NCBI GenBank assembly: GCA_947497315.1
Contig: CANMFX010000003.1
Span: 620,001-684,000, forward strand
Direction of reading: 5' to 3'
DNA from: an uncultured Sphingomonadaceae bacterium
GTDB lineage: Bacteria; Pseudomonadota; Alphaproteobacteria; Sphingomonadales; Sphingomonadaceae
Length of the DNA stretch: 64,000 nt
Shown here in pieces: positions 1 to 64,000 of the stretch (position 1 is the stretch's first letter; each line of letters opens with the position of its first letter). A program made the translations under genes and the position numbers. The notes below the pieces were generated by a model. The model was not told where the DNA came from and did not search any database. It was given only the letters and a program-made list of their open reading frames with translations.

Positions 1-2
1 TT

Positions 3-1616
3 GCCAGTTTGCGCTCAGCGTCTTTTGTCGCTGGGCCGACCCGCACACGGCTTTGTCCTGAGAACAGTCGCGGCATCGTGTCCAGCCAGGGCGGCGACCT
101 CAATGTCGCGGCCCGCGCGCCGTCTTTTGACCTTACCGGTAATGTTGGTGGAACACCACTTGTCCTGTCCAGCGGTGCGCTTGGTTTTTCAGTGGCCAAT
201 GGTGTTACAGCACAGGATGTTTCCCTCCGCATGGGCACAGCCGACAGCATGACGAAATTTGATATGGCGCGCCTCAGTGCCGCTTTCGGGCAGACGATCA
301 CCGGCAAAATCACCGGCGCAGAGGGGCAGATCGCGAACGTTCCCTTGCTACTAAATGATGTCGAGGGTGACTGGCGCTATCTGGATGGCGCGTTCTTGGC
401 CGACGCAAAGCTGCGGGTGCGGGATGAAGAACAGGTTGAACGCTTTCGTCCGTTAATCAGCAAAAATGTCCAGATCAAATTTTCTGACGGTCAAATTACC
501 GCTGAAGGCTTACTGCAAGAACCAACGACAGAGCGTGCGGTGGCGACCGTCAATATCCTTCATGTGCTAGACAGTAGTACGGGCGAGGCCGTGATAAAGG
601 TTTCCGGATTAACCTTTGACGACCGGTTGCAGCCAGAATTGCTGACGCCTTTAACGCTTGGTGTAGTTGCCAATGTCGACGGTACCGTGACGGGTAACGG
701 AAGAATCAATTGGGATGCAGCCGGTGACGGTGTTCGCAGTACGGGCAGTTTTCGGACGGATTCTATCAATCTCGCGGCAGCCTTTGGACCGGTTACCGGG
801 CTGTCCGGGGTAATAGAATTCTCAGATTTGCTTGGTCTTGAAACCACGGAGGGTCAGCTCGTTCGCATAGCGGAAGTCAATCCGGGCGTTGCGGCCTTCA
901 ATGGCCAGCTTTTCTATCGGCTACTACCTGATTATAAAATGCAGGTGGAAGGCGGCCAATGGCCATTTGCCGGCGGGATGCTTTATCTTGAACCGACCAT
1001 CCTTGATCTGGGCGAGGATGCGGAACGGCGGCTGGAATTCACCGTTGTTGGTGTCGATGCTGCACAGTTTCTCACACAATTTGATTTTGAGAATATCACG
1101 GCTTCGGGTGTTTTTGATGGGAAATTGCCAATGGTCTTTGATCAGGATGGCGGCCGGATTGCCGGTGGGTATCTGGTTGCGCGCAAAGGCGGCGGCTCGC
1201 TATCCTATATTGGCGAATTGACCTACGAAGATATGGGAACCTTCGCAAACTTCGCATTCAATGCATTGAAATCATTGAAATATGAACAGCTTACCATCGG
1301 CATGGATGGTGCTATTGACGGTGAAATCATTACCGAGGTTAAATTTGCCGGGCTGCAACAAGGCGATTCCGCGAGTAAAAATTTCTTCACCAAGCAAATT
1401 GCCAAGGTGCCTCTTGAATTCAACGTCCGCATCCAGGCGCCTTTCATGCAGCTATTGAGCAGTGCGAAAGCTTTTTACGAGCCGGAAATACTGGTCGGCC
1501 AGAACTTGCCAGCGCTGTTAAGGGCGCAGGAAGAGCGGGCTGCAGAGGCCGCAAAAGCGTTAGAAAGTAATTCTGAATCAACTGTTCAGCCACGGGAAAG
1601 CGATAATGAGCCATAA
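3..1616 (+). CDS. ydbH: YdbH-family AsmA-like envelope protein (5' end cut by window)
   Basis: The open frame runs in from the left edge of the window, so the N-terminus, including any signal anchor, is missing. About 537 residues are visible. They are rich in alternating short beta strands with repeated G-x-I/V-x-F type segments, typical of the C-terminal half of YdbH proteins (the family once labelled dicarboxylate transport, DUF748-like). In enterobacteria YdbH is an AsmA-like protein proposed to bridge inner and outer membrane and carry phospholipids, together with the lipoprotein YnbE. The next two genes are ynbE and ydbL, which makes the assignment firm despite divergent sequence. The tail (last ~45 residues) is Ala/Glu-rich and low complexity. 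The stop lies 46 bases before the ynbE start chosen here. Confidence 0.85.
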   Translation, partial: ASLRSASFVAGPTRTRLCPENSRGIVSSQGGDLNVAARAPSFDLTGNVGGTPLVLSSGALGFSVANGVTAQDVSLRMGTADSMTKFDMARLSAAFGQTITGKITGAEGQIANVPLLLNDVEGDWRYLDGAFLADAKLRVRDEEQVERFRPLISKNVQIKFSDGQITAEGLLQEPTTERAVATVNILHVLDSSTGEAVIKVSGLTFDDRLQPELLTPLTLGVVANVDGTVTGNGRINWDAAGDGVRSTGSFRTDSINLAAAFGPVTGLSGVIEFSDLLGLETTEGQLVRIAEVNPGVAAFNGQLFYRLLPDYKMQVEGGQWPFAGGMLYLEPTILDLGEDAERRLEFTVVGVDAAQFLTQFDFENITASGVFDGKLPMVFDQDGGRIAGGYLVARKGGGSLSYIGELTYEDMGTFANFAFNALKSLKYEQLTIGMDGAIDGEIITEVKFAGLQQGDSASKNFFTKQIAKVPLEFNVRIQAPFMQLLSSAKAFYEPEILVGQNLPALLRAQEERAAEAAKALESNSESTVQPRESDNEP

Positions 1617-1662
1617 GATATGCCAATTGACGGATCGGTCTGGAAATGCGATTCGATCAATT

Positions 1663-1860
1663 ATGATGAATAGGAAGACAACCGGCCTGATATCTGGTGT
1701 CGCCTTGGGGCTAAGTGCCGTTTTGGCAGGATGTGTGCAGGTTTCTGCGCCCGACAAACCCATCGTGATCAACCTGAATATCAATATCAAGCAGGAGGTC
1801 GTGTATCGTCTGGATGGCGATGCGAAGGATTTGATTAACAGTGAAGCGGAGATTTTCTGA
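1663..1860 (+). CDS. ynbE: YnbE-type outer-membrane lipoprotein
   Basis: A 65-residue lipoprotein. The start is taken at the ATG-ATG pair at 1663/1666, because it gives a compact signal peptide (MMNRKTTG, then a hydrophobic run) ending in a lipobox L-A-G-C about 23 residues in. The longer frame from 1606 would add about 20 residues with no signal character. After the lipidated Cys the protein carries the YnbE signature region with I-N-L-N-I-N-I-K, a short beta-strand motif. In E. coli YnbE is reported to stack onto the end of YdbH to complete an intermembrane lipid bridge. Its stop codon overlaps the ydbL start by one base (TGATG), so it is translationally coupled. Confidence 0.85.
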   Translation: MMNRKTTGLISGVALGLSAVLAGCVQVSAPDKPIVINLNINIKQEVVYRLDGDAKDLINSEAEIF

Positions 1861-2255
1861 TGTTTGAGTTTATACGGAAAAATAAGGCCGCTGCCATCGT
1901 TGGCGGCTTGGCTTTGACCGCAATTGTTGCGACGCCGGTCATGGCACAGCGTGATCCAGCCTATGCGGCGGCACGCGCGTCTGGCGCGATTGGTGAGAAG
2001 CCCGACGGCTATCTCGGCTATGTGAGCTCTCCATCGGCATCGGTGAAAGCCATGGTCGAAGATTTGAACATCAAGCGCAAGGCGGCCTATACCCGCAAGG
2101 CGCAGGAAACCAATTCAACGGTGGAACAGTTCGCTTTTACCTCGGGCTGTAATCTGATCATGCGCACGGTGGCCGGTGAGAAGTATCAGGCACCCAATGG
2201 CAGCTGGCAGACCAGAACATCGGCCGCGCCAACGCGTGACTCGCGCTGCCCATAA
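1860..2255 (+). CDS. ydbL: YdbL family protein (DUF1318), periplasmic
   Basis: 131 residues with an N-terminal signal peptide ending near VMAQ (about residue 30), then a YdbL/DUF1318 body with the recognisable segment around A-R-A-S-G-x-I-G-E-K-P-D-G-Y-L-G-Y. In E. coli YdbL is a small periplasmic protein encoded with YdbH and YnbE and suggested to modulate their assembly. Here the C-terminus is extended compared with what I recall of the family (the segment TSGCNLIMRTV with two Cys in the last third). It is the last gene of the operon; a strong terminator follows 28 bases after the stop. Confidence 0.85.
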   Translation: MFEFIRKNKAAAIVGGLALTAIVATPVMAQRDPAYAAARASGAIGEKPDGYLGYVSSPSASVKAMVEDLNIKRKAAYTRKAQETNSTVEQFAFTSGCNLIMRTVAGEKYQAPNGSWQTRTSAAPTRDSRCP

Positions 2256-2283
2256 CGCCAATTGCTTATATAATTATGACAAT

Positions 2284-2315
2284 GGGCGCGCCGCCAAAAT
2301 CGGCGCGCCCTTTTT
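2284..2315 (+). terminator. Rho-independent terminator after ydbL
   Basis: Perfect 10-bp inverted repeat GGGCGCGCCG / CGGCGCGCCC separated by seven bases (CCAAAAT) and followed directly by five T. It ends the ydbH-ynbE-ydbL operon. The remaining 177 bases up to atpI show no further gene and presumably contain the atp promoter. Confidence 0.93.
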
Positions 2316-2492
2316 CGTTTCAAATTGCTGATTTTTTACAGAATTTTCTGCAGTGCAGCATCGCTGTTGACTTGGCGCACCCGCTTTTCTAAACGGGCGC
2401 GGTTAGCGGGGCTGCTCGCTGTCGTGAGTAGAACCAGATTAATCGGCTTTTTCGCTGATTTTCAATAGTTTTGCAAAGAATCACGGCAGAGA

Positions 2493-2807
2493 ATGGACCT
2501 GGTAAATCTGATGGACGATGATGCTAAGATAGAGGCGCTGAAAAAGCGGATCGATCAGGCAACGTCAGAAGAAGCGGTCAGATCAGGCAAAACCCAAAAA
2601 GGGGTCGATGATAATTATCGACTCGGAAATCGGGTTTTGGCGGATTTGATTGCAGGCATTGGTGGCGGTGCATTGGTCGGCTGGGTGCTCGATCATTTTA
2701 TCGGGACCTCGCCATGGCTTCTTTTGGTTTTCCTGTTTCTGGGGATCATCGTGGCATTCAGGAATATTATTAAACTCTCAAACGAGAGCGCAAAGAAGCA
2801 TAAATGA
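2493..2807 (+). CDS. atpI: ATP synthase accessory protein AtpI
   Basis: 104 residues. The N-terminal ~45 residues are polar and charged. Two hydrophobic helices follow, around LADLIAGIGGGALVGWVLD and PWLLLVFLFLGIIVAF, with the G-x-G-x-G-x-x-x-G pattern and the final F-R-N motif of the alphaproteobacterial AtpI/Fo I family. AtpI is thought to help assemble the c-ring and possibly handle Mg2+. It is the first gene of an Fo operon atpI-B-E-F'-F, and the atpB start lies 36 bases after its stop. Confidence 0.93.
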   Translation: MDLVNLMDDDAKIEALKKRIDQATSEEAVRSGKTQKGVDDNYRLGNRVLADLIAGIGGGALVGWVLDHFIGTSPWLLLVFLFLGIIVAFRNIIKLSNESAKKHK

Positions 2808-2843
2808 CTTTTGCGCACCGTTTGGAAAACAGGGGTCCCTTGC

Positions 2844-3626
2844 GTGGCGACTGAAGAAGGTAAAATCGATCCAATGTACCAATTTGAGGTGCAGACGATT
2901 TTGGAAGGCTTTTCACTAGGCGGACAGCAGATTGCGTTTACCAATAGCGCGGTCTGGATGCTGGTTGCGGTTGCTGGTCTGTGGCTATTTATGCTGGGCG
3001 GAATGAAGCGGGAACTGGTTCCCGGTCGCTGGCAGATGATGGTTGAGGGCTTTACAGGCTTTATCGACAATATGATGGAGGCCAATATCGGTCCCGCTGG
3101 CCGCAAATATGCGCCTTATGTGTTTTCCCTATTCATGTTTATCCTGTTTTCGAACGTTTTCGGCCTGCTGCCGGTAGGCGTTTTGGGATTGCATCCCTTT
3201 ACAGTTACAAGCCATCTGACCGTGACCGGCGTATTGGCGATCATGAGTTTCTCGATCGTTCTGATTGTGGGCTTCGCCAAGCATAAGCTTCATTTCTTCT
3301 CGCTGTTCATCCCGCACGGGACGCCGCTTCCGATGATACCTTTCATCTTCATCGTGGAGTTGCTGTCCTTTCTGGTTCGTCCTTTCAGCCTCGCGCTGCG
3401 GCTTTTTGTCGCAATGACCGCAGGTCATATTTTGCTGAAGGTTCTGGCCGGGTTTGTGATCAACAGCACCAACGCCGGTGCCGGATATGGCGTGCTGGTT
3501 GGTATCCCAAGTTTTGCGCTGATGATAGGAATCAGCGCCCTCGAATTGCTGGTGGCGGTGGTGCAGGCTTATGTCTTTGCGCTGCTGACATCGCTTTACA
3601 TAAATGATGCAGAAAACCTGCATTGA
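2844..3626 (+). CDS. atpB: F0F1 ATP synthase subunit a
   Basis: 260 residues from the GTG at 2844, preferred over the TTG at 2811 because AGGGG at 2831-2835 sits 8 bases ahead and the resulting start (M-A-T-E-E-G-K-I-D-P-M) matches the usual alphaproteobacterial pattern. Subunit a forms the proton half-channels beside the c-ring. Five to six membrane helices are visible. The essential arginine is in the conserved block FSLALRLF, followed by A-G-H-I-L-L. The C-terminal helix carries the expected Q in VVQAYVFALL. Confidence 0.96.
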   Translation: MATEEGKIDPMYQFEVQTILEGFSLGGQQIAFTNSAVWMLVAVAGLWLFMLGGMKRELVPGRWQMMVEGFTGFIDNMMEANIGPAGRKYAPYVFSLFMFILFSNVFGLLPVGVLGLHPFTVTSHLTVTGVLAIMSFSIVLIVGFAKHKLHFFSLFIPHGTPLPMIPFIFIVELLSFLVRPFSLALRLFVAMTAGHILLKVLAGFVINSTNAGAGYGVLVGIPSFALMIGISALELLVAVVQAYVFALLTSLYINDAENLH

Positions 3627-3678
3627 TTTGAAACAAGACTTTATTTCCAAACGATATTTTTGAACAGGAGTTATTATC

Positions 3679-3906
3679 ATGGACGCAGAAGCAGCAAAAT
3701 TATTGGGCGCAGGTCTGGCAGCAATTGGTGCCGGTGTAGCCGCCGTAGGTGTGGGTAATGTATTTGGAAGCTTCCTGGAAAGCGCTCTGCGCAATCCATC
3801 CGCTGCTGACGGTCAACAGGGCCGTTTGTTCATCGGCTTTGCGGCTGCCGAGCTTTTGGGTCTCCTGGCATTTGTTGTCGCAATGATCCTGATTTTCGTT
3901 GCCTAA
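3679..3906 (+). CDS. atpE: F0F1 ATP synthase subunit c
   Basis: 75 residues forming the two-helix hairpin of the rotor ring. The polar loop has R-N-P at residues 38-40 and the proton-carrying carboxylate is Glu58 in the second helix (A-A-A-E-L-L-G). Glycine/alanine-rich helix 1 (G-A-G-L-A-A-I-G-A-G) is the usual packing motif. No sodium-binding Gln/Glu signature is evident in helix 1, so a proton motor is expected. A clear AGGAG lies just upstream (3666-3670). Confidence 0.97.
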   Translation: MDAEAAKLLGAGLAAIGAGVAAVGVGNVFGSFLESALRNPSAADGQQGRLFIGFAAAELLGLLAFVVAMILIFVA

Positions 3907-3977
3907 TATATGATATGAAACTGGCGGAGTGGCAGAAACTCTGCTCCGCTGTTTCAACTATTGGAGCCTCTGGTTCG

Positions 3978-4472
3978 ATGCCACAGATTGATCAAATTGC
4001 CCTAACTTATGGATCCCAGATTTTCTGGCTTTTGCTGACTTTCGGGTTCACATTCCTTGTTATCGGTTTAGGCATGTTTCCGAAGATCCAGGGCACAGTT
4101 GATGCCCGGGACAAGCGAATTGCAGACGATCTGGAGGCGGCGCGTGCGGCTAATTCCAAGGCGGACGAGCTGGAAGAAAGCTATCGCGTCAAAATGGAAA
4201 AAGACCGTAGCGAGGCTCAAGCTGTGGTGGAAGCCAGCAAGGCGAAAGCCAATGCAGCTGCCGAGAAGCGCAAAACCAAAGCCAATGCCGATATTGCCGC
4301 GAAACTGGCAGCGGCAGAAGCGGATATCAAGGCACGCTCCGATGAAGCCCTGAGAGAAATTGAAGACGTTTCAGCGGAAGTTGCACAAGATATGGTTGCC
4401 AAAATCTCTGGCGCGAAAGTGACCAAAGCGGCGGCATTGAAAGAAACAAAGGCAGCGTTGAAACATGGTTGA
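3978..4472 (+). CDS. atpF': F0F1 ATP synthase subunit b' (AtpF')
   Basis: 164 residues from ATG 3978 (MPQIDQIALTYGSQIFW), which is the family-typical beginning; the ATG at 3915 would add 21 residues of no known type. One N-terminal membrane helix (about residues 15-35) is followed by a long charged alpha-helical stalk rich in Ala, Glu and Lys. This is the b' half of the b/b' heterodimer found in alphaproteobacteria and plastids. The 3' end overlaps atpF by eight bases. Confidence 0.93.
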   Translation: MPQIDQIALTYGSQIFWLLLTFGFTFLVIGLGMFPKIQGTVDARDKRIADDLEAARAANSKADELEESYRVKMEKDRSEAQAVVEASKAKANAAAEKRKTKANADIAAKLAAAEADIKARSDEALREIEDVSAEVAQDMVAKISGAKVTKAAALKETKAALKHG

Positions 4473-5043
4473 TTTCGCTATTCTCGCTTCAGCTGCGGCT
4501 GACATTGCAATGCTGGCATCAGGTGCTGGCGAAGAGCATGTTACGCCTTCCGTATTCGGCATCTTCAATGCGACCGTATTTGTTTCGTTGTCGATGTTGG
4601 TCGTTATCGGCCTGGTCCTCTGGAAAAAAGTTCCTGCCGCGATCGGGGCGTCACTCGACAAGAAAATCGCTGATATTCGCGAGCAACTGGATGAAGCCAA
4701 AAAGCTGCGTGAAGAATCGGAAGAGCTCCGTGCGAAATATGAGTCCCGTTTGCGGGCGGCCGATGACGAAGCTGCTGAAATTTTGGCACAAGCCGAAAGC
4801 GAAGCGGAGCTGGTTGTCGCAGACGCGAAGAAAGCAACCACCGACCTGATTGCACGTCGCAAGAAGATGGCGGAAGACAAGATCGCTGCGGCAGAACGTT
4901 CGGCAATTGCCGACGTTCGTGCCAAGGCTGCTGGAGCGGCAACAATTGCCGCGCAGAACCTGATCGCTGCCAAACATGATGCAGCCGCGGACAAAGCAAT
5001 GATCGACAAAACGATCAGCGATCTGGGCACAAAGCTTAACTAA
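4465..5043 (+). CDS. atpF: F0F1 ATP synthase subunit b
   Basis: 192 residues with a membrane helix at about residues 30-52 (V-F-V-S-L-S-M-L-V-V-I-G-L-V-L-W), then a stalk with R-E-Q-L-D-E-A-K-K-L-R-E-E, the dimerising coiled-coil signature of subunit b. Overlap with atpF' implies coupled translation. It ends the Fo operon; F1 genes (atpHAGDC) are not in the window, consistent with the split Fo/F1 arrangement of alphaproteobacteria. Confidence 0.95.
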   Translation: MVDFAILASAAADIAMLASGAGEEHVTPSVFGIFNATVFVSLSMLVVIGLVLWKKVPAAIGASLDKKIADIREQLDEAKKLREESEELRAKYESRLRAADDEAAEILAQAESEAELVVADAKKATTDLIARRKKMAEDKIAAAERSAIADVRAKAAGAATIAAQNLIAAKHDAAADKAMIDKTISDLGTKLN

Positions 5044-5067
5044 TACAAAGCATTCGGGTCTGGATTG

Positions 5068-5089
5068 GGCGCTGGTAATCATCAGCGCC
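5068..5089 (+). terminator. Possible terminator hairpin after atpF
   Basis: Perfect 7-bp stem GGCGCTG / CAGCGCC with an 8-base loop, 24 bases after the atpF stop and before uvrC. It lacks a proper T-tract, so it may only be an RNA 3'-end stabiliser or attenuator. Confidence 0.4.
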
Positions 5090-5107
5090 TACGCTTAGAT
5101 ATATAGC

Positions 5108-7024
5108 ATGTCTGGCCCACAATCTCCCGACCGTTTTAACGAAGATAAAGCGACCTATGCCGTGCGCGGTAATGAGACGCCGGACCTTGAAACGGGCATG
5201 GCGGCGATCCGCGAAACGTTGAATACACTGCCAACGCGGCCCGGTGTTTACCGGATGCAGGACAGTCGCGGCGACGTGCTGTATGTCGGTAAAGCGCGAT
5301 CACTCAAAAATCGGGTTGGTTCCTATGTCCAGATGAACCGCTTGCCGCACCGTTTGTTGCGGATGGTTGCGCAGACCCGGTCGATGACGATTGTGACGAC
5401 AGGCAGTGAAGCCGAAGCGCTGCTTCTCGAAGCACAACTGATCAAGAAATTTCGCCCCGCCTATAATGTGCTGCTGCGTGACGACAAGAGCTTTCCGTTC
5501 ATTCTGCTGCGTGAAGATCATGATTTTCCGCGCATCCAGAAACATCGCGGGGCACAGAAAACCAAAGGCAAATATTTCGGCCCCTTTGCCAGCGCTGGTT
5601 CGGTAAACCAGACGCTCAACGCTTTGCAGAAACTCTTCCTGTTGCGTTCCTGCACGGACAGCTTCTTCAACAATCGCTCGCGACCCTGTCTGCTCTATCA
5701 AATCAAACGCTGTTCGGCGCCTTGTGTCGACCGGATCAGCAAGGAAGACTATGCGGAGCTGGTCGAGGATTCTCGGAATTTTCTTTCAGGCAAATCGACT
5801 GAGGTGCAGCAGAAACTCGGCGCGCAGATGGAAAAGGCATCTGAGGACCTCGATTTCGAAATGGCGGCTCTTTATCGTGACCGATTAAAGGCGCTCACCT
5901 TCATTCAAGGCAATCAAGCGGTGAATGCAGCTGGGCTTCCAGATGCTGATATATTCGCGCTGGCGGCCAAAGGATCGACGGTTTGCATACAGGCTTTCTT
6001 CATTCGTGGTGGCCAGAATTGGGGGCACCGCAGCTTCTTCCCGGCGCACACCAGTAATGTTGAGATTGAGGAAGTTCTCTCCAGTTTCCTGATGCAATTC
6101 TATGATCGTATGCCGCCGCCGAAGCTCGTGTTGCTAGACCGGAATTTGCCCGATGAGGGGTTACTGGCAGAGGCTTTGGGAACACGCGCTGACTATAAAG
6201 TCAGCGTATCCCGACCCCAGCGCGGGGATCGTTTAAAACTGCTCAAACAAGCAAGTCGCAATGCAGAAGAAGCGCTCGACCGGCGGCTTGCAGAATCATC
6301 GACACAGGCGAAGATTATGCGCGAGATGGTCGATTTGCTTGAGCTTGATACAGTACCGGATCGCATCGAGATCTACGATAACAGTCATATTCAAGGTACG
6401 AATATGGTCGGCGGCATGGTGGTCGCTGGCCCGGAAGGTTTTCGAAAGAGTGCCTATCGCAAGTTCAACATTAAAAACCCCGATACCAAACCAGGTGACG
6501 ACTTTGCGATGATGCGCGAGGTGCTGGAACGCCGTTTCGCGCGGGCACAGAAAGAAGACCCTGATCGCGAGAAGGGCGAATGGCCTGATCTTGTGCTCAT
6601 TGACGGCGGCAAGGGCCAGATGACCGCTGCCAAAGAAGCCCTCGCGGAAATCGGGGTTGAAGACGTCAACATGATTGGCGTGTCCAAGGGGCCGGATCGC
6701 AACGCCGGGCGTGAGACATTCCACTTCATGGATGGGCGCGAGTTAAATCTGCCGATCAACAGCCCGGTATTATTCTATCTTCAACGGCTGCGGGATGAGG
6801 CCCATCGCTATGCGATCGGGGCTCATCGCCAGAAGCGCGCAAAGTCTATTGGTCATAGCTCGCTGGATGACGTCCCGGGCATTGGTCCGGCGCGAAAGCG
6901 TGCGATGTTACTGCATTTCGGTACGGCACGGGCGGTGAAAAACGCGTCGTTGGAAGATCTGCAAGGCGCGCCCGGCGTTTCGGCGACTGTGGCGCAGAAA
7001 GTGTATGACTATTTCCATGGCTAG
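5108..7024 (+). CDS. uvrC: Excinuclease ABC subunit C
   Basis: 638 residues, full length for UvrC, the nuclease that makes both incisions in nucleotide excision repair. Domains in order: GIY-YIG nuclease (residues ~40-120, with GVYRMQD and Y-V-G-K-A), a Cys-rich block (C-L-L-Y-Q-I-K-R-C-S-A-P-C), the UVR helix for UvrB binding (~225-260), the RNase H-like C-terminal nuclease with D in I-E-I-Y-D-N-S-H and D in L-I-D-G-G-K-G-Q, and a final helix-hairpin-helix pair (D-V-P-G-I-G-P). The last 8 bases overlap recO, so the two DNA repair genes are coupled. Confidence 0.97.
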   Translation: MSGPQSPDRFNEDKATYAVRGNETPDLETGMAAIRETLNTLPTRPGVYRMQDSRGDVLYVGKARSLKNRVGSYVQMNRLPHRLLRMVAQTRSMTIVTTGSEAEALLLEAQLIKKFRPAYNVLLRDDKSFPFILLREDHDFPRIQKHRGAQKTKGKYFGPFASAGSVNQTLNALQKLFLLRSCTDSFFNNRSRPCLLYQIKRCSAPCVDRISKEDYAELVEDSRNFLSGKSTEVQQKLGAQMEKASEDLDFEMAALYRDRLKALTFIQGNQAVNAAGLPDADIFALAAKGSTVCIQAFFIRGGQNWGHRSFFPAHTSNVEIEEVLSSFLMQFYDRMPPPKLVLLDRNLPDEGLLAEALGTRADYKVSVSRPQRGDRLKLLKQASRNAEEALDRRLAESSTQAKIMREMVDLLELDTVPDRIEIYDNSHIQGTNMVGGMVVAGPEGFRKSAYRKFNIKNPDTKPGDDFAMMREVLERRFARAQKEDPDREKGEWPDLVLIDGGKGQMTAAKEALAEIGVEDVNMIGVSKGPDRNAGRETFHFMDGRELNLPINSPVLFYLQRLRDEAHRYAIGAHRQKRAKSIGHSSLDDVPGIGPARKRAMLLHFGTARAVKNASLEDLQGAPGVSATVAQKVYDYFHG

Positions 7025-7751
7025 TCTGCGCACTTCCGCGATCATCTGTTCCGTCCGCCAGCACGGCGAGCATGGCGCGGTCGTGCGGTCTTTGACGCCC
7101 GAAAACGGCTTGCTGGCGGGATATGTCAGGGGCGCGAGGTCGCGGACAATGCGGCCCATTCTCATTCCGTCCAACATCGTTCAGGCGGACTATCGTGCAC
7201 GAACGGAAGACCAGCTTGCTTCTATGACCGCTGAACTGCAGCAAAGCCGTGGCCCTTATCTTGGTGAACCGCTCGCTAGCGCTGCGTTGGATTGGGTGAC
7301 AGCGCTCACAGCCGCGATCTTGCCGGAAGAGCACAGCTATCCGCAGCTGCACAGCGCGCTATCGGCGTTGTTGGACGCAATATGCGGCGCACCGTCTGCT
7401 AAGGGATGGGCGGTCGCTCTGGTCCGTTATGAGTTACTTCTGCTGTCCGAACTGGGATTTGGCCTGTCGCTCGAAAAATGTGCCGTGACGGGTGACACCG
7501 ATGACTTGGTGTTCATCAGCCCCAAAAGCGCGACAGCCGTTAGTCGGGGGGCAGGGCAGGTTTACAAGGATAAGCTTTTGCCATTACCGCGTTTTTTGAA
7601 GGAACCAGCGATCCCCGAATGGGAAGACATTTTTGACGGATTGAAAGTCACCGGATTCTTCCTCAGGCGGCATTTTTTCGAAGATCGTCGCAATGACGTC
7701 ATGGCGTCCCGCACGGTTTTGGTGGATCGCCTAAAAAGGGTGGTTGCCTAA
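7017..7751 (+). CDS. recO: DNA repair protein RecO
   Basis: 244 residues from ATG 7017; an in-frame ATG at 7005 is less likely because family proteins begin close to the first beta strand of the OB fold. RecO loads RecA on SSB-coated DNA in the RecFOR pathway and anneals strands. Visible features are an N-terminal OB fold (L-R-T-S-A-I-I-C-S-V-R, then G-A-V-V-R) and an all-helical C-terminus with R-Y-E-L-L-L-L-S-E-L-G-F-G, the usual RecO signature. Cysteines of the family zinc site are partly present (K-C-A-V-T-G). It overlaps uvrC by eight bases. Confidence 0.93.
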   Translation: MASLRTSAIICSVRQHGEHGAVVRSLTPENGLLAGYVRGARSRTMRPILIPSNIVQADYRARTEDQLASMTAELQQSRGPYLGEPLASAALDWVTALTAAILPEEHSYPQLHSALSALLDAICGAPSAKGWAVALVRYELLLLSELGFGLSLEKCAVTGDTDDLVFISPKSATAVSRGAGQVYKDKLLPLPRFLKEPAIPEWEDIFDGLKVTGFFLRRHFFEDRRNDVMASRTVLVDRLKRVVA

Positions 7752-7798
7752 TCTCTTCAAGCGCGGCAGGGATGCGCGCAAAGAGTTGAGGAAAAAGC

Positions 7799-8848
7799 AT
7801 GCATATTGCGGTACTCGCCGGCGACGGCATAGGTCAGGAAATCATGACGGAAGCTTTGCGCGTGTTAGAAGCGATGGGGCTGCCCGATCTGCAGCTGGAT
7901 CAAGCCGATGTCGGTGGAGTGGCTTACAAAAACCACGGTCATCCATTGCCGCCGGCGACACTCGAATTGGTGATGGCCGCCGATGCCGTCTTGTTCGGGG
8001 CTGTTGGTGATCCCGACTGTGACAATCTGGACCGCCAGCTGCGTCCTGAGCAAGCGGTGCTGGGGTTGCGCAAGGAAATGCAGACATTTGCCAACCTCCG
8101 CCCAGCCAAGGCCTTTGCTGGCCTTGAAAACCTGTCAGCCTTGAAACCGGATGTTGCAGGCGCGATCGATCTGCTGATCTTGCGAGAACTGACCGGCGAT
8201 ATCTATTTCGGTGAAAAGGGTCAGCGGACTACTGATGCCGGCTTGCGGGAAGGCTATGATATCATGGCCTATGACGAGGAAGAGATCAGCCGCATCGCCC
8301 ATGTCGCTTTCAAGGCGGCTCAGGGACGCCGCAAAAAACTATGCTCGGTAGACAAAGCCAACGTACTGCAAACATCAGTGCTCTGGCGCGAAGTTGTCAA
8401 CGAAGTCAGTGCCGATTATCCCGATGTTGAACTTAGTCATATGTATGTCGACAATGCCGCAATGCAGCTTGTGCGCAACCCGGGTCAGTTTGATGTGATG
8501 CTCACGGGAAATATTTTTGGTGACATCCTGTCTGATCAGGCGAGTATGTGTGTAGGTTCGATCGGTTTGTTGGCATCAGCCTCCCTGGGTACTGGAACGA
8601 AAGGCCTGTATGAGCCCATTCATGGCAGCGCGCCTGACATCGCGGGGCAGGGCATTGCCAATCCCTCTGCAATGATATTGTCCGCTGCGATGATGCTGCG
8701 CCACAGCTTCGCGATGGAGGAAGAAGCGGTGCGGATTGAGCAGGCTGTCGCTGATGTATTGCAACAGGGCATATTGGGGCATGATCTGGGCGGCAGTGCT
8801 TCTACGAGGGAAATTGGCGATGCGGTCGTCGCGCAGCTTGCCAGTTAA
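7799..8848 (+). CDS. leuB: 3-isopropylmalate dehydrogenase
   Basis: 349 residues. It oxidises and decarboxylates 3-isopropylmalate with NAD+ in leucine synthesis. Recognised by the N-terminal L-A-G-D-G-I-G-Q-E, the substrate loop [11 protein letters not shown], catalytic Lys in S-V-D-K-A-N-V-L, metal-binding aspartates in [10 protein letters not shown], and the NAD site [18 protein letters not shown] lies upstream. Only 24 bases separate it from metZ, so amino acid genes appear co-transcribed. Confidence 0.96.
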
Positions 8849-8872
8849 GCGTCAACAGGCTTAGGAAAAGAC

Positions 8873-10081
8873 ATGAAAAGAGATACCGGCCAAAATAGAG
8901 AGATTACGAAGAACTGGCGCCCGGCGACCAAAGCCATCCGCAGCGGCACCATGCGCAGCGAATTTGGGGAGACGTCGGAGGCGATGTTCCTCACCTCGGG
9001 CTATACCTATGATTGTGCCGAAGATGCCGCTGCACGGTTTAATGGCGAGCAATCAGGCATGACCTACAGCCGCCTGCAAAACCCGACGGTGCAGATGTTG
9101 GAAGAACGCATCGCGTTGATGGAAGGGGCAGATGCCTGTCGGGCAACTGCTTCTGGCATGGCGGCAATGACGGCTGCCTTGCTATGTCAGTTGCAGGCTG
9201 GCGATCATGTTGTGGCCAGCCGTGCGCTTTTTGGTTCCTGTCGCTGGCTAACGGACACACTTCTACCGAAATTCGGTATCGAAACCACTGTTATCGATGG
9301 CCGGGAAATCGAAAATTGGGAAAAGGCGATCACGCCCAAGACCAAGGTGTTTTTCTTTGAGACACCGGCCAATCCGACCATGGATGTTATTGATTTACGG
9401 ACAGTCTGTGATCTAGCGCGGGCCAAGGACATTACCAGCGTGGTCGACAATGCTTTTGCCACCAATGTGCTCCAGCGGCCGATGGAATTCGGTGCTGACG
9501 TCGTTGCCTATAGTGCCACCAAGATGATGGACGGGCAGGGGCGTGTGCTGGCCGGTGCCGTATGTGGAAACGAAGAGTTTATCGAGGAAACCTTGCTCGC
9601 ATTTACCCGAAATACAGGCCCAACACTCAGTGCTTTCAATGCCTGGGTCGTGCTGAAAGGACTCGAGACGCTCGACTTACGGATTCGCAAACAGAGCAAT
9701 AACGCCATTGAGGTGGGCAAGTTTTTAGAGCAGCGGATAGAGAAAATATTGCATCCCGGCCTACCAAGTCACCCGCAGCATAATCTGGCGATGAGCCAGA
9801 TGGAAGCGACCGGACCGATTTTCTCGCTGTATGTGGGCGGTGACCGCAAACAGGCCCATGGCCTTCTTAATGCATTGAATCTAATAGATATTTCAAACAA
9901 TATTGGAGATAGTCGTTCGTTAATGTGTCACCCGGCATCTACCACCCATCATGGCTTGGGCGAAGACGCGCGACTGGAAATCGGGATTAGCGAAGACATG
10001 CTGCGGATCAATGTTGGTCTGGAAGATCCCATCGATTTGATCGAAGATTTGGATCAGGCCCTTTCGTCTGTTGGTCTTTGA
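8873..10081 (+). CDS. metZ: O-succinylhomoserine sulfhydrylase (MetZ-type PLP enzyme)
   Basis: 402 residues of the Cys/Met-metabolism PLP family. It is expected to combine O-succinylhomoserine with sulfide to form homocysteine. Visible are the PLP phosphate-binding segment (S-G-M-A-A-M-T-A-A-L), D-N-A-F-A-T, the PLP lysine in Y-S-A-T-K-M-M-D-G-Q-G, and the C-terminal L-M-C-H-P-A-S-T-T-H-H. The H-P-A-S-T-T motif and start L-R-P-A/W-R-P-A-T-K-A-I-R-S-G match alphaproteobacterial MetZ better than MetB or MetY. Substrate choice (succinyl versus acetyl) cannot be proven by eye. Confidence 0.9.
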   Translation: MKRDTGQNREITKNWRPATKAIRSGTMRSEFGETSEAMFLTSGYTYDCAEDAAARFNGEQSGMTYSRLQNPTVQMLEERIALMEGADACRATASGMAAMTAALLCQLQAGDHVVASRALFGSCRWLTDTLLPKFGIETTVIDGREIENWEKAITPKTKVFFFETPANPTMDVIDLRTVCDLARAKDITSVVDNAFATNVLQRPMEFGADVVAYSATKMMDGQGRVLAGAVCGNEEFIEETLLAFTRNTGPTLSAFNAWVVLKGLETLDLRIRKQSNNAIEVGKFLEQRIEKILHPGLPSHPQHNLAMSQMEATGPIFSLYVGGDRKQAHGLLNALNLIDISNNIGDSRSLMCHPASTTHHGLGEDARLEIGISEDMLRINVGLEDPIDLIEDLDQALSSVGL

Positions 10082-10096
10082 CGCTATTGTTAAAAG

Positions 10097-10498
10097 ATGA
10101 TGCAGGCGTTCTTTCCATTTTCAGAAACTACCGACGGCGTGACCGTTCGGGTATCGGTCACATTTTTACCGGAGCAATCGGACATTGATGGTTTGCGCTG
10201 GTTTTGGGCCTATCATATTCGCATAGAGAATGAACGCGATAGCGCAGTTCAGTTGATGACCAGGCATTGGCGAATCTCCGATGCGCGGGGCGCACTGCAC
10301 CGGGTCGATGGCGATGGTGTCATTGGCGAGCAGCCGATCATCCAGCCAGGCAAGTCACATGATTATGTCTCAGGTTGTCCGCTCAATACGCCAAGCGGCG
10401 CGATGGCTGGACACTTCATGTTTGTCGGAGAAGAACCAGAAGCTTTTGAAGTTCGCATTCCTCACTTCCCTCTTACTGCACCTACTGTAGAGCAATGA
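10097..10498 (+). CDS. apaG: ApaG (Co2+/Mg2+ efflux-associated) protein
   Basis: 133 residues, an immunoglobulin-like beta-sandwich. Family landmarks are the N-terminal V-T-V-R-V-S-V-T-F-L-P-E-Q-S, W-A-Y-H-I-R-I-E-N, L-M-T-R-H-W-R-I-S-D, the glycine-rich loop V-D-G-D-G-V-I-G-E-Q-P-I-I-Q-P-G, and M-A-G-H-F-M-F-V. ApaG is named from the E. coli apa operon; its biochemical role is still unclear. Its stop overlaps the next gene by four bases (ATGA). Confidence 0.94.
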   Translation: MMQAFFPFSETTDGVTVRVSVTFLPEQSDIDGLRWFWAYHIRIENERDSAVQLMTRHWRISDARGALHRVDGDGVIGEQPIIQPGKSHDYVSGCPLNTPSGAMAGHFMFVGEEPEAFEVRIPHFPLTAPTVEQ

Positions 10499-11289
10499 AG
10501 CGTACGCATTTGCCGCTCAACGGGCTTCGCGTGCTCGATGCCGCAGCTCGGCACCTCAGCTTTACACGAGCAGCTGACGAATTGGCGGTTACACCTGCCG
10601 CTGTCGGGCAACAGATCAGGGCGCTTGAGGATATGCTTGGGGTCGTGATGTTTCGGCGCACTCCAAAGGGGTTGGAGCTGACAGACGAAGCTGCCGCAGG
10701 TCTGGACGCGCTGCGATCGGGTTTTCTGGAATTTGAAGATGCAGTGCGGGCTATGCAGGCCGGTCAGTCGTCCCACAAGCTTACCATTGCAGCTCCGCGT
10801 GATTTGACCGCGAAGTGGTTGAATGAACGGCTCGCAAGCTTTTCACAGGACAACAAAGATGTCAGTTTCGCACTGGTTGCATCAGAAGGCGGCGCGGATT
10901 TTACCGAAGCCAATTTGGATGTGGCGATCGGACTGACAGATGGTCCGGGCGATAACGAGGGTGTTATCATCGGCGACACGATGTTCGTCAAAGTGGCAGC
11001 TCCCGGCGGGAAGGCAGGTCAGAAAATTGACTGGCCCGGCTGCCCTATCTCGGAAGGTGAAGAAACCTTGATGCGCGTGGCAGACGGTGGCTTGGCGATA
11101 GAGGCTGCTGCCAACGGATTTGGGCATGCCTGGGTACCTAAGATGTTGGTACAGCAGGACATTGCAGCAGGCCGCGTTGAAGTCATCGGTGAGGATAGCA
11201 AATCTTCTCGCGGTTACTGGTTGGTTGCGCCGCTCCCGCAATGGCGACAGAAAAAGGTAAAGGCACTGGTCGCCGCGTTAACAGCATGA
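10495..11289 (+). CDS. LysR-family transcriptional regulator (GcvA-like)
   Basis: 264 residues, somewhat short for the family. The N-terminal winged helix-turn-helix (residues ~5-65) reads L-N-G-L-R-V-L-D-A-A-A-R-H-L-S-F-T-R-A-A-D-E-L, close to the GcvA/AmpR subfamily. The effector-binding half (~90-260) retains the periplasmic-binding-protein outline but is trimmed. No divergent target gene is adjacent; the gene is embedded in a row with apaG and a GNAT gene (ATGA overlaps on both sides), so its targets are probably elsewhere. Confidence 0.88.
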   Translation: MKRTHLPLNGLRVLDAAARHLSFTRAADELAVTPAAVGQQIRALEDMLGVVMFRRTPKGLELTDEAAAGLDALRSGFLEFEDAVRAMQAGQSSHKLTIAAPRDLTAKWLNERLASFSQDNKDVSFALVASEGGADFTEANLDVAIGLTDGPGDNEGVIIGDTMFVKVAAPGGKAGQKIDWPGCPISEGEETLMRVADGGLAIEAAANGFGHAWVPKMLVQQDIAAGRVEVIGEDSKSSRGYWLVAPLPQWRQKKVKALVAALTA

Positions 11290-11828
11290 CCTTACCTATT
11301 TTGTCGACAGAGAGGCTGCGTCTGCGCCCTTTGCAAGTTGATGATGCTGATGCTCTTCACCCCGCTTTTGCAGATGAAGATTTATTGCAATGGTGGTCCA
11401 GTGGACCTCATAAAACAGTCGCGGAAACGCGGGACTATGTGGCGCAAAATTGCGAAGGTACGCGTTGGCAAACGTGGGCCATAACGACAATTCAGGAAGA
11501 TGTGGCTCTGGGCTGGGTTGTTCTTATCCGTTCAGAAGATCGCCCAAATGTTAGGGAAATTGGTTATATTCTAAACCGTGCTGTTTGGGGCAAGGGAATA
11601 GCGCGAGAGGCCGTTAGCCGAGCGATCCAATATGGCTTCGAAGAACTTGATCTCCGACGCATCTACGCAGATGTTGACCCTGATAATTTACCTTCAATCA
11701 AGCTACTGAAGATTCTGGGCTTTCAACAAGAAGCACATTTGCGGCAGGAATGGGAAACACATATCGGAATCCGGGACAGTTTGATTTTTGGATTGCTGCG
11801 TGATGATTGGCTGAATGTCGATCGATAA
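11286..11828 (+). CDS. GNAT N-acetyltransferase (RimJ/RimL-like)
   Basis: 180 residues from ATG 11286, which overlaps the LysR stop by four bases. A longer reading from 11241 would run 49 bases inside the regulator and is not needed. The start L-S-T-E-R-L-R-L-R-P-L, the acetyl-CoA loop (N-R-A-V-W-G-K-G-I-A-R-E-A), and the C-terminal A-D-V-D-P-D-N-L-P-S-I-K-L-L-K-I-L-G-F place it in the RimJ/RimL branch that acetylates protein N-termini or small amines. Its own substrate is unknown. It ends one base from the stop of the oppositely oriented next gene. Confidence 0.88.
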   Translation: MTLPILSTERLRLRPLQVDDADALHPAFADEDLLQWWSSGPHKTVAETRDYVAQNCEGTRWQTWAITTIQEDVALGWVVLIRSEDRPNVREIGYILNRAVWGKGIAREAVSRAIQYGFEELDLRRIYADVDPDNLPSIKLLKILGFQQEAHLRQEWETHIGIRDSLIFGLLRDDWLNVDR

Positions 11829-11829
11829 T

Positions 11830-15151
<3,322 letters not shown>

Positions 15152-15219
15152 TCAGACTGGCAAGAGGCTTGTTGGGCCTCCTGCCAAATGGTCTGTAAAA
15201 TAACGTCTTATTGCCTGAT

Positions 15220-15894
15220 TCAGCGAACTCTGGGGCCGCCAAAGGGCAGCGGTGGCGGTGCACGCCGTGCGCCGCGTGGCAACTGTGCCTGAAATGCTCT
15301 GCCGCAATGCTCTACGCAATATGGGAAGCCTGGATTGACCTCTTCACCGCAGAAATGAAAATCCGGTTCACCGGGATGATTCATCGGCCAGCGGCAAATT
15401 TTATCGTTCAAGTCCAGCAAACTGGTTTTGTCAGCAATTTCTTCACTGGGTTTGGCAGGAACCAGACGCCGCGGCGGTGCGGGTGGAATGGGAGCCTGCT
15501 GGTCGCCAGGGCCCTGACGCAAAAAACCGCCAGGTCCAACGGAAACGATTTTGGGTCCGTCAGACTTGGGCATTTTTGACTGTTGCGCAGCATGTGTGCG
15601 AGCAGCGGGCGTTGGTGGCGGCATCGCGCGGCGAGCTACATGTTCTTCTTTCTGCTTGGGTTTCTTGGTCGCTTTGACCGATGCCTTTTTCGGTTTGGGC
15701 ACCGGTTTGTCACCCTTTGCCGTCTTCGCTTTGGCTTTTACTGGTGATGGGCGAGATTTCAGGCCGAGGCGATGCGCCTTGCCGATTACTGCATTCCTGC
15801 TAACGCCGCCCAATTCTTCGGCGATCTGGCTCGCTGTCAGGCCTTTTTCCCACATTTGTTTCAAATGATCGATACGTTCGTCGGTCCAAGCCAT
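15220..15894 (-). CDS. gcrA: Cell-cycle regulator GcrA
   Basis: 224 residues. The N-terminus, M-A-W-T-D-E-R-I-D-H-L-K-Q-M-W-E-K-G-L and then S-Q-I-A-E-E-L-G-G-V-S-R-N-A-V-I-G-K-A, is the unmistakable GcrA DNA-binding domain. GcrA binds sigma70 and activates promoters carrying CcrM-methylated GANTC sites in alphaproteobacteria. The C-terminal sigma-binding domain (I-C-R-W-P-M-N-H-P-G-E-P-D-F-H-F-C-G) is also present. Between them is a ~100-residue Lys/Pro/Ala-rich linker, longer than in Caulobacter GcrA (about 173 residues in total). Confidence 0.96.
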   Translation of the reverse strand: MAWTDERIDHLKQMWEKGLTASQIAEELGGVSRNAVIGKAHRLGLKSRPSPVKAKAKTAKGDKPVPKPKKASVKATKKPKQKEEHVARRAMPPPTPAARTHAAQQSKMPKSDGPKIVSVGPGGFLRQGPGDQQAPIPPAPPRRLVPAKPSEEIADKTSLLDLNDKICRWPMNHPGEPDFHFCGEEVNPGFPYCVEHCGRAFQAQLPRGARRAPPPLPFGGPRVR

Positions 15895-16020
15895 GCAAAA
15901 TCCTAATCTGTTCCACTACTGCGCCCAATATAAGTCTTGTCACCGCATATTCAATCATACGCGAATGGCCAAGATAATATGGGTTGTGATTGCTGTCCGG
16001 AGCAGATAGGCGAAAAGCCT
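15895..16020. promoter_or_regulatory. Divergent promoter region gcrA / ABC permease
   Basis: 126 bases between two divergent starts. It must contain the gcrA promoter and that of the permease. I find no GANTC site and no CtrA-type TTAA-N7-TTAA in it. Confidence 0.5.
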
Positions 16021-16878
16021 ATGTTAGACCAGCCCAAAAATAACAATTCTGATCAACCCGAGTTTATTGCACAAACTTATGCCGAGCCCGGTGTGCCGGC
16101 CATACGCGGTGTCAACTGGGGCGGTTTCCTGGCGCTTTACTGGAAGGAAGTACGCCGCTTTTTCAAGGTACAGCTTCAAACTGTCTGGGCTCCGTCGATT
16201 ACTACCTTGCTATTTCTGGTGATTTTTACCGTGGCGTTGGGCAGGGGGGATCGCACTGTCCTGGGGGTGCCGTTTGCTGATTTCATTGCACCGGGCTTGA
16301 TCTGCATGGGCATGATTCAGAACGCCTTCGCTAACAGCAGTTTTTCGCTTTTGGTCGGGAAAATTCAAGGCACAATTGTGGATTATCTTATGCCGCCATT
16401 GTCTGTTGGCGAATTGCTGGCAGGCCTCGTTGGAGCTGCAATTACGCGGGCAGCACTGGTTGGGTTTGCCGTTTGGCTGGCCATGGCACTTTGGCCGGGC
16501 GTTAACGTTAGCGTCAATCATTGGTGGGCCGTGCTCTGGTTTGGTTTCATGGGCTCGGCAATGCTGGCGCTGCTTGGTGTTCTCACATCGATTTGGGCGG
16601 AAAAATTCGATCATGCAGCGGCTGTGACCAATTTTGTCGTGGCTCCCGCGGCCTTGTTATCGGGGACATTCTATTCGATTGACAGGTTGGCCCCCACATT
16701 TCAGGCGTTTAGTCACTTCAATCCGTTTTTCTACGCGATTTCTGGGTTCCGCTACGGGTTTCTGGGCGCAGCCGATTCCCCGATAATTGTTGGTTCTTTT
16801 GTTCTGCTGGGGATTAATATCGGGCTGACCGCCCTTTGCTACGTTCTGCTCTCAAAAGGCTGGAAGATTAAATCCTAG
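16021..16878 (+). CDS. ABC-2 type transporter permease
   Basis: 285 residues from ATG 16021; the TTG at 15937 would add a Cys-rich leader with no family counterpart. After a polar N-terminus six membrane helices follow, with the ABC-2 signature region G-L-I-C-M-G-M-I-Q-N-A-F-A-N-S-S-F and the helix-5 block A-P-A-A-L-L-S-G-T-F-Y-S-I-D-R-L. The last segment, F-N-P-F-F-Y-A-I-S-G-F-R-Y-G-F, is typical of the NodJ/DrrB/YadH branch that exports polysaccharide, lipid or drug. No ATPase gene is adjacent, so its partner must be encoded elsewhere. Confidence 0.9.
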   Translation: MLDQPKNNNSDQPEFIAQTYAEPGVPAIRGVNWGGFLALYWKEVRRFFKVQLQTVWAPSITTLLFLVIFTVALGRGDRTVLGVPFADFIAPGLICMGMIQNAFANSSFSLLVGKIQGTIVDYLMPPLSVGELLAGLVGAAITRAALVGFAVWLAMALWPGVNVSVNHWWAVLWFGFMGSAMLALLGVLTSIWAEKFDHAAAVTNFVVAPAALLSGTFYSIDRLAPTFQAFSHFNPFFYAISGFRYGFLGAADSPIIVGSFVLLGINIGLTALCYVLLSKGWKIKS

Positions 16879-16891
16879 TGCTTCGACAGGA

Positions 16892-17272
16892 CTAATGCCG
16901 GTGAATCCGGTGCAGCTTGTATTTGCCGTCATCTTCGACTTTGAACATCTTTCCGACTTCGGGATGCATAACGGGCTCTCCGCTATCGTCTTCAAGCAGA
17001 TTCTGTTGACTGACATAGGCCACATAACTGCTATCTGCGTTTTCCGCCAGGAGATGGTAAAACGGCTGGTCCTTTGAAGGCTGCAGATCCTTTGGAATGG
17101 CATCATACCATTCATCGCTGTTAGCAAAGACCGGATCAATGTCATAAATCACGCCGCGAAAATCAAACAAGCGATGTTTTACCACATCGCCTATCGTGAA
17201 ATTCGCATTTAGCACGGGCGGTGTGCCTTTTGGCAGAGGATTGGTGGACGCAAGATATTTGGTTTGAGCCAT
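16892..17272 (-). CDS. hspQ: Heat-shock protein HspQ (YccV-like, hemimethylated-DNA-binding fold)
   Basis: 126 residues. The core, F-x-I-G-D-V-V-K-H-R-L-F-D-F-R-G-V-I-Y-D-I-D-P-V-F, D-Q-P-F-Y-H-L-L-A-E, Y-V-S-Q-Q-N-L, is the HspQ/YccV domain. In enterobacteria HspQ is a heat-inducible specificity enhancer of Lon protease that also binds hemimethylated oriC DNA. The ~20-residue N-terminal and ~20-residue C-terminal extensions (ending K-L-H-R-I-H-R-H) go beyond the ~105-residue E. coli protein. It converges on the permease gene with a 13-base gap. Confidence 0.93.
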   Translation of the reverse strand: MAQTKYLASTNPLPKGTPPVLNANFTIGDVVKHRLFDFRGVIYDIDPVFANSDEWYDAIPKDLQPSKDQPFYHLLAENADSSYVAYVSQQNLLEDDSGEPVMHPEVGKMFKVEDDGKYKLHRIHRH

Positions 17273-17380
17273 AGTTCTAATCTAATCAGTTCCGGTGCAG
17301 ATGCAAGCATCGGTCATTTGTTTATCATCGCGGTTTCTCGCTTGGCAAATCACAAATCATGGTCTAAGCGCGCCGCAGAT

Positions 17381-17409
17381 TTGACGCTTATGGCCGCTCA
17401 GGCCATGGT
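17381..17409 (+). promoter_or_regulatory. Possible promoter of tRNA-Ser
   Basis: TTGACG at 17381-17386, with a weak -10 (CATGGT) 17 bases later, would start transcription a few bases before the tRNA. The -35 is good and the -10 poor. Confidence 0.4.
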
Positions 17410-17423
17410 TTCCAACCAAGTGC

Positions 17424-17513
17424 GGAGAGGTGCCAGAGTGGTCGAATGGGGCGGTCTCGAAAACCGTTGTGCGAGCGATCGTACCCAGGGTTCGAATCCC
17501 TGTCTCTCCGCCA
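17424..17513 (+). tRNA. tRNA-Ser (anticodon CGA)
   Basis: 90 bases including an encoded CCA. Acceptor GGAGAGG pairs with TCTCTCC (one G-T pair), discriminator G. The anticodon stem GCGGT/ACCGT encloses loop CTCGAAA, giving anticodon CGA, which reads UCG. The long variable arm, T-arm loop TTCGAAT and the 90-base size are class II features expected for serine. Confidence 0.96.
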
Positions 17514-17679
17514 AACTGGATCACTAAGCGCGAGAGAGAATCGCATTCTACGTCGATGTATGAATTCTGCTAGTTGCCTGATATCCGGACAAAGTGGTCT
17601 GGTCTGTCGTCTAATATCCATTTTGACCAATAAAGACTGGGAAACGCAGTATTTTTTTGGCAGGATGATTTAAGGCCGG

Positions 17680-19512
17680 ATGGGTCTGGATGATTTGAGG
17701 GTTGATATGGCTGATCGGGATTCCCATTTGCAGGACGTGTTAAAGGCGCCTGACGGGCCGCATATCGGCGCGTTGTTTGATTTTGATGGCACAATTATTG
17801 CCGGCTACTCTGCCACAGCCATGTTATGGGAGAAGATAAAGCGCCGTGAGATGACTGCGGAAGAGCTGGTCGAAACCGCCAATGTAATGGCCCAATACAG
17901 TATGGGGAGCATGGGCTTCTCTGGTCTGATGTCGGCCGCCTCGAAATTCATGAAAGGCGTAACCGAAGACAGCTATTTTGAGTTTGGCGAAGAGCTTTAT
18001 GAAAAACACATCGCGCGTAAAGTTTATCCGGAATCTCGTGAACTTATTGAAGCGCATATTGCGAAGGGCCATACCGTTGCGATCGTTTCTTCTGCAACCA
18101 TTTACCAGATTGAACCAACTGCGCGTGATCTGAATATCGAGCATGTCTTATGCTCGCAATATGAAGTCGAAAATGGAGAATTTACCGGGAATATAATCCG
18201 TCCACTCTGTTTTGGTGAAGGCAAGGTTATCGCTGCAGAAAGGCTTGCAAAAGAGCATAAGCTGGATTTGAGCAAGAGTTATTTCTATTCAGATAGTGAT
18301 GACGATCTGGAGTTGTTGGAGCGGGTCGGTAAACCACGGCCGTTGAATCCCAACAGCAAACTTACTGAAATTTCCAAGGAACGTGGTTGGCCTCTGCAGA
18401 AATTTGACAGCCGCGGGCAAGGCAAGCCGGTTGATTATCTCAGAACGATATATGCCACAGGTTCGCTAGTTACGTCTTTTGTTGCTGGACTGCCGATTTG
18501 GGCCTTAACCGGATCTCAGAGGGAGGCGACCAATTTTTCGACCGGGTTATTTGGTGATATCGCCACGGCACTGACCGGCGTGGAACTGGATATCACTGGC
18601 GAAGAAAATCTCTGGGTCAATCGGCCATGCATCTTTGTCTTTAACCACCAGAGCAAGGCCGATGTGATGATCATGGCAAAGCTGGTGCGTAAAGATGTTG
18701 GCGGCATTGCCAAGAAAGAGGTTAAGGATACGCCAATTATCGGCAAGGTCATGGAAATGGCCGGAACCGTGTTTGTGGACCGGGCTGATGGCCGCAATGC
18801 GATCAAAGCGATGGAGCCATTGATCGATGCGATTAAAATTGACGGTAAATCAATTTGTATTGCGCCTGAAGGAACCCGAACATTATCGCCGAAAGTGGGA
18901 CCATTCAAGAAAGGTGCTTTCCACTTGGCGATGCAGGCGGGCGTTCCGATGGTACCGATTGTTATCCACAATGCTGGCGATGTGGCTCCCAAAAATGAAT
19001 TTGTAATGCGGCCGGCCATAGTAAAGGTCGATATTTTGCCGCCGGTCGACACCAGTAAGTGGAAAAAATCAACGCTTGATGCTCATGTTGCCGAGGTACG
19101 AGGCATGTTCCTGGAAGCCTTGGGGCAAGAGGATGAGGAGCCCGTTCACGCGCCCGTCAAAACGAAGGCCGAACCCGTCAAGACAGCATCGAAGCGGACA
19201 TCCACCGCAAAGACGGCTAGTCGTGGCAAGTCAAAAGCAAAGGCTGTTCCCAAGAAAGCGGCTTCGGCTGCTAAAAAGGTGGGGTCGACCCGAAAGCCTA
19301 CGGTCAGGAAAACGGTGACTGCCGCAAAAGCAGCTCCTCGACCTGCTGCTAGAAAAACAGCACCGAAATCTGCAACGCGCAAGCCTGTGGTCAAAAAGCC
19401 ATCTGTTAAAAAAGCAACGGCCGGCGGCACATCAGCGAGAAAACCTGCGCCCAAAAAGACACCCGCCAAAAAAGCCGACAAAAACGAAAAAATAGGGAGC
19501 CGGAATGGATGA
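17680..19512 (+). CDS. HAD-IB hydrolase / 1-acyl-glycerol-3-phosphate acyltransferase fusion with histone-like tail
   Basis: 610 residues. Residues ~30-225 are a HAD-IB phosphatase domain (D-F-D-G-T at 34-38, S-S-A-T at 137-140, D-S-D-D-D near 205-209), SerB-like in outline. Residues ~300-485 are a PlsC-type acyltransferase with H323 and D328 of the H-x4-D motif and E-G-T-R at 397-400. It should acylate lysophosphatidate, and the HAD domain might dephosphorylate the product or a related phosphate. The last ~120 residues are an almost pure Lys/Ala/Pro/Thr/Arg repeat like histone H1 or the PhaF tail. An ATG at 17707 is an alternative start. The 3' end overlaps the PlsB-like gene by eight bases. 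Confidence 0.9.
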   Translation: MGLDDLRVDMADRDSHLQDVLKAPDGPHIGALFDFDGTIIAGYSATAMLWEKIKRREMTAEELVETANVMAQYSMGSMGFSGLMSAASKFMKGVTEDSYFEFGEELYEKHIARKVYPESRELIEAHIAKGHTVAIVSSATIYQIEPTARDLNIEHVLCSQYEVENGEFTGNIIRPLCFGEGKVIAAERLAKEHKLDLSKSYFYSDSDDDLELLERVGKPRPLNPNSKLTEISKERGWPLQKFDSRGQGKPVDYLRTIYATGSLVTSFVAGLPIWALTGSQREATNFSTGLFGDIATALTGVELDITGEENLWVNRPCIFVFNHQSKADVMIMAKLVRKDVGGIAKKEVKDTPIIGKVMEMAGTVFVDRADGRNAIKAMEPLIDAIKIDGKSICIAPEGTRTLSPKVGPFKKGAFHLAMQAGVPMVPIVIHNAGDVAPKNEFVMRPAIVKVDILPPVDTSKWKKSTLDAHVAEVRGMFLEALGQEDEEPVHAPVKTKAEPVKTASKRTSTAKTASRGKSKAKAVPKKAASAAKKVGSTRKPTVRKTVTAAKAAPRPAARKTAPKSATRKPVVKKPSVKKATAGGTSARKPAPKKTPAKKADKNEKIGSRNG

Positions 19513-21850
19513 ATCGAAGGCAATAGCAAAGGCGGTACCTCTACTTACACAGGGGCCCAAACTATTTGTCATTGATGCCCGCAACCGGGTGGAGCGACGT
19601 CATCTGCTGGATTGGCTTCATACGTCGCTGGCTGAAGGCGGTCCGGACCGGGAGATAAACTGGGTAAGCCTTCCAATATCCGATGAGCGCGCCCGATTGC
19701 GGTTGAAGGAGTTGGGCCGAAAACTGGATGCCGATCCGGATACCATGGTGATACCGGTCCGTATTGCCTGGCGCATACCTAATTTCGAGAAGAGCCGGGC
19801 TCTCAAAAAACGGCATGCTCTTTTTGGCGATCCTCGGACGCCCGGCAGCTTTCGAGCTCGCATGATATTGGTTCGTAACAAACGCCGCGCTCATTGCTTG
19901 ACTGGACAACCGGCCACTATCGGCGAATTAAGAGAGCGATTTGAACATCAAAATGCGCTGCATGCCGAGGGCGACGGTGAGAATGAGTTTGCCGGATTTG
20001 TGGCGCGTCAGGCTGGTTTGGTTCTCGATATAGAAGAACGCGGCCTTCGTGGACGGCGGTATAAAGTACCCCGTTTTGTGGCTGATGGATTGCGCACCAG
20101 CTCAAAGTTCCGTGCGGCGATGACAGAGCTCGCCACCGATCTGGATAAGCCGGAATCGGCTCTGTACGAAGAGGCCAGCAAATATATGAAGGAGCTGATC
20201 GCTCGGCCCAGCGCGTTTTTCATTGATATGAAGGCCCGGCTGGACCGCTTCATGCTGTCGCAGGGCTATGAAGATGAAATCGTGTTTGACAAGAATGAGC
20301 TTGCACGTCTGCGCAAGACGATGCGCGACCACCCAACCTTGCTGCTCTTCACACACAAAACCTATATTGATGGCGTGACGCCTACTGATCTGGCGTACCA
20401 AAATGACTTGCCGATGGTGCATGTTTTCGGCGGTATTAATCTTGATTTCTTTGGGCTGGGCTTTGTCTTGCGCCGCGCGGGTACGATTTTCATTCGCCGC
20501 AGCTTTGAAAATAACCCGGTCTACAAGCTCGTCCTACGCCACTATGTCAGCTATTTGTTGGAAAAGCGCTTCCCGATGACTTGGGCGTTTGAAGGCACGC
20601 GCTCGCGGCTCGGCAAGCTGATGCCGCCACGCTACGGCTTGCTCAAATATGTCATGGACAGCGCCAATCTGAATGACATTGAAAATGTCCATATCATCCC
20701 GGTCGTGACCAGTTTCGACTTGATTCGTGATGTCGAGGAATATGCGACCGAGCAAACGGGGCGGGTCAAAAAGGCAGAGTCGCTGAGTTGGTTTGTGGGT
20801 TATCTACGTAGCCTGCGAGAACCTATGGGCAAGGTCTATGTGGATTTTGGCAAGCCGGTTGTTGTTGGCAACGCCCCGGAGCCTGATGATCGTATTGGGC
20901 TGTCCAAAATTGCCTTTGAAGTGGCGGTGGAGGCCAACCGGGCCACGCCGCTAACGCTGACTTCACTCATGTGCCTCAGTTTGCTGGGCACTGCGCCCCG
21001 CGCGATGACGGCCGATGAATTGCGCGCTGTCATTAACTTCTTCGTGGAATGGGCGCAGGAACGCAATATTCGGTTCAGCGATGATCTGACCAGGCAAAAT
21101 CTGGAAGGCATTCAAAGGGTTGTCGATACCCTGGTCAATAGTGGCCTGTTCATGCGCTACGATCAGGGTTCGAGTACCGTCTACGCTATCCAGCCCGAAA
21201 AACATCCGCTGGCAAGCTATTATCGCAATTCAATCATTCATCATTTTCTGGACAAGGCAATTATTGAAATGTCTTTGCTTAAGGCGAGGGAGGATAAGGA
21301 TAAAGTTGCTGCGGACGTATTCTGGGATGAAACAGACAGGTTGCGAGACCTGTTCAAATTTGAATTTTTCTATCCGCCGAAGGATGAATATCGCGAAAAT
21401 CTGAAAGCAGAATTGACCCGCGCTTGCCCGGATTGGCAGATGAAGCTCGATCAGGGCGGCGTTATGCTAAAGAGTCTAACGAACCGGTTTCAACCGCTTA
21501 TTGGTCACGCAGTATTCTTGCCATTCGTGGAATCTTACACGGTCGTGCTAGATATATTGTCCCGGTTGGAGCTAGGGCAGGTCATTGACAAGAAGCATTG
21601 TGTGGAAGAGGCTCTGAAAGAGGGGCAACAGGCATATTTGCTACGGCGCATCACCAGCGAAGCGTCCATTGGCAAGATTCTGTTTGAAAATGGTTTTAAG
21701 ATGGCTGCCAGTCAGGATTTAACCGGCGAAACAACCGAAGAAACCATAGCGAACCGAAAAGCTTTGCTCCGCAAATTCCGAGCATTGTCGCGCCGAATGG
21801 AAAAATCGCGGCTTGAGGTGCTTAGCCTGGCTGACAAGATTTTTGATTAG
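19505..21850 (+). CDS. Glycerol-3-phosphate acyltransferase (PlsB-like)
   Basis: 781 residues, the size of PlsB, which performs the first acylation of glycerol-3-phosphate. Acyltransferase motif I is H284-K-T-Y-I-D289, followed by motif II around A-G-T-I-F-I-R-R-S-F, motif III F-E-G-T-R-S-R and motif IV with I-I-P-V-V-T-S-F-D. This is the PlsB/GPAT branch with long helical flanks rather than the PlsY type. GGGAG precedes the start. Being locked to the preceding PlsC-like gene by an overlap suggests the pair makes phosphatidate or diacylglycerol together. No signal or clear transmembrane helix is obvious, so it is probably peripheral at the inner membrane. Confidence 0.9.
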   Translation: MDESKAIAKAVPLLTQGPKLFVIDARNRVERRHLLDWLHTSLAEGGPDREINWVSLPISDERARLRLKELGRKLDADPDTMVIPVRIAWRIPNFEKSRALKKRHALFGDPRTPGSFRARMILVRNKRRAHCLTGQPATIGELRERFEHQNALHAEGDGENEFAGFVARQAGLVLDIEERGLRGRRYKVPRFVADGLRTSSKFRAAMTELATDLDKPESALYEEASKYMKELIARPSAFFIDMKARLDRFMLSQGYEDEIVFDKNELARLRKTMRDHPTLLLFTHKTYIDGVTPTDLAYQNDLPMVHVFGGINLDFFGLGFVLRRAGTIFIRRSFENNPVYKLVLRHYVSYLLEKRFPMTWAFEGTRSRLGKLMPPRYGLLKYVMDSANLNDIENVHIIPVVTSFDLIRDVEEYATEQTGRVKKAESLSWFVGYLRSLREPMGKVYVDFGKPVVVGNAPEPDDRIGLSKIAFEVAVEANRATPLTLTSLMCLSLLGTAPRAMTADELRAVINFFVEWAQERNIRFSDDLTRQNLEGIQRVVDTLVNSGLFMRYDQGSSTVYAIQPEKHPLASYYRNSIIHHFLDKAIIEMSLLKAREDKDKVAADVFWDETDRLRDLFKFEFFYPPKDEYRENLKAELTRACPDWQMKLDQGGVMLKSLTNRFQPLIGHAVFLPFVESYTVVLDILSRLELGQVIDKKHCVEEALKEGQQAYLLRRITSEASIGKILFENGFKMAASQDLTGETTEETIANRKALLRKFRALSRRMEKSRLEVLSLADKIFD

Positions 21851-21876
21851 GATCTTTAGACTTAGAGGAACGATAT

Positions 21877-23415
21877 ATGTTGCATCAGCTTAGTGCCCAA
21901 GACGCCCAGTTCCTTTATATCCAAACACCGGAAAATTTGACTCATGTCATGGCGGTCTACGTCTATGATCCATCGACTGCGCCTGCCAAGAAGGTAAGAT
22001 TTAAGGACATTATCGATCATGTCCGCAGTCGGCTTCATATATCGCCGGTGTTCAAGCGTAAGCTTTACCGGCTGCCTTTTGATATTGATCATCCCTACTG
22101 GGTAGAAGACCAGCATTTCGATATCGAAGCGCATATTTCCCATGGCCGATTGCCGGAACCAGGCGATTGGCGGCAGTTTTGTATTCACGTGGCTCGCCAT
22201 TTTAGCAAGCCGATGGATATGAACCGCCCTCTGTGGGATATGTATGTCGTGGAAGGGCTCGATCGGGTCAAAGGCTATGGCAAGGGCAGTTATGCAATTT
22301 TGACACGAGTGCATCATGCCGCGATTGATGGTGCCTCAGCTGCTTATTTTTTCACGGCGCTCAGCGACATGGATACAAAGGGCACACCGGCGATAGAAGT
22401 TCCGGCTTCCGATTGGGATTATGGTGATGTGCCATCTTCTTCGGATGTCATGAACCGCGCTCTTTCCAGCAATCTGTCATCACCAGTTAAGCTGGCCAAC
22501 GCTGTATTAAAGCTAACGCCTACCCTTTGGGATGCAGCGCAGAAAAACATGTCCAGTGATGGGGAGGGCGGTGGACTCACTGTTCCCGAGACCCGGTTCA
22601 ACGGTGCAGTTTCACCGCACAAGATGTTCGACGCCGTCAGTTTCGATTTAAACGAGCTAAAGGCCATGCGGACCAAAGTGGAGGGTGCGACAATTAACGA
22701 TGTCGTACTGACCATTTGCAGCGGTGCATTGCGTAAATATCTGATGAAACATAAGGAACTGCCAAAAGAAACGCTGGTGGGTGTAGCCCCTGTCAACGCC
22801 CGAAAGCGGGATGGTCAGGAAAATACACCCGGTAATAAGATTACCGCCATGACAGTCAATCTGTGGACAAATATTGCCAATCCGCTGGAACGACTGGAAG
22901 CTGTGCGTAATACGACGAGGGAAACGAAAGCCGCCAAGTCTGGTTTGAGTGCACGGATCATGACGGACCTTACCCAGCATATTCCCGGTGCGACTATGGC
23001 TGGTGTCGCCAAGATCCTGACCAGTGAGCGTTTCGCTCCCAAGATGAGCAACGTCTTCATTTCCAATGTGCCTGGACCGCAAATGCCGATGTATATGAAT
23101 GGTGCGAAACTTACGCATCAATATGGCATGGCGCCGCTCGGTAATGGAATGGGCCTGTTTATCGCGACACCTAGCTACAATGGAACGATGTCCTTTGCGG
23201 TTACAACCGACAGAAAAATCATGCCTGACATTGAATTTTTCCGCGAATGCATTGAGGCCGCCTTTGTCCAACTGAGGGATGCAAAGCCAGCGGTGGGCAG
23301 ACCGAAGGCAAAGAGCACGTCCGTCAAAAAGGCACCGCAACCCAAAGATGCTTCGGTTATGTATCGCCGGGTATCCAAGACGCCGAGACGAACACCAAAG
23401 AAAAAGATTAAATAA
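21877..23415 (+). CDS. Wax ester synthase / diacylglycerol acyltransferase (WS/DGAT)
   Basis: 512 residues. The active-site motif H-H-x-x-x-D-G is at 146-152 (HHAAIDG). The start L-S-A-Q-D-A-Q-F-L-Y and the C-terminal segment N-V-P-G-P (in F-I-S-N-V-P-G-P) are also family hallmarks. WS/DGAT enzymes esterify acyl-CoA with diacylglycerol or long alcohols to form triacylglycerol or wax inclusions. The last ~45 residues are Lys/Arg/Pro-rich (ending T-P-K-K-K-I-K), an unusual basic tail like that on the fusion protein two genes upstream. GAGGAA lies before the start; the gene follows the PlsB-like gene by 26 bases. Confidence 0.93.
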   Translation: MLHQLSAQDAQFLYIQTPENLTHVMAVYVYDPSTAPAKKVRFKDIIDHVRSRLHISPVFKRKLYRLPFDIDHPYWVEDQHFDIEAHISHGRLPEPGDWRQFCIHVARHFSKPMDMNRPLWDMYVVEGLDRVKGYGKGSYAILTRVHHAAIDGASAAYFFTALSDMDTKGTPAIEVPASDWDYGDVPSSSDVMNRALSSNLSSPVKLANAVLKLTPTLWDAAQKNMSSDGEGGGLTVPETRFNGAVSPHKMFDAVSFDLNELKAMRTKVEGATINDVVLTICSGALRKYLMKHKELPKETLVGVAPVNARKRDGQENTPGNKITAMTVNLWTNIANPLERLEAVRNTTRETKAAKSGLSARIMTDLTQHIPGATMAGVAKILTSERFAPKMSNVFISNVPGPQMPMYMNGAKLTHQYGMAPLGNGMGLFIATPSYNGTMSFAVTTDRKIMPDIEFFRECIEAAFVQLRDAKPAVGRPKAKSTSVKKAPQPKDASVMYRRVSKTPRRTPKKKIK

Positions 23416-23438
23416 GTAGTGGATAACTACCTAATTTT

Positions 23439-23457
23439 CCCGTTAACGGGTGTTTTT
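23439..23457 (+). terminator. Weak terminator after the WS/DGAT gene
   Basis: CCCG-TTAA-CGGG followed by TGTTTTT, preceded by a second small hairpin (GTAGT-GGATA-ACTAC, 23416-23430). Stems are short, so partial read-through into the patatin gene is likely. Confidence 0.4.
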
Positions 23458-23501
23458 CCTAAGCAATGCGTGTATTCGGTCTGTCAGTAAGCGAGTAAAT
23501 T

Positions 23502-24980
23502 ATGATTTTGAATACAACTTTGAAGATGGAAAAGGCGATGGCCCAAGCGGAAAATTATTCCGATTGGTCTGATGCCGCAGCTGCCCACGACCGCTCCACT
23601 GGCGTCGACAAGTGGAAGGCCTCTGACGATAGCAAGCATTTTGATAATGCCTCTATTCGCAGGCGTTTGAAACGCTTGTCAAAGCTTTGGAAAGCCCAGG
23701 ATAATGCGGGCCTGCTCTATGCATTGAATGAAGGTATTCACGGTAATATGGATGGTATGGGCAATGACCGCCTGCACCAAAAAGCCAAATTTGGCACCAA
23801 GCAACTGATTCAGGATTATGTGGATGCCATTGTCAATTCGCTAGAATATCTGGCGAGTGATAAGGTTGATGACATTCCCTTTGAAGAGAAACTGGATTTC
23901 TTTCGTCGGGCGCAACATTGCTATGGTCGCTCTGCCTTTTTAATGAGCGGCTCAGGCGCCTTTCTGTATTTCCATATGGGTGTGGTAAAAGCTTTGTGGT
24001 CGGAAGGGCTATTGCCGCATATTATGTCGGGTTCCAGTGGCGGCTCTATCGTTGGCGCTTTGATCAGTACGCATGTGGATCACGAGATTCCGCCGTTTTT
24101 CGAACCTGAAAATCTGGTCACCGAAGGCAGCGATGAAATAGCCTCGCAGACGGGGTTGAGCATATTTGGTGGCACAAGGCGTCTGAAAATAGATGAGATC
24201 CGAGAGCGTATCAGCAATATGATCCCGGATCTGACATTTCAGGAGGCTTATGAACTGACCGGGCGGCATTTGAATGTTTCGATCGCTCCAGCGGAAAAGC
24301 ATCAAACATCACGCCTTTTGAACGCTATTGCGTCACCCAATGTCTATATCCGGGAAGCAGTTATGGCTTCTTGCGCCGTACCGGGCGTTTATCCTCCTGT
24401 GACATTGGCAGCCAAGGATCACAAAGGGGAACGCAAACCTTATCTGCCCAATCGCAAATGGGTTGATGGTTCTGTTACTCATGACTTGCCGGCAAAACGG
24501 TTGGGCCGACTTTATGGAGTTAATCACCATATTGTCAGTCAGGCAAATCCGCTGATCACGCCCTTTGCGACTGACGTAAAGCAGCAGAGAACTCCTATTT
24601 CGGCAATTCGGAACGCAACTACTTCGACGATGAAGGCTTGGCTCAACGCCAACGTCGAAATTATGCAGAAGCCGCTATCCTATTTTCCGCGACTGAACAG
24701 TATAGCCAATATGACGCTATCCGTCATTAATCAGGACTATACCGGCGATATCAACATCATCCGTCCGACGATGTTCTGGAGCCCGGCCAAAATACTAAGT
24801 GATTTGTCGGTGGAAGAAATTAGTGAGCTGATCCAGCTTGGCGAGCGGACGACTTGGCCGAAAATTGAAATGGTGCGAACCCAGTCCAAAATCAGCCAGA
24901 CATTGGATCGCATATTGTTTGAATATGAAAATGAACTGGCCCATGATCACGAACTTGTGATGAAAAGGAAAATTGCTTGA
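23502..24980 (+). CDS. Patatin-like phospholipase with DUF3336-type N-terminus
   Basis: 492 residues. Patatin core: oxyanion G-S-G-A-F-L-Y-F-H-M-G-V-V, nucleophile Ser179 in G-S-S-G-G (177-181), and catalytic Asp322 in V-D-G-S. The ~140-residue helical N-terminus is of the DUF3336 kind found in yeast Tgl triacylglycerol lipases and bacterial relatives. This points to hydrolysis of triacylglycerol or phospholipid, fitting the storage-lipid genes around it. Several in-frame ATGs near the start (23502, 23526, 23538) leave the exact N-terminus open. The stop overlaps the next start. Confidence 0.9.
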   Translation: MILNTTLKMEKAMAQAENYSDWSDAAAAHDRSTGVDKWKASDDSKHFDNASIRRRLKRLSKLWKAQDNAGLLYALNEGIHGNMDGMGNDRLHQKAKFGTKQLIQDYVDAIVNSLEYLASDKVDDIPFEEKLDFFRRAQHCYGRSAFLMSGSGAFLYFHMGVVKALWSEGLLPHIMSGSSGGSIVGALISTHVDHEIPPFFEPENLVTEGSDEIASQTGLSIFGGTRRLKIDEIRERISNMIPDLTFQEAYELTGRHLNVSIAPAEKHQTSRLLNAIASPNVYIREAVMASCAVPGVYPPVTLAAKDHKGERKPYLPNRKWVDGSVTHDLPAKRLGRLYGVNHHIVSQANPLITPFATDVKQQRTPISAIRNATTSTMKAWLNANVEIMQKPLSYFPRLNSIANMTLSVINQDYTGDINIIRPTMFWSPAKILSDLSVEEISELIQLGERTTWPKIEMVRTQSKISQTLDRILFEYENELAHDHELVMKRKIA

Positions 24981-25831
24981 GGCATGAAGAAGCGAGTTTG
25001 ACCCTGGCCGCGCCATCGGCGGCCGCGGGTGCATCGCTTTATTGCCAAAGCTGGACGCCGGAATCTGCTGCGAAAGCGGTCATTATACTGGTTCATGGCT
25101 ATGATGAACATAGCGGGCGATACGGATATTTTGCGGATCACTGCACCAAACACGGGTTTGCGGTTCAAACCCTTGATCATTGGGGGCATGGAAAGTCGGA
25201 CGGAGCAAATGGCTTTGTTCCGGACTTTTCAGTTTATCATGATGGTTTGGATAGTCTGATCAGACAATTGCCTGCGGAACAAAAGGGGCTACCACTGATA
25301 TTGGTTGGACATAGTTTGGGCGGTTTAATTGGTGCGACCTACCTACTCAAAAATCCGTCTCGTTTCACGGCAGCTGTGTTGTCTGGCCCAGCGATTAAAG
25401 CGACGGAAGAACCTTCTGCAGTCATGAAGGGGCTCAGCAAACTTCTCTCAAAATTGGCGCCAAAAATGGGCGTTTTAGCATTGGATGCGAATGGAGTGAG
25501 CCGCGATCCGAAGGTTGTCGCTGATTATTTGGCCGATCCGTTGGTATCTGGTACCAAGATCAGTGCCCGGCTGGCAGCTGAAATGATGGCTAATATGGAG
25601 TTGGTGCAAAGTCACGCTGCCAAAATAACATTACCGATAATGCTGCTGCACGGCGGAAAAGACAGCCTGACAGCACCGGAAGGGTCGGTGTTTCTCAATG
25701 AGAATATTGGCTCCGGCGAAAAAATGTTGAAAATCTATCCGGAACTTTTTCACGAGATTTTTAATGAACCGGAAAAAGATGCGGTGCTGACGGATATGAC
25801 TGACTGGATGGATCGCATATTGACAAAATAG
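24977..25831 (+). CDS. Alpha/beta hydrolase, monoacylglycerol lipase type
   Basis: 284 residues starting at TTG 24977, which overlaps the patatin stop (TTGA). The serine is Ser113 in G-H-S-L-G-G; H-G at the oxyanion site is in V-H-G-Y-D-E-H-S-G-R-Y, the classic opening of Pldb/monoacylglycerol lipases. The lid region is ~140-200, and the terminal D and H lie in H-G-G-K-D-S-L and P-E-L-F-H-E-I. It probably completes breakdown of neutral lipid begun by the patatin. Confidence 0.9.
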   Translation: MRHEEASLTLAAPSAAAGASLYCQSWTPESAAKAVIILVHGYDEHSGRYGYFADHCTKHGFAVQTLDHWGHGKSDGANGFVPDFSVYHDGLDSLIRQLPAEQKGLPLILVGHSLGGLIGATYLLKNPSRFTAAVLSGPAIKATEEPSAVMKGLSKLLSKLAPKMGVLALDANGVSRDPKVVADYLADPLVSGTKISARLAAEMMANMELVQSHAAKITLPIMLLHGGKDSLTAPEGSVFLNENIGSGEKMLKIYPELFHEIFNEPEKDAVLTDMTDWMDRILTK

Positions 25832-25862
25832 CGACCAGAAGTGCGAACGGGGGAATTTCGCA

Positions 25863-26792
25863 ATGATGATCATTCTATATATTTTATGCGCTTTAGTACT
25901 GGCTGTATTGGTCGCCTATTTCGTGTTTCCGAAGGCGCTTTATGATCTCATGACCGCTTCGCTGCGCCTCCGGGGAGGAATGCGCCAAAAATCCATCAAA
26001 GTCGGTGACAATGTCTGGCCATATCTGGAAGGTGGGCGAGGGGATGGTGTGCCACTCGTGTTGTTGCATGGTTTTGGTGGTGACAAGGATAACTGGTCAA
26101 TCTACGCACCGCATATCACCAAGGATCATCGTTTGATTGCACCGGACCTGCCAGGCTTTGGTGAGAACGACCGATCTCTGGATCGTGACTATGATATCCT
26201 CTCGCAGGTCCATCGACTGAGTGCGTTTCTGGACGCTATTAATGTCCCCAAATGTCATATCGGCGGCAATAGCATGGGCGGATTTATCGCTTTGCAATTT
26301 GCAATGGAATATCCGGACAAAGTTGCATCATTGACCTTGTTTAACAATGCTGGCGTCATGGGCGACGTGAAGAGCGAATTGGCAATTGCGGCAGAAAAAG
26401 GCGAAAATTCTCTGGCGCTGAGCGACATCTCCGATGTTGACCGGCTTATGGCTTTCGTTTCTTATAAACCAGTGCCGATGCCAAAGAACTTCAAAAAAAT
26501 ATTCTTTGCAGAGGCCGAAACCCATAGAGAAGTTCTCGACAAGATATTCTGGCAAATTGCCGGTGCCGGTATCAATCACCCGCTCAATGATCGCCTTGAC
26601 GAGGTAATTGCACCAACGCTGATTATCTGGGGGCGCCATGATCGGTTGATTGATGTTAGCTGTGTTTCGGTGCTGGATGATGGAATAAAAAATAGTGAAG
26701 CGGTTATTTTCGAAGAAACCGGGCATATTCCGATGATCGAGAAACCCAAAGACACTGCCGCCGTGCACCGGGCATTTCTTGCAAAACACTAA
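25863..26792 (+). CDS. Alpha/beta fold hydrolase with N-terminal membrane anchor
   Basis: 309 residues. The N-terminal ~22 residues are hydrophobic (M-M-I-I-L-Y-I-L-C-A-L-V-L-A) with no cleavage site, so it is likely anchored in the inner membrane. The hydrolase core has H-G-F-G-G-D, nucleophile Ser137 in G-N-S-M-G-G, aspartate in W-G-R-H-D-R and histidine in E-T-G-H-I-P. It resembles lipase/esterase and haloperoxidase-type proteins; the substrate is unknown. It lies 31 bases after the monoacylglycerol lipase gene, probably in the same operon. Confidence 0.87.
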   Translation: MMIILYILCALVLAVLVAYFVFPKALYDLMTASLRLRGGMRQKSIKVGDNVWPYLEGGRGDGVPLVLLHGFGGDKDNWSIYAPHITKDHRLIAPDLPGFGENDRSLDRDYDILSQVHRLSAFLDAINVPKCHIGGNSMGGFIALQFAMEYPDKVASLTLFNNAGVMGDVKSELAIAAEKGENSLALSDISDVDRLMAFVSYKPVPMPKNFKKIFFAEAETHREVLDKIFWQIAGAGINHPLNDRLDEVIAPTLIIWGRHDRLIDVSCVSVLDDGIKNSEAVIFEETGHIPMIEKPKDTAAVHRAFLAKH

Positions 26793-26860
26793 ATTTCCAG
26801 CCAGTTTAGCGACATAGAACTCCTCAAGAGGGGAGTCGCAATAAAATTTGGGGAAAAGCT

Positions 26861-27862
26861 ATGAAATTGCGCGTCGGGCTATTGGGTGGAGGGTCCTGGG
26901 GGACAACCGTGGCATCACTGGTCTCGCGCAATGCCCCAATCAAGATATGGGCCCGAGATGGCGACACCGTCGACGATATTAATAACAATCACCGGAACAG
27001 CAAATATTTGCCTGATGCCGAGTTGCCGGAAGCACTGGAGGCCACGGGTGATATTGGTGAGGCCGTCTCTGACGCTGACGTACTTGTCATGGGAATCCCG
27101 TCCAGCAATTTTCGCAATGTACTGGAAGAAGCCAAATCCTATTTGCGGCCCTGGGTTCCTGTGATCAGCCTGACAAAAGGTTTGGAACTCTCTACCGGCA
27201 AACGTATGACTGAAGTCATCGAAGACGTCTTGCCGGGTCACCCTGTTGGTGTTCTGACCGGCCCCAATCTGGCGCGGGAAATCATGGCCGGACAGGCTGC
27301 GGCCAGCGTGATCTCTATGGAAGACGAGATTATCGTCAAGCAACTCCAACAGCTTTTTCACTCTGGAATGTTTCGTGTTTATACCAATACTGATTTGTTG
27401 GGCTGCGAGTTGGGCGGAGTCTTGAAGAACATCATCGCCATTGCCGTTGGCATGGGGGATGGATTGGGCGCAGGAGATAACACCCGGTCCGCTCTGATCA
27501 CTCGCGGTCTGGCAGAGATCACACGATTGGGCGTCGCGATGGGCGGTCGCCCGGAAACTTTTGCTGGCCTTACGGGAATGGGGGATATGATCGCCACCTG
27601 CACAAGTCCATTGAGCCGAAACCGGCATGTCGGTGTAGAGCTTGGCAAGGGACGCAAAATTGACGATATTATTGAAGAAATGCTGATGGTTGCCGAAGGT
27701 GTCAAAAGCGCGCCGACGGTTATGGCTTTGGCCAAGAAATATAATGTTGCAATGCCGATTGCAGAAGACGTGTTTGAAGTAACAAAAGGAACGCGTTCAG
27801 CTGTCCGCGCTTATCGTGGTCTAATCAGCGCATCTGCAGGCTCGGAGGCTGATGCTGGATAG
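26861..27862 (+). CDS. gpsA: Glycerol-3-phosphate dehydrogenase [NAD(P)+]
   Basis: 333 residues. It reduces dihydroxyacetone phosphate to glycerol-3-phosphate, the acceptor for the PlsB-like enzyme upstream. Landmarks: dinucleotide loop G-G-G-S-W-G-T-T, L-T-G-P-N-L-A-R-E-I, catalytic Lys in G-G-V-L-K-N-I-I-A-I-A-V-G, G-L-A-E-I-T-R-L-G, and T-C-T-S-P-L-S-R-N. Full length for GpsA. Its position closing the lipid gene row makes metabolic sense. Confidence 0.96.
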   Translation: MKLRVGLLGGGSWGTTVASLVSRNAPIKIWARDGDTVDDINNNHRNSKYLPDAELPEALEATGDIGEAVSDADVLVMGIPSSNFRNVLEEAKSYLRPWVPVISLTKGLELSTGKRMTEVIEDVLPGHPVGVLTGPNLAREIMAGQAAASVISMEDEIIVKQLQQLFHSGMFRVYTNTDLLGCELGGVLKNIIAIAVGMGDGLGAGDNTRSALITRGLAEITRLGVAMGGRPETFAGLTGMGDMIATCTSPLSRNRHVGVELGKGRKIDDIIEEMLMVAEGVKSAPTVMALAKKYNVAMPIAEDVFEVTKGTRSAVRAYRGLISASAGSEADAG

Positions 27863-27887
27863 ACAGTTTCAAAAGAAACTGTAATTT
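27863..27887 (+). terminator. Probable terminator after gpsA
   Basis: Perfect 8-bp stem ACAGTTTC / GAAACTGT with an AAAA loop, starting at the base after the gpsA stop, then AATTT. The T-run is modest. It would isolate the lipid genes from the downstream rpfF-like gene. Confidence 0.55.
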
Positions 27888-28153
27888 ATCCAGAAAAGAT
27901 TGGCCGAAAACGTCAAGCCGTATTGTCAAAAATGGTCATTCCAACCTGAAAATTTACTAGATTTTACAAAAGCTTATTTACCACTAAGCATCGCCAAAGA
28001 CTGGCATTTTTTTTGGTCCATTAAGGATGTAGTTTAAGCTAAGTACTTTTACTTGCTTCTTTTTGGGGCGTGCCATAAAAATATCTCTCAAGCACTTCGG
28101 AAATTGTTACGTCAGAGTTTCGACGTAGCCCCGATTATGTGGAGAGTATGTAT
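27888..28153 (+). promoter_or_regulatory. Upstream region of the rpfF-like gene
   Basis: About 265 AT-rich bases without a gene. They contain a T8 tract (28007-28014) and a TTAA-N9-TTAA pair at 28021-28037, whose spacing is wrong for CtrA. GGAGAG at 28141-28146 is the ribosome site that selects the ATG at 28154. No clear -35/-10 could be chosen. Confidence 0.5.
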
Positions 28154-29107
28154 ATGGATTTACGAAGCCAAGCCGTAAACGATGTCGAGACTGATCTCGT
28201 ATTCGACGCAACCGAAACGCTGATCACACCGCACCGTGGTCTTGGCTATGATATATTCAAACAGAACTTCAATGAAATTGATTTGCGGTTCGATAAAACG
28301 GATGAAATTTTCTGGTGCTATATGAACCAGAAATCTCGCCCCAGCTACACATATGAATTGGGCGATGAAATCCAGATGGTCCAAGACTGGATTCATACAA
28401 ATTATGCCATGGATGGAACCCACACCGAGGATCCAATGCGCTATTTTGTTTGTGGATCGCACACGCCTGGCATTTACAATCTCGGCGGTGACCTGAAACA
28501 TTTTGCGGACTGCATTCGGCGTCGCGACTTGGGTGCTTTAAAGAAATACGCCCGGACCTGCGTGCATATGCAATATGCGAACAGCACGGGTTTTGGTGCC
28601 CCAATTATCACCATGGCTTTGGTGCAGGGCGATGCGCTCGGTGGCGGTTTTGAACATGCTTTGGCTTTTGACATTCTGGTGGCCGAGAGAAGTGCAAGGC
28701 TGGGCCTGCCCGAAATTTTGTTCAATCTCTTCCCTGGTATGGGTGCCTACAGTTATCTGCGTCAGCGTCTGGGCCGCAAAGAGACAGAACAGTTTATTCT
28801 CGAAGGAAAACTGTTCACTGCCGAACAGCTTTATGAGATAGGCGTGGTCGATATCCTCGCTGAGGACGGCAAGGGTGAGCAAGCCATCATTGAATATACC
28901 CAGCAAAACCGGAAACGGTTCCACGCTGAACGTGCTGTCTACAAGGCGCGTCGCCTCGCCAATCCCGTAACGATCGATGAATTGCTCGAAATTACGGAGA
29001 TGTGGGCAGAAACGGCGCTTTACCTTGATGAAGTCGATGTAAGAAAAATGGAACGCCTTGCAAATGCGCAAGAGCGCCGAATTGCCCGCTCGCTCAAGAC
29101 TGTTTAG
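28154..29107 (+). CDS. rpfF: RpfF-like crotonase, putative DSF-family signal synthase
   Basis: 317 residues from ATG 28154, picked because GGAGAG ends seven bases before it; a GTG at 28139 and ATG at 28148 are also in frame. A crotonase fold with the two glutamates used by Xanthomonas RpfF for dehydrating and hydrolysing 3-hydroxyacyl-ACP: E167 in G-G-G-F-E and E187 in P-E-I-L-F-N-L-F-P-G-M-G-A. They are 20 residues apart, as are E141 and E161 in Xanthomonas. P-E-I-L-F-N-L-F-P-G-M-G is a strong RpfF signature. The N-terminus is ~26 residues longer than in RpfF of Xanthomonas (289 residues). The product would be a cis-2-unsaturated fatty acid signal. It converges with the RpfC-like gene, leaving eight bases between stops. 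A non-signalling enoyl-CoA hydratase role is the main alternative. Confidence 0.85.
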   Translation: MDLRSQAVNDVETDLVFDATETLITPHRGLGYDIFKQNFNEIDLRFDKTDEIFWCYMNQKSRPSYTYELGDEIQMVQDWIHTNYAMDGTHTEDPMRYFVCGSHTPGIYNLGGDLKHFADCIRRRDLGALKKYARTCVHMQYANSTGFGAPIITMALVQGDALGGGFEHALAFDILVAERSARLGLPEILFNLFPGMGAYSYLRQRLGRKETEQFILEGKLFTAEQLYEIGVVDILAEDGKGEQAIIEYTQQNRKRFHAERAVYKARRLANPVTIDELLEITEMWAETALYLDEVDVRKMERLANAQERRIARSLKTV

Positions 29108-29115
29108 CTACAAGC

Positions 29116-31698
29116 TTAGCCTGCTGCGCTATACCCATTATCGGCCTTGCCGTCTTGAGCCATTTTCGGATCGTTCAAGAAAGCTTTGATGAGTGACACT
29201 TCTTGTTCGATTTGAACGAGATATTCAAAACGCTTCTGCGTGAATTCTGATTCCGTTATGACTTCCAGGTGGCTGCAGATTTGAGACAATTTTTTTGCGC
29301 CGACATTGTTGGCACCGCTCTTGAAAGCGTGAGCATGGAAACGAAACTCTTCTACTTTTCCGCCTTCAACCGACTTTTTGAATGCCCTCATGATGTCTGA
29401 CGTATCCTCAACATATGCATCTATGATTGACTGAACGAATGCCTCGTCGCCTATGGATTTCAAATAGTCCATTTGCTCTGGATCAATTGGTGGTTGAGGG
29501 TCATCTGTCAACCTTGATCCGATGGTCTGCACAACGTTGAATGGATCATCATGCAGCGATTTTTGCACTTCATCTGCCTTATGGAAATTGCCTGTCTGTT
29601 CCGCAACGGTGTCAAGCAAAACGCTTGCTTCTATTGGTTTTGTGAGCCGTAAATCCATGCCGGCATCAAGGCATTTTTTCTCTGTTTCCGAGGTAGAATC
29701 GGCAGTCAGGCCGATAATCGGGATATGATTGCGAGGACCTTCTATCTGACGCCAGAGCTTGCAGCATTCTATGCCACCAATATTGGGCATATTGACGTCC
29801 AGAAACACGATGTCGAAGGAATATTGCTCCAGTTCATCAAGAGCTTGCTCACCATCAGAAACAACGACTACTTCATGACCAGCATTAATAAGGATGGTTT
29901 GCAAGACCATCTGGTTGGTGCGATTATCATCAGCAACCAATATCTTGAGCGAAGCAGATGTTCGAATGATGCGGTCAGGGTTGTCTTCCAATTTCTTGCC
30001 GATACGACTGAAAGAACAACCAATTTGAATAACGCTGCGCACGGTATCAAAGTCTGCAGATGCCGGTAATACTGATGCGAAAGCGGCTCGCAGTTTGATC
30101 TCGTCCAGGCTCTTGCTGCCACTTTTGGAGAGTAGGACAGGTGGCAATTTGGCCTCGCGAAAATGATTCCAGAATATGGAGTCATCTTTGTGTTGCTCGG
30201 CGATTTCTTCATCGAGAAGAGCCATATCATAAGAGGAGAGTGAGCGGTTTTTAAGGATCGATTCCAGGCGATCATTCTTTGCGCATTGAATATGTTCAAT
30301 GACAACAGAACCGTCATTCTCTTGCTCAATATTCGGCCCATTCAGACCAAAGCCCAGCGACAATATTCTGTAACTTTCTGGGTTCGGCATAGTTTCATTA
30401 TCGACAACCGGTTCGATTGGGCAAGCAAGAGTGAACGTGCTGCCCTTTCCGACAGTGCTTTCCAATGCAATATCGCCGCCCATTTGCATTGCCAGTTGCT
30501 TACAAATAGCAAGGCCCAGCCCCGTGCCGCCAAAATTGTCAATGATACTGTCATCGGCTTGTTGGAAAACGCCGAATATTTTCTCATGCGCTTCGGCTGG
30601 TATGCCCGGTCCAGTATCAGTGACTGAACACCATAACACGGGAGCTTCAGAGACATCATCTTCTATTCCGCACTTCAATGTTATCGTACCTGCTTCCGTA
30701 AACTTTACGGCGTTGCTGGTCAGGTTGATCAGGATATTGCGGATATGGTCAAGTTGTCCCGCAACAGCTTGGTCGCTCAGTGCTTCGGCTTCTAGATGAA
30801 TTCTCAGACCTTTTTCCGCCGCCGCCAATTGCAAGATGTCGCGTACATCGGTCAATACATCAACGATACTGAACTCTTTTGGTTCCGGCAGTTCTTCTTG
30901 CGTATCCGATCTCGCAAAGGTCAATAGCTGGTTGATCAGATGTAACAGGTGCTGGCCGGCGGATACGCTGGTGCTCACCATCTGTTGTTGTGCTTCAGGC
31001 AACTTCATGTCGAGCAAGTGTGTGCCGTATCCGATAATGGCATTCAGCGGCGTACGCAGCTCGTGGCTTATACTTGCCAAAAACAGGCTCTTCGCTTTAT
31101 TTGCGCTTTCAGCTTCTCTGGTTGCTTTGGATATTTTGATAATCAGGGTCGAACAATATGCAGGAACGACAACCAAGCCGCCCAAGAGGCCTAAAGACAG
31201 GGATAAATTATGATGCCAGTAGGGCACGGAATATATGGCCCAACCGAATGACATTGTTCCTAGCGCAGCCGCGATGCCAAGCCATTTGATACCAAAGCGG
31301 AAGCCATAACCTAATATCACCCACAGATATAATGGATAGAGCGCAGCAACTGCGCCGCCGCCAATTTCAAACAAATAGGTCGATACACCGAAGTCAACCA
31401 CCAAGCCTGCCAGTCGTCGACTGTTGCTTGGTCCAGGCTTTAAGCGATAAGCGATAAAGATCGCCAGGCTGCCCAAAAGGTGCAGTTGAAAGCCGAGCAT
31501 CAGGTCTGCATTCCCGTCAAGGAAATAGGTGACGGTTAGTGCGATCACGATCAAAACCAGTCGGTTTATGATCATCTCTCTCTCGCGGTCGCGACCCCGC
31601 TCAGTAGCGTCGCTGTGATGTGAGTGACGATGATGATGAACGTGCCTGTGCGTGTTATGCTGCTTGGTAGAGCGCTTGCTTTGCAAGAAAGGTAGCAT
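29116..31698 (-). CDS. rpfC: RpfC-like hybrid sensor histidine kinase
   Basis: 860 residues from the ATG at 31698, preceded by GGAAGGA and lying four bases after the upstream gene's stop. Order: His-rich leader (residues 14-28); five predicted membrane helices (~45-187) with G-Y-G-F-R-F-G and V-P-Y-W, closely resembling the RpfC sensor region; HisKA with H212 in S-H-E-L-R-T-P-L-N; HATPase (~310-430; D-T-G-P-G-I-P, G-G-T-G-L-G-L); a degenerate receiver (~445-565); a receiver with D634 in F-L-D-V-N-M-P; and HPt with H790 in H-A-F-K-S-G-A. TM5-HK-REC-HPt is the RpfC architecture that senses DSF and, in xanthomonads, also binds RpfF. Expected to phosphorylate the REC-GGDEF-EAL protein encoded upstream. 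Confidence 0.88.
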   Translation of the reverse strand: MLPFLQSKRSTKQHNTHRHVHHHRHSHHSDATERGRDREREMIINRLVLIVIALTVTYFLDGNADLMLGFQLHLLGSLAIFIAYRLKPGPSNSRRLAGLVVDFGVSTYLFEIGGGAVAALYPLYLWVILGYGFRFGIKWLGIAAALGTMSFGWAIYSVPYWHHNLSLSLGLLGGLVVVPAYCSTLIIKISKATREAESANKAKSLFLASISHELRTPLNAIIGYGTHLLDMKLPEAQQQMVSTSVSAGQHLLHLINQLLTFARSDTQEELPEPKEFSIVDVLTDVRDILQLAAAEKGLRIHLEAEALSDQAVAGQLDHIRNILINLTSNAVKFTEAGTITLKCGIEDDVSEAPVLWCSVTDTGPGIPAEAHEKIFGVFQQADDSIIDNFGGTGLGLAICKQLAMQMGGDIALESTVGKGSTFTLACPIEPVVDNETMPNPESYRILSLGFGLNGPNIEQENDGSVVIEHIQCAKNDRLESILKNRSLSSYDMALLDEEIAEQHKDDSIFWNHFREAKLPPVLLSKSGSKSLDEIKLRAAFASVLPASADFDTVRSVIQIGCSFSRIGKKLEDNPDRIIRTSASLKILVADDNRTNQMVLQTILINAGHEVVVVSDGEQALDELEQYSFDIVFLDVNMPNIGGIECCKLWRQIEGPRNHIPIIGLTADSTSETEKKCLDAGMDLRLTKPIEASVLLDTVAEQTGNFHKADEVQKSLHDDPFNVVQTIGSRLTDDPQPPIDPEQMDYLKSIGDEAFVQSIIDAYVEDTSDIMRAFKKSVEGGKVEEFRFHAHAFKSGANNVGAKKLSQICSHLEVITESEFTQKRFEYLVQIEQEVSLIKAFLNDPKMAQDGKADNGYSAAG

Positions 31699-31702
31699 GC
31701 CG

Positions 31703-33859
31703 CTATCCTTCCGCCGAACCGGTAACTTGTTTCCGTTGTAATCCGAACAATTTCGACAAGTCTGTCGCACGCTGTGGCCGCGCTATTTTGAAGCCTTGAA
31801 TCTCGTCACATCCTGACGCTTGAAGCAGTTCAAGCTGGGCATCATTTTCGACGCCTTCAGCTATAACCCGCATATCCAACGCGTGAGCGAGATGAGAAAT
31901 TGTACCTATAATCGCACGGTCTGCTGCAGAATGCTCAATCCGCGATATGAAAGTACGGTCAATCTTCAAACAATTGGCCGGTAAATCTCTTAGATATTGT
32001 AGTGAGGAATAGCCGGTTCCAAAATCATCTATCGAAATACCGACCCCAACCTCGCGCAATCTGATCAAAGAGTCGCTCACATGATCATTGTTATTCAGCA
32101 GCAATTCTTCGGTAATCTCAATCACAATTTTAGAAGGATCAATCTGGTTCAATTCAATGTTTTTCAACACTTCTTCGCAGATTTTCTGATTCTGAAACTG
32201 ACGCGGGGATACATTGATAGCAACACGCGGAAGATCAACACCTTCATCCGCTGATCGTCTTATTTGGCTGCATACCTCAGCGATTACCCATTTGCCGACG
32301 GAATCCATTATTCCAGTGTCGTCTGCGACGCGAATGAACTGCACCGGCAGCAGCCGTCCACGCGTTGGATGATCCCAGCGTATTAGTGCTTCCAAACCTA
32401 CATATTCTAATGTTTTGGCATCGACTATTGGTTGATATTCAAGAGCGAACTGATTCTGACTTAAAGCGTCACGCAATTCAATCTCAAGCGAGGCATCTGC
32501 CTGGGCAATTTGGTTCATGCCCTCGGAGAAGAAACGATGACAGTTGCGGCCATTTGCCTTAGCATCATACATCGCGAGGTCAGCAAGCCTTAGCAATTCT
32601 TCATATTCGTCGCCATCATTCGGAATCAAGCTGACGCCGATACTGGCTCCGATGACTTGTTCGATTCCGCTTATGGAATATGGCTCATTAATTGCTTTCA
32701 GTATTTTTGTGCAACGAGAGTTGATCGCATCAGGTCCGCTGACTTTGCCAAGAATAATGGCGAATTCATCACCGCCAATACGTGCCGCGAAATCGTCCGG
32801 TCCGATAATATCGAGCAACCGTTCTGCAACTTCCCGCAGCAATGTATCACCGCTGTGGTGGCCGCGTGTATCGTTGATGACTTTGAACCGGTCGAGATCC
32901 AGCAGCAGTAGAGCTGATTCCTGACCGGTCTTTTGACAGGTGTCGATTGTTTTGCGTACTTTCTCCGCTAGCAGCGCACGATTGGGCAGCCCGGTCAGCA
33001 TGTCGTGCAAAGCCAAATGGGTGCGGTGTTCTTCGGCAAACTTGCGGGCAGTGATGTCGACCGCAGTGGTCAATACACCGATTGTCTCGCCTTTATGATT
33101 CAGCAGCGGAGACTTGTTGCAGTGAAAAATCAATTCAACGCCATCGCTGGAGAATTTTTCCTCATAATGTGGGATCGGTTGTTCCGACTTCAGCACTATC
33201 TCGTTTCTGCGATTTGAATTTGTTGCCAGGCCAGGGCCCAGTATCTCACCAAAATCTCGGCCGACCATCTCATCGGGGGTTTTATCAAAAAGTGCCGATT
33301 GATAGGCATTGGTGAATAAGCAGCGACCGGCTCGATCGGTGGCATTGATCATGATGGGTATTGTATCGATGATCTGTTCAAGCATGCTCTTGTTTGCTGG
33401 TGCGTTACTATCCGGCAGATCGGAAAGTGCGGCATGCTTTCTTTCGATTTCGGATGCCCGTTTTCTCAGGTTATCGCTTTTTTGGCTTTTTGTCAGAAGC
33501 GATGTCGCGCGCCGGCAAAATTCCACATGCGATACTGGGCTCTGCAGAAAATCAGTGGCGCCGGCATCTAGCGCCGACAGCCGACATTCACGGTCTTGAT
33601 GGGCGGTTATTACGATTGCCGGCACGTCACCACATTTAGACATTTTGCGGACTTTTTTGATGAACTCTGCGCCGTTCATCTGAGGCATCCGATAGTCAAC
33701 AACCAACAGTTCCGCGCTGTTGCTGTTGAGCCATTCAAGCGCTTCCAACGGATCAGCAAATGTGACGGAGGAATACTCTTCCCCCATCATAGTCACAAAC
33801 TGGGCATAAATCCTGAGATTTGTGGGCCGGTCATCGACGATTAGAACGCGCGTGGTCAT
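31703..33859 (-). CDS. REC-PAS-GGDEF-EAL cyclic di-GMP enzyme
   Basis: 718 residues from ATG 33859, where the receiver domain begins; a TTG at 33886 would add nine residues. Receiver ~1-120 with phosphoacceptor D55 in V-V-D-Y-R-M-P. PAS ~155-265 (T-I-P-I-M-I-N-A-T-D; ends V-D-I-T-A-R-K). GGDEF domain with an intact R-I-G-G-D-E-F. EAL domain with E-A-L-I-R-W, D-D-F-G-T-G-Y-S-S-L and K-I-D-R-T-F, so both synthesis and hydrolysis of cyclic di-GMP look chemically possible. It is the first gene of a two-gene unit with the RpfC-like kinase, the place occupied in xanthomonads by RpfG (REC-HD-GYP). The PAS-GGDEF-EAL part recalls RpfR of Burkholderia and Cronobacter, which binds BDSF directly, but whether this PAS domain is related to that sensor I cannot tell. 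Confidence 0.92.
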   Translation of the reverse strand: MTTRVLIVDDRPTNLRIYAQFVTMMGEEYSSVTFADPLEALEWLNSNSAELLVVDYRMPQMNGAEFIKKVRKMSKCGDVPAIVITAHQDRECRLSALDAGATDFLQSPVSHVEFCRRATSLLTKSQKSDNLRKRASEIERKHAALSDLPDSNAPANKSMLEQIIDTIPIMINATDRAGRCLFTNAYQSALFDKTPDEMVGRDFGEILGPGLATNSNRRNEIVLKSEQPIPHYEEKFSSDGVELIFHCNKSPLLNHKGETIGVLTTAVDITARKFAEEHRTHLALHDMLTGLPNRALLAEKVRKTIDTCQKTGQESALLLLDLDRFKVINDTRGHHSGDTLLREVAERLLDIIGPDDFAARIGGDEFAIILGKVSGPDAINSRCTKILKAINEPYSISGIEQVIGASIGVSLIPNDGDEYEELLRLADLAMYDAKANGRNCHRFFSEGMNQIAQADASLEIELRDALSQNQFALEYQPIVDAKTLEYVGLEALIRWDHPTRGRLLPVQFIRVADDTGIMDSVGKWVIAEVCSQIRRSADEGVDLPRVAINVSPRQFQNQKICEEVLKNIELNQIDPSKIVIEITEELLLNNNDHVSDSLIRLREVGVGISIDDFGTGYSSLQYLRDLPANCLKIDRTFISRIEHSAADRAIIGTISHLAHALDMRVIAEGVENDAQLELLQASGCDEIQGFKIARPQRATDLSKLFGLQRKQVTGSAEG

Positions 33860-34315
33860 ACAGTCGCAATAGGAGGGGATAATCAAAATAAGGTTAACGC
33901 GTCATTGGTATAGTATCGGGTGGTATTTTTGTTAGTCAACCTTTGGAAATCGGCCAAAAACCAGCTGTTTTAGGTATGGGGCCAAGTTTGCCGTCCGCTA
34001 GTGCAGGGATTTTGCGATTGATCATCTTTGTCCACAAGAGCCAAAGAATGAAAAGATTCACCCATAAAACCGGAAAATTGTAGTCGATTCTTGAAGGGTC
34101 TTGCTCTTAATCGGTTACATACGGATCGTTTGTCCTCGATCTTATCTTGGCAGATTGCAAATCCGGTTGCGCTTGATACTGGATTGAACCATTTTGGTTG
34201 TGATGCTTCTTGCTACCGGAGTTCCAATTCAGCATTGCGATAACAAGTTCGAAACAAGAACAATGATGTTCATCAACATGTCTCAGAACCGTTGCGTTGT
34301 TTATTGGGGGGAATT
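33860..34315. promoter_or_regulatory. Divergent intergenic region (456 bases)
   Basis: Separates the REC-GGDEF-EAL/RpfC unit from the HTH-like gene. AT-rich, with no ORF, tRNA or strong hairpin that I can support. Two GATTC (GANTC methylation) sites lie at 34055-34059 and 34086-34090. Both outward promoters must lie here, but I could not assign convincing -35/-10 boxes. Confidence 0.5.
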
Positions 34316-34897
34316 GTGGAATTTACCTATGCCGAGATACTAGATATTTTATCGACCAAGCATAATGTTGCCAGCGCTAAAAAAATCGCTTTTCGTGGGC
34401 GATTGCAGCATTTTCAACGGCTTGGATTTCCTGCGGGCGCGAATACCGGAAAGGGCAAGGGGGTTGCCTATTCATGGCGTGAGCTTTTCTTGATTGGTTT
34501 GGCATTGGATTGCCTGGAAATCGGATCCACACCAGATCGAAGTGTAAACGAAATTGTGAAATTTGAAGACGTTTTCCTGTCGGCAATTGCTAGTGTTGGG
34601 CTGGGTACTCAGGAAGAGGATAGCCGGGACTTTAAATGTTTCCTGATCGTTGAATTGTCCAACCTTATGTCTTTGAAAGAAGAAGCGGATTGGAGCCAAA
34701 TCGTTAAACTGCTGTCCCATCAGGATATGATGCAAATCTTGTCCAGCGACGGTTTGGATGCCCATCGTTCTCCTTATGCGTTGATTGATTTGCGACAGTT
34801 CCTCGCCGCCATTCTAAACGGCGTGTTTAGCTGTCTTGAAGCACCAAAAAAAATGATCATTGGTGATTTCAAAGCCTGGGCGAGGCAGCAGCTATAA
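34316..34897 (+). CDS. Unidentified protein with HTH-like N-terminus
   Basis: 193 residues from GTG 34316 (GGGGGGAA just upstream); an in-frame TTG at 34292 is the alternative. I cannot name the family. The first ~70 residues suggest a MerR-like or related winged helix: F-T-Y-A-E-I-L-D-I-L, then R-G-R-L-Q-H-F-Q-R-L-G-F-P, then G-K-G-K-G-V-A-Y-S-W-R-E-L. The rest is a predicted all-helical domain without known motifs. Transcribed away from the DSF-like signalling genes across a shared promoter region, so it may regulate them or be regulated with them. Confidence 0.75.
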   Translation: MEFTYAEILDILSTKHNVASAKKIAFRGRLQHFQRLGFPAGANTGKGKGVAYSWRELFLIGLALDCLEIGSTPDRSVNEIVKFEDVFLSAIASVGLGTQEEDSRDFKCFLIVELSNLMSLKEEADWSQIVKLLSHQDMMQILSSDGLDAHRSPYALIDLRQFLAAILNGVFSCLEAPKKMIIGDFKAWARQQL

Positions 34898-35044
34898 CGA
34901 TCTATTAGACTATGAGATGTGCGATGGGCGGCATGCTGATTGAAGCCTATGGTCATGGAAGTGTTCCAATTTATTGTGATTTGTCCGGTTGAGGATAGCC
35001 GTGGAGCTGTATAGCATCGATCGCTACTGACATGGAGTAAGCGT

Positions 35045-35977
35045 GTGATTCCCAGCGAGCATTATGAACAGCAATATCTCGACCTGATGCGGCATATCTG
35101 GACGCAAGGCGATGAACGAGTGGACCGTACCGGCGTCGGAACCAAAGCAATTTTTGGCGCAACGATGCGCTTTGATCTGGCTGACGATGCGATTCCGCTG
35201 CTGACTACCAAGCGGGTCTTTTGGAAAACCGCAGCTAGAGAAATGCTCTGGTTCCTAACCGGAGACACGAACATCCGTTCGCTGGTAGAGCAAAAAGTTC
35301 ATATCTGGACCGACTGGCCGCTAGACAACTATCGGAGGGAAACTGGCGAAGAAATCGACCGAGATGCCTTTGAACGACGTATTATCGAGGACGATGCGTT
35401 TGCCAGGCAATGGGGTGACTTGGGCCCGGTCTACGGCAAACAATGGGTTGATTGGCCGCGCTACACACCGGCCGGTGAGGGGCTCTATCGTCTTGAAGAA
35501 AAAGGTATCAACCAGATAAAATTGCTCGTTGACGGGCTGAGAAACAATCCCGGTTCTCGTCGCCATATATTTACCGGCTGGAACGTCGCTGAATTGGATC
35601 AGATGGCTTTGCCGCCGTGTCATAAGACATATCAGTTCTATGTATCAGGTGGCAAGTTATCGGCGATACTCTATCAGCGCAGTTGCGACTTGGGGCTGGG
35701 CTTCGCTTTTAATGTGTTTTCGGCGGCATTGTTGGTCCGGATGATCGCTCAGCAGTGCGATCTGGAACCAGGACAACTGGTTTGGAATGGCGGCGACGTG
35801 CATCTTTACTTGAACCATTCAGAGCTTGTCCAAGAACAATTATCGCGCGAGCCTGCTGGCTCCCCAAAGTTCAAAATATTGCGGAAACCGGAATCTGTCT
35901 TTGACTACAAGATTACTGATTTTGATGTTCTGGATTATACGCCGCAGCCGCACATTTCTGCACCTGTGGCTGTTTAA
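35045..35977 (+). CDS. thyA: Thymidylate synthase
   Basis: 310 residues from GTG 35045 (GGAG seven bases upstream). It methylates dUMP to dTMP with methylene-tetrahydrofolate. Conserved blocks: R-T-G-V-G-T-K-A-I-F-G, L-W-F-L-T-G-D-T-N, Y-G-K-Q-W, catalytic Cys in L-P-P-C-H, R-S-C-D-L-G-L-G-F-A-F-N, and H-L-Y-L-N-H. It is longer than E. coli ThyA (264 residues) because of an insert around residues 95-130 (E-T-G-E-E-I-D-R-D-A-F), as in other long-form ThyA proteins. Confidence 0.97.
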   Translation: MIPSEHYEQQYLDLMRHIWTQGDERVDRTGVGTKAIFGATMRFDLADDAIPLLTTKRVFWKTAAREMLWFLTGDTNIRSLVEQKVHIWTDWPLDNYRRETGEEIDRDAFERRIIEDDAFARQWGDLGPVYGKQWVDWPRYTPAGEGLYRLEEKGINQIKLLVDGLRNNPGSRRHIFTGWNVAELDQMALPPCHKTYQFYVSGGKLSAILYQRSCDLGLGFAFNVFSAALLVRMIAQQCDLEPGQLVWNGGDVHLYLNHSELVQEQLSREPAGSPKFKILRKPESVFDYKITDFDVLDYTPQPHISAPVAV

Positions 35978-36164
35978 GGATCATATCCGGAAACGCTGCA
36001 AAGTTACGCCTAGTGGTTATTGCATACCAAAATGGAGTAATTTTATTCCGCCACAGGAATGTAAGTTTTCAGTCAAATGTGATAATCCTTCGATCTTGAC
36101 GAGTCGTAGGGGATTCTCAAACTAGTAGTGCGGAGTAGTTCAACTAACTCTAGGGAGAGCTGAA

Positions 36165-39100
36165 ATGTCATTTCAAACCATTAGTCGTGTCTTATTCGTT
36201 AGTGTTTCCGCGACCGCTTGCGTCGCCGGATTGGCGGCAACTGCCCAAGCGCAGACCACACTGACCGTAGCAGAAAATTCTGCCCAATCCCGACCGGTGA
36301 TGGTTGAAAATGCTCCCAATATTGTCATCCGCGATGACCTCACTTTAGATGATCCGCCCCCTGTAGGTGTATTCGATAATACGGTCGATGTGACGGGTGT
36401 CGGGCAAATGACAGTGCGGCCTGATCAGACGACGACTAGCTTAGGCCTTTGTACCGGTACATTGATCAATCCACGTACCGTGATATTTGCGGCTCACTGT
36501 GTTAATGATCAGGCAGCTGACAGCTATGGATTCGCGACAGGTGGTACGGCCATTGCCTTTGGCTTTAGCGCTGATAACAGACCTGCGGTGCGTCGCTGGG
36601 TTGGACTGGACGGTGGTACTGCAAACGAGACAGACGTAGATTTCAATATCTATAATGTCGAGCAGGTCTGGTATGACGAACGCTCTATCCCGACTGGTTT
36701 TCTAGAAGCAGATGTGGCTCTTGCTACGCTTGATACGCATGCAGATGGCGTTCCGACTTGGACTCTTCTATTCTCGCCACTACGAGAGGAAACACACGGC
36801 GTCATTAACGGCTATGGGGCCAGAGGACTAGGACCTAATGGTTCCAATCTAGGCATTGATTTCCGTCGCCGCATTGCAGAGAATATGATTTCGTCGGCTA
36901 GCTCTCTGGACGATAGAAATAATTTCCTGTTCGGTCCCGGTGATCCGACATTGCCTCAAACACTTTACAATACGGATTTTGACAGTCCGGCTGGCCAAGA
37001 TGCTTTTGATCCCAACAATGGCATGTTCGACTTTGACCTTTATGACGGTGAGGCATTGCCGCGAGAAGGCACCACGGCCGGTGGTGATTCCGGCAGTGCA
37101 TTGGTTGCGGACGAACTTTTCGATACACCGGTAATTACATCGGTATTATCTGGTGGTTCGCGATTTTTTGGGAACGATCCGGAAGATCCTTTAACATTCC
37201 AACCATTCTCGTCCTATGGCACGCAAAGCTTCTACCAGCCGCTTTATCTGTTCTGGGATCAAATTGTTGCGAATAACAGTTATGTTTATGCCTCCAGCCG
37301 CCCTGGCACGCGTAACTGGATGAATCCACGCCATTGGGTGCAGGATATGGATCCAAATTATGGCATCAATGTCGATGGTGAATTGGTCAATGCACTGCCT
37401 GGCTTCGAAGCCCCGGGCGTTACAGGTGATACTCCAAAATTCGGCAATGTCTGTTTCTTGGACGACTGCCTTGATCTGTCGACACTCAGCGTCGAATTTG
37501 ATGAAGGAACACCCAATAGCGTCTTTATCGAAGGCGGCCCCGGTAGCCGGAATTTCGTCCCTAACAACATAGTAGCTGATCCGTCAGCTGGCATTCGGGC
37601 ACGCTATTACGAGGTTACATTGGCTGCCCCTGGCGCGACGAGATTGCGTGACGATGTGACCATCGATCGTCTCAATATAGAGGGTGAGGCACGCCTGGAT
37701 ATCCGTAGGCGCGGCAATCTGAAAGTTTGGGGTGACTATACGCAAACCGGCGGTTGGCTTGACCTCCGGGGTACTCTGACAACCGGCGAAGCGTTCTTAG
37801 GTACTGGACTTCTGACGGGCAATGGTTTCTTTGATCCGACATTCCTGACTTCGGTCAATGGTGTCATCGCACCTGGTCGTGATATCGGGGATAGAGCGAC
37901 TTTGACAATTGCTGGTGACGTTATCCTGGCTTCGGGTACGATATCGGTTTTTGAAGTTGCCCGTTCCGGTAACGATAAATTGGCTGTACTCGGCGATGAT
38001 GACAACGCAGGTATCATTTCATTGGGTGGTGTAGCGGCAGTGTTTAATGCCTTTGGGCGGAATAGCGCCCGCTTTGGCCAGACTTTTGAGATTGTTACAG
38101 CTGAAGGTGGAGTCGAGAACACTTTTGATGATGTCGTAGGGCGAATTGGCGTGTTGTATCCGGAGCTGATTTATGGTCCGAACAACGTGATTGCAAGAAT
38201 GCGAGCGGCTCGTTTTACGGACTTCTTCCGGGGTAACGGGGTTACCAACCCATTTTCACTCGCTTTCGGTAGCGCTCTGGATAGCGCTAGAGGTAGCTCT
38301 TACAACGATCTGTCCGACGTCTTCGGTTTGATTGATGTCATGGAAGCCAGTCAGTTAAGTGCCACTTTCCAGAATCTCTCGGCATCTCAAGCTGGGCGGA
38401 CGACGACACTCGATCAACAACAGGGCGCTGCCATGCGTAATCTTGTGTCGGACCGTCTGTCGCTACTTGGTGCCAAGGAAGGTGTGAAAGGCAAGATCAG
38501 GATCATCGGTGCGCCGGGAGTTCTGAACAGTCGCCAACTGACGAATAGCTCGGCTTCGCAACTGAGTTTTGCCGGAAACTACCAGTCTTCAAGCTGGAAT
38601 GCGGTTCAGTTGCCTGAGAATATGAGTGGATTTATGTCGGCTGGATATAATCAGTCTGCATTGGCATTCGGTGGCAATGGTGCGCAGGACAAGCAGGGAA
38701 GCTGGCATATCGCTATGGGGCTGGAATTTGGCCTGGACGACCGCACAACTCTTGGCACTGCCTTCGGCTATGCCGATGGTGCCCAACAAGTCAGTGGAAG
38801 CCTGGCGAATGTTGAGACCAATCAGGCGTCGGTCTATGGCAATTATCGTCTTGGTGGTAACTTCTATATCGGCGGGCAAGCGTCCATGTCTCATTCTCGG
38901 ATCGACTCTGACAGCCGGGTAGCTGGTGGAACTGCTCTCAGCAATTTGAATACCAGCTCACTGGCCTTTGCGAGTGAGATTGAAGCTGGTTACAATATCG
39001 ATGTAGATGGTTTGCTGCTGACGCCGCGTGCCAGTATCGGCTATTCGTCCTATAATGTTGATGGGTTTCGCGACAGTGCTGGTAGTCTCGCAATGGCTGT

Positions 39101-39446
39101 GGATGAAATTAGTCGTGCCGGCTTGGAAGCCAAGGTAGGTCTGAAGATTTCCGGCAACGCCAAAATGGGTTTTGCGTCAGGGTGGTCGTTCCAGCCTGAG
39201 ATGAAGCTTGACTATGTCAACCGGATTTCAGGGAACGACACCAACTTCAGTGTGAGGTTCCTGGATGCCGAGAACTTACCGTTCGCTTTGCCTATCGGAT
39301 TGCAGGATGCGTCTTATGGGGAGATGAAAGGTGGGTTTAACTTCACCAATGGCCCGTTGAGCTTTGGTGCGGCAATTGAAACCCGGGTAGGTGAGCAGGT
39401 CTTCCGGGATGATCGGGCAGTCGTAAACATGGCTGTGCGTTTCTGA
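36165..39446 (+). CDS. Autotransporter with trypsin-like serine protease passenger
   Basis: 1093 residues. Signal peptide cleaved after A-Q-A (about residue 29). Passenger protease with H111 in A-A-H-C, D179 in E-A-D-V-A-L and S305 in G-G-D-S-G-S, the S1 triad. Then a beta-helix-like passenger stalk (~440-720: L-D-L-R-G-T-L-T-T-G and V-N-G-V-I-A-P-G, typical of autotransporter repeats). The last ~270 residues form the type V barrel, ending in aromatic Phe (V-N-M-A-V-R-F). It should be exported to the cell surface and cut host or self proteins there. GGGAGAG precedes the start. It stands alone, with a terminator behind it. Confidence 0.92.
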   Translation: MSFQTISRVLFVSVSATACVAGLAATAQAQTTLTVAENSAQSRPVMVENAPNIVIRDDLTLDDPPPVGVFDNTVDVTGVGQMTVRPDQTTTSLGLCTGTLINPRTVIFAAHCVNDQAADSYGFATGGTAIAFGFSADNRPAVRRWVGLDGGTANETDVDFNIYNVEQVWYDERSIPTGFLEADVALATLDTHADGVPTWTLLFSPLREETHGVINGYGARGLGPNGSNLGIDFRRRIAENMISSASSLDDRNNFLFGPGDPTLPQTLYNTDFDSPAGQDAFDPNNGMFDFDLYDGEALPREGTTAGGDSGSALVADELFDTPVITSVLSGGSRFFGNDPEDPLTFQPFSSYGTQSFYQPLYLFWDQIVANNSYVYASSRPGTRNWMNPRHWVQDMDPNYGINVDGELVNALPGFEAPGVTGDTPKFGNVCFLDDCLDLSTLSVEFDEGTPNSVFIEGGPGSRNFVPNNIVADPSAGIRARYYEVTLAAPGATRLRDDVTIDRLNIEGEARLDIRRRGNLKVWGDYTQTGGWLDLRGTLTTGEAFLGTGLLTGNGFFDPTFLTSVNGVIAPGRDIGDRATLTIAGDVILASGTISVFEVARSGNDKLAVLGDDDNAGIISLGGVAAVFNAFGRNSARFGQTFEIVTAEGGVENTFDDVVGRIGVLYPELIYGPNNVIARMRAARFTDFFRGNGVTNPFSLAFGSALDSARGSSYNDLSDVFGLIDVMEASQLSATFQNLSASQAGRTTTLDQQQGAAMRNLVSDRLSLLGAKEGVKGKIRIIGAPGVLNSRQLTNSSASQLSFAGNYQSSSWNAVQLPENMSGFMSAGYNQSALAFGGNGAQDKQGSWHIAMGLEFGLDDRTTLGTAFGYADGAQQVSGSLANVETNQASVYGNYRLGGNFYIGGQASMSHSRIDSDSRVAGGTALSNLNTSSLAFASEIEAGYNIDVDGLLLTPRASIGYSSYNVDGFRDSAGSLAMAVDEISRAGLEAKVGLKISGNAKMGFASGWSFQPEMKLDYVNRISGNDTNFSVRFLDAENLPFALPIGLQDASYGEMKGGFNFTNGPLSFGAAIETRVGEQVFRDDRAVVNMAVRF

Positions 39447-39473
39447 ATGTAGACATCACCAAAGATAACGTGG

Positions 39474-39507
39474 AAAAGGGGGGCAGATATCTGCTCCCCT
39501 TTTTTTT
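39474..39507 (+). terminator. Rho-independent terminator after the autotransporter gene
   Basis: AAAAGGGG..GCAG / CTGC..CCCCTTTTTTTT: a strong stem around GCAGATATCTGC flanked by a G-run and C-run, ending in eight T. It lies 27 bases after the stop. Confidence 0.9.
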
Positions 39508-39618
39508 GTCCAAAGGCATAGGACAGATATATTGACCTTTTTGGGAAGATGAAATAATATAACAATCAATTGAAATAAATATTGCGCTGCAACAATGTAG
39601 CTAAGCAGGAGATTTTGG

Positions 39619-40908
39619 ATGGCTGACGACAATAGCAAAACCAATTTACCACCATTATCTCTGCATGTTCCCGAACCGAAATACCGTCCAGGCGATACGG
39701 TTGATTATAGCGATGTAGATATACCCCAAGCAGGTGATCAACCCCGCCCCGATGTCAGCAGCGATCCCGCAATCATGCGCGAAATGGTATATGATATGGT
39801 CCGGGTGCTGGATGAAGACTATAAAGCGGTTGGGCCATGGGATCCGAAGCTTTCTGATGACACGCTGCTCAAGATGCTGAAAACCATGGCACAAGTGCGA
39901 GCCTTTGACGACCGGCTGCACCGCATGCAGCGACAGGGCAAGACGAGCTTCTATATGAAATCCACGGGAGAAGAGGCGACTTCAGTTGCGGCAGCTATGG
40001 CGCTGCATAGCGACGATATGTGTTTTCCTAGTTACAGGCAGCAGGGGATACTTTTTGTCCGCGGCTATCCGATGGTGGACATGATCAACCAGATTTTCTC
40101 CAATCGGGAAGACAAGTTGAAAGGCCGTCAGCTGCCGATCATGTATTGTTCGCGCCGACTGGGATTCTTTTCCATTTCTGGAAATCTTGCAACCCAATAT
40201 CCGCAAGCCGTTGGTTGGGCAATGGCGAGCGCGGCCAAAGGGGACACGCGTATCGCAGCAACCTGGTGTGGGGAGGGGTCCACCGCGGAAGGCGACTTCC
40301 ACAGCGCGATGACCTTTGCGACGGTGTATAACGCGCCAATCATTATGAATGTCGTGAACAACCAATGGGCCATTTCTTCTTTTTCAGGGTTCGCCGGAGG
40401 AGAGCGAACAACTTTTGCAGCACGGGCTGCAGGCTATGGCATTGCCGGCTTGCGGGTTGATGGCAATGATCCGTTGGCCGTCTATGCTGCAACCCAATGG
40501 GCGGCGGAACGGGCGCGAACCAATAACGGCCCCACATTGATCGAGCACTTTACCTACCGTGCAGAGGCACACAGTACTTCCGATGATCCTAGTGCCTATC
40601 GCAGCGCGCAAGAGCGTGAGGAATGGCCTTTAGGTGATCCGATTACACGATTGAAGCGCCACCTGATTCATCGCGGCGTGTGGAGCAAGGAGCAGCATGA
40701 AGCGCTCGACAAGGAATGTATTGAGGCTGTGAAAGTGGCGACCAAGGAAGCCGAGAAAAACGGCATTTTGGGTCATGGTCTGCATCAACCATTTGAAACC
40801 ATGTTCCAGGATGTGTTTGAAGAAATGCCCTGGCATTTGAGAGAACAGAGTGAGCAAGCGAACAAAGAACGGGAAATCAAATGGCCTGATGCGGAGGCAT
40901 CTAAATAA
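39619..40908 (+). CDS. bkdA1: 2-oxoisovalerate dehydrogenase E1 alpha subunit
   Basis: 429 residues. The thiamine diphosphate half of branched-chain 2-oxoacid dehydrogenase, which converts the keto acids of Val, Leu and Ile to branched acyl-CoA. Seen: the ThDP motif region C-G-E-G-S-T-A-E-G-D-F-H-S-A (in place of G-D-G) followed by V-V-N-N-Q-W-A-I-S, and F-Y-M-K-S-T-G-E-E-A near the start. The ~80-residue N-terminal extension is usual for the proteobacterial BCKDH type. AGGAG precedes the start; the stop overlaps E1 beta by one base (TAATG). Confidence 0.93.
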   Translation: MADDNSKTNLPPLSLHVPEPKYRPGDTVDYSDVDIPQAGDQPRPDVSSDPAIMREMVYDMVRVLDEDYKAVGPWDPKLSDDTLLKMLKTMAQVRAFDDRLHRMQRQGKTSFYMKSTGEEATSVAAAMALHSDDMCFPSYRQQGILFVRGYPMVDMINQIFSNREDKLKGRQLPIMYCSRRLGFFSISGNLATQYPQAVGWAMASAAKGDTRIAATWCGEGSTAEGDFHSAMTFATVYNAPIIMNVVNNQWAISSFSGFAGGERTTFAARAAGYGIAGLRVDGNDPLAVYAATQWAAERARTNNGPTLIEHFTYRAEAHSTSDDPSAYRSAQEREEWPLGDPITRLKRHLIHRGVWSKEQHEALDKECIEAVKVATKEAEKNGILGHGLHQPFETMFQDVFEEMPWHLREQSEQANKEREIKWPDAEASK

Positions 40909-41930
40909 TGACAACCATGAACATGATAGAAGCCATTAACAGTGGCCTGGATAATATGATGGCGCGCGATGATGATGTTGTCATCATGGGCGAAGATGTC
41001 GGCTATTTTGGAGGCGTTTTCCGGGCGACTGCGGGATTGCAAAAAAAACATGGCAAGACCCGTTGTTTTGATACGCCGATTAGCGAATGCGGGATTATCG
41101 GTGTGGCCGTCGGCATGGCGGCTTATGGGATGCGGCCGGTGCCGGAGATCCAGTTTGCAGATTATATCTATCCCGGCCTTGACCAGCTCGTTTCAGAAGC
41201 AGCGCGTTTGCGTTATCGGTCAGCGGCGGAGTTTACCAGCGCGATTACCGTGCGCTCGCCCTTTGGTGGCGGCATATTTGGTGGGCAAACGCATAGCCAA
41301 TCACCAGAAAGCATGTTCACCCATGTCTGTGGGCTGAAGACGGTTATTCCATCGACGCCTTATGATGCCAAGGGCCTTTTGATCTCGGCGATTGAGGACA
41401 ACGACCCGGTGATGTTCTTTGAGCCGAAGCGGATATATAATGGCCCGTTCACAGGATATTATGACAAACCGGTTGAACCATGGTCGAAGTTTGAGGCGTC
41501 TGAGGTTCCCGAAGACTACTACAAGATACCGATCGGTAAGGCGAATATCGTTCGGGAAGGCGATGCTGTGACGGTTCTAGCTTATGGTACGATGGTGCAT
41601 GTCGCCAATGCAGTGGTTGAAGAGCATGGCATCGACGCGGAAGTGATTGACTTGCGCACACTCGTTCCACTGGATATCGAGACGATCGAAGCATCGGTTA
41701 AGAAAACCGGGCGCTGCCTGATCGTTCATGAGGCGACCCGCACGAGCGGATTTGGTGCCGAACTGTCGGCTTTGGTTCAGGAACGCTGCTTCTACTATCT
41801 TGAGGCACCGATTGAGCGGGTGACCGGATTTGATACGCCTTACCCCCATTCACTGGAATGGGCTTACTTCCCGGGACCGGTCCGAATTGGGGAAGCTTTG
41901 GATAAGATAGTCGGGGAGCTGACATCATGA
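40908..41930 (+). CDS. bkdA2: 2-oxoisovalerate dehydrogenase E1 beta subunit
   Basis: 340 residues. Pairs with the alpha subunit. Family landmarks: M-G-E-D-V-G-Y-F-G-G-V-F, T-P-I-S-E-C-G-I-I-G-V-A-V-G-M-A, F-A-D-Y-I-Y-P-G-L-D-Q, V-R-S-P-F-G-G-G, and H-E-A-T-R-T-S-G-F-G-A-E. The wording F-A-D-Y-I-Y-P suits BCKDH rather than pyruvate dehydrogenase. The stop overlaps the E2 start by four bases. Confidence 0.93.
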   Translation: MTTMNMIEAINSGLDNMMARDDDVVIMGEDVGYFGGVFRATAGLQKKHGKTRCFDTPISECGIIGVAVGMAAYGMRPVPEIQFADYIYPGLDQLVSEAARLRYRSAAEFTSAITVRSPFGGGIFGGQTHSQSPESMFTHVCGLKTVIPSTPYDAKGLLISAIEDNDPVMFFEPKRIYNGPFTGYYDKPVEPWSKFEASEVPEDYYKIPIGKANIVREGDAVTVLAYGTMVHVANAVVEEHGIDAEVIDLRTLVPLDIETIEASVKKTGRCLIVHEATRTSGFGAELSALVQERCFYYLEAPIERVTGFDTPYPHSLEWAYFPGPVRIGEALDKIVGELTS

Positions 41931-43228
41931 GCATTTACACTTTTAACCTGCCGGATATTGGCGAGGGCATTGCCGAGGCGGAGATCGTTGCTTGGCATGT
42001 GAAGGTTGGTGACCGGGTCGAGGAAGATGATCAGATTGCCGACATGATGACTGACAAAGCGACCGTGGAGATGGAAGCGCCGGTAACCGGAACGATTGTT
42101 GCTGTTGCTGGTGAAGAAGGCGATATCATTGCGATTGGTTCTATGCTGGTTCAGATCGAGGCGGAAGGTGACGGAAGTGCCGCGGAAGCGGGACGGTCGG
42201 AAAGTAACGCTGCGGTCGAGAGTGACGTCACGACGCCACCGCAAGATACTGTTATAAAAGAGGAAAGTGAGTCTATAGCCGAAGTTCCCGCGCCGGAACC
42301 CGAAGGTCACAAAACCGCACCGGAACCACCCAAAAGTGACGTCACGACAGCAGAAAATGCACCATCGGCAAAGGTTCTCGCAACCCCCGCCGTGCGCAAA
42401 CGCGCGGCCGATCTGGGTGTCGATCTGAGCCAGGTAAAGGCGCAGGGTGAGCATATCCGCCACAGTGATCTCGATGCCTATTTAAGCTATGGCAGCGGGC
42501 AGGGCTATCGTCCCGCAGGCGCTTCCCAGAAGCGTGATAACGAGACCATCAAGGTCATCGGTATGCGCCGCAAGATTGCTCAGAACATGGCGGAATCAAA
42601 GCGGCATATTCCGCATTTTTCCTATGTCGATGAAATTGATATGACCGTGGTGGAAGACATGCGCGCCGACCTCAATGCCAATCGCGGCGACCGGCCAAAG
42701 CTGACCATGTTGCCCCTGATGATCGTCGCTATTTGCAAATCATTGGCGCAATTTCCGATGCTCAACGCCACCTATGACGACGAGGCAGGCCTGGTGACGC
42801 GTCATGGCGCCGTGCACCTGGGCATGGCCACACAGACCGAACAAGGCCTCATGGTGCCCGTTATTAGGGACGCACAGGACAAGAATATCTGGCAATTAGC
42901 CTCAGAAATCGGCCGTTTATCGGCTGCGGCACGCGATGGGAGCGCCAAAGCGGAGGAATTGTCGGGATCGACGCTAACATTGACGTCTCTGGGGCCTTTG
43001 GGCGGTATTGCGACCACACCGGTGATTCAGCGCCCGCAGGTCGCGATTATCGGTCCTAACAAGATCGTCGAGCGCCCCATGATCATTGACGGCGAGATTC
43101 AGGCGCGCAAGCTGATGAATCTGTCGATCTCGTGTGATCACAGGGTCGTGGACGGCTATGATGCCGCCAGTTATGTGCAAGCGCTCAAGCATTTGCTCGA
43201 AACACCTGTATTGTTGTTCGCTGATTGA
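41927..43228 (+). CDS. bkdB: Dihydrolipoyl acyltransferase E2 of the branched-chain complex
   Basis: 433 residues. Lipoyl domain ~1-80 with lipoylated K44 in M-T-D-K-A-T-V-E-M. A variable linker (~80-145) is rich in Glu/Pro/Ala. The peripheral subunit-binding domain (~147-185) includes T-P-A-V-R-K-R-A and ends with L-D-A-Y-L. The catalytic domain has D-H-R-V-V-D-G-Y at the C-terminus. One lipoyl domain only. The E3 lipoamide dehydrogenase gene is not adjacent, so it must be shared or distant. Confidence 0.94.
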   Translation: MSIYTFNLPDIGEGIAEAEIVAWHVKVGDRVEEDDQIADMMTDKATVEMEAPVTGTIVAVAGEEGDIIAIGSMLVQIEAEGDGSAAEAGRSESNAAVESDVTTPPQDTVIKEESESIAEVPAPEPEGHKTAPEPPKSDVTTAENAPSAKVLATPAVRKRAADLGVDLSQVKAQGEHIRHSDLDAYLSYGSGQGYRPAGASQKRDNETIKVIGMRRKIAQNMAESKRHIPHFSYVDEIDMTVVEDMRADLNANRGDRPKLTMLPLMIVAICKSLAQFPMLNATYDDEAGLVTRHGAVHLGMATQTEQGLMVPVIRDAQDKNIWQLASEIGRLSAAARDGSAKAEELSGSTLTLTSLGPLGGIATTPVIQRPQVAIIGPNKIVERPMIIDGEIQARKLMNLSISCDHRVVDGYDAASYVQALKHLLETPVLLFAD

Positions 43229-43375
43229 CCCAAAGGCCTCGAAACATAGCGCGGCACGCTTAGCAAAGCTGTCACCTCCCCAAAGGTTCTGGCCCTGCTA
43301 AAGTCAGGCGCTGATCCGATCAGCTTTATCGATCCGCCGACTGAAAGGCAGCGGATTTTAGACGCAACTCACCCC

Positions 43376-46300
43376 TTAAAGCCCCAAACTTCCTAAGGTT
43401 TGCTGGTCAAATTTCAGGCGGAAGGTGATGAAGGGCCCATCTCTGGTATAGCGGCTTTCTTCAAAGTCGCGGTCTTCAAAACCCACCACATTATAGCCGA
43501 GCGAGATATAGCCATTTTTAAACGGCGTGATCCCGATGCTCGGTCCTCCGCTATAGGCAATCGTATCAAAATCCGTGCCTATACGCGCAGTCGCCTGTCC
43601 GCCGATATCAATGGTATCGGAAAGGTCGAACTTGACGTCCGCCCCGACCACATTGCTCCAGCCTTCGACATCATCTTCACCAAATTTATCGAAAACATAG
43701 CGGCTTCCCCAAAAGAAACTATATTCTCCGGCTTCGGTAAAGATGCCGTCATCCGCGTCAATCGGCGTATAATTGACGCTTAAACTGTTGATAATTCTAC
43801 GAGAAGTTACGTCACCATTGACGAGCAACGGCGCGCCGCCAATCGGTCCGGACGTGCCTGCGGTCGCATTGCGCACGCGGTCTTCGCGAAATTCGAGTTT
43901 TTCGAGCCAGGACCACTGACTGTCTGCCGGGCGATGGGCCCAGCTGGCTTCCGCTTCGATCACCCTTGTGCTGGTGCCGGTTTCGTCTTCAGCGACAAAG
44001 ATGCTGCCCAAGGCGCCCAGAGCGCTGCCTTCACCGATCTGTTTCAAAACGGCAGAGGTGAAACCATAGCGTTCCGAAATATCGCCATCACGATATTCGG
44101 CGCGCGATACCCAGCTCCAATCATCGGTGCGGAAGGTTGCGCCAGCAGTGACGGCGACGAAATCCTCCGTCAACGAGCCATCATTGCCCAGAAAACCACC
44201 GGAAGCGACAGGCTGTTCGTCGTTAATCACATCGCTGCGGTCAAAACCCCCCAAGGTTTCGTTGCCATCGAGTGAGAAATCAATCGTCCACTTGTCGTCG
44301 AGCGGAATAGATTGAGTAAGCCCGTAAGCCGCAAAGGTACGCGGGCCGAATTCGGTAATTTCCTGTTGATTGGCGCTGACCACGGCGCGGGCCCCATCCC
44401 ACGGCGCGACATCAACACCAATACGAGCGGTGCGCGCATCGATATTTTCGCCATCGGCAATTTCGTAAGTACCGACCAGCTTGATATCGTTGGTGATCGC
44501 GTAGCGGGCGGTCACACTGTGACGGGCGGGGAAGTCGATACTTTCATCCTGTCCGCCCAGCGCGAATTCGGTTTGCGCATCGAGTTCCAGCTTGCCGTCA
44601 AACAGTCTTTGCGTCGCCCCAAGCCGCGCAAGAGTAGAGCGATTGACGCTGCCGTCCGACAATCTGTCTTCCGCATGGACGACACCGGCGCGCAGGGCCG
44701 TATCATCGCTGCGATATTCGATTTCCGCTGTGCCAGAGCGCCGGCGGGCATCGGTGGTCAGGAAGTTTTCCTGATAACCGCTAGCGGCAAGCGACAGTTT
44801 GTCACTCAGACGCACCCGCGTATCGATGCCGAATTTGCGTGTTCCGCTTTCCGCAGCGTTGAGCTGACCCAGGCCAAAGCCCGCAGATTGCTGACGCACA
44901 TAGGCGAGCACGTCGAAATTGGAGCCATGATGCTCGGCCTCGACCAGCCACGCGACGGCGCTATCCGCACCGCGCGGCTCACCGTTCAGCACATCGGCGG
45001 TTTTGTCTTCGCTGTCACTGGAAGCCACCTCTGCGCGGAATTCCGTCTTCAGATTGGGCCGGTAGCGAACATCCACGCCGACGAGATCGCTTTTGACGCT
45101 CTCATTCTCGTCATGGATCGCAGTTGCGCCGATTTTGAATTTCTTGTCCTTGGACTCGTAGGTCAGACGGCCGCCAGCGTTCAGATCGCGGCCACCGACG
45201 CCAAGCACTTCATATTCGGCGATGATGAATTGCGGATCGAGACCGCTGCTGCGGCTCAAAATCGGCTCCCGGAATCGCAAGGTGCCGGCGAGATAGTCGA
45301 TATCATAATCGATATGACGTGTTAGTTCTTTGCGCTCGACGATACGGTCAGAACGCAGGCGGTCGCGGGTTTCCAACGTGATCCGCTCGCTATTCGCGAT
45401 GATATCACGGGTGGAGAGGGCATAAGGACCGGACAGGCCATTGCCCTGAATTTCCTCACGGCGGAAACGATTGGCGGCATCCGCGCCAAAGGCGAGCGCG
45501 CTGACCTGATCGCTGCGATATTCGGCTTTCACACCGTTAAACGCGCGTTGATAGCGGGCCAGTTCCGGTTCGTTGATGCCGGTCTCATAATCACCGAACA
45601 GCGCATAAAATTGCGGGCGTTCAAGTTTTAGATAGAGTCGGCGCACCGATGCGGCGTCGTAGCGTTGCTCGGATCGATCAGCATAGACCGTGTAGTAGCG
45701 GCGCGGATCAATGACACCAGCAAAGCGGGTTTCATCTTCCTCTTTGTCGGTGTCATAAGACAGGGTCATCAGCCATTTACCGGTGACACGACCTTTGGCG
45801 TAGAGGGCAACACGGCCATCGAGATTGATGTTATCATCATCCTTGGTCAGATCTTCCAGACGCTCGTCGAGGGTGTTGAAACCCACGGTTCCTGCGGCAA
45901 AGCCGACCACGGTCCACGGACGATCACCGGGATCAAGCCAGGTTTCAATGCGCTGTTCGCGCGATACTTCGCCATCGCGGAACGGGAATGTGACGCTGAC
46001 AGAGCCAGAAGCGGTCGTTGGAGCCAATTCGATATAGGCAATGCCGTCATCGCCCTCTACGCGCCACACTGGGGCACCGCGTTCGAGGCCGGAAAGCTGG
46101 TTTGCCTGCTGTGCATCCACCTCAATGGCGGGGGCGTAAGGGGCAGGGACGCTAAAGTCGCCGGTTGCGCCGTGATGGGCAGGGCGACCGTCACGGTCGG
46201 TCAGGCGCACGGCCAGAATGGGCCGGGTTACGCCGTCTGCGATCAGAACGGATTTATCTTTCAGCAGTTCGGCATTGAGAGGGCTCGCCGAATAATGGAC

Positions 46301-48475
46301 TTCGCGGGTCAATTCCTCGACCAGCTTGCCGTTTCTGTCCAAAACCCGCGCCACGAGCGTGTTTTTGCGGTTTTTAATATCCAGGCCGCGCCAGATGCTG
46401 ATCTGTACCGATCCATTGGCGCTTTTCTCTTTGCCCTCATACGACAGAGGATTGACCTTTTCGCCGTTCAAAGAGAGTTCGACCCGTTGGCCCTTGCGAT
46501 GCTTCACCGCCGCCCGAAGCGACTTAACCCGGGGGTTATAGCCGGTTTCGGGGAAGACAAATGCAATGCCCGGGGCCTGCCCGGCCAGCCAGTTACGCTC
46601 GGCACCAGCAGCTTCCTGATCGGAGAGAATTTCGGGTTTCTCGTATTTTTTGGCAGTCGTTACTTCGCGTGCAACTACCTTTTTGGCCCGGAAATCTGCG
46701 CGTTTCAGGGCGCCTCCACGACCTTCGACAAAGCGCGATATGTCGCTGCCGGCGGCGCGCGTGTTTTGTGCGCAGTTAATCGGAGCCATATCAGCCGGGA
46801 AAGTCGATGGATCGACCTGAACGACGTGCAATCCGGGCCTGATGCCCTCAAAATGATAGCGGCCGTCTTCATCGGTGACGGTGTAGGTTCCGTCCTGCAG
46901 CATGACGCGAATACCGCCAATTCCTGCGGCCTTGCGCGGGTCAACGCTGCATCCGCCGTCGGTAATGCGGCCGATAATCGTGAATCTTTCGGAGATGCCG
47001 TCCCTTTCAATACGCACGGGCACACTGGCGACAGGGCTTTCGGCGCCGCGATTGTCGCGCGCCTGGGCCGTGTTGATCGCATCTCCGGGGCTGGCATCCT
47101 GACGGACTTCGGCCAAATAGGTGAGTAATCCGCTGCCTGCTGGGGGCAAAGCAGGGACGGTGACAGAGAAATTCTGTCCGTTGGGCTGCACAATGGGCGT
47201 TACGAGAGCGCCATTATAGCGAACAGTATCGATGCGCAGGCGCATCGCGTTCGGCAACTGGTCCTCGATCGTAACTGCGCCGGTTGTGCGCACCGGATCA
47301 CTGTTTTGCACGGTCACCCGGTACTGGAGGGCATCACCCGGGACGGCAATCGCGGTGGATACCTCCTTGGTGAGGGTAATCGGCACGCCCGGTCTGTCGA
47401 GCGGGACGTCGACGCGCACCGGCGCCGGATCATCCAGCGTGATGATCCCGCCATATGAGCCATCCACAATGGTGAAGGGCAGGCCGTCCGTTCGTCGGAA
47501 GCCGTCAAGCTCCTCAGGCGTGGCCGCCGAGGGCGCCGTATAGGGCGCTGGCGGCTCGATCAGCAGCCTGTACTGGCCGGGACGGGCAAACGGGAAGCGA
47601 TAGAAGCCTTCGGTGAAATTATACACATTGCCGCCGCTATCGGTCACGGATCCGCCGGAAATCACTGTGCTGGGGAACACAGAGACGCCGTCATCACCGA
47701 AAACTTCAGCTGGCAGGCCCGTGGCAACGTCTATGAGCGTTACCCGTGTGCCATCGACAGGGGTACCATCACCGCTGTCGAAGGTTTCACCAAAGGGATC
47801 GATCAAAATCCCGATTTCGACTGTGCCGATGGCACTACCGCTGACCTCATCAATACCGACGTTGAGCATATCGCCGGGCTGCACAGACAGAACGCAATCG
47901 CTCTGTACTGGCGCGGGCGGTATCGCTGCGGTATTGATCATGCCAACGAAACGACCGCTATTCACCTCGGTTTCGATGATGTTGATCGTCTCGCGGTCGC
48001 CAGAAGGCGTCGTGAGGACAACATCGAAATTATCGATAGCGGCACTGTTCAGATTCTTGTTTGGGGCAAGAACTGAGACAATTAGGGGCTCTCCAGCACG
48101 GATACTCGTGGTTTGGGCAATGGCAGCCGGACTGGTATTGGTTCCAGCGAACGCGCCGCGGAGTTCAACCGGGACATTGCCGCTGGAGCCTCTGCAGATT
48201 GTTCCCGGAAGATTAAGCTGTTCCGCGCCTGGCGGATCATCAAAACGATATAAAGTGATCTCAGGCGGCACTGTTGGGGGTGCGACAACCTGAATATCGA
48301 CGCGATTGGACGGGGTTTGCAGGCGCGTGCTGCCAACGTCCCACTCGGCCTCTGCGACATTGGTAATAAGGGGGAAGCTTTGGGCGTGCGCAGGAATCAT
48401 AGAGGCAGGCGCGATCATCGCCCCTGCAGCAAATGCCAGACTGACTGGCTTAATAAGATTGGTTAACCAACGCAT
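43376..48475 (-). CDS. Giant exported DUF11/SdrD-B protein with predicted C-terminal beta-barrel
   Basis: 1699 residues. Signal peptide to A-H-A-Q (~residue 32). Residues ~33-360 are beta-rich with N-V-A-E-A-E-W and paralogous to the N-termini of the small neighbours. DUF11-like domain ~365-495 (I-T-L-T-K-E-V-S-T-A, ending N-T-A-Q-A-R-D-N-R-G). SdrD-B/carboxypeptidase-regulatory-like domain ~500-570 (D-G-T-Y-T-V-T-D-E-D-G-R-Y-H-F-E-G). A further Ig-like region is followed from ~930 to the end by dense alternating strands (R-F-A-G-V-I-D-P-R-R-Y-Y, many Tyr/Arg) and a barrel-like C-terminus. Likely an outer-membrane surface protein; I cannot name a characterised homologue. Last gene of a four-gene minus-strand unit. 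Confidence 0.82.
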   Translation of the reverse strand: MRWLTNLIKPVSLAFAAGAMIAPASMIPAHAQSFPLITNVAEAEWDVGSTRLQTPSNRVDIQVVAPPTVPPEITLYRFDDPPGAEQLNLPGTICRGSSGNVPVELRGAFAGTNTSPAAIAQTTSIRAGEPLIVSVLAPNKNLNSAAIDNFDVVLTTPSGDRETINIIETEVNSGRFVGMINTAAIPPAPVQSDCVLSVQPGDMLNVGIDEVSGSAIGTVEIGILIDPFGETFDSGDGTPVDGTRVTLIDVATGLPAEVFGDDGVSVFPSTVISGGSVTDSGGNVYNFTEGFYRFPFARPGQYRLLIEPPAPYTAPSAATPEELDGFRRTDGLPFTIVDGSYGGIITLDDPAPVRVDVPLDRPGVPITLTKEVSTAIAVPGDALQYRVTVQNSDPVRTTGAVTIEDQLPNAMRLRIDTVRYNGALVTPIVQPNGQNFSVTVPALPPAGSGLLTYLAEVRQDASPGDAINTAQARDNRGAESPVASVPVRIERDGISERFTIIGRITDGGCSVDPRKAAGIGGIRVMLQDGTYTVTDEDGRYHFEGIRPGLHVVQVDPSTFPADMAPINCAQNTRAAGSDISRFVEGRGGALKRADFRAKKVVAREVTTAKKYEKPEILSDQEAAGAERNWLAGQAPGIAFVFPETGYNPRVKSLRAAVKHRKGQRVELSLNGEKVNPLSYEGKEKSANGSVQISIWRGLDIKNRKNTLVARVLDRNGKLVEELTREVHYSASPLNAELLKDKSVLIADGVTRPILAVRLTDRDGRPAHHGATGDFSVPAPYAPAIEVDAQQANQLSGLERGAPVWRVEGDDGIAYIELAPTTASGSVSVTFPFRDGEVSREQRIETWLDPGDRPWTVVGFAAGTVGFNTLDERLEDLTKDDDNINLDGRVALYAKGRVTGKWLMTLSYDTDKEEDETRFAGVIDPRRYYTVYADRSEQRYDAASVRRLYLKLERPQFYALFGDYETGINEPELARYQRAFNGVKAEYRSDQVSALAFGADAANRFRREEIQGNGLSGPYALSTRDIIANSERITLETRDRLRSDRIVERKELTRHIDYDIDYLAGTLRFREPILSRSSGLDPQFIIAEYEVLGVGGRDLNAGGRLTYESKDKKFKIGATAIHDENESVKSDLVGVDVRYRPNLKTEFRAEVASSDSEDKTADVLNGEPRGADSAVAWLVEAEHHGSNFDVLAYVRQQSAGFGLGQLNAAESGTRKFGIDTRVRLSDKLSLAASGYQENFLTTDARRRSGTAEIEYRSDDTALRAGVVHAEDRLSDGSVNRSTLARLGATQRLFDGKLELDAQTEFALGGQDESIDFPARHSVTARYAITNDIKLVGTYEIADGENIDARTARIGVDVAPWDGARAVVSANQQEITEFGPRTFAAYGLTQSIPLDDKWTIDFSLDGNETLGGFDRSDVINDEQPVASGGFLGNDGSLTEDFVAVTAGATFRTDDWSWVSRAEYRDGDISERYGFTSAVLKQIGEGSALGALGSIFVAEDETGTSTRVIEAEASWAHRPADSQWSWLEKLEFREDRVRNATAGTSGPIGGAPLLVNGDVTSRRIINSLSVNYTPIDADDGIFTEAGEYSFFWGSRYVFDKFGEDDVEGWSNVVGADVKFDLSDTIDIGGQATARIGTDFDTIAYSGGPSIGITPFKNGYISLGYNVVGFEDRDFEESRYTRDGPFITFRLKFDQQTLGSLGL

Positions 48476-48535
48476 CCAAAAAGGGGGAGGCGGCGACTTC
48501 CCGAATGACCGGAAAGCCGCCGCTATCCTCTATTC

Positions 48536-49636
48536 TTAGTCTACCGTTGCCCGGAAGAGCAGCGTTTCGGTAACGCCGGCAGCAACATCGCCGAGATCAC
48601 CGGTGATAACACCTGATGATTCTGACAAAGTACCTGCATCGGCATTTGTACCCGTGCCATCGCAGGCAAGGGCAGAACGAACACCATTAGCCGCCGGAAT
48701 GGTGGCTGGTCCGGTTACCGGCGCGGTTGCATAGAAGGACAGATCCAGGGCGGAAATGTCATCCGAAATGCTGACGCTGGTAGCAGTTGCACTGCCCGTC
48801 GCGTTGGTCACGGCGATACAATATTCGATAACCGCACCCGGAATGGATTTCGGGTTCGTGCTGCCGTTTACCGGATCCCACAATACGGAGCTGGATTTCA
48901 CTACGCTGACATTAGCAGCAGAAATCACGAAGTTATCCGTGTCGGATGCCGATGCGTTGACATAGACGTTATCGATATTCGCTGCGTTGACGGTACCATC
49001 TTCGGTATTGGCACCTGCGTTGACGGTATAGTCACCACCAAGGCTTCCGCCTGTAGCACCCTCTTTAATGGTCGCGGTCAGCGTGATGCCTGCGGCGTCA
49101 CCGGTTGCAAGACCAAGCGGGATATCACCGACAATGTAGACGGTCGCATTGGCGTCTTCAGCCAGCTCGTCAATGAATGTCGCGGTGTCTTCCGCCGGCT
49201 GATAGCCAGGAGTTGCGCCGGATTCGACGAAGATGAGAAGCCCGGTCACATCAAAGTCGTCGGTGCCGCTAAATGGCGTCGCGGCTCCGGTTGTTTGCTG
49301 TGTAGCGCTCAGTTCAAAGTCAACCACATCGTTTGAATCGTTGGTCACCGTGTAGGTCAGGAAGGCCGGATTAGGCGCGCCTGCCGTCTGGCCTGGCGTA
49401 ACCGATTGGGCAGCACCATTGGCTTCCGAAACGGTCAGGTCGAGCTTACGGTCGACTGTGAACGTGTCTGAATCGGTTTCAGCCGTCTGAGACACGCCGC
49501 CAACCTGATAGTTAACGGTGACGTTGTTGGTAATCGCGTCGCCTGCGGTTGTTCCTGCAGCAAATGCCGGGTTTGCACCCAGCATTGCGGCAGTAACAGT
49601 GCCTGTGGCAACGAGAAGTTTCAGTTTACTGGTCAT
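48536..49636 (-). CDS. Secreted DUF11-like surface protein
   Basis: 366 residues. Signal peptide to A-F-A-A (~residue 26), then A-G-T-T-A-G-D-A-I-T-N-N-V-T-V-N-Y, D-S-D-T-F-T-V-D-R-K-L-D-L-T-V, and a second beta-domain with V-V-K-S-S-S-V-L and I-P-G-A-V-I-E-Y. Strongly acidic, Thr/Ala/Gly-rich, one Cys pair near the end. It shares its N-terminal and central design with the 347-residue gene upstream. There is no barrel and no LPXTG anchor, so it is exported and possibly polymerised or captured on the surface. Role unknown. The 60-base gap to the giant gene holds no terminator. Confidence 0.8.
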   Translation of the reverse strand: MTSKLKLLVATGTVTAAMLGANPAFAAGTTAGDAITNNVTVNYQVGGVSQTAETDSDTFTVDRKLDLTVSEANGAAQSVTPGQTAGAPNPAFLTYTVTNDSNDVVDFELSATQQTTGAATPFSGTDDFDVTGLLIFVESGATPGYQPAEDTATFIDELAEDANATVYIVGDIPLGLATGDAAGITLTATIKEGATGGSLGGDYTVNAGANTEDGTVNAANIDNVYVNASASDTDNFVISAANVSVVKSSSVLWDPVNGSTNPKSIPGAVIEYCIAVTNATGSATATSVSISDDISALDLSFYATAPVTGPATIPAANGVRSALACDGTGTNADAGTLSESSGVITGDLGDVAAGVTETLLFRATVD

Positions 49637-49703
49637 TACTGTACTCCTGTTTCACTCTATTGTGGATCGCCTTACCCCCGCGGCGATCCGATACGGTTTG
49701 CGG

Positions 49704-50192
49704 TCATTTTACTGTTCCGCGAAATACAAGTTTCCCTTCCGAACCCACTGAAAGAGAACGATTAAATTTCCACTTGATATGCGTTACGTCGCTCATCAGG
49801 GCAGGGCGAACCTCCCCGTTTGCGCGCGTATAGGTAAGGGCCGAAAGCGGCCCCCAGTTTTTGCCTCCGTCAACGGAGACAATTTCGGTGCCATCAGACG
49901 TTCCGTTGAACGCGACCGCTTTGGGGAGCGGGTTGGTGACAGAGAAATCGGTGGCTGGCGTGCTGCCAACATTCTTATATTTGACAACGAAGACGAGATT
50001 ATCGCCTGGAATGACCGTTTTGGGCTCTTCCAACATCACAGAGGTTTGCCCGTCCGCGTTCTCGATCTTGCGTTCGACAAAAACATCACTGGAAAGCGCG
50101 ACATTATTTGCAGCCATGGCCACGCCGGGTGTGATCCCCGGGATTGCCAAGGCTGCAAGCATTGCTAAACGTTTCAAAAGATTGATTTTCAT
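49704..50192 (-). CDS. Small exported DUF11-domain protein
   Basis: 162 residues. Signal peptide to A-M-A-A (~residue 28). One DUF11-like domain: V-I-P-G-D-N-L-V-F-V-V-K-Y-K-N-V-G-S-T-P-A, then V-T-N-P-L-P-K-A-V-A-F, ending with G-K-L-V-F-R-G-T-V-K. This is the shortest member of the four-gene set, and its ending F-R-G-T-V-K resembles F-R-A-T-V-D and F-Q-V-T-I-D in its neighbours. The start lies 13 bases after the stop of the upstream gene, so both are surely co-transcribed. Confidence 0.82.
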   Translation of the reverse strand: MKINLLKRLAMLAALAIPGITPGVAMAANNVALSSDVFVERKIENADGQTSVMLEEPKTVIPGDNLVFVVKYKNVGSTPATDFSVTNPLPKAVAFNGTSDGTEIVSVDGGKNWGPLSALTYTRANGEVRPALMSDVTHIKWKFNRSLSVGSEGKLVFRGTVK

Positions 50193-50205
50193 CCGTTTTT
50201 GTTCC

Positions 50206-51249
50206 TCAATCTATCGTTACTTGGAAAGTGATGGTGCGGGTCTGGCCGCCCGGAACCGTGCCCAGGCTGATTGCAATCTCGCTGCCGTCAAATGACCCTG
50301 CGTCAGCATCGGCATCGCTGTCTGTCAGGTTTGCGCCTTCCAGAGTGATGCTTTCCGCGGTGTAGGTGGTGTCAGTGGGTATATCGTCGGTGATATTCAG
50401 GTTGGTCAGGCTGCCTGATCCCGTGATTGTAGCAACGAGCTGATAAGTAATGGTTGCGCCTGGGACCGGCTGATTTCCGCCAAATTGATCGGTCACAGTC
50501 GCACTTTTTACCAGCGCGACCTGCGCCGCCTGTATCAGGAAGAAGCTGCTTGCTTCGCCGTCGGCGCCGGTTGAACCGACAACGGCGTCACCGCCGCCAT
50601 CACCTTGGCCGGCAAAACTGGTGCCAGGCGTGCCGCTTCCTGTAATAGCCACGGCGGACAATTCGACTTCTGCGCGTTGCCCGTCTGTTGCGGATACCGG
50701 GATATCCGACAATATGAAGACGTTTACGCTAGCATCCGGTGCCAATACCGGATCATTTGAACCGGGCGAATAAATCGTATCAACACCGGGATCAAAAACA
50801 CCATTGTCGTCGGTATCCAGATAGATAACGGCGTTGGTGGTATCGAAATCGTCGCCGCCCTTGGCTGTATCGGCTGTGAGCGTAAAGGCTTCATTGCCGT
50901 TGCCAGTGTTGGTAACTTGATAGGTTGTAACTTGCTGTGTGGCACCGCTATCTACAGCAATGTCACCCGGGTCGGCTGATGCGACTGTGACATCAAGCAG
51001 TTCGTCGACGGTAATGGTTACGGTATTTGAATCGATAACGACAGGACCGCCGGGACCATCGTAGGACGCTTGGGCGGTATTGAGAATATCCGTGCCAGCT
51101 ATCGTGCCAGCGGCATTGGCCGCGGACATGCCCACTGTCCCCAGCGTCATGACGGACAGCGTGGCGGCCAGCGTCATGGCACCGCGTTTTGCTATCGCGC
51201 CAACAGGCTGAAGACAGCCCGTCAAACATGCTTTTCCTACATAATTCAT
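50206..51249 (-). CDS. Secreted DUF11-like surface protein, first gene of the operon
   Basis: 347 residues. An extended signal peptide (n-region ~24 residues, hydrophobic core M-T-L-A-A-T-L-S-V-M-T-L-G) is cut near A-N-A-A. The mature protein starts A-G-T-I-A-G-T-D-I-L-N-T-A-Q-A-S-Y, then S-N-T-V-T-I-T-V-D-E-L-L-D-V-T-V. The second domain has V-A-L-V-K-S-A-T-V and V-P-G-A-T-I-T-Y-Q-L. Very acidic with D-T-D-D-N-G-V-F-D-P-G-V-D, a calcium-loop-like aspartate cluster around residue 150. It is paralogous to the 366-residue gene and heads the minus-strand unit behind a long control region. Confidence 0.82.
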   Translation of the reverse strand: MNYVGKACLTGCLQPVGAIAKRGAMTLAATLSVMTLGTVGMSAANAAGTIAGTDILNTAQASYDGPGGPVVIDSNTVTITVDELLDVTVASADPGDIAVDSGATQQVTTYQVTNTGNGNEAFTLTADTAKGGDDFDTTNAVIYLDTDDNGVFDPGVDTIYSPGSNDPVLAPDASVNVFILSDIPVSATDGQRAEVELSAVAITGSGTPGTSFAGQGDGGGDAVVGSTGADGEASSFFLIQAAQVALVKSATVTDQFGGNQPVPGATITYQLVATITGSGSLTNLNITDDIPTDTTYTAESITLEGANLTDSDADADAGSFDGSEIAISLGTVPGGQTRTITFQVTID

Positions 51250-51592
51250 GAACTTGATATGCAGGAGAAAGGCAAATATTTCGTAAAGATGACGTCAAAA
51301 AGTCGTTGCCGTCATTTCAAATAAAACCCATATAAAACAGATACTTAACATATATTTCAGCAGGGAATGTAACGTTTGCTTAATGCCATCTTAACTGTAA
51401 CGATTTGTAACATATGTTAAACTGTGTAACACTTTCATCCGAAATGGGGGCTTCGCAAAACCGTGGTTTCAAATTGGCCTATTGGGTCAAGTTGACGCCA
51501 GATCGGTCATCGGGCTTGCCGGAATTTCGCAATCAAATCAGCGACCCAATAAGCGGGAAGCAAATTTTCTTTGAATCTTTGCAAGAGTGTTG
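51250..51592. promoter_or_regulatory. Control region of the DUF11 operon
   Basis: About 340 gene-free bases upstream of the minus-strand operon. Contains TTAA-N7-TTAAC at 51380-51395 (CtrA-type site), four TGTAAC repeats (51368, 51396, 51406, 51425), a perfect 12-bp palindrome TAACATATGTTA at 51408-51419, and a related TAACATAT at 51346. The site cluster lies 120-180 bases upstream of the first start codon. Binding and the regulated strand are inferred. Confidence 0.55.
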
Positions 51593-51619
51593 TTGACAGT
51601 CAGGCAGAGCTCTTATACT
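51593..51619 (+). promoter_or_regulatory. Probable promoter of tRNA-Asp
   Basis: TTGACA at 51593-51598 and TATACT at 51614-51619, 15 bases apart (slightly short), 45 bases upstream of the tRNA. Confidence 0.6.
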
Positions 51620-51663
51620 TGCGCTTCTCCACTGCATATCCCGGCGAACATGCCGGTGCATAA

Positions 51664-51740
<77 letters not shown>

Positions 51741-51767
51741 TTGCCTCAAAAAGAGGTTATTGGCGGT

Positions 51768-52019
51768 TCAGGAACGGAATTTCCCGGTATTTATCCATAG
51801 CAACAGCGGTTTGATGGGATATATCCAGATAATCCCGGCGATCACGTAGATCGGAAGCTGCAACCAGAAATTCAGATCGCTGATCCTGTCGATCAGGCTG
51901 ACAACAATACCGCTCCAGATCAAAACGAAGACCAGCATCAAAATCACACCAACAGGAGCGCGCCAATTGGGTGCATCTGGCGGATTGTAAGGCAGTTTCT
52001 TGTCCGGATCTGTCGTCAT
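51768..52019 (-). CDS. DUF2842 small membrane protein
   Basis: 83 residues. A short polar N-terminus (K-L-P-Y-N-P-P) is followed by two membrane helices (~20-45 and ~50-75) with W-I-Y-P-I-K-P-L. This matches the DUF2842 family found almost only in alphaproteobacteria; its function is unknown. It overlaps fthC by four bases and is probably the last gene of the zapA-6S-fthC unit. Confidence 0.85.
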   Translation of the reverse strand: MTTDPDKKLPYNPPDAPNWRAPVGVILMLVFVLIWSGIVVSLIDRISDLNFWLQLPIYVIAGIIWIYPIKPLLLWINTGKFRS

Positions 52020-52636
52020 GACGTCATGTCAACCCTTTGAATTATTTCGGATTCTGTCACAATCATCTCCAAAGTGACGTCATGAGGCTGCATCGGGATA
52101 TTTTCCGCTTCCTGTACAGACCAGGCGAAACCTATTCGCGTCGCTTTCGGGTATTTTTCAAAGGTCCGATCATAATGCCCTTTGCCTTGTCCGAGTCGGC
52201 CCAGGGATCGGTCAAAAGCAATCATCGGAGTGATGATAAGGTCTGGCGTGACGGCGGGACAATCGGTGCTTGGCTCCGAAATATTCTGATATCCCGTTTC
52301 CAGCAATTCGAGATTGTCCACTTGTCGAAATTCCAATGGAGAGTCGCCGATAACTGCTGGAAACGCTATGGTTTTTCCTATTTCGATACAATATTCAGCC
52401 AGCCTGGCTGTTGGGGCTTCGGAGCCCATTGCGCTATAGAGCGCGACGATTTCACTCTGCTCGATCAGCTTTGCTAACGGCGAGGGCGGACGGCGAAAAG
52501 CCAAGCCCTTTGTCGCTACATCCAACTGGCTATAAAAAGCATCGCGCCGCCGCCTATACTCTTCACGTAAAGTCTTCTTTTTATCTGATAAGCTATTCAA
52601 AGATAAATCTTTCTTGGAGAAAGGTGACGGGACCAC
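52016..52636 (-). CDS. fthC: 5-formyltetrahydrofolate cyclo-ligase
   Basis: 206 residues from a GTG at 52636. ATP-dependent conversion of 5-formyl-THF to 5,10-methenyl-THF. Typical points: K-K-K-T-L-R-E-E-Y-R-R-R-R, the substrate/ATP segment A-F-D-R-S-L-G-R-L-G-Q-G-K-G-H-Y-D-R, and I-G-F-A-W-S-V-Q. The stretch of ~15 residues before K-K-T-L-R is poorly conserved, so the exact start is uncertain. Folate enzyme downstream of 6S RNA, as in many proteobacteria. Confidence 0.93.
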   Translation of the reverse strand: MVPSPFSKKDLSLNSLSDKKKTLREEYRRRRDAFYSQLDVATKGLAFRRPPSPLAKLIEQSEIVALYSAMGSEAPTARLAEYCIEIGKTIAFPAVIGDSPLEFRQVDNLELLETGYQNISEPSTDCPAVTPDLIITPMIAFDRSLGRLGQGKGHYDRTFEKYPKATRIGFAWSVQEAENIPMQPHDVTLEMIVTESEIIQRVDMTS

Positions 52637-52654
52637 CAGGGTCGTTTGCCGGAA

Positions 52655-52795
52655 AATCCTCTGACGCCAATTACGTCAGGTGGGCGCCATATGCTTCGAA
52701 CCCGACTTCCAAAAAGTCCGCAATCCGAGCAGGGACAGCTCCCTTGGATGTTATATCGCCTCAGGGATGTTCGCTTCTGGCTCGTGCCAGGCAGT
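52655..52795 (-). ncRNA. ssrS: Putative 6S RNA
   Basis: The gap between zapA and fthC is where 6S RNA lies in many proteobacteria. On the minus strand the gap can fold into a long rod: an apical hairpin AGGGA-GCTG-TCCCT, enclosing ATCC/GGAT, further CGAA/TTCG closure, and a 3' hairpin CTGACG/CGTCAG (52661-52679) followed by AGGATTTT. 6S mimics an open promoter and binds sigma70 RNA polymerase. The boundaries are estimates, and the call rests on synteny and foldability only. Confidence 0.6.
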
Positions 52796-52811
52796 ACCCG
52801 TCAACAGCTAT

Positions 52812-53177
52812 CTAGGGGTTATTGGCGCCTTGCTCAAGGCTGTTCGCAAAGGCTTCGGCACGATCTGCCAGTTTTTCAAGTGCCAGCAGCACGCGTTCAT
52901 CCTCGGCATCATTGGTTTTCTGCGGCTTGTTGGCAGGAGGGATCGCTGCCTGAGGTGTTGGGCTATTGCCCTGCGCTGTTTTGGTGCCATGCAGTTCATC
53001 GGCGAGCAAAAGCGATGTGAACAGCAGCATCCGGCTTTCTGTCAATCCCGCTGGATCGCCCGCTTCTCCCGCTTTTGCGTCCACCATGGCTCCCAATTTG
53101 CCGAGATGTTCCTCTTCACCGTCCTGACAGGTGACCATGAACGAGCGGCCACCAATTTCCAGCTTTACCTGTGCCAT
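52812..53177 (-). CDS. zapA: Cell division protein ZapA
   Basis: 121 residues. N-terminal ZapA head (V-K-L-E-I-G-G-R-S-F-M-V-T-C), L-L-L-A-D-E-L, then a C-terminal coiled coil (E-D-E-R-V-L-L-A-L-E-K-L-A-D-R-A-E). ZapA bundles FtsZ filaments at the division site. Preceded in the same direction by a coiled-coil gene two bases upstream and followed by the 6S RNA candidate. Confidence 0.93.
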   Translation of the reverse strand: MAQVKLEIGGRSFMVTCQDGEEEHLGKLGAMVDAKAGEAGDPAGLTESRMLLFTSLLLADELHGTKTAQGNSPTPQAAIPPANKPQKTNDAEDERVLLALEKLADRAEAFANSLEQGANNP

Positions 53178-53178
53178 A

Positions 53179-53370
53179 TTAGCGCTCCTGCCGGGCGATC
53201 AGCCCGTCAATCGTATGAATGGCCTGTTTCATTTCTTCTTTCAGGGCAGCATGCCGTTTTTCCAGTGCTGGATCGACCTGTGGGGCAGTTGTGGCTGCCT
53301 TGACCGTTTCTATGCGACTGAGCGCCCGCTCTATGCGACCGATCGCGAGGATCACTCGTTCGTTTTCCAT
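53179..53370 (-). CDS. Short coiled-coil protein encoded before zapA (DUF4164-like)
   Basis: 63 residues, nearly all helix: R-I-E-R-A-L-S-R-I-E-T-V, then H-A-A-L-K-E-E-M-K-Q-A-I-H-T-I-D. The size and place immediately before zapA fit the small DUF4164-type coiled coils seen in alphaproteobacteria. Likely a ZapA/ZapB-like helper, but this is inference from context. Two bases separate its stop from the zapA start. Confidence 0.75.
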   Translation of the reverse strand: MENERVILAIGRIERALSRIETVKAATTAPQVDPALEKRHAALKEEMKQAIHTIDGLIARQER

Positions 53371-53564
53371 GACTTGGTTCCGACTTATAAGTTATTGTGT
53401 TTCATTGGTAACAATCTCGGGCCGCTGCGTAAACACTAGATCGGTGAAGCGCAGCCTTGACGATATGAGCGCAGGCCAGCAAAGGGTGTGTCAAAATGGC
53501 GAATCGCTGGATTTCCGAAGTCCACTTTGTCACAACCTGATCACTGCTGGGGGATCCGCAAAAC

Positions 53565-55544
53565 ATGACCGTTTCCGAGAAAATTTCAGAGAAAACGATG
53601 GCAAACGCTATCCGTGCACTGTCCATGGATGCGGTACAGGCGGCCAATAGCGGCCATCCAGGCATGCCCATGGGTATGGCAGACGTAGCAACCGTATTGT
53701 TCAGCGATTTTCTGAAATTTGACCCAAAAGCGCCAAAATGGGCTGATCGTGACCGGTTTGTGCTGTCGGCAGGCCATGGTTCGATGCTAATCTATTCTTT
53801 GCTTCACCTGACCGGTTATGAGCGCCCTACGCTTCAGGATATCAAGGATTTCAGGCAATTATCGTCGCCTTGTGCGGGCCATCCTGAAAATTTCAAACTG
53901 GAAGGCGTTGAGGCGACCACCGGACCTTTGGGGCAGGGCTTTGCCATGGCCGTCGGCATGGCAATTGCCGAACGGCATTTGAACGCGCATTTCAGCGATG
54001 ATCTGGTGGATCACAAAACCTGGGTTATCGCGGGTGATGGCTGTCTGATGGAGGCAATCAACCATGAAGCGGTTGGTTTGGCCGGACATCTGCAGCTGGG
54101 CCGCCTCAACGTTCTGTGGGACGATAATGGTATAACCATTGATGGTGGCACGGATTTATCCACTAGCGAGGATATTCCGGCGCGTTACCGGGCTTCAGGC
54201 TGGCATGTGGTGTCCTGTGACGGGCATGATTTTGACGATATCCGCAAAGCACTGAAAGAAGCCGAAGCCGATCCGCGGCCTTCTCTCATCGCCTGTAAAA
54301 CCGTGATTGGCTATGGCTCTCCCAACAAGCAGGGAACCTCCGCTACCCATGGAGCAGCACTTGGTGAAGACGAAGTTGCAGCAACGCGGCAATATTTGGG
54401 CTGGAATGATAAACCCTTTGAAATTCAAGATGATATATTGGCGTCATGGCGTAAGATTGGTGAAAAAGGAGCCGGGAAACGCGCTGAATGGGAGGCGCGT
54501 CTGAAAGCTCACAGTCTTTCTGAAGAATTTGAGCGGCGCATGTCGGGTGCTTTGCCCGATAATGGTGCGATGCAAGACTATCTCGACGGCCTGGCCCAAG
54601 ACCCGCCGAAGGTCGCAACGCGCAAGGCGTCGGAAATGGCATTGGGTGCGATTACCGCTGCAATGCCGGAAATGGTGGGCGGTAGCGCTGATTTGACGGG
54701 TTCAAACAACACGAAAACAGATTCTACCAAGCCGCTGACCAAAGACGATTATTCTGGTCGCTATATCTACTACGGCATCCGTGAATTTGGCATGGCAGCC
54801 GCGATGAACGGTATGGCGCTGCATGGCGGTATCATACCTTATGGCGGCACATTTCTGGTCTTTACCGACTATTGCCGTGGTGCAATGCGGCTTTCCGCCA
54901 TTCAGAACACGCGTGCGATCTATGTGATGACCCATGACAGCATCGGTTTGGGTGAAGATGGGCCAACACACCAGCCTATTGAGCATTTGCAGAGCCTTCG
55001 AGCCATGCCGAATATGCAGGTATTCCGGCCTGCCGATGCAATTGAGACGGCGGAATGTTGGGCCCTGGCTATCAAACGATCCGAAGGGCCTTCGACGCTG
55101 GCTTTGACCCGCCAGGGGCTGCCGCCGTTGCGCCATGACGTCAGCGTAAACCATTGTGAAAAAGGCGCTTATTTGATGAAGTCGGCGGAGAACGCTAAAC
55201 GCGTTGTGCTGATCGCCACGGGTTCTGAAGTATCGCTGGCGATGGATGTTGCGGCCAAGCTGGAGGCAAATGGTGTCGGCGCAGATGTCGTGTCGATGCC
55301 TTGTACTGAATTATTTGATGCACAATCCGACGATTATAAGTCGAAACTGCTCGGCGAGTCCGGAACATTACGGGTTTCAATCGAAGCCGGTACGACCTTT
55401 GGATGGGAACGTTACACCGGACTGGACGGCCTGCGCTTCGGCATAGACAGTTTTGGCGCATCCGCACCGATTAATGACCTGTTCGAACATTTTGGCCTCA
55501 CCGCAAAGGCGATTACACCACAAATAATGGCAAAACTGGGCTGA
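53565..55544 (+). CDS. tkt: Transketolase
   Basis: 659 residues. Transfers two-carbon units in the pentose phosphate and Calvin pathways using thiamine diphosphate. Seen: N-S-G-H-P-G-M-P-M-G-M-A near the start, the ThDP motif G-D-G-C-L-M-E-A-I-N-H-E-A (ending in W-D-D-N-G-I-T-I-D-G), and the middle domain E-F-G-M-A-A-A-M-N-G. Full length. First gene of a tkt-gap-pgk group, with gap 37 bases behind. The 194 bases upstream, divergent from the coiled-coil gene, are gene-free and hold the promoters. Confidence 0.97.
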   Translation: MTVSEKISEKTMANAIRALSMDAVQAANSGHPGMPMGMADVATVLFSDFLKFDPKAPKWADRDRFVLSAGHGSMLIYSLLHLTGYERPTLQDIKDFRQLSSPCAGHPENFKLEGVEATTGPLGQGFAMAVGMAIAERHLNAHFSDDLVDHKTWVIAGDGCLMEAINHEAVGLAGHLQLGRLNVLWDDNGITIDGGTDLSTSEDIPARYRASGWHVVSCDGHDFDDIRKALKEAEADPRPSLIACKTVIGYGSPNKQGTSATHGAALGEDEVAATRQYLGWNDKPFEIQDDILASWRKIGEKGAGKRAEWEARLKAHSLSEEFERRMSGALPDNGAMQDYLDGLAQDPPKVATRKASEMALGAITAAMPEMVGGSADLTGSNNTKTDSTKPLTKDDYSGRYIYYGIREFGMAAAMNGMALHGGIIPYGGTFLVFTDYCRGAMRLSAIQNTRAIYVMTHDSIGLGEDGPTHQPIEHLQSLRAMPNMQVFRPADAIETAECWALAIKRSEGPSTLALTRQGLPPLRHDVSVNHCEKGAYLMKSAENAKRVVLIATGSEVSLAMDVAAKLEANGVGADVVSMPCTELFDAQSDDYKSKLLGESGTLRVSIEAGTTFGWERYTGLDGLRFGIDSFGASAPINDLFEHFGLTAKAITPQIMAKLG

Positions 55545-55581
55545 AAACAGCAAGAAACTGGAATTCAAAGGAGCAACATTT

Positions 55582-56586
55582 ATGACAAAAGTAGCAATTA
55601 ACGGATTTGGCCGCATCGGCCGTTTGGTCGCTCGTGCTATATTGGAGCGTCCGGACTGCGGCCTTGAGCTGGTTGCGATTAATGACCTTGCTGATGCGAG
55701 CGCCAACGCGCTTTTGTTCGGATATGACAGTGTCCATGGCCGTTTTCCGGGCGAAGTGACCGCCGATGGCGACAGCATCATAGTCAATGGCAAGAAAATC
55801 GCTGTCACGTCGGAACGCGAGCCAGGCAAGCTGCCCCATGGCGAAATGGGTATTGATATCGTTCTGGAATGCACCGGCTTCTTCCAGTCAGTTGAAGCGG
55901 CGCAGCCCCATATTGATGCAGGCGCCAAACGCGTTTTGATCTCTGCACCGGCAAAAGGTGACTTGAAAACGGTCGTTTACGGCGTGAACCATGACGTATT
56001 GACGTCATCGGATGTCATTGTTTCTAATGCATCTTGTACGACAAACTGCCTTGCGCCGGTCGCCAAGGTATTGAACGACGCGATCGGGATTGAGCGCGGT
56101 TTCATGACCACGATTCACAGCTATACAAATGACCAGCGCATGCTTGATCAGATGCACAGCGATATGCGCCGAGCCCGCGCCGGTGCGGTCAACATGATCC
56201 CGACGACAACAGGCGCTGCTCGTGCGGTTGGTCTGGTATTGCCGGAATTGAACGGCAAGCTGGACGGTTCCTCTGTCCGCGTACCAACGCCCAATGTCAG
56301 TCTGGTCGACCTGGTCTTCACGCCAGGCCGTGATACCAGCGTTGAAGAAGTCAACGGAGCGCTGAAAGCCGCGGCTGATGGACCTATGAACGGCGTTCTA
56401 GTCTTTGAAGACAAGCCGCTTGTTTCCAGCGATTTCAATCATCAGCCGGCCAGTTCATCGGTCGACAGCCTGGAAACATCGGTCATGGATGGCAAGCTGG
56501 CCCGCGTGGTGAGCTGGTATGATAATGAGTGGGGCTTTTCCAACCGGATGATCGATACCGCGACCGTTATGGCAAAATTGCTCTAA
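55582..56586 (+). CDS. gap: Glyceraldehyde-3-phosphate dehydrogenase
   Basis: 334 residues. Nucleotide loop I-N-G-F-G-R-I-G-R at 6-14 and catalytic Cys152 in S-N-A-S-C-T-T-N-C. The I-N-D segment after beta-2 (residues ~33-35) suggests NAD preference. A-R-A-V-G-L-V-L-P-E-L is the usual motif, although the usual K-A-I-G-K is replaced. This protein fits either the Gap or Epd subfamily by eye; the setting beside pgk favours glycolytic Gap. AAAGGAG lies upstream. Confidence 0.92.
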   Translation: MTKVAINGFGRIGRLVARAILERPDCGLELVAINDLADASANALLFGYDSVHGRFPGEVTADGDSIIVNGKKIAVTSEREPGKLPHGEMGIDIVLECTGFFQSVEAAQPHIDAGAKRVLISAPAKGDLKTVVYGVNHDVLTSSDVIVSNASCTTNCLAPVAKVLNDAIGIERGFMTTIHSYTNDQRMLDQMHSDMRRARAGAVNMIPTTTGAARAVGLVLPELNGKLDGSSVRVPTPNVSLVDLVFTPGRDTSVEEVNGALKAAADGPMNGVLVFEDKPLVSSDFNHQPASSSVDSLETSVMDGKLARVVSWYDNEWGFSNRMIDTATVMAKLL

Positions 56587-56604
56587 ACAGAAAGGTTCTG
56601 AGCA

Positions 56605-57795
56605 ATGGCTGGTAATAGATTTAAAACACTGGATGATCTCGGTGACGTGACAGGGCAATCCGGACTGGTCCGGGTGGACCTGAACGTGCCAATGGCGGAT
56701 GGCAAGGTGACGGACGATACGCGGCTGAAAGCAGTTGTGCCGACCGTGACAGAGCTCGCCGATCGCGGTGCCAAAGTTTTGTTGCTGGCCCATTTCGGAC
56801 GACCCAAGGGCAAGGCGGATATGAAATATTCCCTGGAACCCGTGGTCGCGCCTCTGGCCAAAACGCTGGGCCGGGATGTTGGCTTCATGCAAATGCCAGA
56901 TCGCGATACTATTGATGCTTTACCCAATGGTAGCATCGTAGTGGTTGAAAACAGCCGTTTCGCGCCGGGCGAAGAGAAAAACGATCCGGGCATGGCTAAG
57001 GCGATTGCTTCTTTTGGCACATTTTACGTCAATGATGCTTTTTCCGCCGCGCACCGGGCACATGTGACGACTGCCGGTCTGGCCGAGCATCTGCCGGCTT
57101 ATGCAGGACGTTCGATGGAACGGGAGCTGAGCGCGCTTGATAAGGCGCTCGGCGATCCAGAGCATCCGGTTGTTGCAGTTGTTGGCGGCGCAAAAGTGTC
57201 CAGCAAGCTCGACGTTTTGCGGCAAATGGTTGAGAAAGTGGACCATCTGATCATCGGCGGCGGCATGGCCAACACATTTTTGGCGGCGCGCGGCGTTGAT
57301 GTCGGCAAATCACTGTGCGAGCACGATCTTACCGACACGGCCAATGAGATACTGGAAGCGGCGGACAAGGCCGATTGCACGGTCCATCTGCCCTATGATG
57401 TGGTTGTCGCAAAGGAATTTGCTCCCAATCCGCCAACCCGCACTGTCAATGTGCATGAGGTTGCCGAGGATGAAATGATACTCGATGTCGGGCCAGCGGC
57501 TGTCGAAGCCCTGTCCGATGTCCTGAAAACCTGCAAAACCCTGGTATGGAACGGGCCGATGGGCGCGTTTGAAACACCGCCTTTTGACATGGCAACCGTT
57601 GCGCTGGCGCAAACGGCCGCGGCCCTGACCAAGGAAGGCTCTTTGCTTTCTGTTGCAGGTGGGGGCGATACGGTCGCTGCGCTTAATCATGCGGGCGTTG
57701 CCGATGATTTCAGTTTTATATCCACCGCTGGCGGCGCATTTCTGGAATGGATGGAAGGCAAGGAATTGCCAGGCGTAAAGGCTCTGCAACGATGA
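56605..57795 (+). CDS. pgk: Phosphoglycerate kinase
   Basis: 396 residues. Transfers phosphate between 1,3-bisphosphoglycerate and ADP. Signatures: [38 protein letters not shown], and [11 protein letters not shown]. Full length. The stop overlaps the next start by four bases. Confidence 0.97.
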
Positions 57796-58292
57796 ATATC
57801 CGGCCTGCAGAAGATAGAGACAGGCCGATAATCGCCGAAATCCATGCGCGCAGCTGGCAGGAAAATTATCGCGATTATTTATCTGACGACCTTCTGGATA
57901 ATCAACTTTCCGGAATGATGGTCGAGCATTGGCGCAATGCCGAGATTGGTTCGCAGGACATCGTTCTGGTGGCCGAAGATGATTGGGTTCAGGGCTTTGT
58001 TGCGGTCTGGGATGACGAGATGCCCTATATCGATAATCTCCATGTTCGCAGTGAGGGGCGGTCCAAAGGCATTGGTCGCAAATTACTTGCCTTGGCTGCC
58101 CGTGCAGCCAAGGCAAATGGCCGCAAAGGAATATGGTTGCATGTGGTAGTCGGCAATGACCGTGCCCGCAGCCTATATACCCGTTTGGGCGGAGTTCCAG
58201 ACGGGATTGAAGACAAAGACCTTCATGGAACAATGGTTCCCAACGAACGTATCCTGTGGCGGGATATCGATATTCTTGCCGAACAAATCTAA
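57792..58292 (+). CDS. GNAT N-acetyltransferase
   Basis: 166 residues from ATG 57792 (ATGA overlap with pgk); a longer reading from 57747 would intrude into pgk. The acetyl-CoA binding loop is [15 protein letters not shown], preceded by I-D-N-L-H-V, with [17 protein letters not shown] near the end. The substrate is unknown. Its insertion between pgk and fba is probably not functional. Confidence 0.87.
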
Positions 58293-58311
58293 ATGAACGA
58301 GGACGAATTTC

Positions 58312-59205
58312 ATGCATGATCCGAAGATGATGGACAAAATTGAAAATGGCGCAGGCTTTATTGCGGCTTTGGACCAGAGCGGCGGTTCTACGCCAAAAGC
58401 GCTGAAAGGCTATGGTGTCAGCGAAGATGCTTATTCTAATGACGATGAGATGTTTGCCCTGATCCACGGCATGCGCGGCCGTATCGTGACTGCACCAAGC
58501 TTTGGTAGCGGAAAAGTCATCGGTGCGATCCTGTTTGAAAAAACCATGGACGGCGAAGCGGACGGAAAACCGGTGCCGACTTTGCTTTGGGAACGCGGCG
58601 TCGTGCCGTTCCTGAAAGTGGACAAAGGTCTGGAAGATGAGGCCGACGGTGTTCAAATGATGAAACCCAATCCCGGTCTTGGTGAATTGCTCGAACGTGC
58701 CAAAACAAAAGATGTTTTTGGTACAAAGATGCGTTCGGTTATCAATCTTGCTTCACCAACCGGCATCGCAGCCATCGTAAAACAGCAGTTTGACGTCGCC
58801 AGTCAGATTCTGGATCACGGCCTGATGCCGATGATTGAGCCTGAAGTGAACATTAAAAGCGCGGAGCGGGCAGAGTGCGACGCCATCCTGCTGCAAGAGA
58901 TTACAAAACAGCTTGTTGCCCTGCCAGAAGATCGCAAAGTCATGCTGAAACTGTCGATCCCGGCCGAAGCCAATCTTTATGCGCCGCTTGTCGACCATCC
59001 CCGGGTTGCCCGTGTGGTTGCGCTTTCCGGTGGTTTCTCGCGCGATGAAGCTTGCACCGAGCTGGCAAAGAATCGCGGTATGATCGCTAGCTTCTCCCGC
59101 GCTTTGCTGCAGGATCTGCGGGCTTCCATGAGCGACGAAGAATTTGATCAGTCGCTGGGCAGCGCCATTGATCAGATCCACAAGGCTTCGACCGTTAAGG
59201 TATAA
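58312..59205 (+). CDS. fba: Class I fructose-bisphosphate aldolase
   Basis: 297 residues. Schiff-base aldolase of the bacterial class I type. Seen: A-L-D-Q-S-G-G-S-T-P-K-A-L near the start, P-T-L-L-W-E-R-G-V-V-P-F-L-K-V-D-K-G-L (substrate lysine) and M-L-K-L-S-I-P (Schiff-base lysine). It continues the glycolytic set with tkt, gap and pgk. A GAGGA before the start is visible. Confidence 0.92.
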   Translation: MHDPKMMDKIENGAGFIAALDQSGGSTPKALKGYGVSEDAYSNDDEMFALIHGMRGRIVTAPSFGSGKVIGAILFEKTMDGEADGKPVPTLLWERGVVPFLKVDKGLEDEADGVQMMKPNPGLGELLERAKTKDVFGTKMRSVINLASPTGIAAIVKQQFDVASQILDHGLMPMIEPEVNIKSAERAECDAILLQEITKQLVALPEDRKVMLKLSIPAEANLYAPLVDHPRVARVVALSGGFSRDEACTELAKNRGMIASFSRALLQDLRASMSDEEFDQSLGSAIDQIHKASTVKV

Positions 59206-59216
59206 GGGAACAGCAT

Positions 59217-59894
59217 TTGGCAAAGTCCGATCCAAGCTGGTCAGATGTCGATGACTATATCGTCGAGCATTTGATTGGTGACGATCCGGCGCTGGACGCC
59301 TGTCTGGCTGCCAATGCACACGAAAACCTTCCTGCCATAGATGTTTCGGTAACGCAGGGACGAATGCTGGAGCTGCTCGCGCGCGGAGTCGGGGCAAAGC
59401 ACATATTGGAAATCGGAGCCTTGGGCGGATATTCAGCCATCTCGCTGGCGCGTGCTTTGCCGGATGATGGTCAACTTGTCTCGCTGGAACTGGAGCCTGA
59501 ATATGCCGCGCTGGCCAGAAGCAATATCGAGAAAGCGGGACTGGCGGCCAAGGTTGAAATAATAGTCGGTGAGGCGGTGAAATCACTCGCAGCGTTGGAG
59601 GTGAGCGATGCATCCCGGTTCGACTTTGTTTTCGTTGACGCGGACAAAGAAAATTATGCGACCTATCTGGAACATGCAATTCGTCTTTCCCGCCCTGGAG
59701 CCATGCTGATTTTTGATAATGTTGTCAGAGAGGGTGAGGTGATCAATCCTGATAGCTCTGACCCCAAAGTGCCCGGCACACGGGCGTTATACAGCGCTTT
59801 GCAAGAACACCCCCTTGTCGATGCCACCGCAATTCAAACGGTCGGTTCAAAAAAATGGGACGGGTTTCTGCTAGGCATAGTTCGAGACAATTAA
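59217..59894 (+). CDS. O-methyltransferase (caffeoyl-CoA type)
   Basis: 225 residues from a TTG at 59217, with AAGGGAA ahead. SAM-binding motif L-E-I-G-A-L-G-G-Y-S-A, acidic residue at the end of beta-2 (S-L-E-L-E-P-E-Y), and metal/catalytic aspartates in F-V-F-V-D-A-D-K-E-N-Y. This is the metal-dependent O-methyltransferase family (PF01596 type). The substrate is unknown; it probably just shares the fba transcript. Confidence 0.9.
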   Translation: MAKSDPSWSDVDDYIVEHLIGDDPALDACLAANAHENLPAIDVSVTQGRMLELLARGVGAKHILEIGALGGYSAISLARALPDDGQLVSLELEPEYAALARSNIEKAGLAAKVEIIVGEAVKSLAALEVSDASRFDFVFVDADKENYATYLEHAIRLSRPGAMLIFDNVVREGEVINPDSSDPKVPGTRALYSALQEHPLVDATAIQTVGSKKWDGFLLGIVRDN

Positions 59895-59905
59895 GGGCAA
59901 CGACC

Positions 59906-60532
59906 ATGACCATACCATCCTGCCAGCTTTATCTGATTTCACCTCTCGATGTTGGCGGTGACTTTCCGGAACAGTTGCAACAGGCGTTGGAAGCTGGGCC
60001 TGTGGCTGCCTTTCAGTTTCGCGTGAAGGACGTCGACCAAGACGAAGCAGAACGTTTGGCCGAACCACTCAAAGCGATCTGCGATGCGCATGACGTCGCT
60101 TTCATTGTGAATGACGATGTTGTTTTGGCCAGGCGTCTGGCAGCCGATGGTGTCCATTTGGGGCAGGGCGATGGCGACCTGAAAGATGCTCGGGCTGAAT
60201 TGGGGGATCAGATGCAAATCGGTATAACCTGCCACGACAGCCGGCATCTGGCGATGGAGGCCGGAGAGGGCGGTGCCAACTATGTTGCTTTTGGAGCTTT
60301 TTTTTCCACCACGACCAAGGAAACCCATCATCGGCCGGAGGTCGATATATTGAAATGGTGGTCAACGATCATGGAGATACCGTGCGTTGCCATTGGCGGG
60401 ATTACACCGGATAACTGTCAGCCGCTGGTTGACGCGGGTGCCGATTTCCTGGCGGTCAGCGGGTCGGTCTGGAATGATCCGCAAGGTCCGGCGCACGCGG
60501 TTAAACGTTTCAATGAAATATTGGCAGACTAA
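59906..60532 (+). CDS. thiE: Thiamine-phosphate synthase
   Basis: 208 residues from ATG 59906 (AAGGG upstream; an in-frame ATG at 59855 would overlap the methyltransferase). Couples the thiazole phosphate and pyrimidine pyrophosphate. TIM-barrel motifs: Q-F-R-V-K-D, I-V-N-D-D-V-V-L-A, G-V-H-L-G-Q-G-D, G-I-T-C-H-D-S, and A-I-G-G-I-T-P. There is no TPP riboswitch ahead, because it follows the methyltransferase directly. Thiamine supply next to transketolase is fitting. Confidence 0.93.
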   Translation: MTIPSCQLYLISPLDVGGDFPEQLQQALEAGPVAAFQFRVKDVDQDEAERLAEPLKAICDAHDVAFIVNDDVVLARRLAADGVHLGQGDGDLKDARAELGDQMQIGITCHDSRHLAMEAGEGGANYVAFGAFFSTTTKETHHRPEVDILKWWSTIMEIPCVAIGGITPDNCQPLVDAGADFLAVSGSVWNDPQGPAHAVKRFNEILAD

Positions 60533-60551
60533 GCCATCGAACGGATAGCTC

Positions 60552-60797
60552 TCAGGAAGAGCTTTCGTTCACCCCGATATTCGATTCAACATATTGTTCC
60601 AAAAACTGGTCTTTGGAAGGTGGTGCAAAATTTGGTAGTTGTTCCAAATCTCTAACATATTCAGGGAGCGGTATAGTGGAACGTATCCTGCCATCACTAA
60701 TGGAATAGCCGAAAAGGCCCGACGCAACCGGATCGCATGGGGCCGCTTCTTCTGCGGGTTTGTTTCGATCGGGTTTCAAGATTTCTGCTTGCGCCAT
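60552..60797 (-). CDS. Small hypothetical protein, member 1 of a tandem pair
   Basis: 81 residues, acidic, Pro/Asp/Glu-rich, no signal peptide or membrane helix. I do not recognise it. The second half, E-Q-L-P-N-F-A-P-P-S-K-D-Q-F-L-E, parallels E-R-M-P-H-F-G-I-P-S-E-E-S-F-V-R in the neighbouring gene, and A-S-G-L-F parallels A-A-G-L-F. This supports both as real genes on the minus strand. No strong ribosome site is seen. Confidence 0.6.
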   Translation of the reverse strand: MAQAEILKPDRNKPAEEAAPCDPVASGLFGYSISDGRIRSTIPLPEYVRDLEQLPNFAPPSKDQFLEQYVESNIGVNESSS

Positions 60798-60873
60798 ATC
60801 CGTTAGTTACATTGATGTCAGTGCGCGGTATTGTATGAAAAAGACATACTGGCAGATATCAGGCTGCAATCGT

Positions 60874-61095
60874 TCAAGGTCTGATGACAAAAAGGCCCTT
60901 ACGTCCTCTCAGGAAATTTCTAACGAAACTTTCTTCCGAAGGAATTCCGAAATGCGGCATGCGTTCGATTTCGCTCAAAAAGCCGTCATGGCATGCCGGT
61001 GACGGAGTGGGCACAGGTGCTTCGGTCCCGCTGAATAAACCAGCAGCGGGAGCAGTTGTTTCTTCGGGCGACACCGGGTCCGGGACATTTTCCAT
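60874..61095 (-). CDS. Small hypothetical protein, member 2 of a tandem pair
   Basis: 73 residues, related to the 81-residue gene 76 bases downstream (same strand): A-A-G-L-F, then a spacer rich in Pro, then F-L-S-E-I-E-R-M-P-H-F-G-I-P-S-E-E-S-F-V. No family is recognised. Plus-strand frames through the same DNA are rejected because the pairwise resemblance exists only in this frame. Confidence 0.55.
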   Translation of the reverse strand: MENVPDPVSPEETTAPAAGLFSGTEAPVPTPSPACHDGFLSEIERMPHFGIPSEESFVRNFLRGRKGLFVIRP

Positions 61096-61228
61096 TAACT
61101 GGCGCGTAGATTGTGCTTAGGGGAATGTATTGTATGAAATCGCCATATCCGGTCTTCGCTGTGCTTGCCTATCTTCGTTCGCCGTTATAGAGGGCCGCAA
61201 CACAAGATTTCCGAAAGCGAGACGTTCC

Positions 61229-61789
61229 ATGAAGATCAGCGGTGTAGATATCCGTCCCGGCAATATATTGGACTATGAAAACGGCCTGTGGAAGGTCGCG
61301 AAGATTCAGCATACCCAGCCCGGCAAAGGCGGCGCATATATGCAGGTGGAAATGAAGAACCTGGTGGATGGTCGCAAGACCAATGTCCGTTTTCGCAGCG
61401 CCGATACGGTGGAAAAGGTCCGTCTGGATACCAAGACGTTTCAGTATCTTTTTGCCGATGATGATATGCTGACTTTCATGGACAAGGAAAATTACGAGCA
61501 GATTACGTTACCTGCAGATTTGCTTGGTGATGCGGTTGAGTTTTTGCAGGACGGTATGGATGTTCAGCTTGAGCTTTACGAAGAGAAGCCAATCTCCGTG
61601 CAGTTGCCGGACCAGATTGAAGCTGAAATTGTCGAAGCCGATGCGGTGGTCAAAGGCCAGACCGCTTCGTCGAGCTACAAACCTGCGGTTCTCGACAATG
61701 GTGTACGTGTCATGGTGCCGCCATTTATCTCGGCCGGGACGCGGATCATTGTTGACGTTTATGCCCGCGAATATGTCGGCAAGGCATAG
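61229..61789 (+). CDS. efp: Translation elongation factor P
   Basis: 186 residues from ATG 61229 ([11 protein letters not shown]); the earlier start at 61130 is outside the family fold. Relieves ribosome stalling at polyproline. The modified residue is Lys33 in Q-P-G-K-G-G-A-Y. Three beta domains and the C-terminal G-T-R-I-I-V-D-V motif are complete. No epmA/epmB is in the window, so the modification type is unknown. Confidence 0.96.
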
Positions 61790-61801
61790 CAAGAGGACGA
61801 C

Positions 61802-62620
61802 ATGCCAGCACATTCCGCCCTTATAACCGTCATGGAACGCGCCGCGCGCAAGGCGGGATCACGCCTGCGCCGCGATTTTGGCGAAGTAGAACATCTTCAG
61901 GTTTCGAAAAAAGGCCCGGCCGATTTCGTATCCAAAGCCGATATGCGGTCTGAACGCATCCTCTATGATGAGCTGATGAAGGTGCGCCCGGGCTGGGGCT
62001 TTGTGCTTGAAGAAGGCGGCATGATTGAAGCTGAAGAAGGAAAGCCGCGCTGGATTGTTGATCCACTCGACGGCACCAGCAACTTCCTTCACGGTATACC
62101 GCATTTCGCGATTTCCATCGCTGTGCAAGAACGGTCCTATGATGGACAGGGCTGGGGGAAAATTACCAGCGGTCTTATCTATGAGCCGGTTTCTGACCAG
62201 ACATGGTGGGCGGAAATGGACAAGGGTGCCTATCTCGGTGAAAAGCGCTTGCGGGTTTCGGCGCGGCGTGACTTGTCTGAGGCGCTGATCGCCACGGGCA
62301 TACCTTTTAAAGGACATGGCGACTTGGCCGAATGGTCGCGCATTTTCGGTTCCATTGCACCACAAGTGGCGGGTATCCGCCGCAATGGCGCAGCTTCGCT
62401 CGATCTCGCCTGGTTGGCTGCTGGCCGCTATGACGGTTTCTGGGAAGCAGACCTGCAGGTTTGGGATGTCGCGGCGGGCATATTGATGGTCCGTGAAGCC
62501 GGCGGTTTTGTAAGCGATTATACCGGTGGCGACCAACCGATAGGACAGCGTGAAATATTGGCAGCGAACGAGGCACTGCACAGCAAGTTGCACAAAATTC
62601 TGGCGAGGTCGCTGCTGTAA
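61802..62620 (+). CDS. suhB: Inositol-1-monophosphatase family protein
   Basis: 272 residues. Metal site motifs: F-V-L-E-E-G-G, W-I-V-D-P-L-D-G-T-S-N-F-L-H-G, and W-D-V-A-A-G. Dephosphorylates inositol phosphate and related substrates; in E. coli SuhB also joins rRNA antitermination complexes. It follows efp by 12 bases, the usual efp-suhB pair of alphaproteobacteria. Confidence 0.94.
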   Translation: MPAHSALITVMERAARKAGSRLRRDFGEVEHLQVSKKGPADFVSKADMRSERILYDELMKVRPGWGFVLEEGGMIEAEEGKPRWIVDPLDGTSNFLHGIPHFAISIAVQERSYDGQGWGKITSGLIYEPVSDQTWWAEMDKGAYLGEKRLRVSARRDLSEALIATGIPFKGHGDLAEWSRIFGSIAPQVAGIRRNGAASLDLAWLAAGRYDGFWEADLQVWDVAAGILMVREAGGFVSDYTGGDQPIGQREILAANEALHSKLHKILARSLL

Positions 62621-62725
62621 CATTGTAAACAGCAATAGATAGCGCCAATTCGAGCCATTTGGCCCTTGCAGCTTGGTGAGCCTATCCCTAAAAGCGGCCC
62701 TGAATTTTAGAGAAACGAGTCTTTT

Positions 62726-63100
62726 GTGGTCGATCTTTCCGAATATGCGCCAATACTGCTTTTCCTTGCAGTGGCTCTTGGCCTTTCCGCCCTGTTTGTT
62801 TTTCTGCCCATGGGTGTATCGCGACTGACGGGCACGCATAGTCCGGATCCTGAAAAACTGTCGGAATATGAGTGCGGTTTTCCTGCCTTTGAAGATTCAC
62901 GCAGCCAGTTTGATGTGCGCTTTTATCTCGTCGCCATCCTGTTTATCATTTTTGATCTGGAAGCAGCATTCCTGTTTCCCTGGGCCGTATCACTTGATCA
63001 AATCGGCTGGACCGGTTGGTCGTCGATGATGATCTTCCTGTTCATCCTGACGGTCGGCTTTATTTACGAATGGAAAATGGGAGCGCTCGATTGGGAGTAG
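62726..63100 (+). CDS. nuoA: NADH-quinone oxidoreductase subunit A
   Basis: 124 residues from GTG 62726. Three membrane helices with the NuoA loop Y-E-C-G-F-P-A-F and [19 protein letters not shown]. Start of the complex I operon nuoA-B-C. The 105-base gap behind suhB contains its promoter. Confidence 0.96.
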
Positions 63101-63657
63101 AAACTGGCAGCAACGTTATTCTGAATGCTGATGGTACGCCAATGGCCCCAAATACGCAGCCAGATGAGGCGTTTTTCAAAGACCTGAATTCAGAGGTGAA
63201 TGACAAGGGTTTTCTTGTCACGTCCACTGAAGACCTGTTTCAGTGGGCGCGCACCGGTTCACTCTGGTGGATGACCTTTGGCCTCGCCTGCTGTGCGGTC
63301 GAGATGATCCACGTCAACATGCCGCGCTATGATATGGAGCGTTTCGGCGCCGCTCCGCGCGCCAGCCCGCGTCAGTCTGACGTGATGATCGTGGCAGGAA
63401 CGCTTTGCAACAAGATGGCACCGGCGCTGCGCAAGGTTTATGACCAGATGTCAGAACCCAAATATGTGATTTCCATGGGCAGCTGTGCCAATGGCGGCGG
63501 CTATTATCATTACAGCTATTCTGTAGTGCGCGGCTGTGACCGGATCGTACCGGTTGATATTTACGTACCGGGATGCCCGCCAACGGCTGAGGCGCTGCTT
63601 TACGGTGTGATGCAATTGCAGCGCAAGATCCGCCGCATCGGGACGTTAGAGCGTTAA
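63091..63657 (+). CDS. nuoB: NADH-quinone oxidoreductase subunit B
   Basis: 188 residues from TTG 63091 (GGGAGC six bases upstream), overlapping nuoA by 10 bases; ATG 63070 is the alternative. Ligands of cluster N2 are all there: the tandem Cys in [21 protein letters not shown] and P-G-C-P-P-T. This is the last cluster before quinone in complex I. Confidence 0.96.
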
Positions 63658-63658
63658 T

Positions 63659-64000
63659 ATGGCAAACGGGGCTCCAACCATGTCCAGCAACGAAGGCGTT
63701 GCTGCGACTCTCGCGAAATCATTGGGCGCGGCCGTGCTTGATACGGTCGAGGCGCACGGTGAAATTAGCTTCACCGTTGATCGTAAGAAATTGCCTGCGG
63801 TAATGGACAAGTTGCGGAAGAGCCATGAATATCAGCAGCTTGTCGAGATCGCCGGTGTGGATTACCCCGAGCGGCCTGAGCGGTTCGAGGTTTGTTATCA
63901 TCTGCTCAGCCTGACCAAAAATCACCGTATCCGTGTAAAAGTGACAACCGACGAAGACACGCCGGTACCAACCGTAACGCATATCTGGGAAGTGGCTGGC
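63659..64000 (+). CDS. nuoC: NADH-quinone oxidoreductase subunit C (3' end beyond window)
   Basis: The start codon is at 63659, one base after the nuoB stop; 114 codons are visible before the window ends, without a stop. The N-terminal NuoC pattern L-V-E-I-A-G-V-D-Y-P-E-R-P-E-R-F-E-V and Y-H-L-L-S-L-T-K-N is present. It appears to be a separate NuoC rather than a NuoCD fusion, but the end is not seen. Confidence 0.93.
   Translation, partial: MANGAPTMSSNEGVAATLAKSLGAAVLDTVEAHGEISFTVDRKKLPAVMDKLRKSHEYQQLVEIAGVDYPERPERFEVCYHLLSLTKNHRIRVKVTTDEDTPVPTVTHIWEVAG

Follow-up and report, generated by a model that had tools for sequence, protein, structure and literature searches.

Does a three-gene locus in a 64,000-nucleotide stretch of DNA from an uncultured Sphingomonadaceae bacterium (hereafter the window) encode a DSF-type quorum-sensing system, and to which output is its sensor coupled? 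Bacteria in which DSF signalling has been described include xanthomonads, Burkholderia, Cronobacter, Pseudomonas and, among the acidophiles, Leptospirillum and Acidithiobacillus. The locus comprises rpfF (28154..29107, plus strand; start ATG 28154), encoding an RpfF-type crotonase of 317 aa and putative DSF-family synthase; a gene for an RpfC-type hybrid sensor kinase of about 860 aa (29116..31698, minus strand); and, as upstream operon partner of the kinase, a gene for a REC-PAS_4-GGDEF-EAL response regulator of 718 aa (31703..33859, minus strand; start ATG 33859). rpfF lies tail to tail with the regulator-kinase operon, leaving 8 nt between the convergent genes. For the kinase the most probable start is ATG 31698, which has AAGGA ahead of it and lies 4 nt past the regulator TAG; the ORF list also holds longer versions with GTG or TTG starts. 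The preliminary description had an RpfC-type kinase facing a convergent RpfF-type synthase, and a REC-PAS-GGDEF-EAL protein at the position of RpfG, over a span that implies rpfF and regulator boundaries at these same ATG codons. Gene calls, Pfam domains and PDB ranking agree with it, and the three-gene locus, with its layout and motifs, is confirmed.

In the kinase, Pfam reports HisKA, HATPase_c, Response_reg and Hpt above its cut-offs. The membrane input (sensor) domain (31141..31587, minus strand, as for all features of the operon) is supported by an AF2 model (mean pLDDT 90.7, from 32 sequences) and by alignment with the input domains of HD-GYP-locus kinases. HisKA and HATPase_c follow (30415..31095; Pfam, residues 226-452 of the listed ORF), then a receiver (29605..29943) whose best receiver-only PDB match is 3m6m_D, the RpfC receiver, and an Hpt domain (29260..29427; Pfam). 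A multi-pass input domain followed by HisKA, HATPase, REC and Hpt is the RpfC-type architecture, and the phospho-sites (HisKA His, REC Asp, Hpt His) are all present. With Foldseek the sensor domain matched nothing in the PDB at an E-value of 0.001 or below; VIA-align returned cyclase membrane anchors, with no quorum-sensing receptor among the matches listed.

For the regulator, the Pfam domains above cut-off are Response_reg, PAS_4, GGDEF and EAL. Its receiver (33515..33847) retains the phospho-Asp and Thr and carries Ser where Lys is conserved, so that its response to phosphorylation may be atypical. A PAS_4 domain (33041..33385; Pfam E 1e-11) leads to a GGDEF domain (32543..33013), with its motif intact and the I-site Arg absent, and to an EAL domain (31775..32479) in which every catalytic residue examined is intact; GGDEF and EAL had been described as both intact, and both are. 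The HD-GYP family is absent from the Pfam scan, and the regulator falls outside the definition of RpfG (REC-HD-GYP). The window genome holds 11 EAL matches, so this regulator is not its sole cyclic di-GMP input.

We consider it likely that the locus is a DSF-family quorum-sensing module in which an RpfC-type relay leads to a cyclic di-GMP enzyme. RpfF is predicted, from its family and catalytic residues, to synthesize a cis-2-unsaturated fatty acid, which the membrane input domain of the kinase would bind and sense. The kinase would then autophosphorylate and pass the phosphate from HisKA through REC and Hpt to the regulator receiver, a route for which the sites are in place. The phosphorylated regulator would change the cyclic di-GMP level, and net degradation by EAL is expected because all 53 non-genus relatives keep the EAL residues examined, against 49 of the 53 with the GGDEF motif. 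The kinase receiver may, as in xanthomonads, additionally restrain RpfF. Counting against the module are changes at S18 and Q22 of the docking segment (see below), the missing receiver Lys, a missed cut-off for the NCBIfam equivalog NF053515, and the 11 genomic EAL matches.

The arrangement recurs widely. Of the best-matching 80 named loci, 55 carry the same triple. Loci of Ancylobacter, Kaistia, Acidocella, Roseomonas, Gluconacetobacter, Aureimonas, Inquilinus and Microvirga have it; the earlier suggestion that it is special to Sphingomonadales was not borne out. In an even sample of the class, RpfF occurs in 18 of 241 genomes, and in the 13 with an RpfC-type kinase near RpfF the partner is a histidine kinase (11 genomes) or GGDEF-EAL (2 genomes). 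HD-GYP outputs were found at nine loci, all outside the class. The convergent order is kept in 33/33 genus loci, 47/50 other loci and 9/9 HD-GYP loci, and tblastn places the kinase at L094, L169 and L171. These class-sample and locus partner counts indicate that the kinase-synthase cassette is conserved while the output varies among HD-GYP, histidine kinase, GGDEF-EAL or REC-PAS alone, REC-PAS being common to regulators whose outputs differ. A plasmid search gave 14 records with RpfF-family matches, all below 60% identity. In two annotated plasmid regions rpfF is convergent on an EAL protein, the RpfF relative being named there only 'crotonase/enoyl-CoA hydratase family protein'; a third record is without annotation. 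A literature search, with subscription papers mostly outside its scope, found no publication on such a system among the matches listed.

The Xanthomonas rpfF / rpfG-rpfC locus resembles the window in its RpfF-type synthase, its RpfC-type kinase with REC and Hpt, and its regulator-kinase operon convergent on rpfF, which is also the order of the nine HD-GYP loci; its output, however, is REC-HD-GYP instead of REC-PAS-GGDEF-EAL. The receiver position occupied by Ser in the window regulator is K in eight and R in one of the nine HD-GYP loci. The alphaproteobacterial loci that combine RpfF, an RpfC-type kinase and a REC-PAS-histidine kinase (for example L102, L112, L140, L153-L157 and L159-L161) have the same cassette, the same REC-PAS front and Ser at that position in 18/18 cases, but a second histidine kinase as output where the window has GGDEF-EAL.

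The docking segment of the kinase bears on the identity of the signal. In RpfC the DSF-docking motif is R15-A-D17-S18-E19-H-A-Q22, and in X. campestris replacing S18 or Q22 impairs DSF sensing, S18T excepted (PMC5391125). The equivalent window segment (31573..31593) reads R-D-R-E-R-E-M: in the alignment D17 and E19 are present, S18 is changed to R and Q22 to M. An Arg precedes D17, and two alignments place it differently relative to R15. Because the set of docking residues is incomplete, we would class the kinase as RpfC-type and not assign it as RpfC; it belongs to a branch separate from Xanthomonas RpfC, and the docking changes, together with the receiver Lys-to-Ser change, argue against a plain copy of the Xanthomonas system. 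The E19 equivalent is kept in 49/50 non-genus and 32/33 genus kinases. With S18 and Q22 gone, the ligand may differ from Xanthomonas DSF. It is possible, though we hold it only tentatively, that the same module uses a non-classical signal, kinases of the branch that carries M or I at Q22 sensing a different acyl compound, made by their own RpfF. Consistent with this, the S18 position is R in 32/33 genus kinases; the Q22 position is M or I in GGDEF-EAL-linked kinases (47/50 non-genus, 33/33 genus) versus Q in kinases linked to HD-GYP (8/8; nine exist), REC-PAS-HK (17/18) and REC-HK (3/3); and some relatives have RpfF fused with a redox domain containing iron, which could change the product. However, the Q22 change tracks kinase ancestry and not output: in the kinase tree L153, with a kinase output, lies within the GGDEF-EAL clade and has M, whereas L165, with GGDEF-EAL, lies outside it and has Q. 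A functional link between Q22 and output type was rejected on this basis. PA1396 of Pseudomonas aeruginosa has an input domain described as similar to that of RpfC and as DSF-responsive (PMC6536496). What that study describes is the sensing of DSF between species, for which it names residues in TMH IV and V, and its excerpted text mentions no adjacent rpfF.

A second receptor within the regulator appears unlikely. Here the PAS domain would itself bind DSF, and the regulator would integrate two signals, one arriving from the membrane through phosphorylation and one bound directly in the cytoplasm. The window regulator does contain PAS_4, REC-PAS is the common part across differing outputs, and RpfS binds DSF via PAS_4 while RpfR binds BDSF via PAS, according to a review (PMC4504480). 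On the other hand, PAS domains bind many different ligands, and the window PAS found only weak matches among PDB sequences (best E 0.006). An AF2 model of REC-PAS reached a mean pLDDT of 87.3, and its fold search, filled by receivers, was not informative on PAS. RpfR has an N-terminal FI domain. In the Burkholderia RpfF/RpfR (BDSF) system RpfR lacks a receiver and works without a kinase, whereas the window regulator has a receiver. BLAST of this regulator against the RpfR-type neighbours of L187 and L189 gave 35 to 36% identity over GGDEF-EAL and no similarity in the N-terminal or PAS part. Orthology with RpfR was rejected on this comparison, and the label 'RpfR-like' given to this output in the preliminary description holds for architecture but not for descent.

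Within the genus the module is under constraint. rpfF occurs in 30 of 32 genomes; 29 besides the window genome carry it, and in 27 of the 28 examined the three genes stand in one order on one contig (the contig end truncates the regulator at L069, and in G026 the locus is split between two contigs). The two closest pairs tested gave dN/dS values of 0.014 to 0.070 across the three genes, evidence of purifying selection. The association of the three genes is not due to chance. In the complete congener G009, searches found neither rpfF (at 1e-25) nor the kinase (at 1e-60); its nine regulator matches at 1e-60, at most 41% identical, start at residue 172 or later, so that none has the receiver. Congener G003 has a nearly full-length regulator match (78%). 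The flanking genes gpsA and thyA are both intact in G009 and enclose other genes; rpfF, kinase and regulator are jointly absent.

The synthase is an ECH_1 protein by Pfam above cut-offs. It scores 348 bits (cut-off 177) against NCBIfam NF006452, the RpfF / PRK08788 family, and 217 against NF053515 (DSF synthase RpfF), below the cut-off of 550; we assign it to the wider family and not to the equivalog. Of six further proteins scanned with NF053515, only L184 passes (580; L181, 370; L078, 214; L042, 200; L187, 184; L189, 181). The best PDB matches of the window RpfF are 7zq7 (1.5e-54) and 3m6m 'RpfF protein' (2.1e-51). 5fus and 6dgn come next (about 1e-46 to 1e-45), and the hydratase that follows them reaches only 6.5e-15. 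Equivalents of the catalytic Xcc E141 and E161 (residue roles in PMC9040811) and the glycines are present. Clustering with enoyl-CoA hydratases outside the RpfF clade had been named beforehand as a refuting outcome. A quick tree of 97 chosen rows (window, 93 loci, three hydratases) put one of the three hydratases, L002_ECH, with a branch length of 10, among the RpfF rows. In a careful tree of 84 rows, after removal of L002_ECH, L173, L190, L167, L172, L188, L106, L163, L186, L144, L206, L205 and L136, two hydratases from the window genome separated at 100/99 and the window RpfF stood among RpfF rows. Trees and PDB ranking do not support an ordinary hydratase. That RpfF is a housekeeping thioesterase or hydratase, the kinase sensing something else, is improbable: the missed equivalog cut-off and the sensorless RpfF-family genes beside XrtA-cluster genes, of which L042 scores 351 (NF006452) and 200 (NF053515) and is not separated from the window by either model, would favour it, but L187 and L189 match 6dgn 'RpfF' (457 and 497 bits) and miss the same cut-off, rpfF-kinase adjacency is kept in distant alphaproteobacteria, and both genes are absent together from G009. 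An amidotransferase accompanies 14 of 15 XrtA-side loci.

The proposed DSF-family module belongs to a known kind of system, with a sensor-output pairing that differs from the textbook and is found in many other alphaproteobacteria. Conceivably, although we would not put it higher, these loci form a separate alphaproteobacterial DSF-type branch: a fixed cassette of RpfF and RpfC-type kinase would have been re-plugged, via a Lys-to-Ser REC-PAS adapter, to GGDEF-EAL, a histidine kinase or none, and the changed docking segment of the window branch may mean a different acyl signal. Its sensor would share the six-helix fold of adenylyl cyclase and cyclase ImcA membrane anchors, which would place it in a wider membrane fold that senses lipids. 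Because nature has combined one sensor with a series of outputs, the re-wiring of receptor kinases and the contribution of the REC-PAS adapter can be approached by comparing these loci, and the complete congener without all three genes provides a ready comparison within the genus. If the module works, fatty-acid quorum sensing would extend to many alphaproteobacteria.

rpfF (28154-29107) reads rightward from an ATG at 28154 on the plus strand, and the RpfC-type kinase (29116-31698) and the REC-PAS-GGDEF-EAL regulator (31703-33859) read leftward, tail to tail with it, in a 3.4-Mb genome that is 100% complete (the window being G000:C3:620001-684000). Starts were read in the DNA: the regulator begins at the minus-strand ATG at 33859, and the most likely kinase start is the minus-strand ATG at 31698, four bases past the regulator stop and preceded by AAGGA within the end of the regulator, a placement that fits translational coupling of the two genes. 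Pfam assigns HisKA, HATPase, REC and Hpt domains to the kinase and receiver, PAS_4, GGDEF and EAL domains to the regulator. The preliminary description was right in what it observed, an rpfF convergent on an RpfC-type kinase with a REC-PAS-GGDEF-EAL partner: domains, motifs and order are all present. Patatin, two alpha/beta hydrolases and gpsA lie on the upstream side of rpfF; past the regulator come a 201-aa protein with no Pfam match, thyA and an autotransporter. The upstream block (window 23502-27862, the patatin of the DUF3336 kind) directly precedes rpfF in the fetched loci of the genus as well, except that gpsA has no match in one of them (L054), and it is retained even in the module-less congener G009.

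To place the synthase, we compared it with family models, solved structures and relatives. ECH_1 matches 18 sites in the genome, and window rpfF is the lowest-scoring of them. Its top structural matches are 7zq7 and 3m6m ("RpfF protein", presumably that of X. campestris), then 5fus (which we take to be Burkholderia BCAM0581) and 6dgn; the hydratase that follows is weaker by ~30 orders of magnitude. It passes NCBIfam PRK08788 (348 bits, cut-off 177) and falls below the RpfF equivalog (217 vs 550). Of six further proteins scanned with the equivalog, L184 passes at 580, and L181 (370), L078 (214), L042 (200), L187 (184) and L189 (181) fall below; the miss does not exclude a synthase, because L187 and L189 also miss the model yet match 6dgn "RpfF" strongly, at 457 and 497 bits. 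Against a signalling reading counts L042, from an XrtA cluster with no sensor nearby, which resembles the window protein on both NCBI models (351 and 200); these models therefore show family, not function. Both catalytic glutamates and the glycines have equivalents in the window and nearly all relatives, the exceptions being one Glu→Asp in three loci and one Gly→Ala in one.

The tree check proposed earlier, crotonase against hydratases, came out in favor of RpfF membership: two hydratases from the window's own genome separate at 100/99 in the careful tree, which has 84 rows. The smallest well-supported sets containing the window there have 2, 5 and 8 rows, the last made up of seven GGDEF-EAL rows and one unclassed. 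The quick tree (97 rows) contains an 8-row set of the window genus, two Sphingorhabdus loci and Novosphingopyxis, and one hydratase out of three falls within the RpfF rows there, on a branch of length 10. Because many deep branches are weak, we use these trees for membership and not for detailed history. In four order-level relatives (L039 7820-9886, L040 8019-9911, L204 and L205), RpfF is fused C-terminally to an iron-containing redox domain, assigned to Haem_oxygenas_2 by a Pfam run on L040 only, and in L188 a separate gene of this kind (10058-10780) adjoins RpfF; such a domain could oxidize the acyl product.

The kinase retains its phospho-sites, as do all 125 aligned relatives, one alignment gap apart; its top receiver-only PDB match is the RpfC receiver (3m6m_D), and its membrane region can be aligned over the full length with those of kinases adjoining REC-HD-GYP regulators. 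According to PMC5391125, replacing R15, D17, S18, E19 or Q22 of RpfC lowers DSF sensing, and PMC6536496 describes E19 as conserved in every homolog with an RpfC-type input domain. The docking segment of the window kinase, R-D-R-E-R-E-M, retains D17 and E19 and is altered at S18 and Q22. Of 50 kinases from outside the genus whose partner is GGDEF-EAL, 49 retain E19, 46 D17, 39 R15 and 30 S/T18, and 47 have M or I at the Q22 position. Glutamine stands there in all eight aligned kinases of HD-GYP loci (nine exist), in 17 of 18 with a REC-PAS-histidine kinase (REC-PAS-HK) partner and in 3/3 with REC-HK; the 11 kinases with no assigned partner have M (5), Q (5) or a gap (1). The sensor model (window 31141-31587) is akin to the six-helix membrane portions found in adenylyl cyclases and in ImcA. 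The charges of its loops suggest an N-terminus on the inside, contrary to the published five-helix model of PA1396.

In the regulator, the EAL residues that were examined are preserved throughout: in the window, 33/33 genus loci and 53/53 others. The GGDEF motif is preserved in the window, 33/33 and 49/53, the departures being SGDEF (three Microvirga loci) and RSDEF (L165). Among the others, L094 and L169, which have the same RpfF, may be one genome counted twice. The window GGDEF domain lacks the I-site Arg. The receiver retains its phospho-Asp and Thr, and its conserved Lys position is Ser in 32/32 genus and 48/53 other GGDEF-EAL regulators (Thr in 3, Ala in 2), in 20/20 REC-PAS-HK regulators (for 18 of them the contig piece includes a kinase, for 2 it does not) and in 2/3 REC-HK regulators (Thr in 1); HD-GYP regulators have Lys (8/9) or Arg (1/9). 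Ser-for-Lys is therefore a receiver trait common to the alphaproteobacterial regulators and absent from the HD-GYP ones. The output had also been called RpfR-like; as a statement of descent this fails, since in BLAST the GGDEF-EAL neighbors of RpfF in L187 and L189 align with the window regulator over GGDEF-EAL alone, at an identity (35 to 36%) that several of the other GGDEF-EAL proteins compared equal or exceed, and we reject orthology with RpfR.

Within the window genus, rpfF occurs in 30/32 genomes. Twenty-eight of the 29 positive genomes besides the window were fetched with their flanks (all but G002, which is on a 6.4-kb contig), and 27 of these have all three genes in one order on one contig, with the contig ending inside the regulator in L069. 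G026 has its kinase and regulator at the end of a different contig from rpfF. Two genomes lack rpfF: G022, at 73% completeness, and G009, which is complete. At 1e-60 the kinase finds no match in G009. The regulator finds nine there, none starting before residue 172 or exceeding 41% identity, which marks them as different GGDEF-EAL proteins lacking the module's receiver; in the control congener G003 the match spans residues 1-709 of 718 at 78%. In place of the module, the gpsA-thyA interval of G009 contains an opposite-strand gene of 1142 aa and two small ORFs.

Beyond the genus, the named loci are the best 80 of 568 relatives, a collection that consequently favors window-like loci; odd organism labels (a Burkholderiales bin, "Mycobacterium", a Terriglobia bin) are taken as given. 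An RpfC-type kinase with REC-PAS-GGDEF-EAL is present in 55 of these 80 (6 of the window genus, 48 others and L094). The remaining 25 comprise REC-PAS-HK (7), REC-HK (1), a REC-PAS regulator in which no output domain was found, adjoining an RpfC-type kinase (L109, L121 and L128, ORFs of 253 to 286 aa, and L122, by tblastn only), an incomplete or unclear partner (L077, L107, L117, L123, L126, L137), and seven in which the sensor was not found (L080, L106, L111, L118, L127, L129, L149; L080, L111 and L127 near a contig edge). In an even draw of 241 alphaproteobacterial genomes, 18 have an RpfF-family match at 1e-55: 11 with an RpfC-type kinase and a REC-PAS-HK (9) or REC-HK (2) partner, two with GGDEF-EAL (the window and L165), and five where no RpfC-type kinase turned up in the vicinity (a contig end truncates two of these). 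GGDEF-EAL is therefore common in the window's nearer relatives, not class-wide. A phylum sample gave matches in 51/397 genomes, with regions fetched for 26 besides the window (20 + 5 + 1); the nine HD-GYP loci found all lie outside the class, in the xanthomonad order.

Across Sphingomonadales, 86/396 genomes exceed the PRK08788 cut-off, and 20 fetched loci divide into 12 without a sensor, six with a receiver-less GGDEF-EAL protein and two with REC-PAS-HK near a contig end. All 15 sensorless Sphingomonadaceae loci (L041, L042, L152, L194-L199, L201-L203, L206, L208, L210) have homologs of one or more among four XrtA/PEP-CTERM-cluster proteins from L042, the locus in which alone the NCBIfam names were checked; the amidotransferase is found in 14/15 and is the sole homolog in four of these. 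RpfF adjoins a receiver-less GGDEF-EAL protein in L168, L191-L193, L200, L207 and L209, with a membrane-like N-terminal stretch, by eye, in L168, L191 and L193, and on plasmids L213 and L214 rpfF converges on an EAL protein.

The order rpfF> <kinase <regulator holds in 33/33 genus loci (27 fetched loci and six from genome contigs, five of which duplicate the RpfF of a counted genome) and in 47/50 others, the exceptions being three Microvirga loci. A quick kinase tree of 70 hand-chosen rows (the window and 69 of the 125 kinases) separates seven HD-GYP and two unclassed rows from the alphaproteobacterial rows at 99 and gathers 41/42 GGDEF-EAL kinases into a single clade (support 100) that also takes in L153, a locus with a kinase output, and excludes the remaining REC-PAS-HK rows. 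The quick, midpoint-rooted REC-PAS tree (64 rows) sets the two outputs apart (support 86) and groups L165 with the kinase outputs. The change at Q22 tracks kinase ancestry and not output, because the exceptions L153 and L165 have their own clade's residue. On the plain reading of these trees, there would have been one main output change, with later exchanges in L153 and L165.

No study of an RpfF paired with a REC-PAS-GGDEF-EAL protein, or of DSF signaling in Sphingomonadales, came up in the literature searched. The review PMC4504480 names two core DSF systems, RpfC/RpfG and RpfR. RpfC-type kinases in alphaproteobacteria are not new, since PMC8895600 assigns the RpfC-RpfG pair there by KEGG orthology; the variety of outputs is the part with no match in the literature searched. 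The earlier interpretation stands in that the window locus is a DSF-type module, one whose output is non-standard and whose function we infer; it was too narrow in scope, for the module, conserved and under purifying selection, is one member of a broad alphaproteobacterial set.
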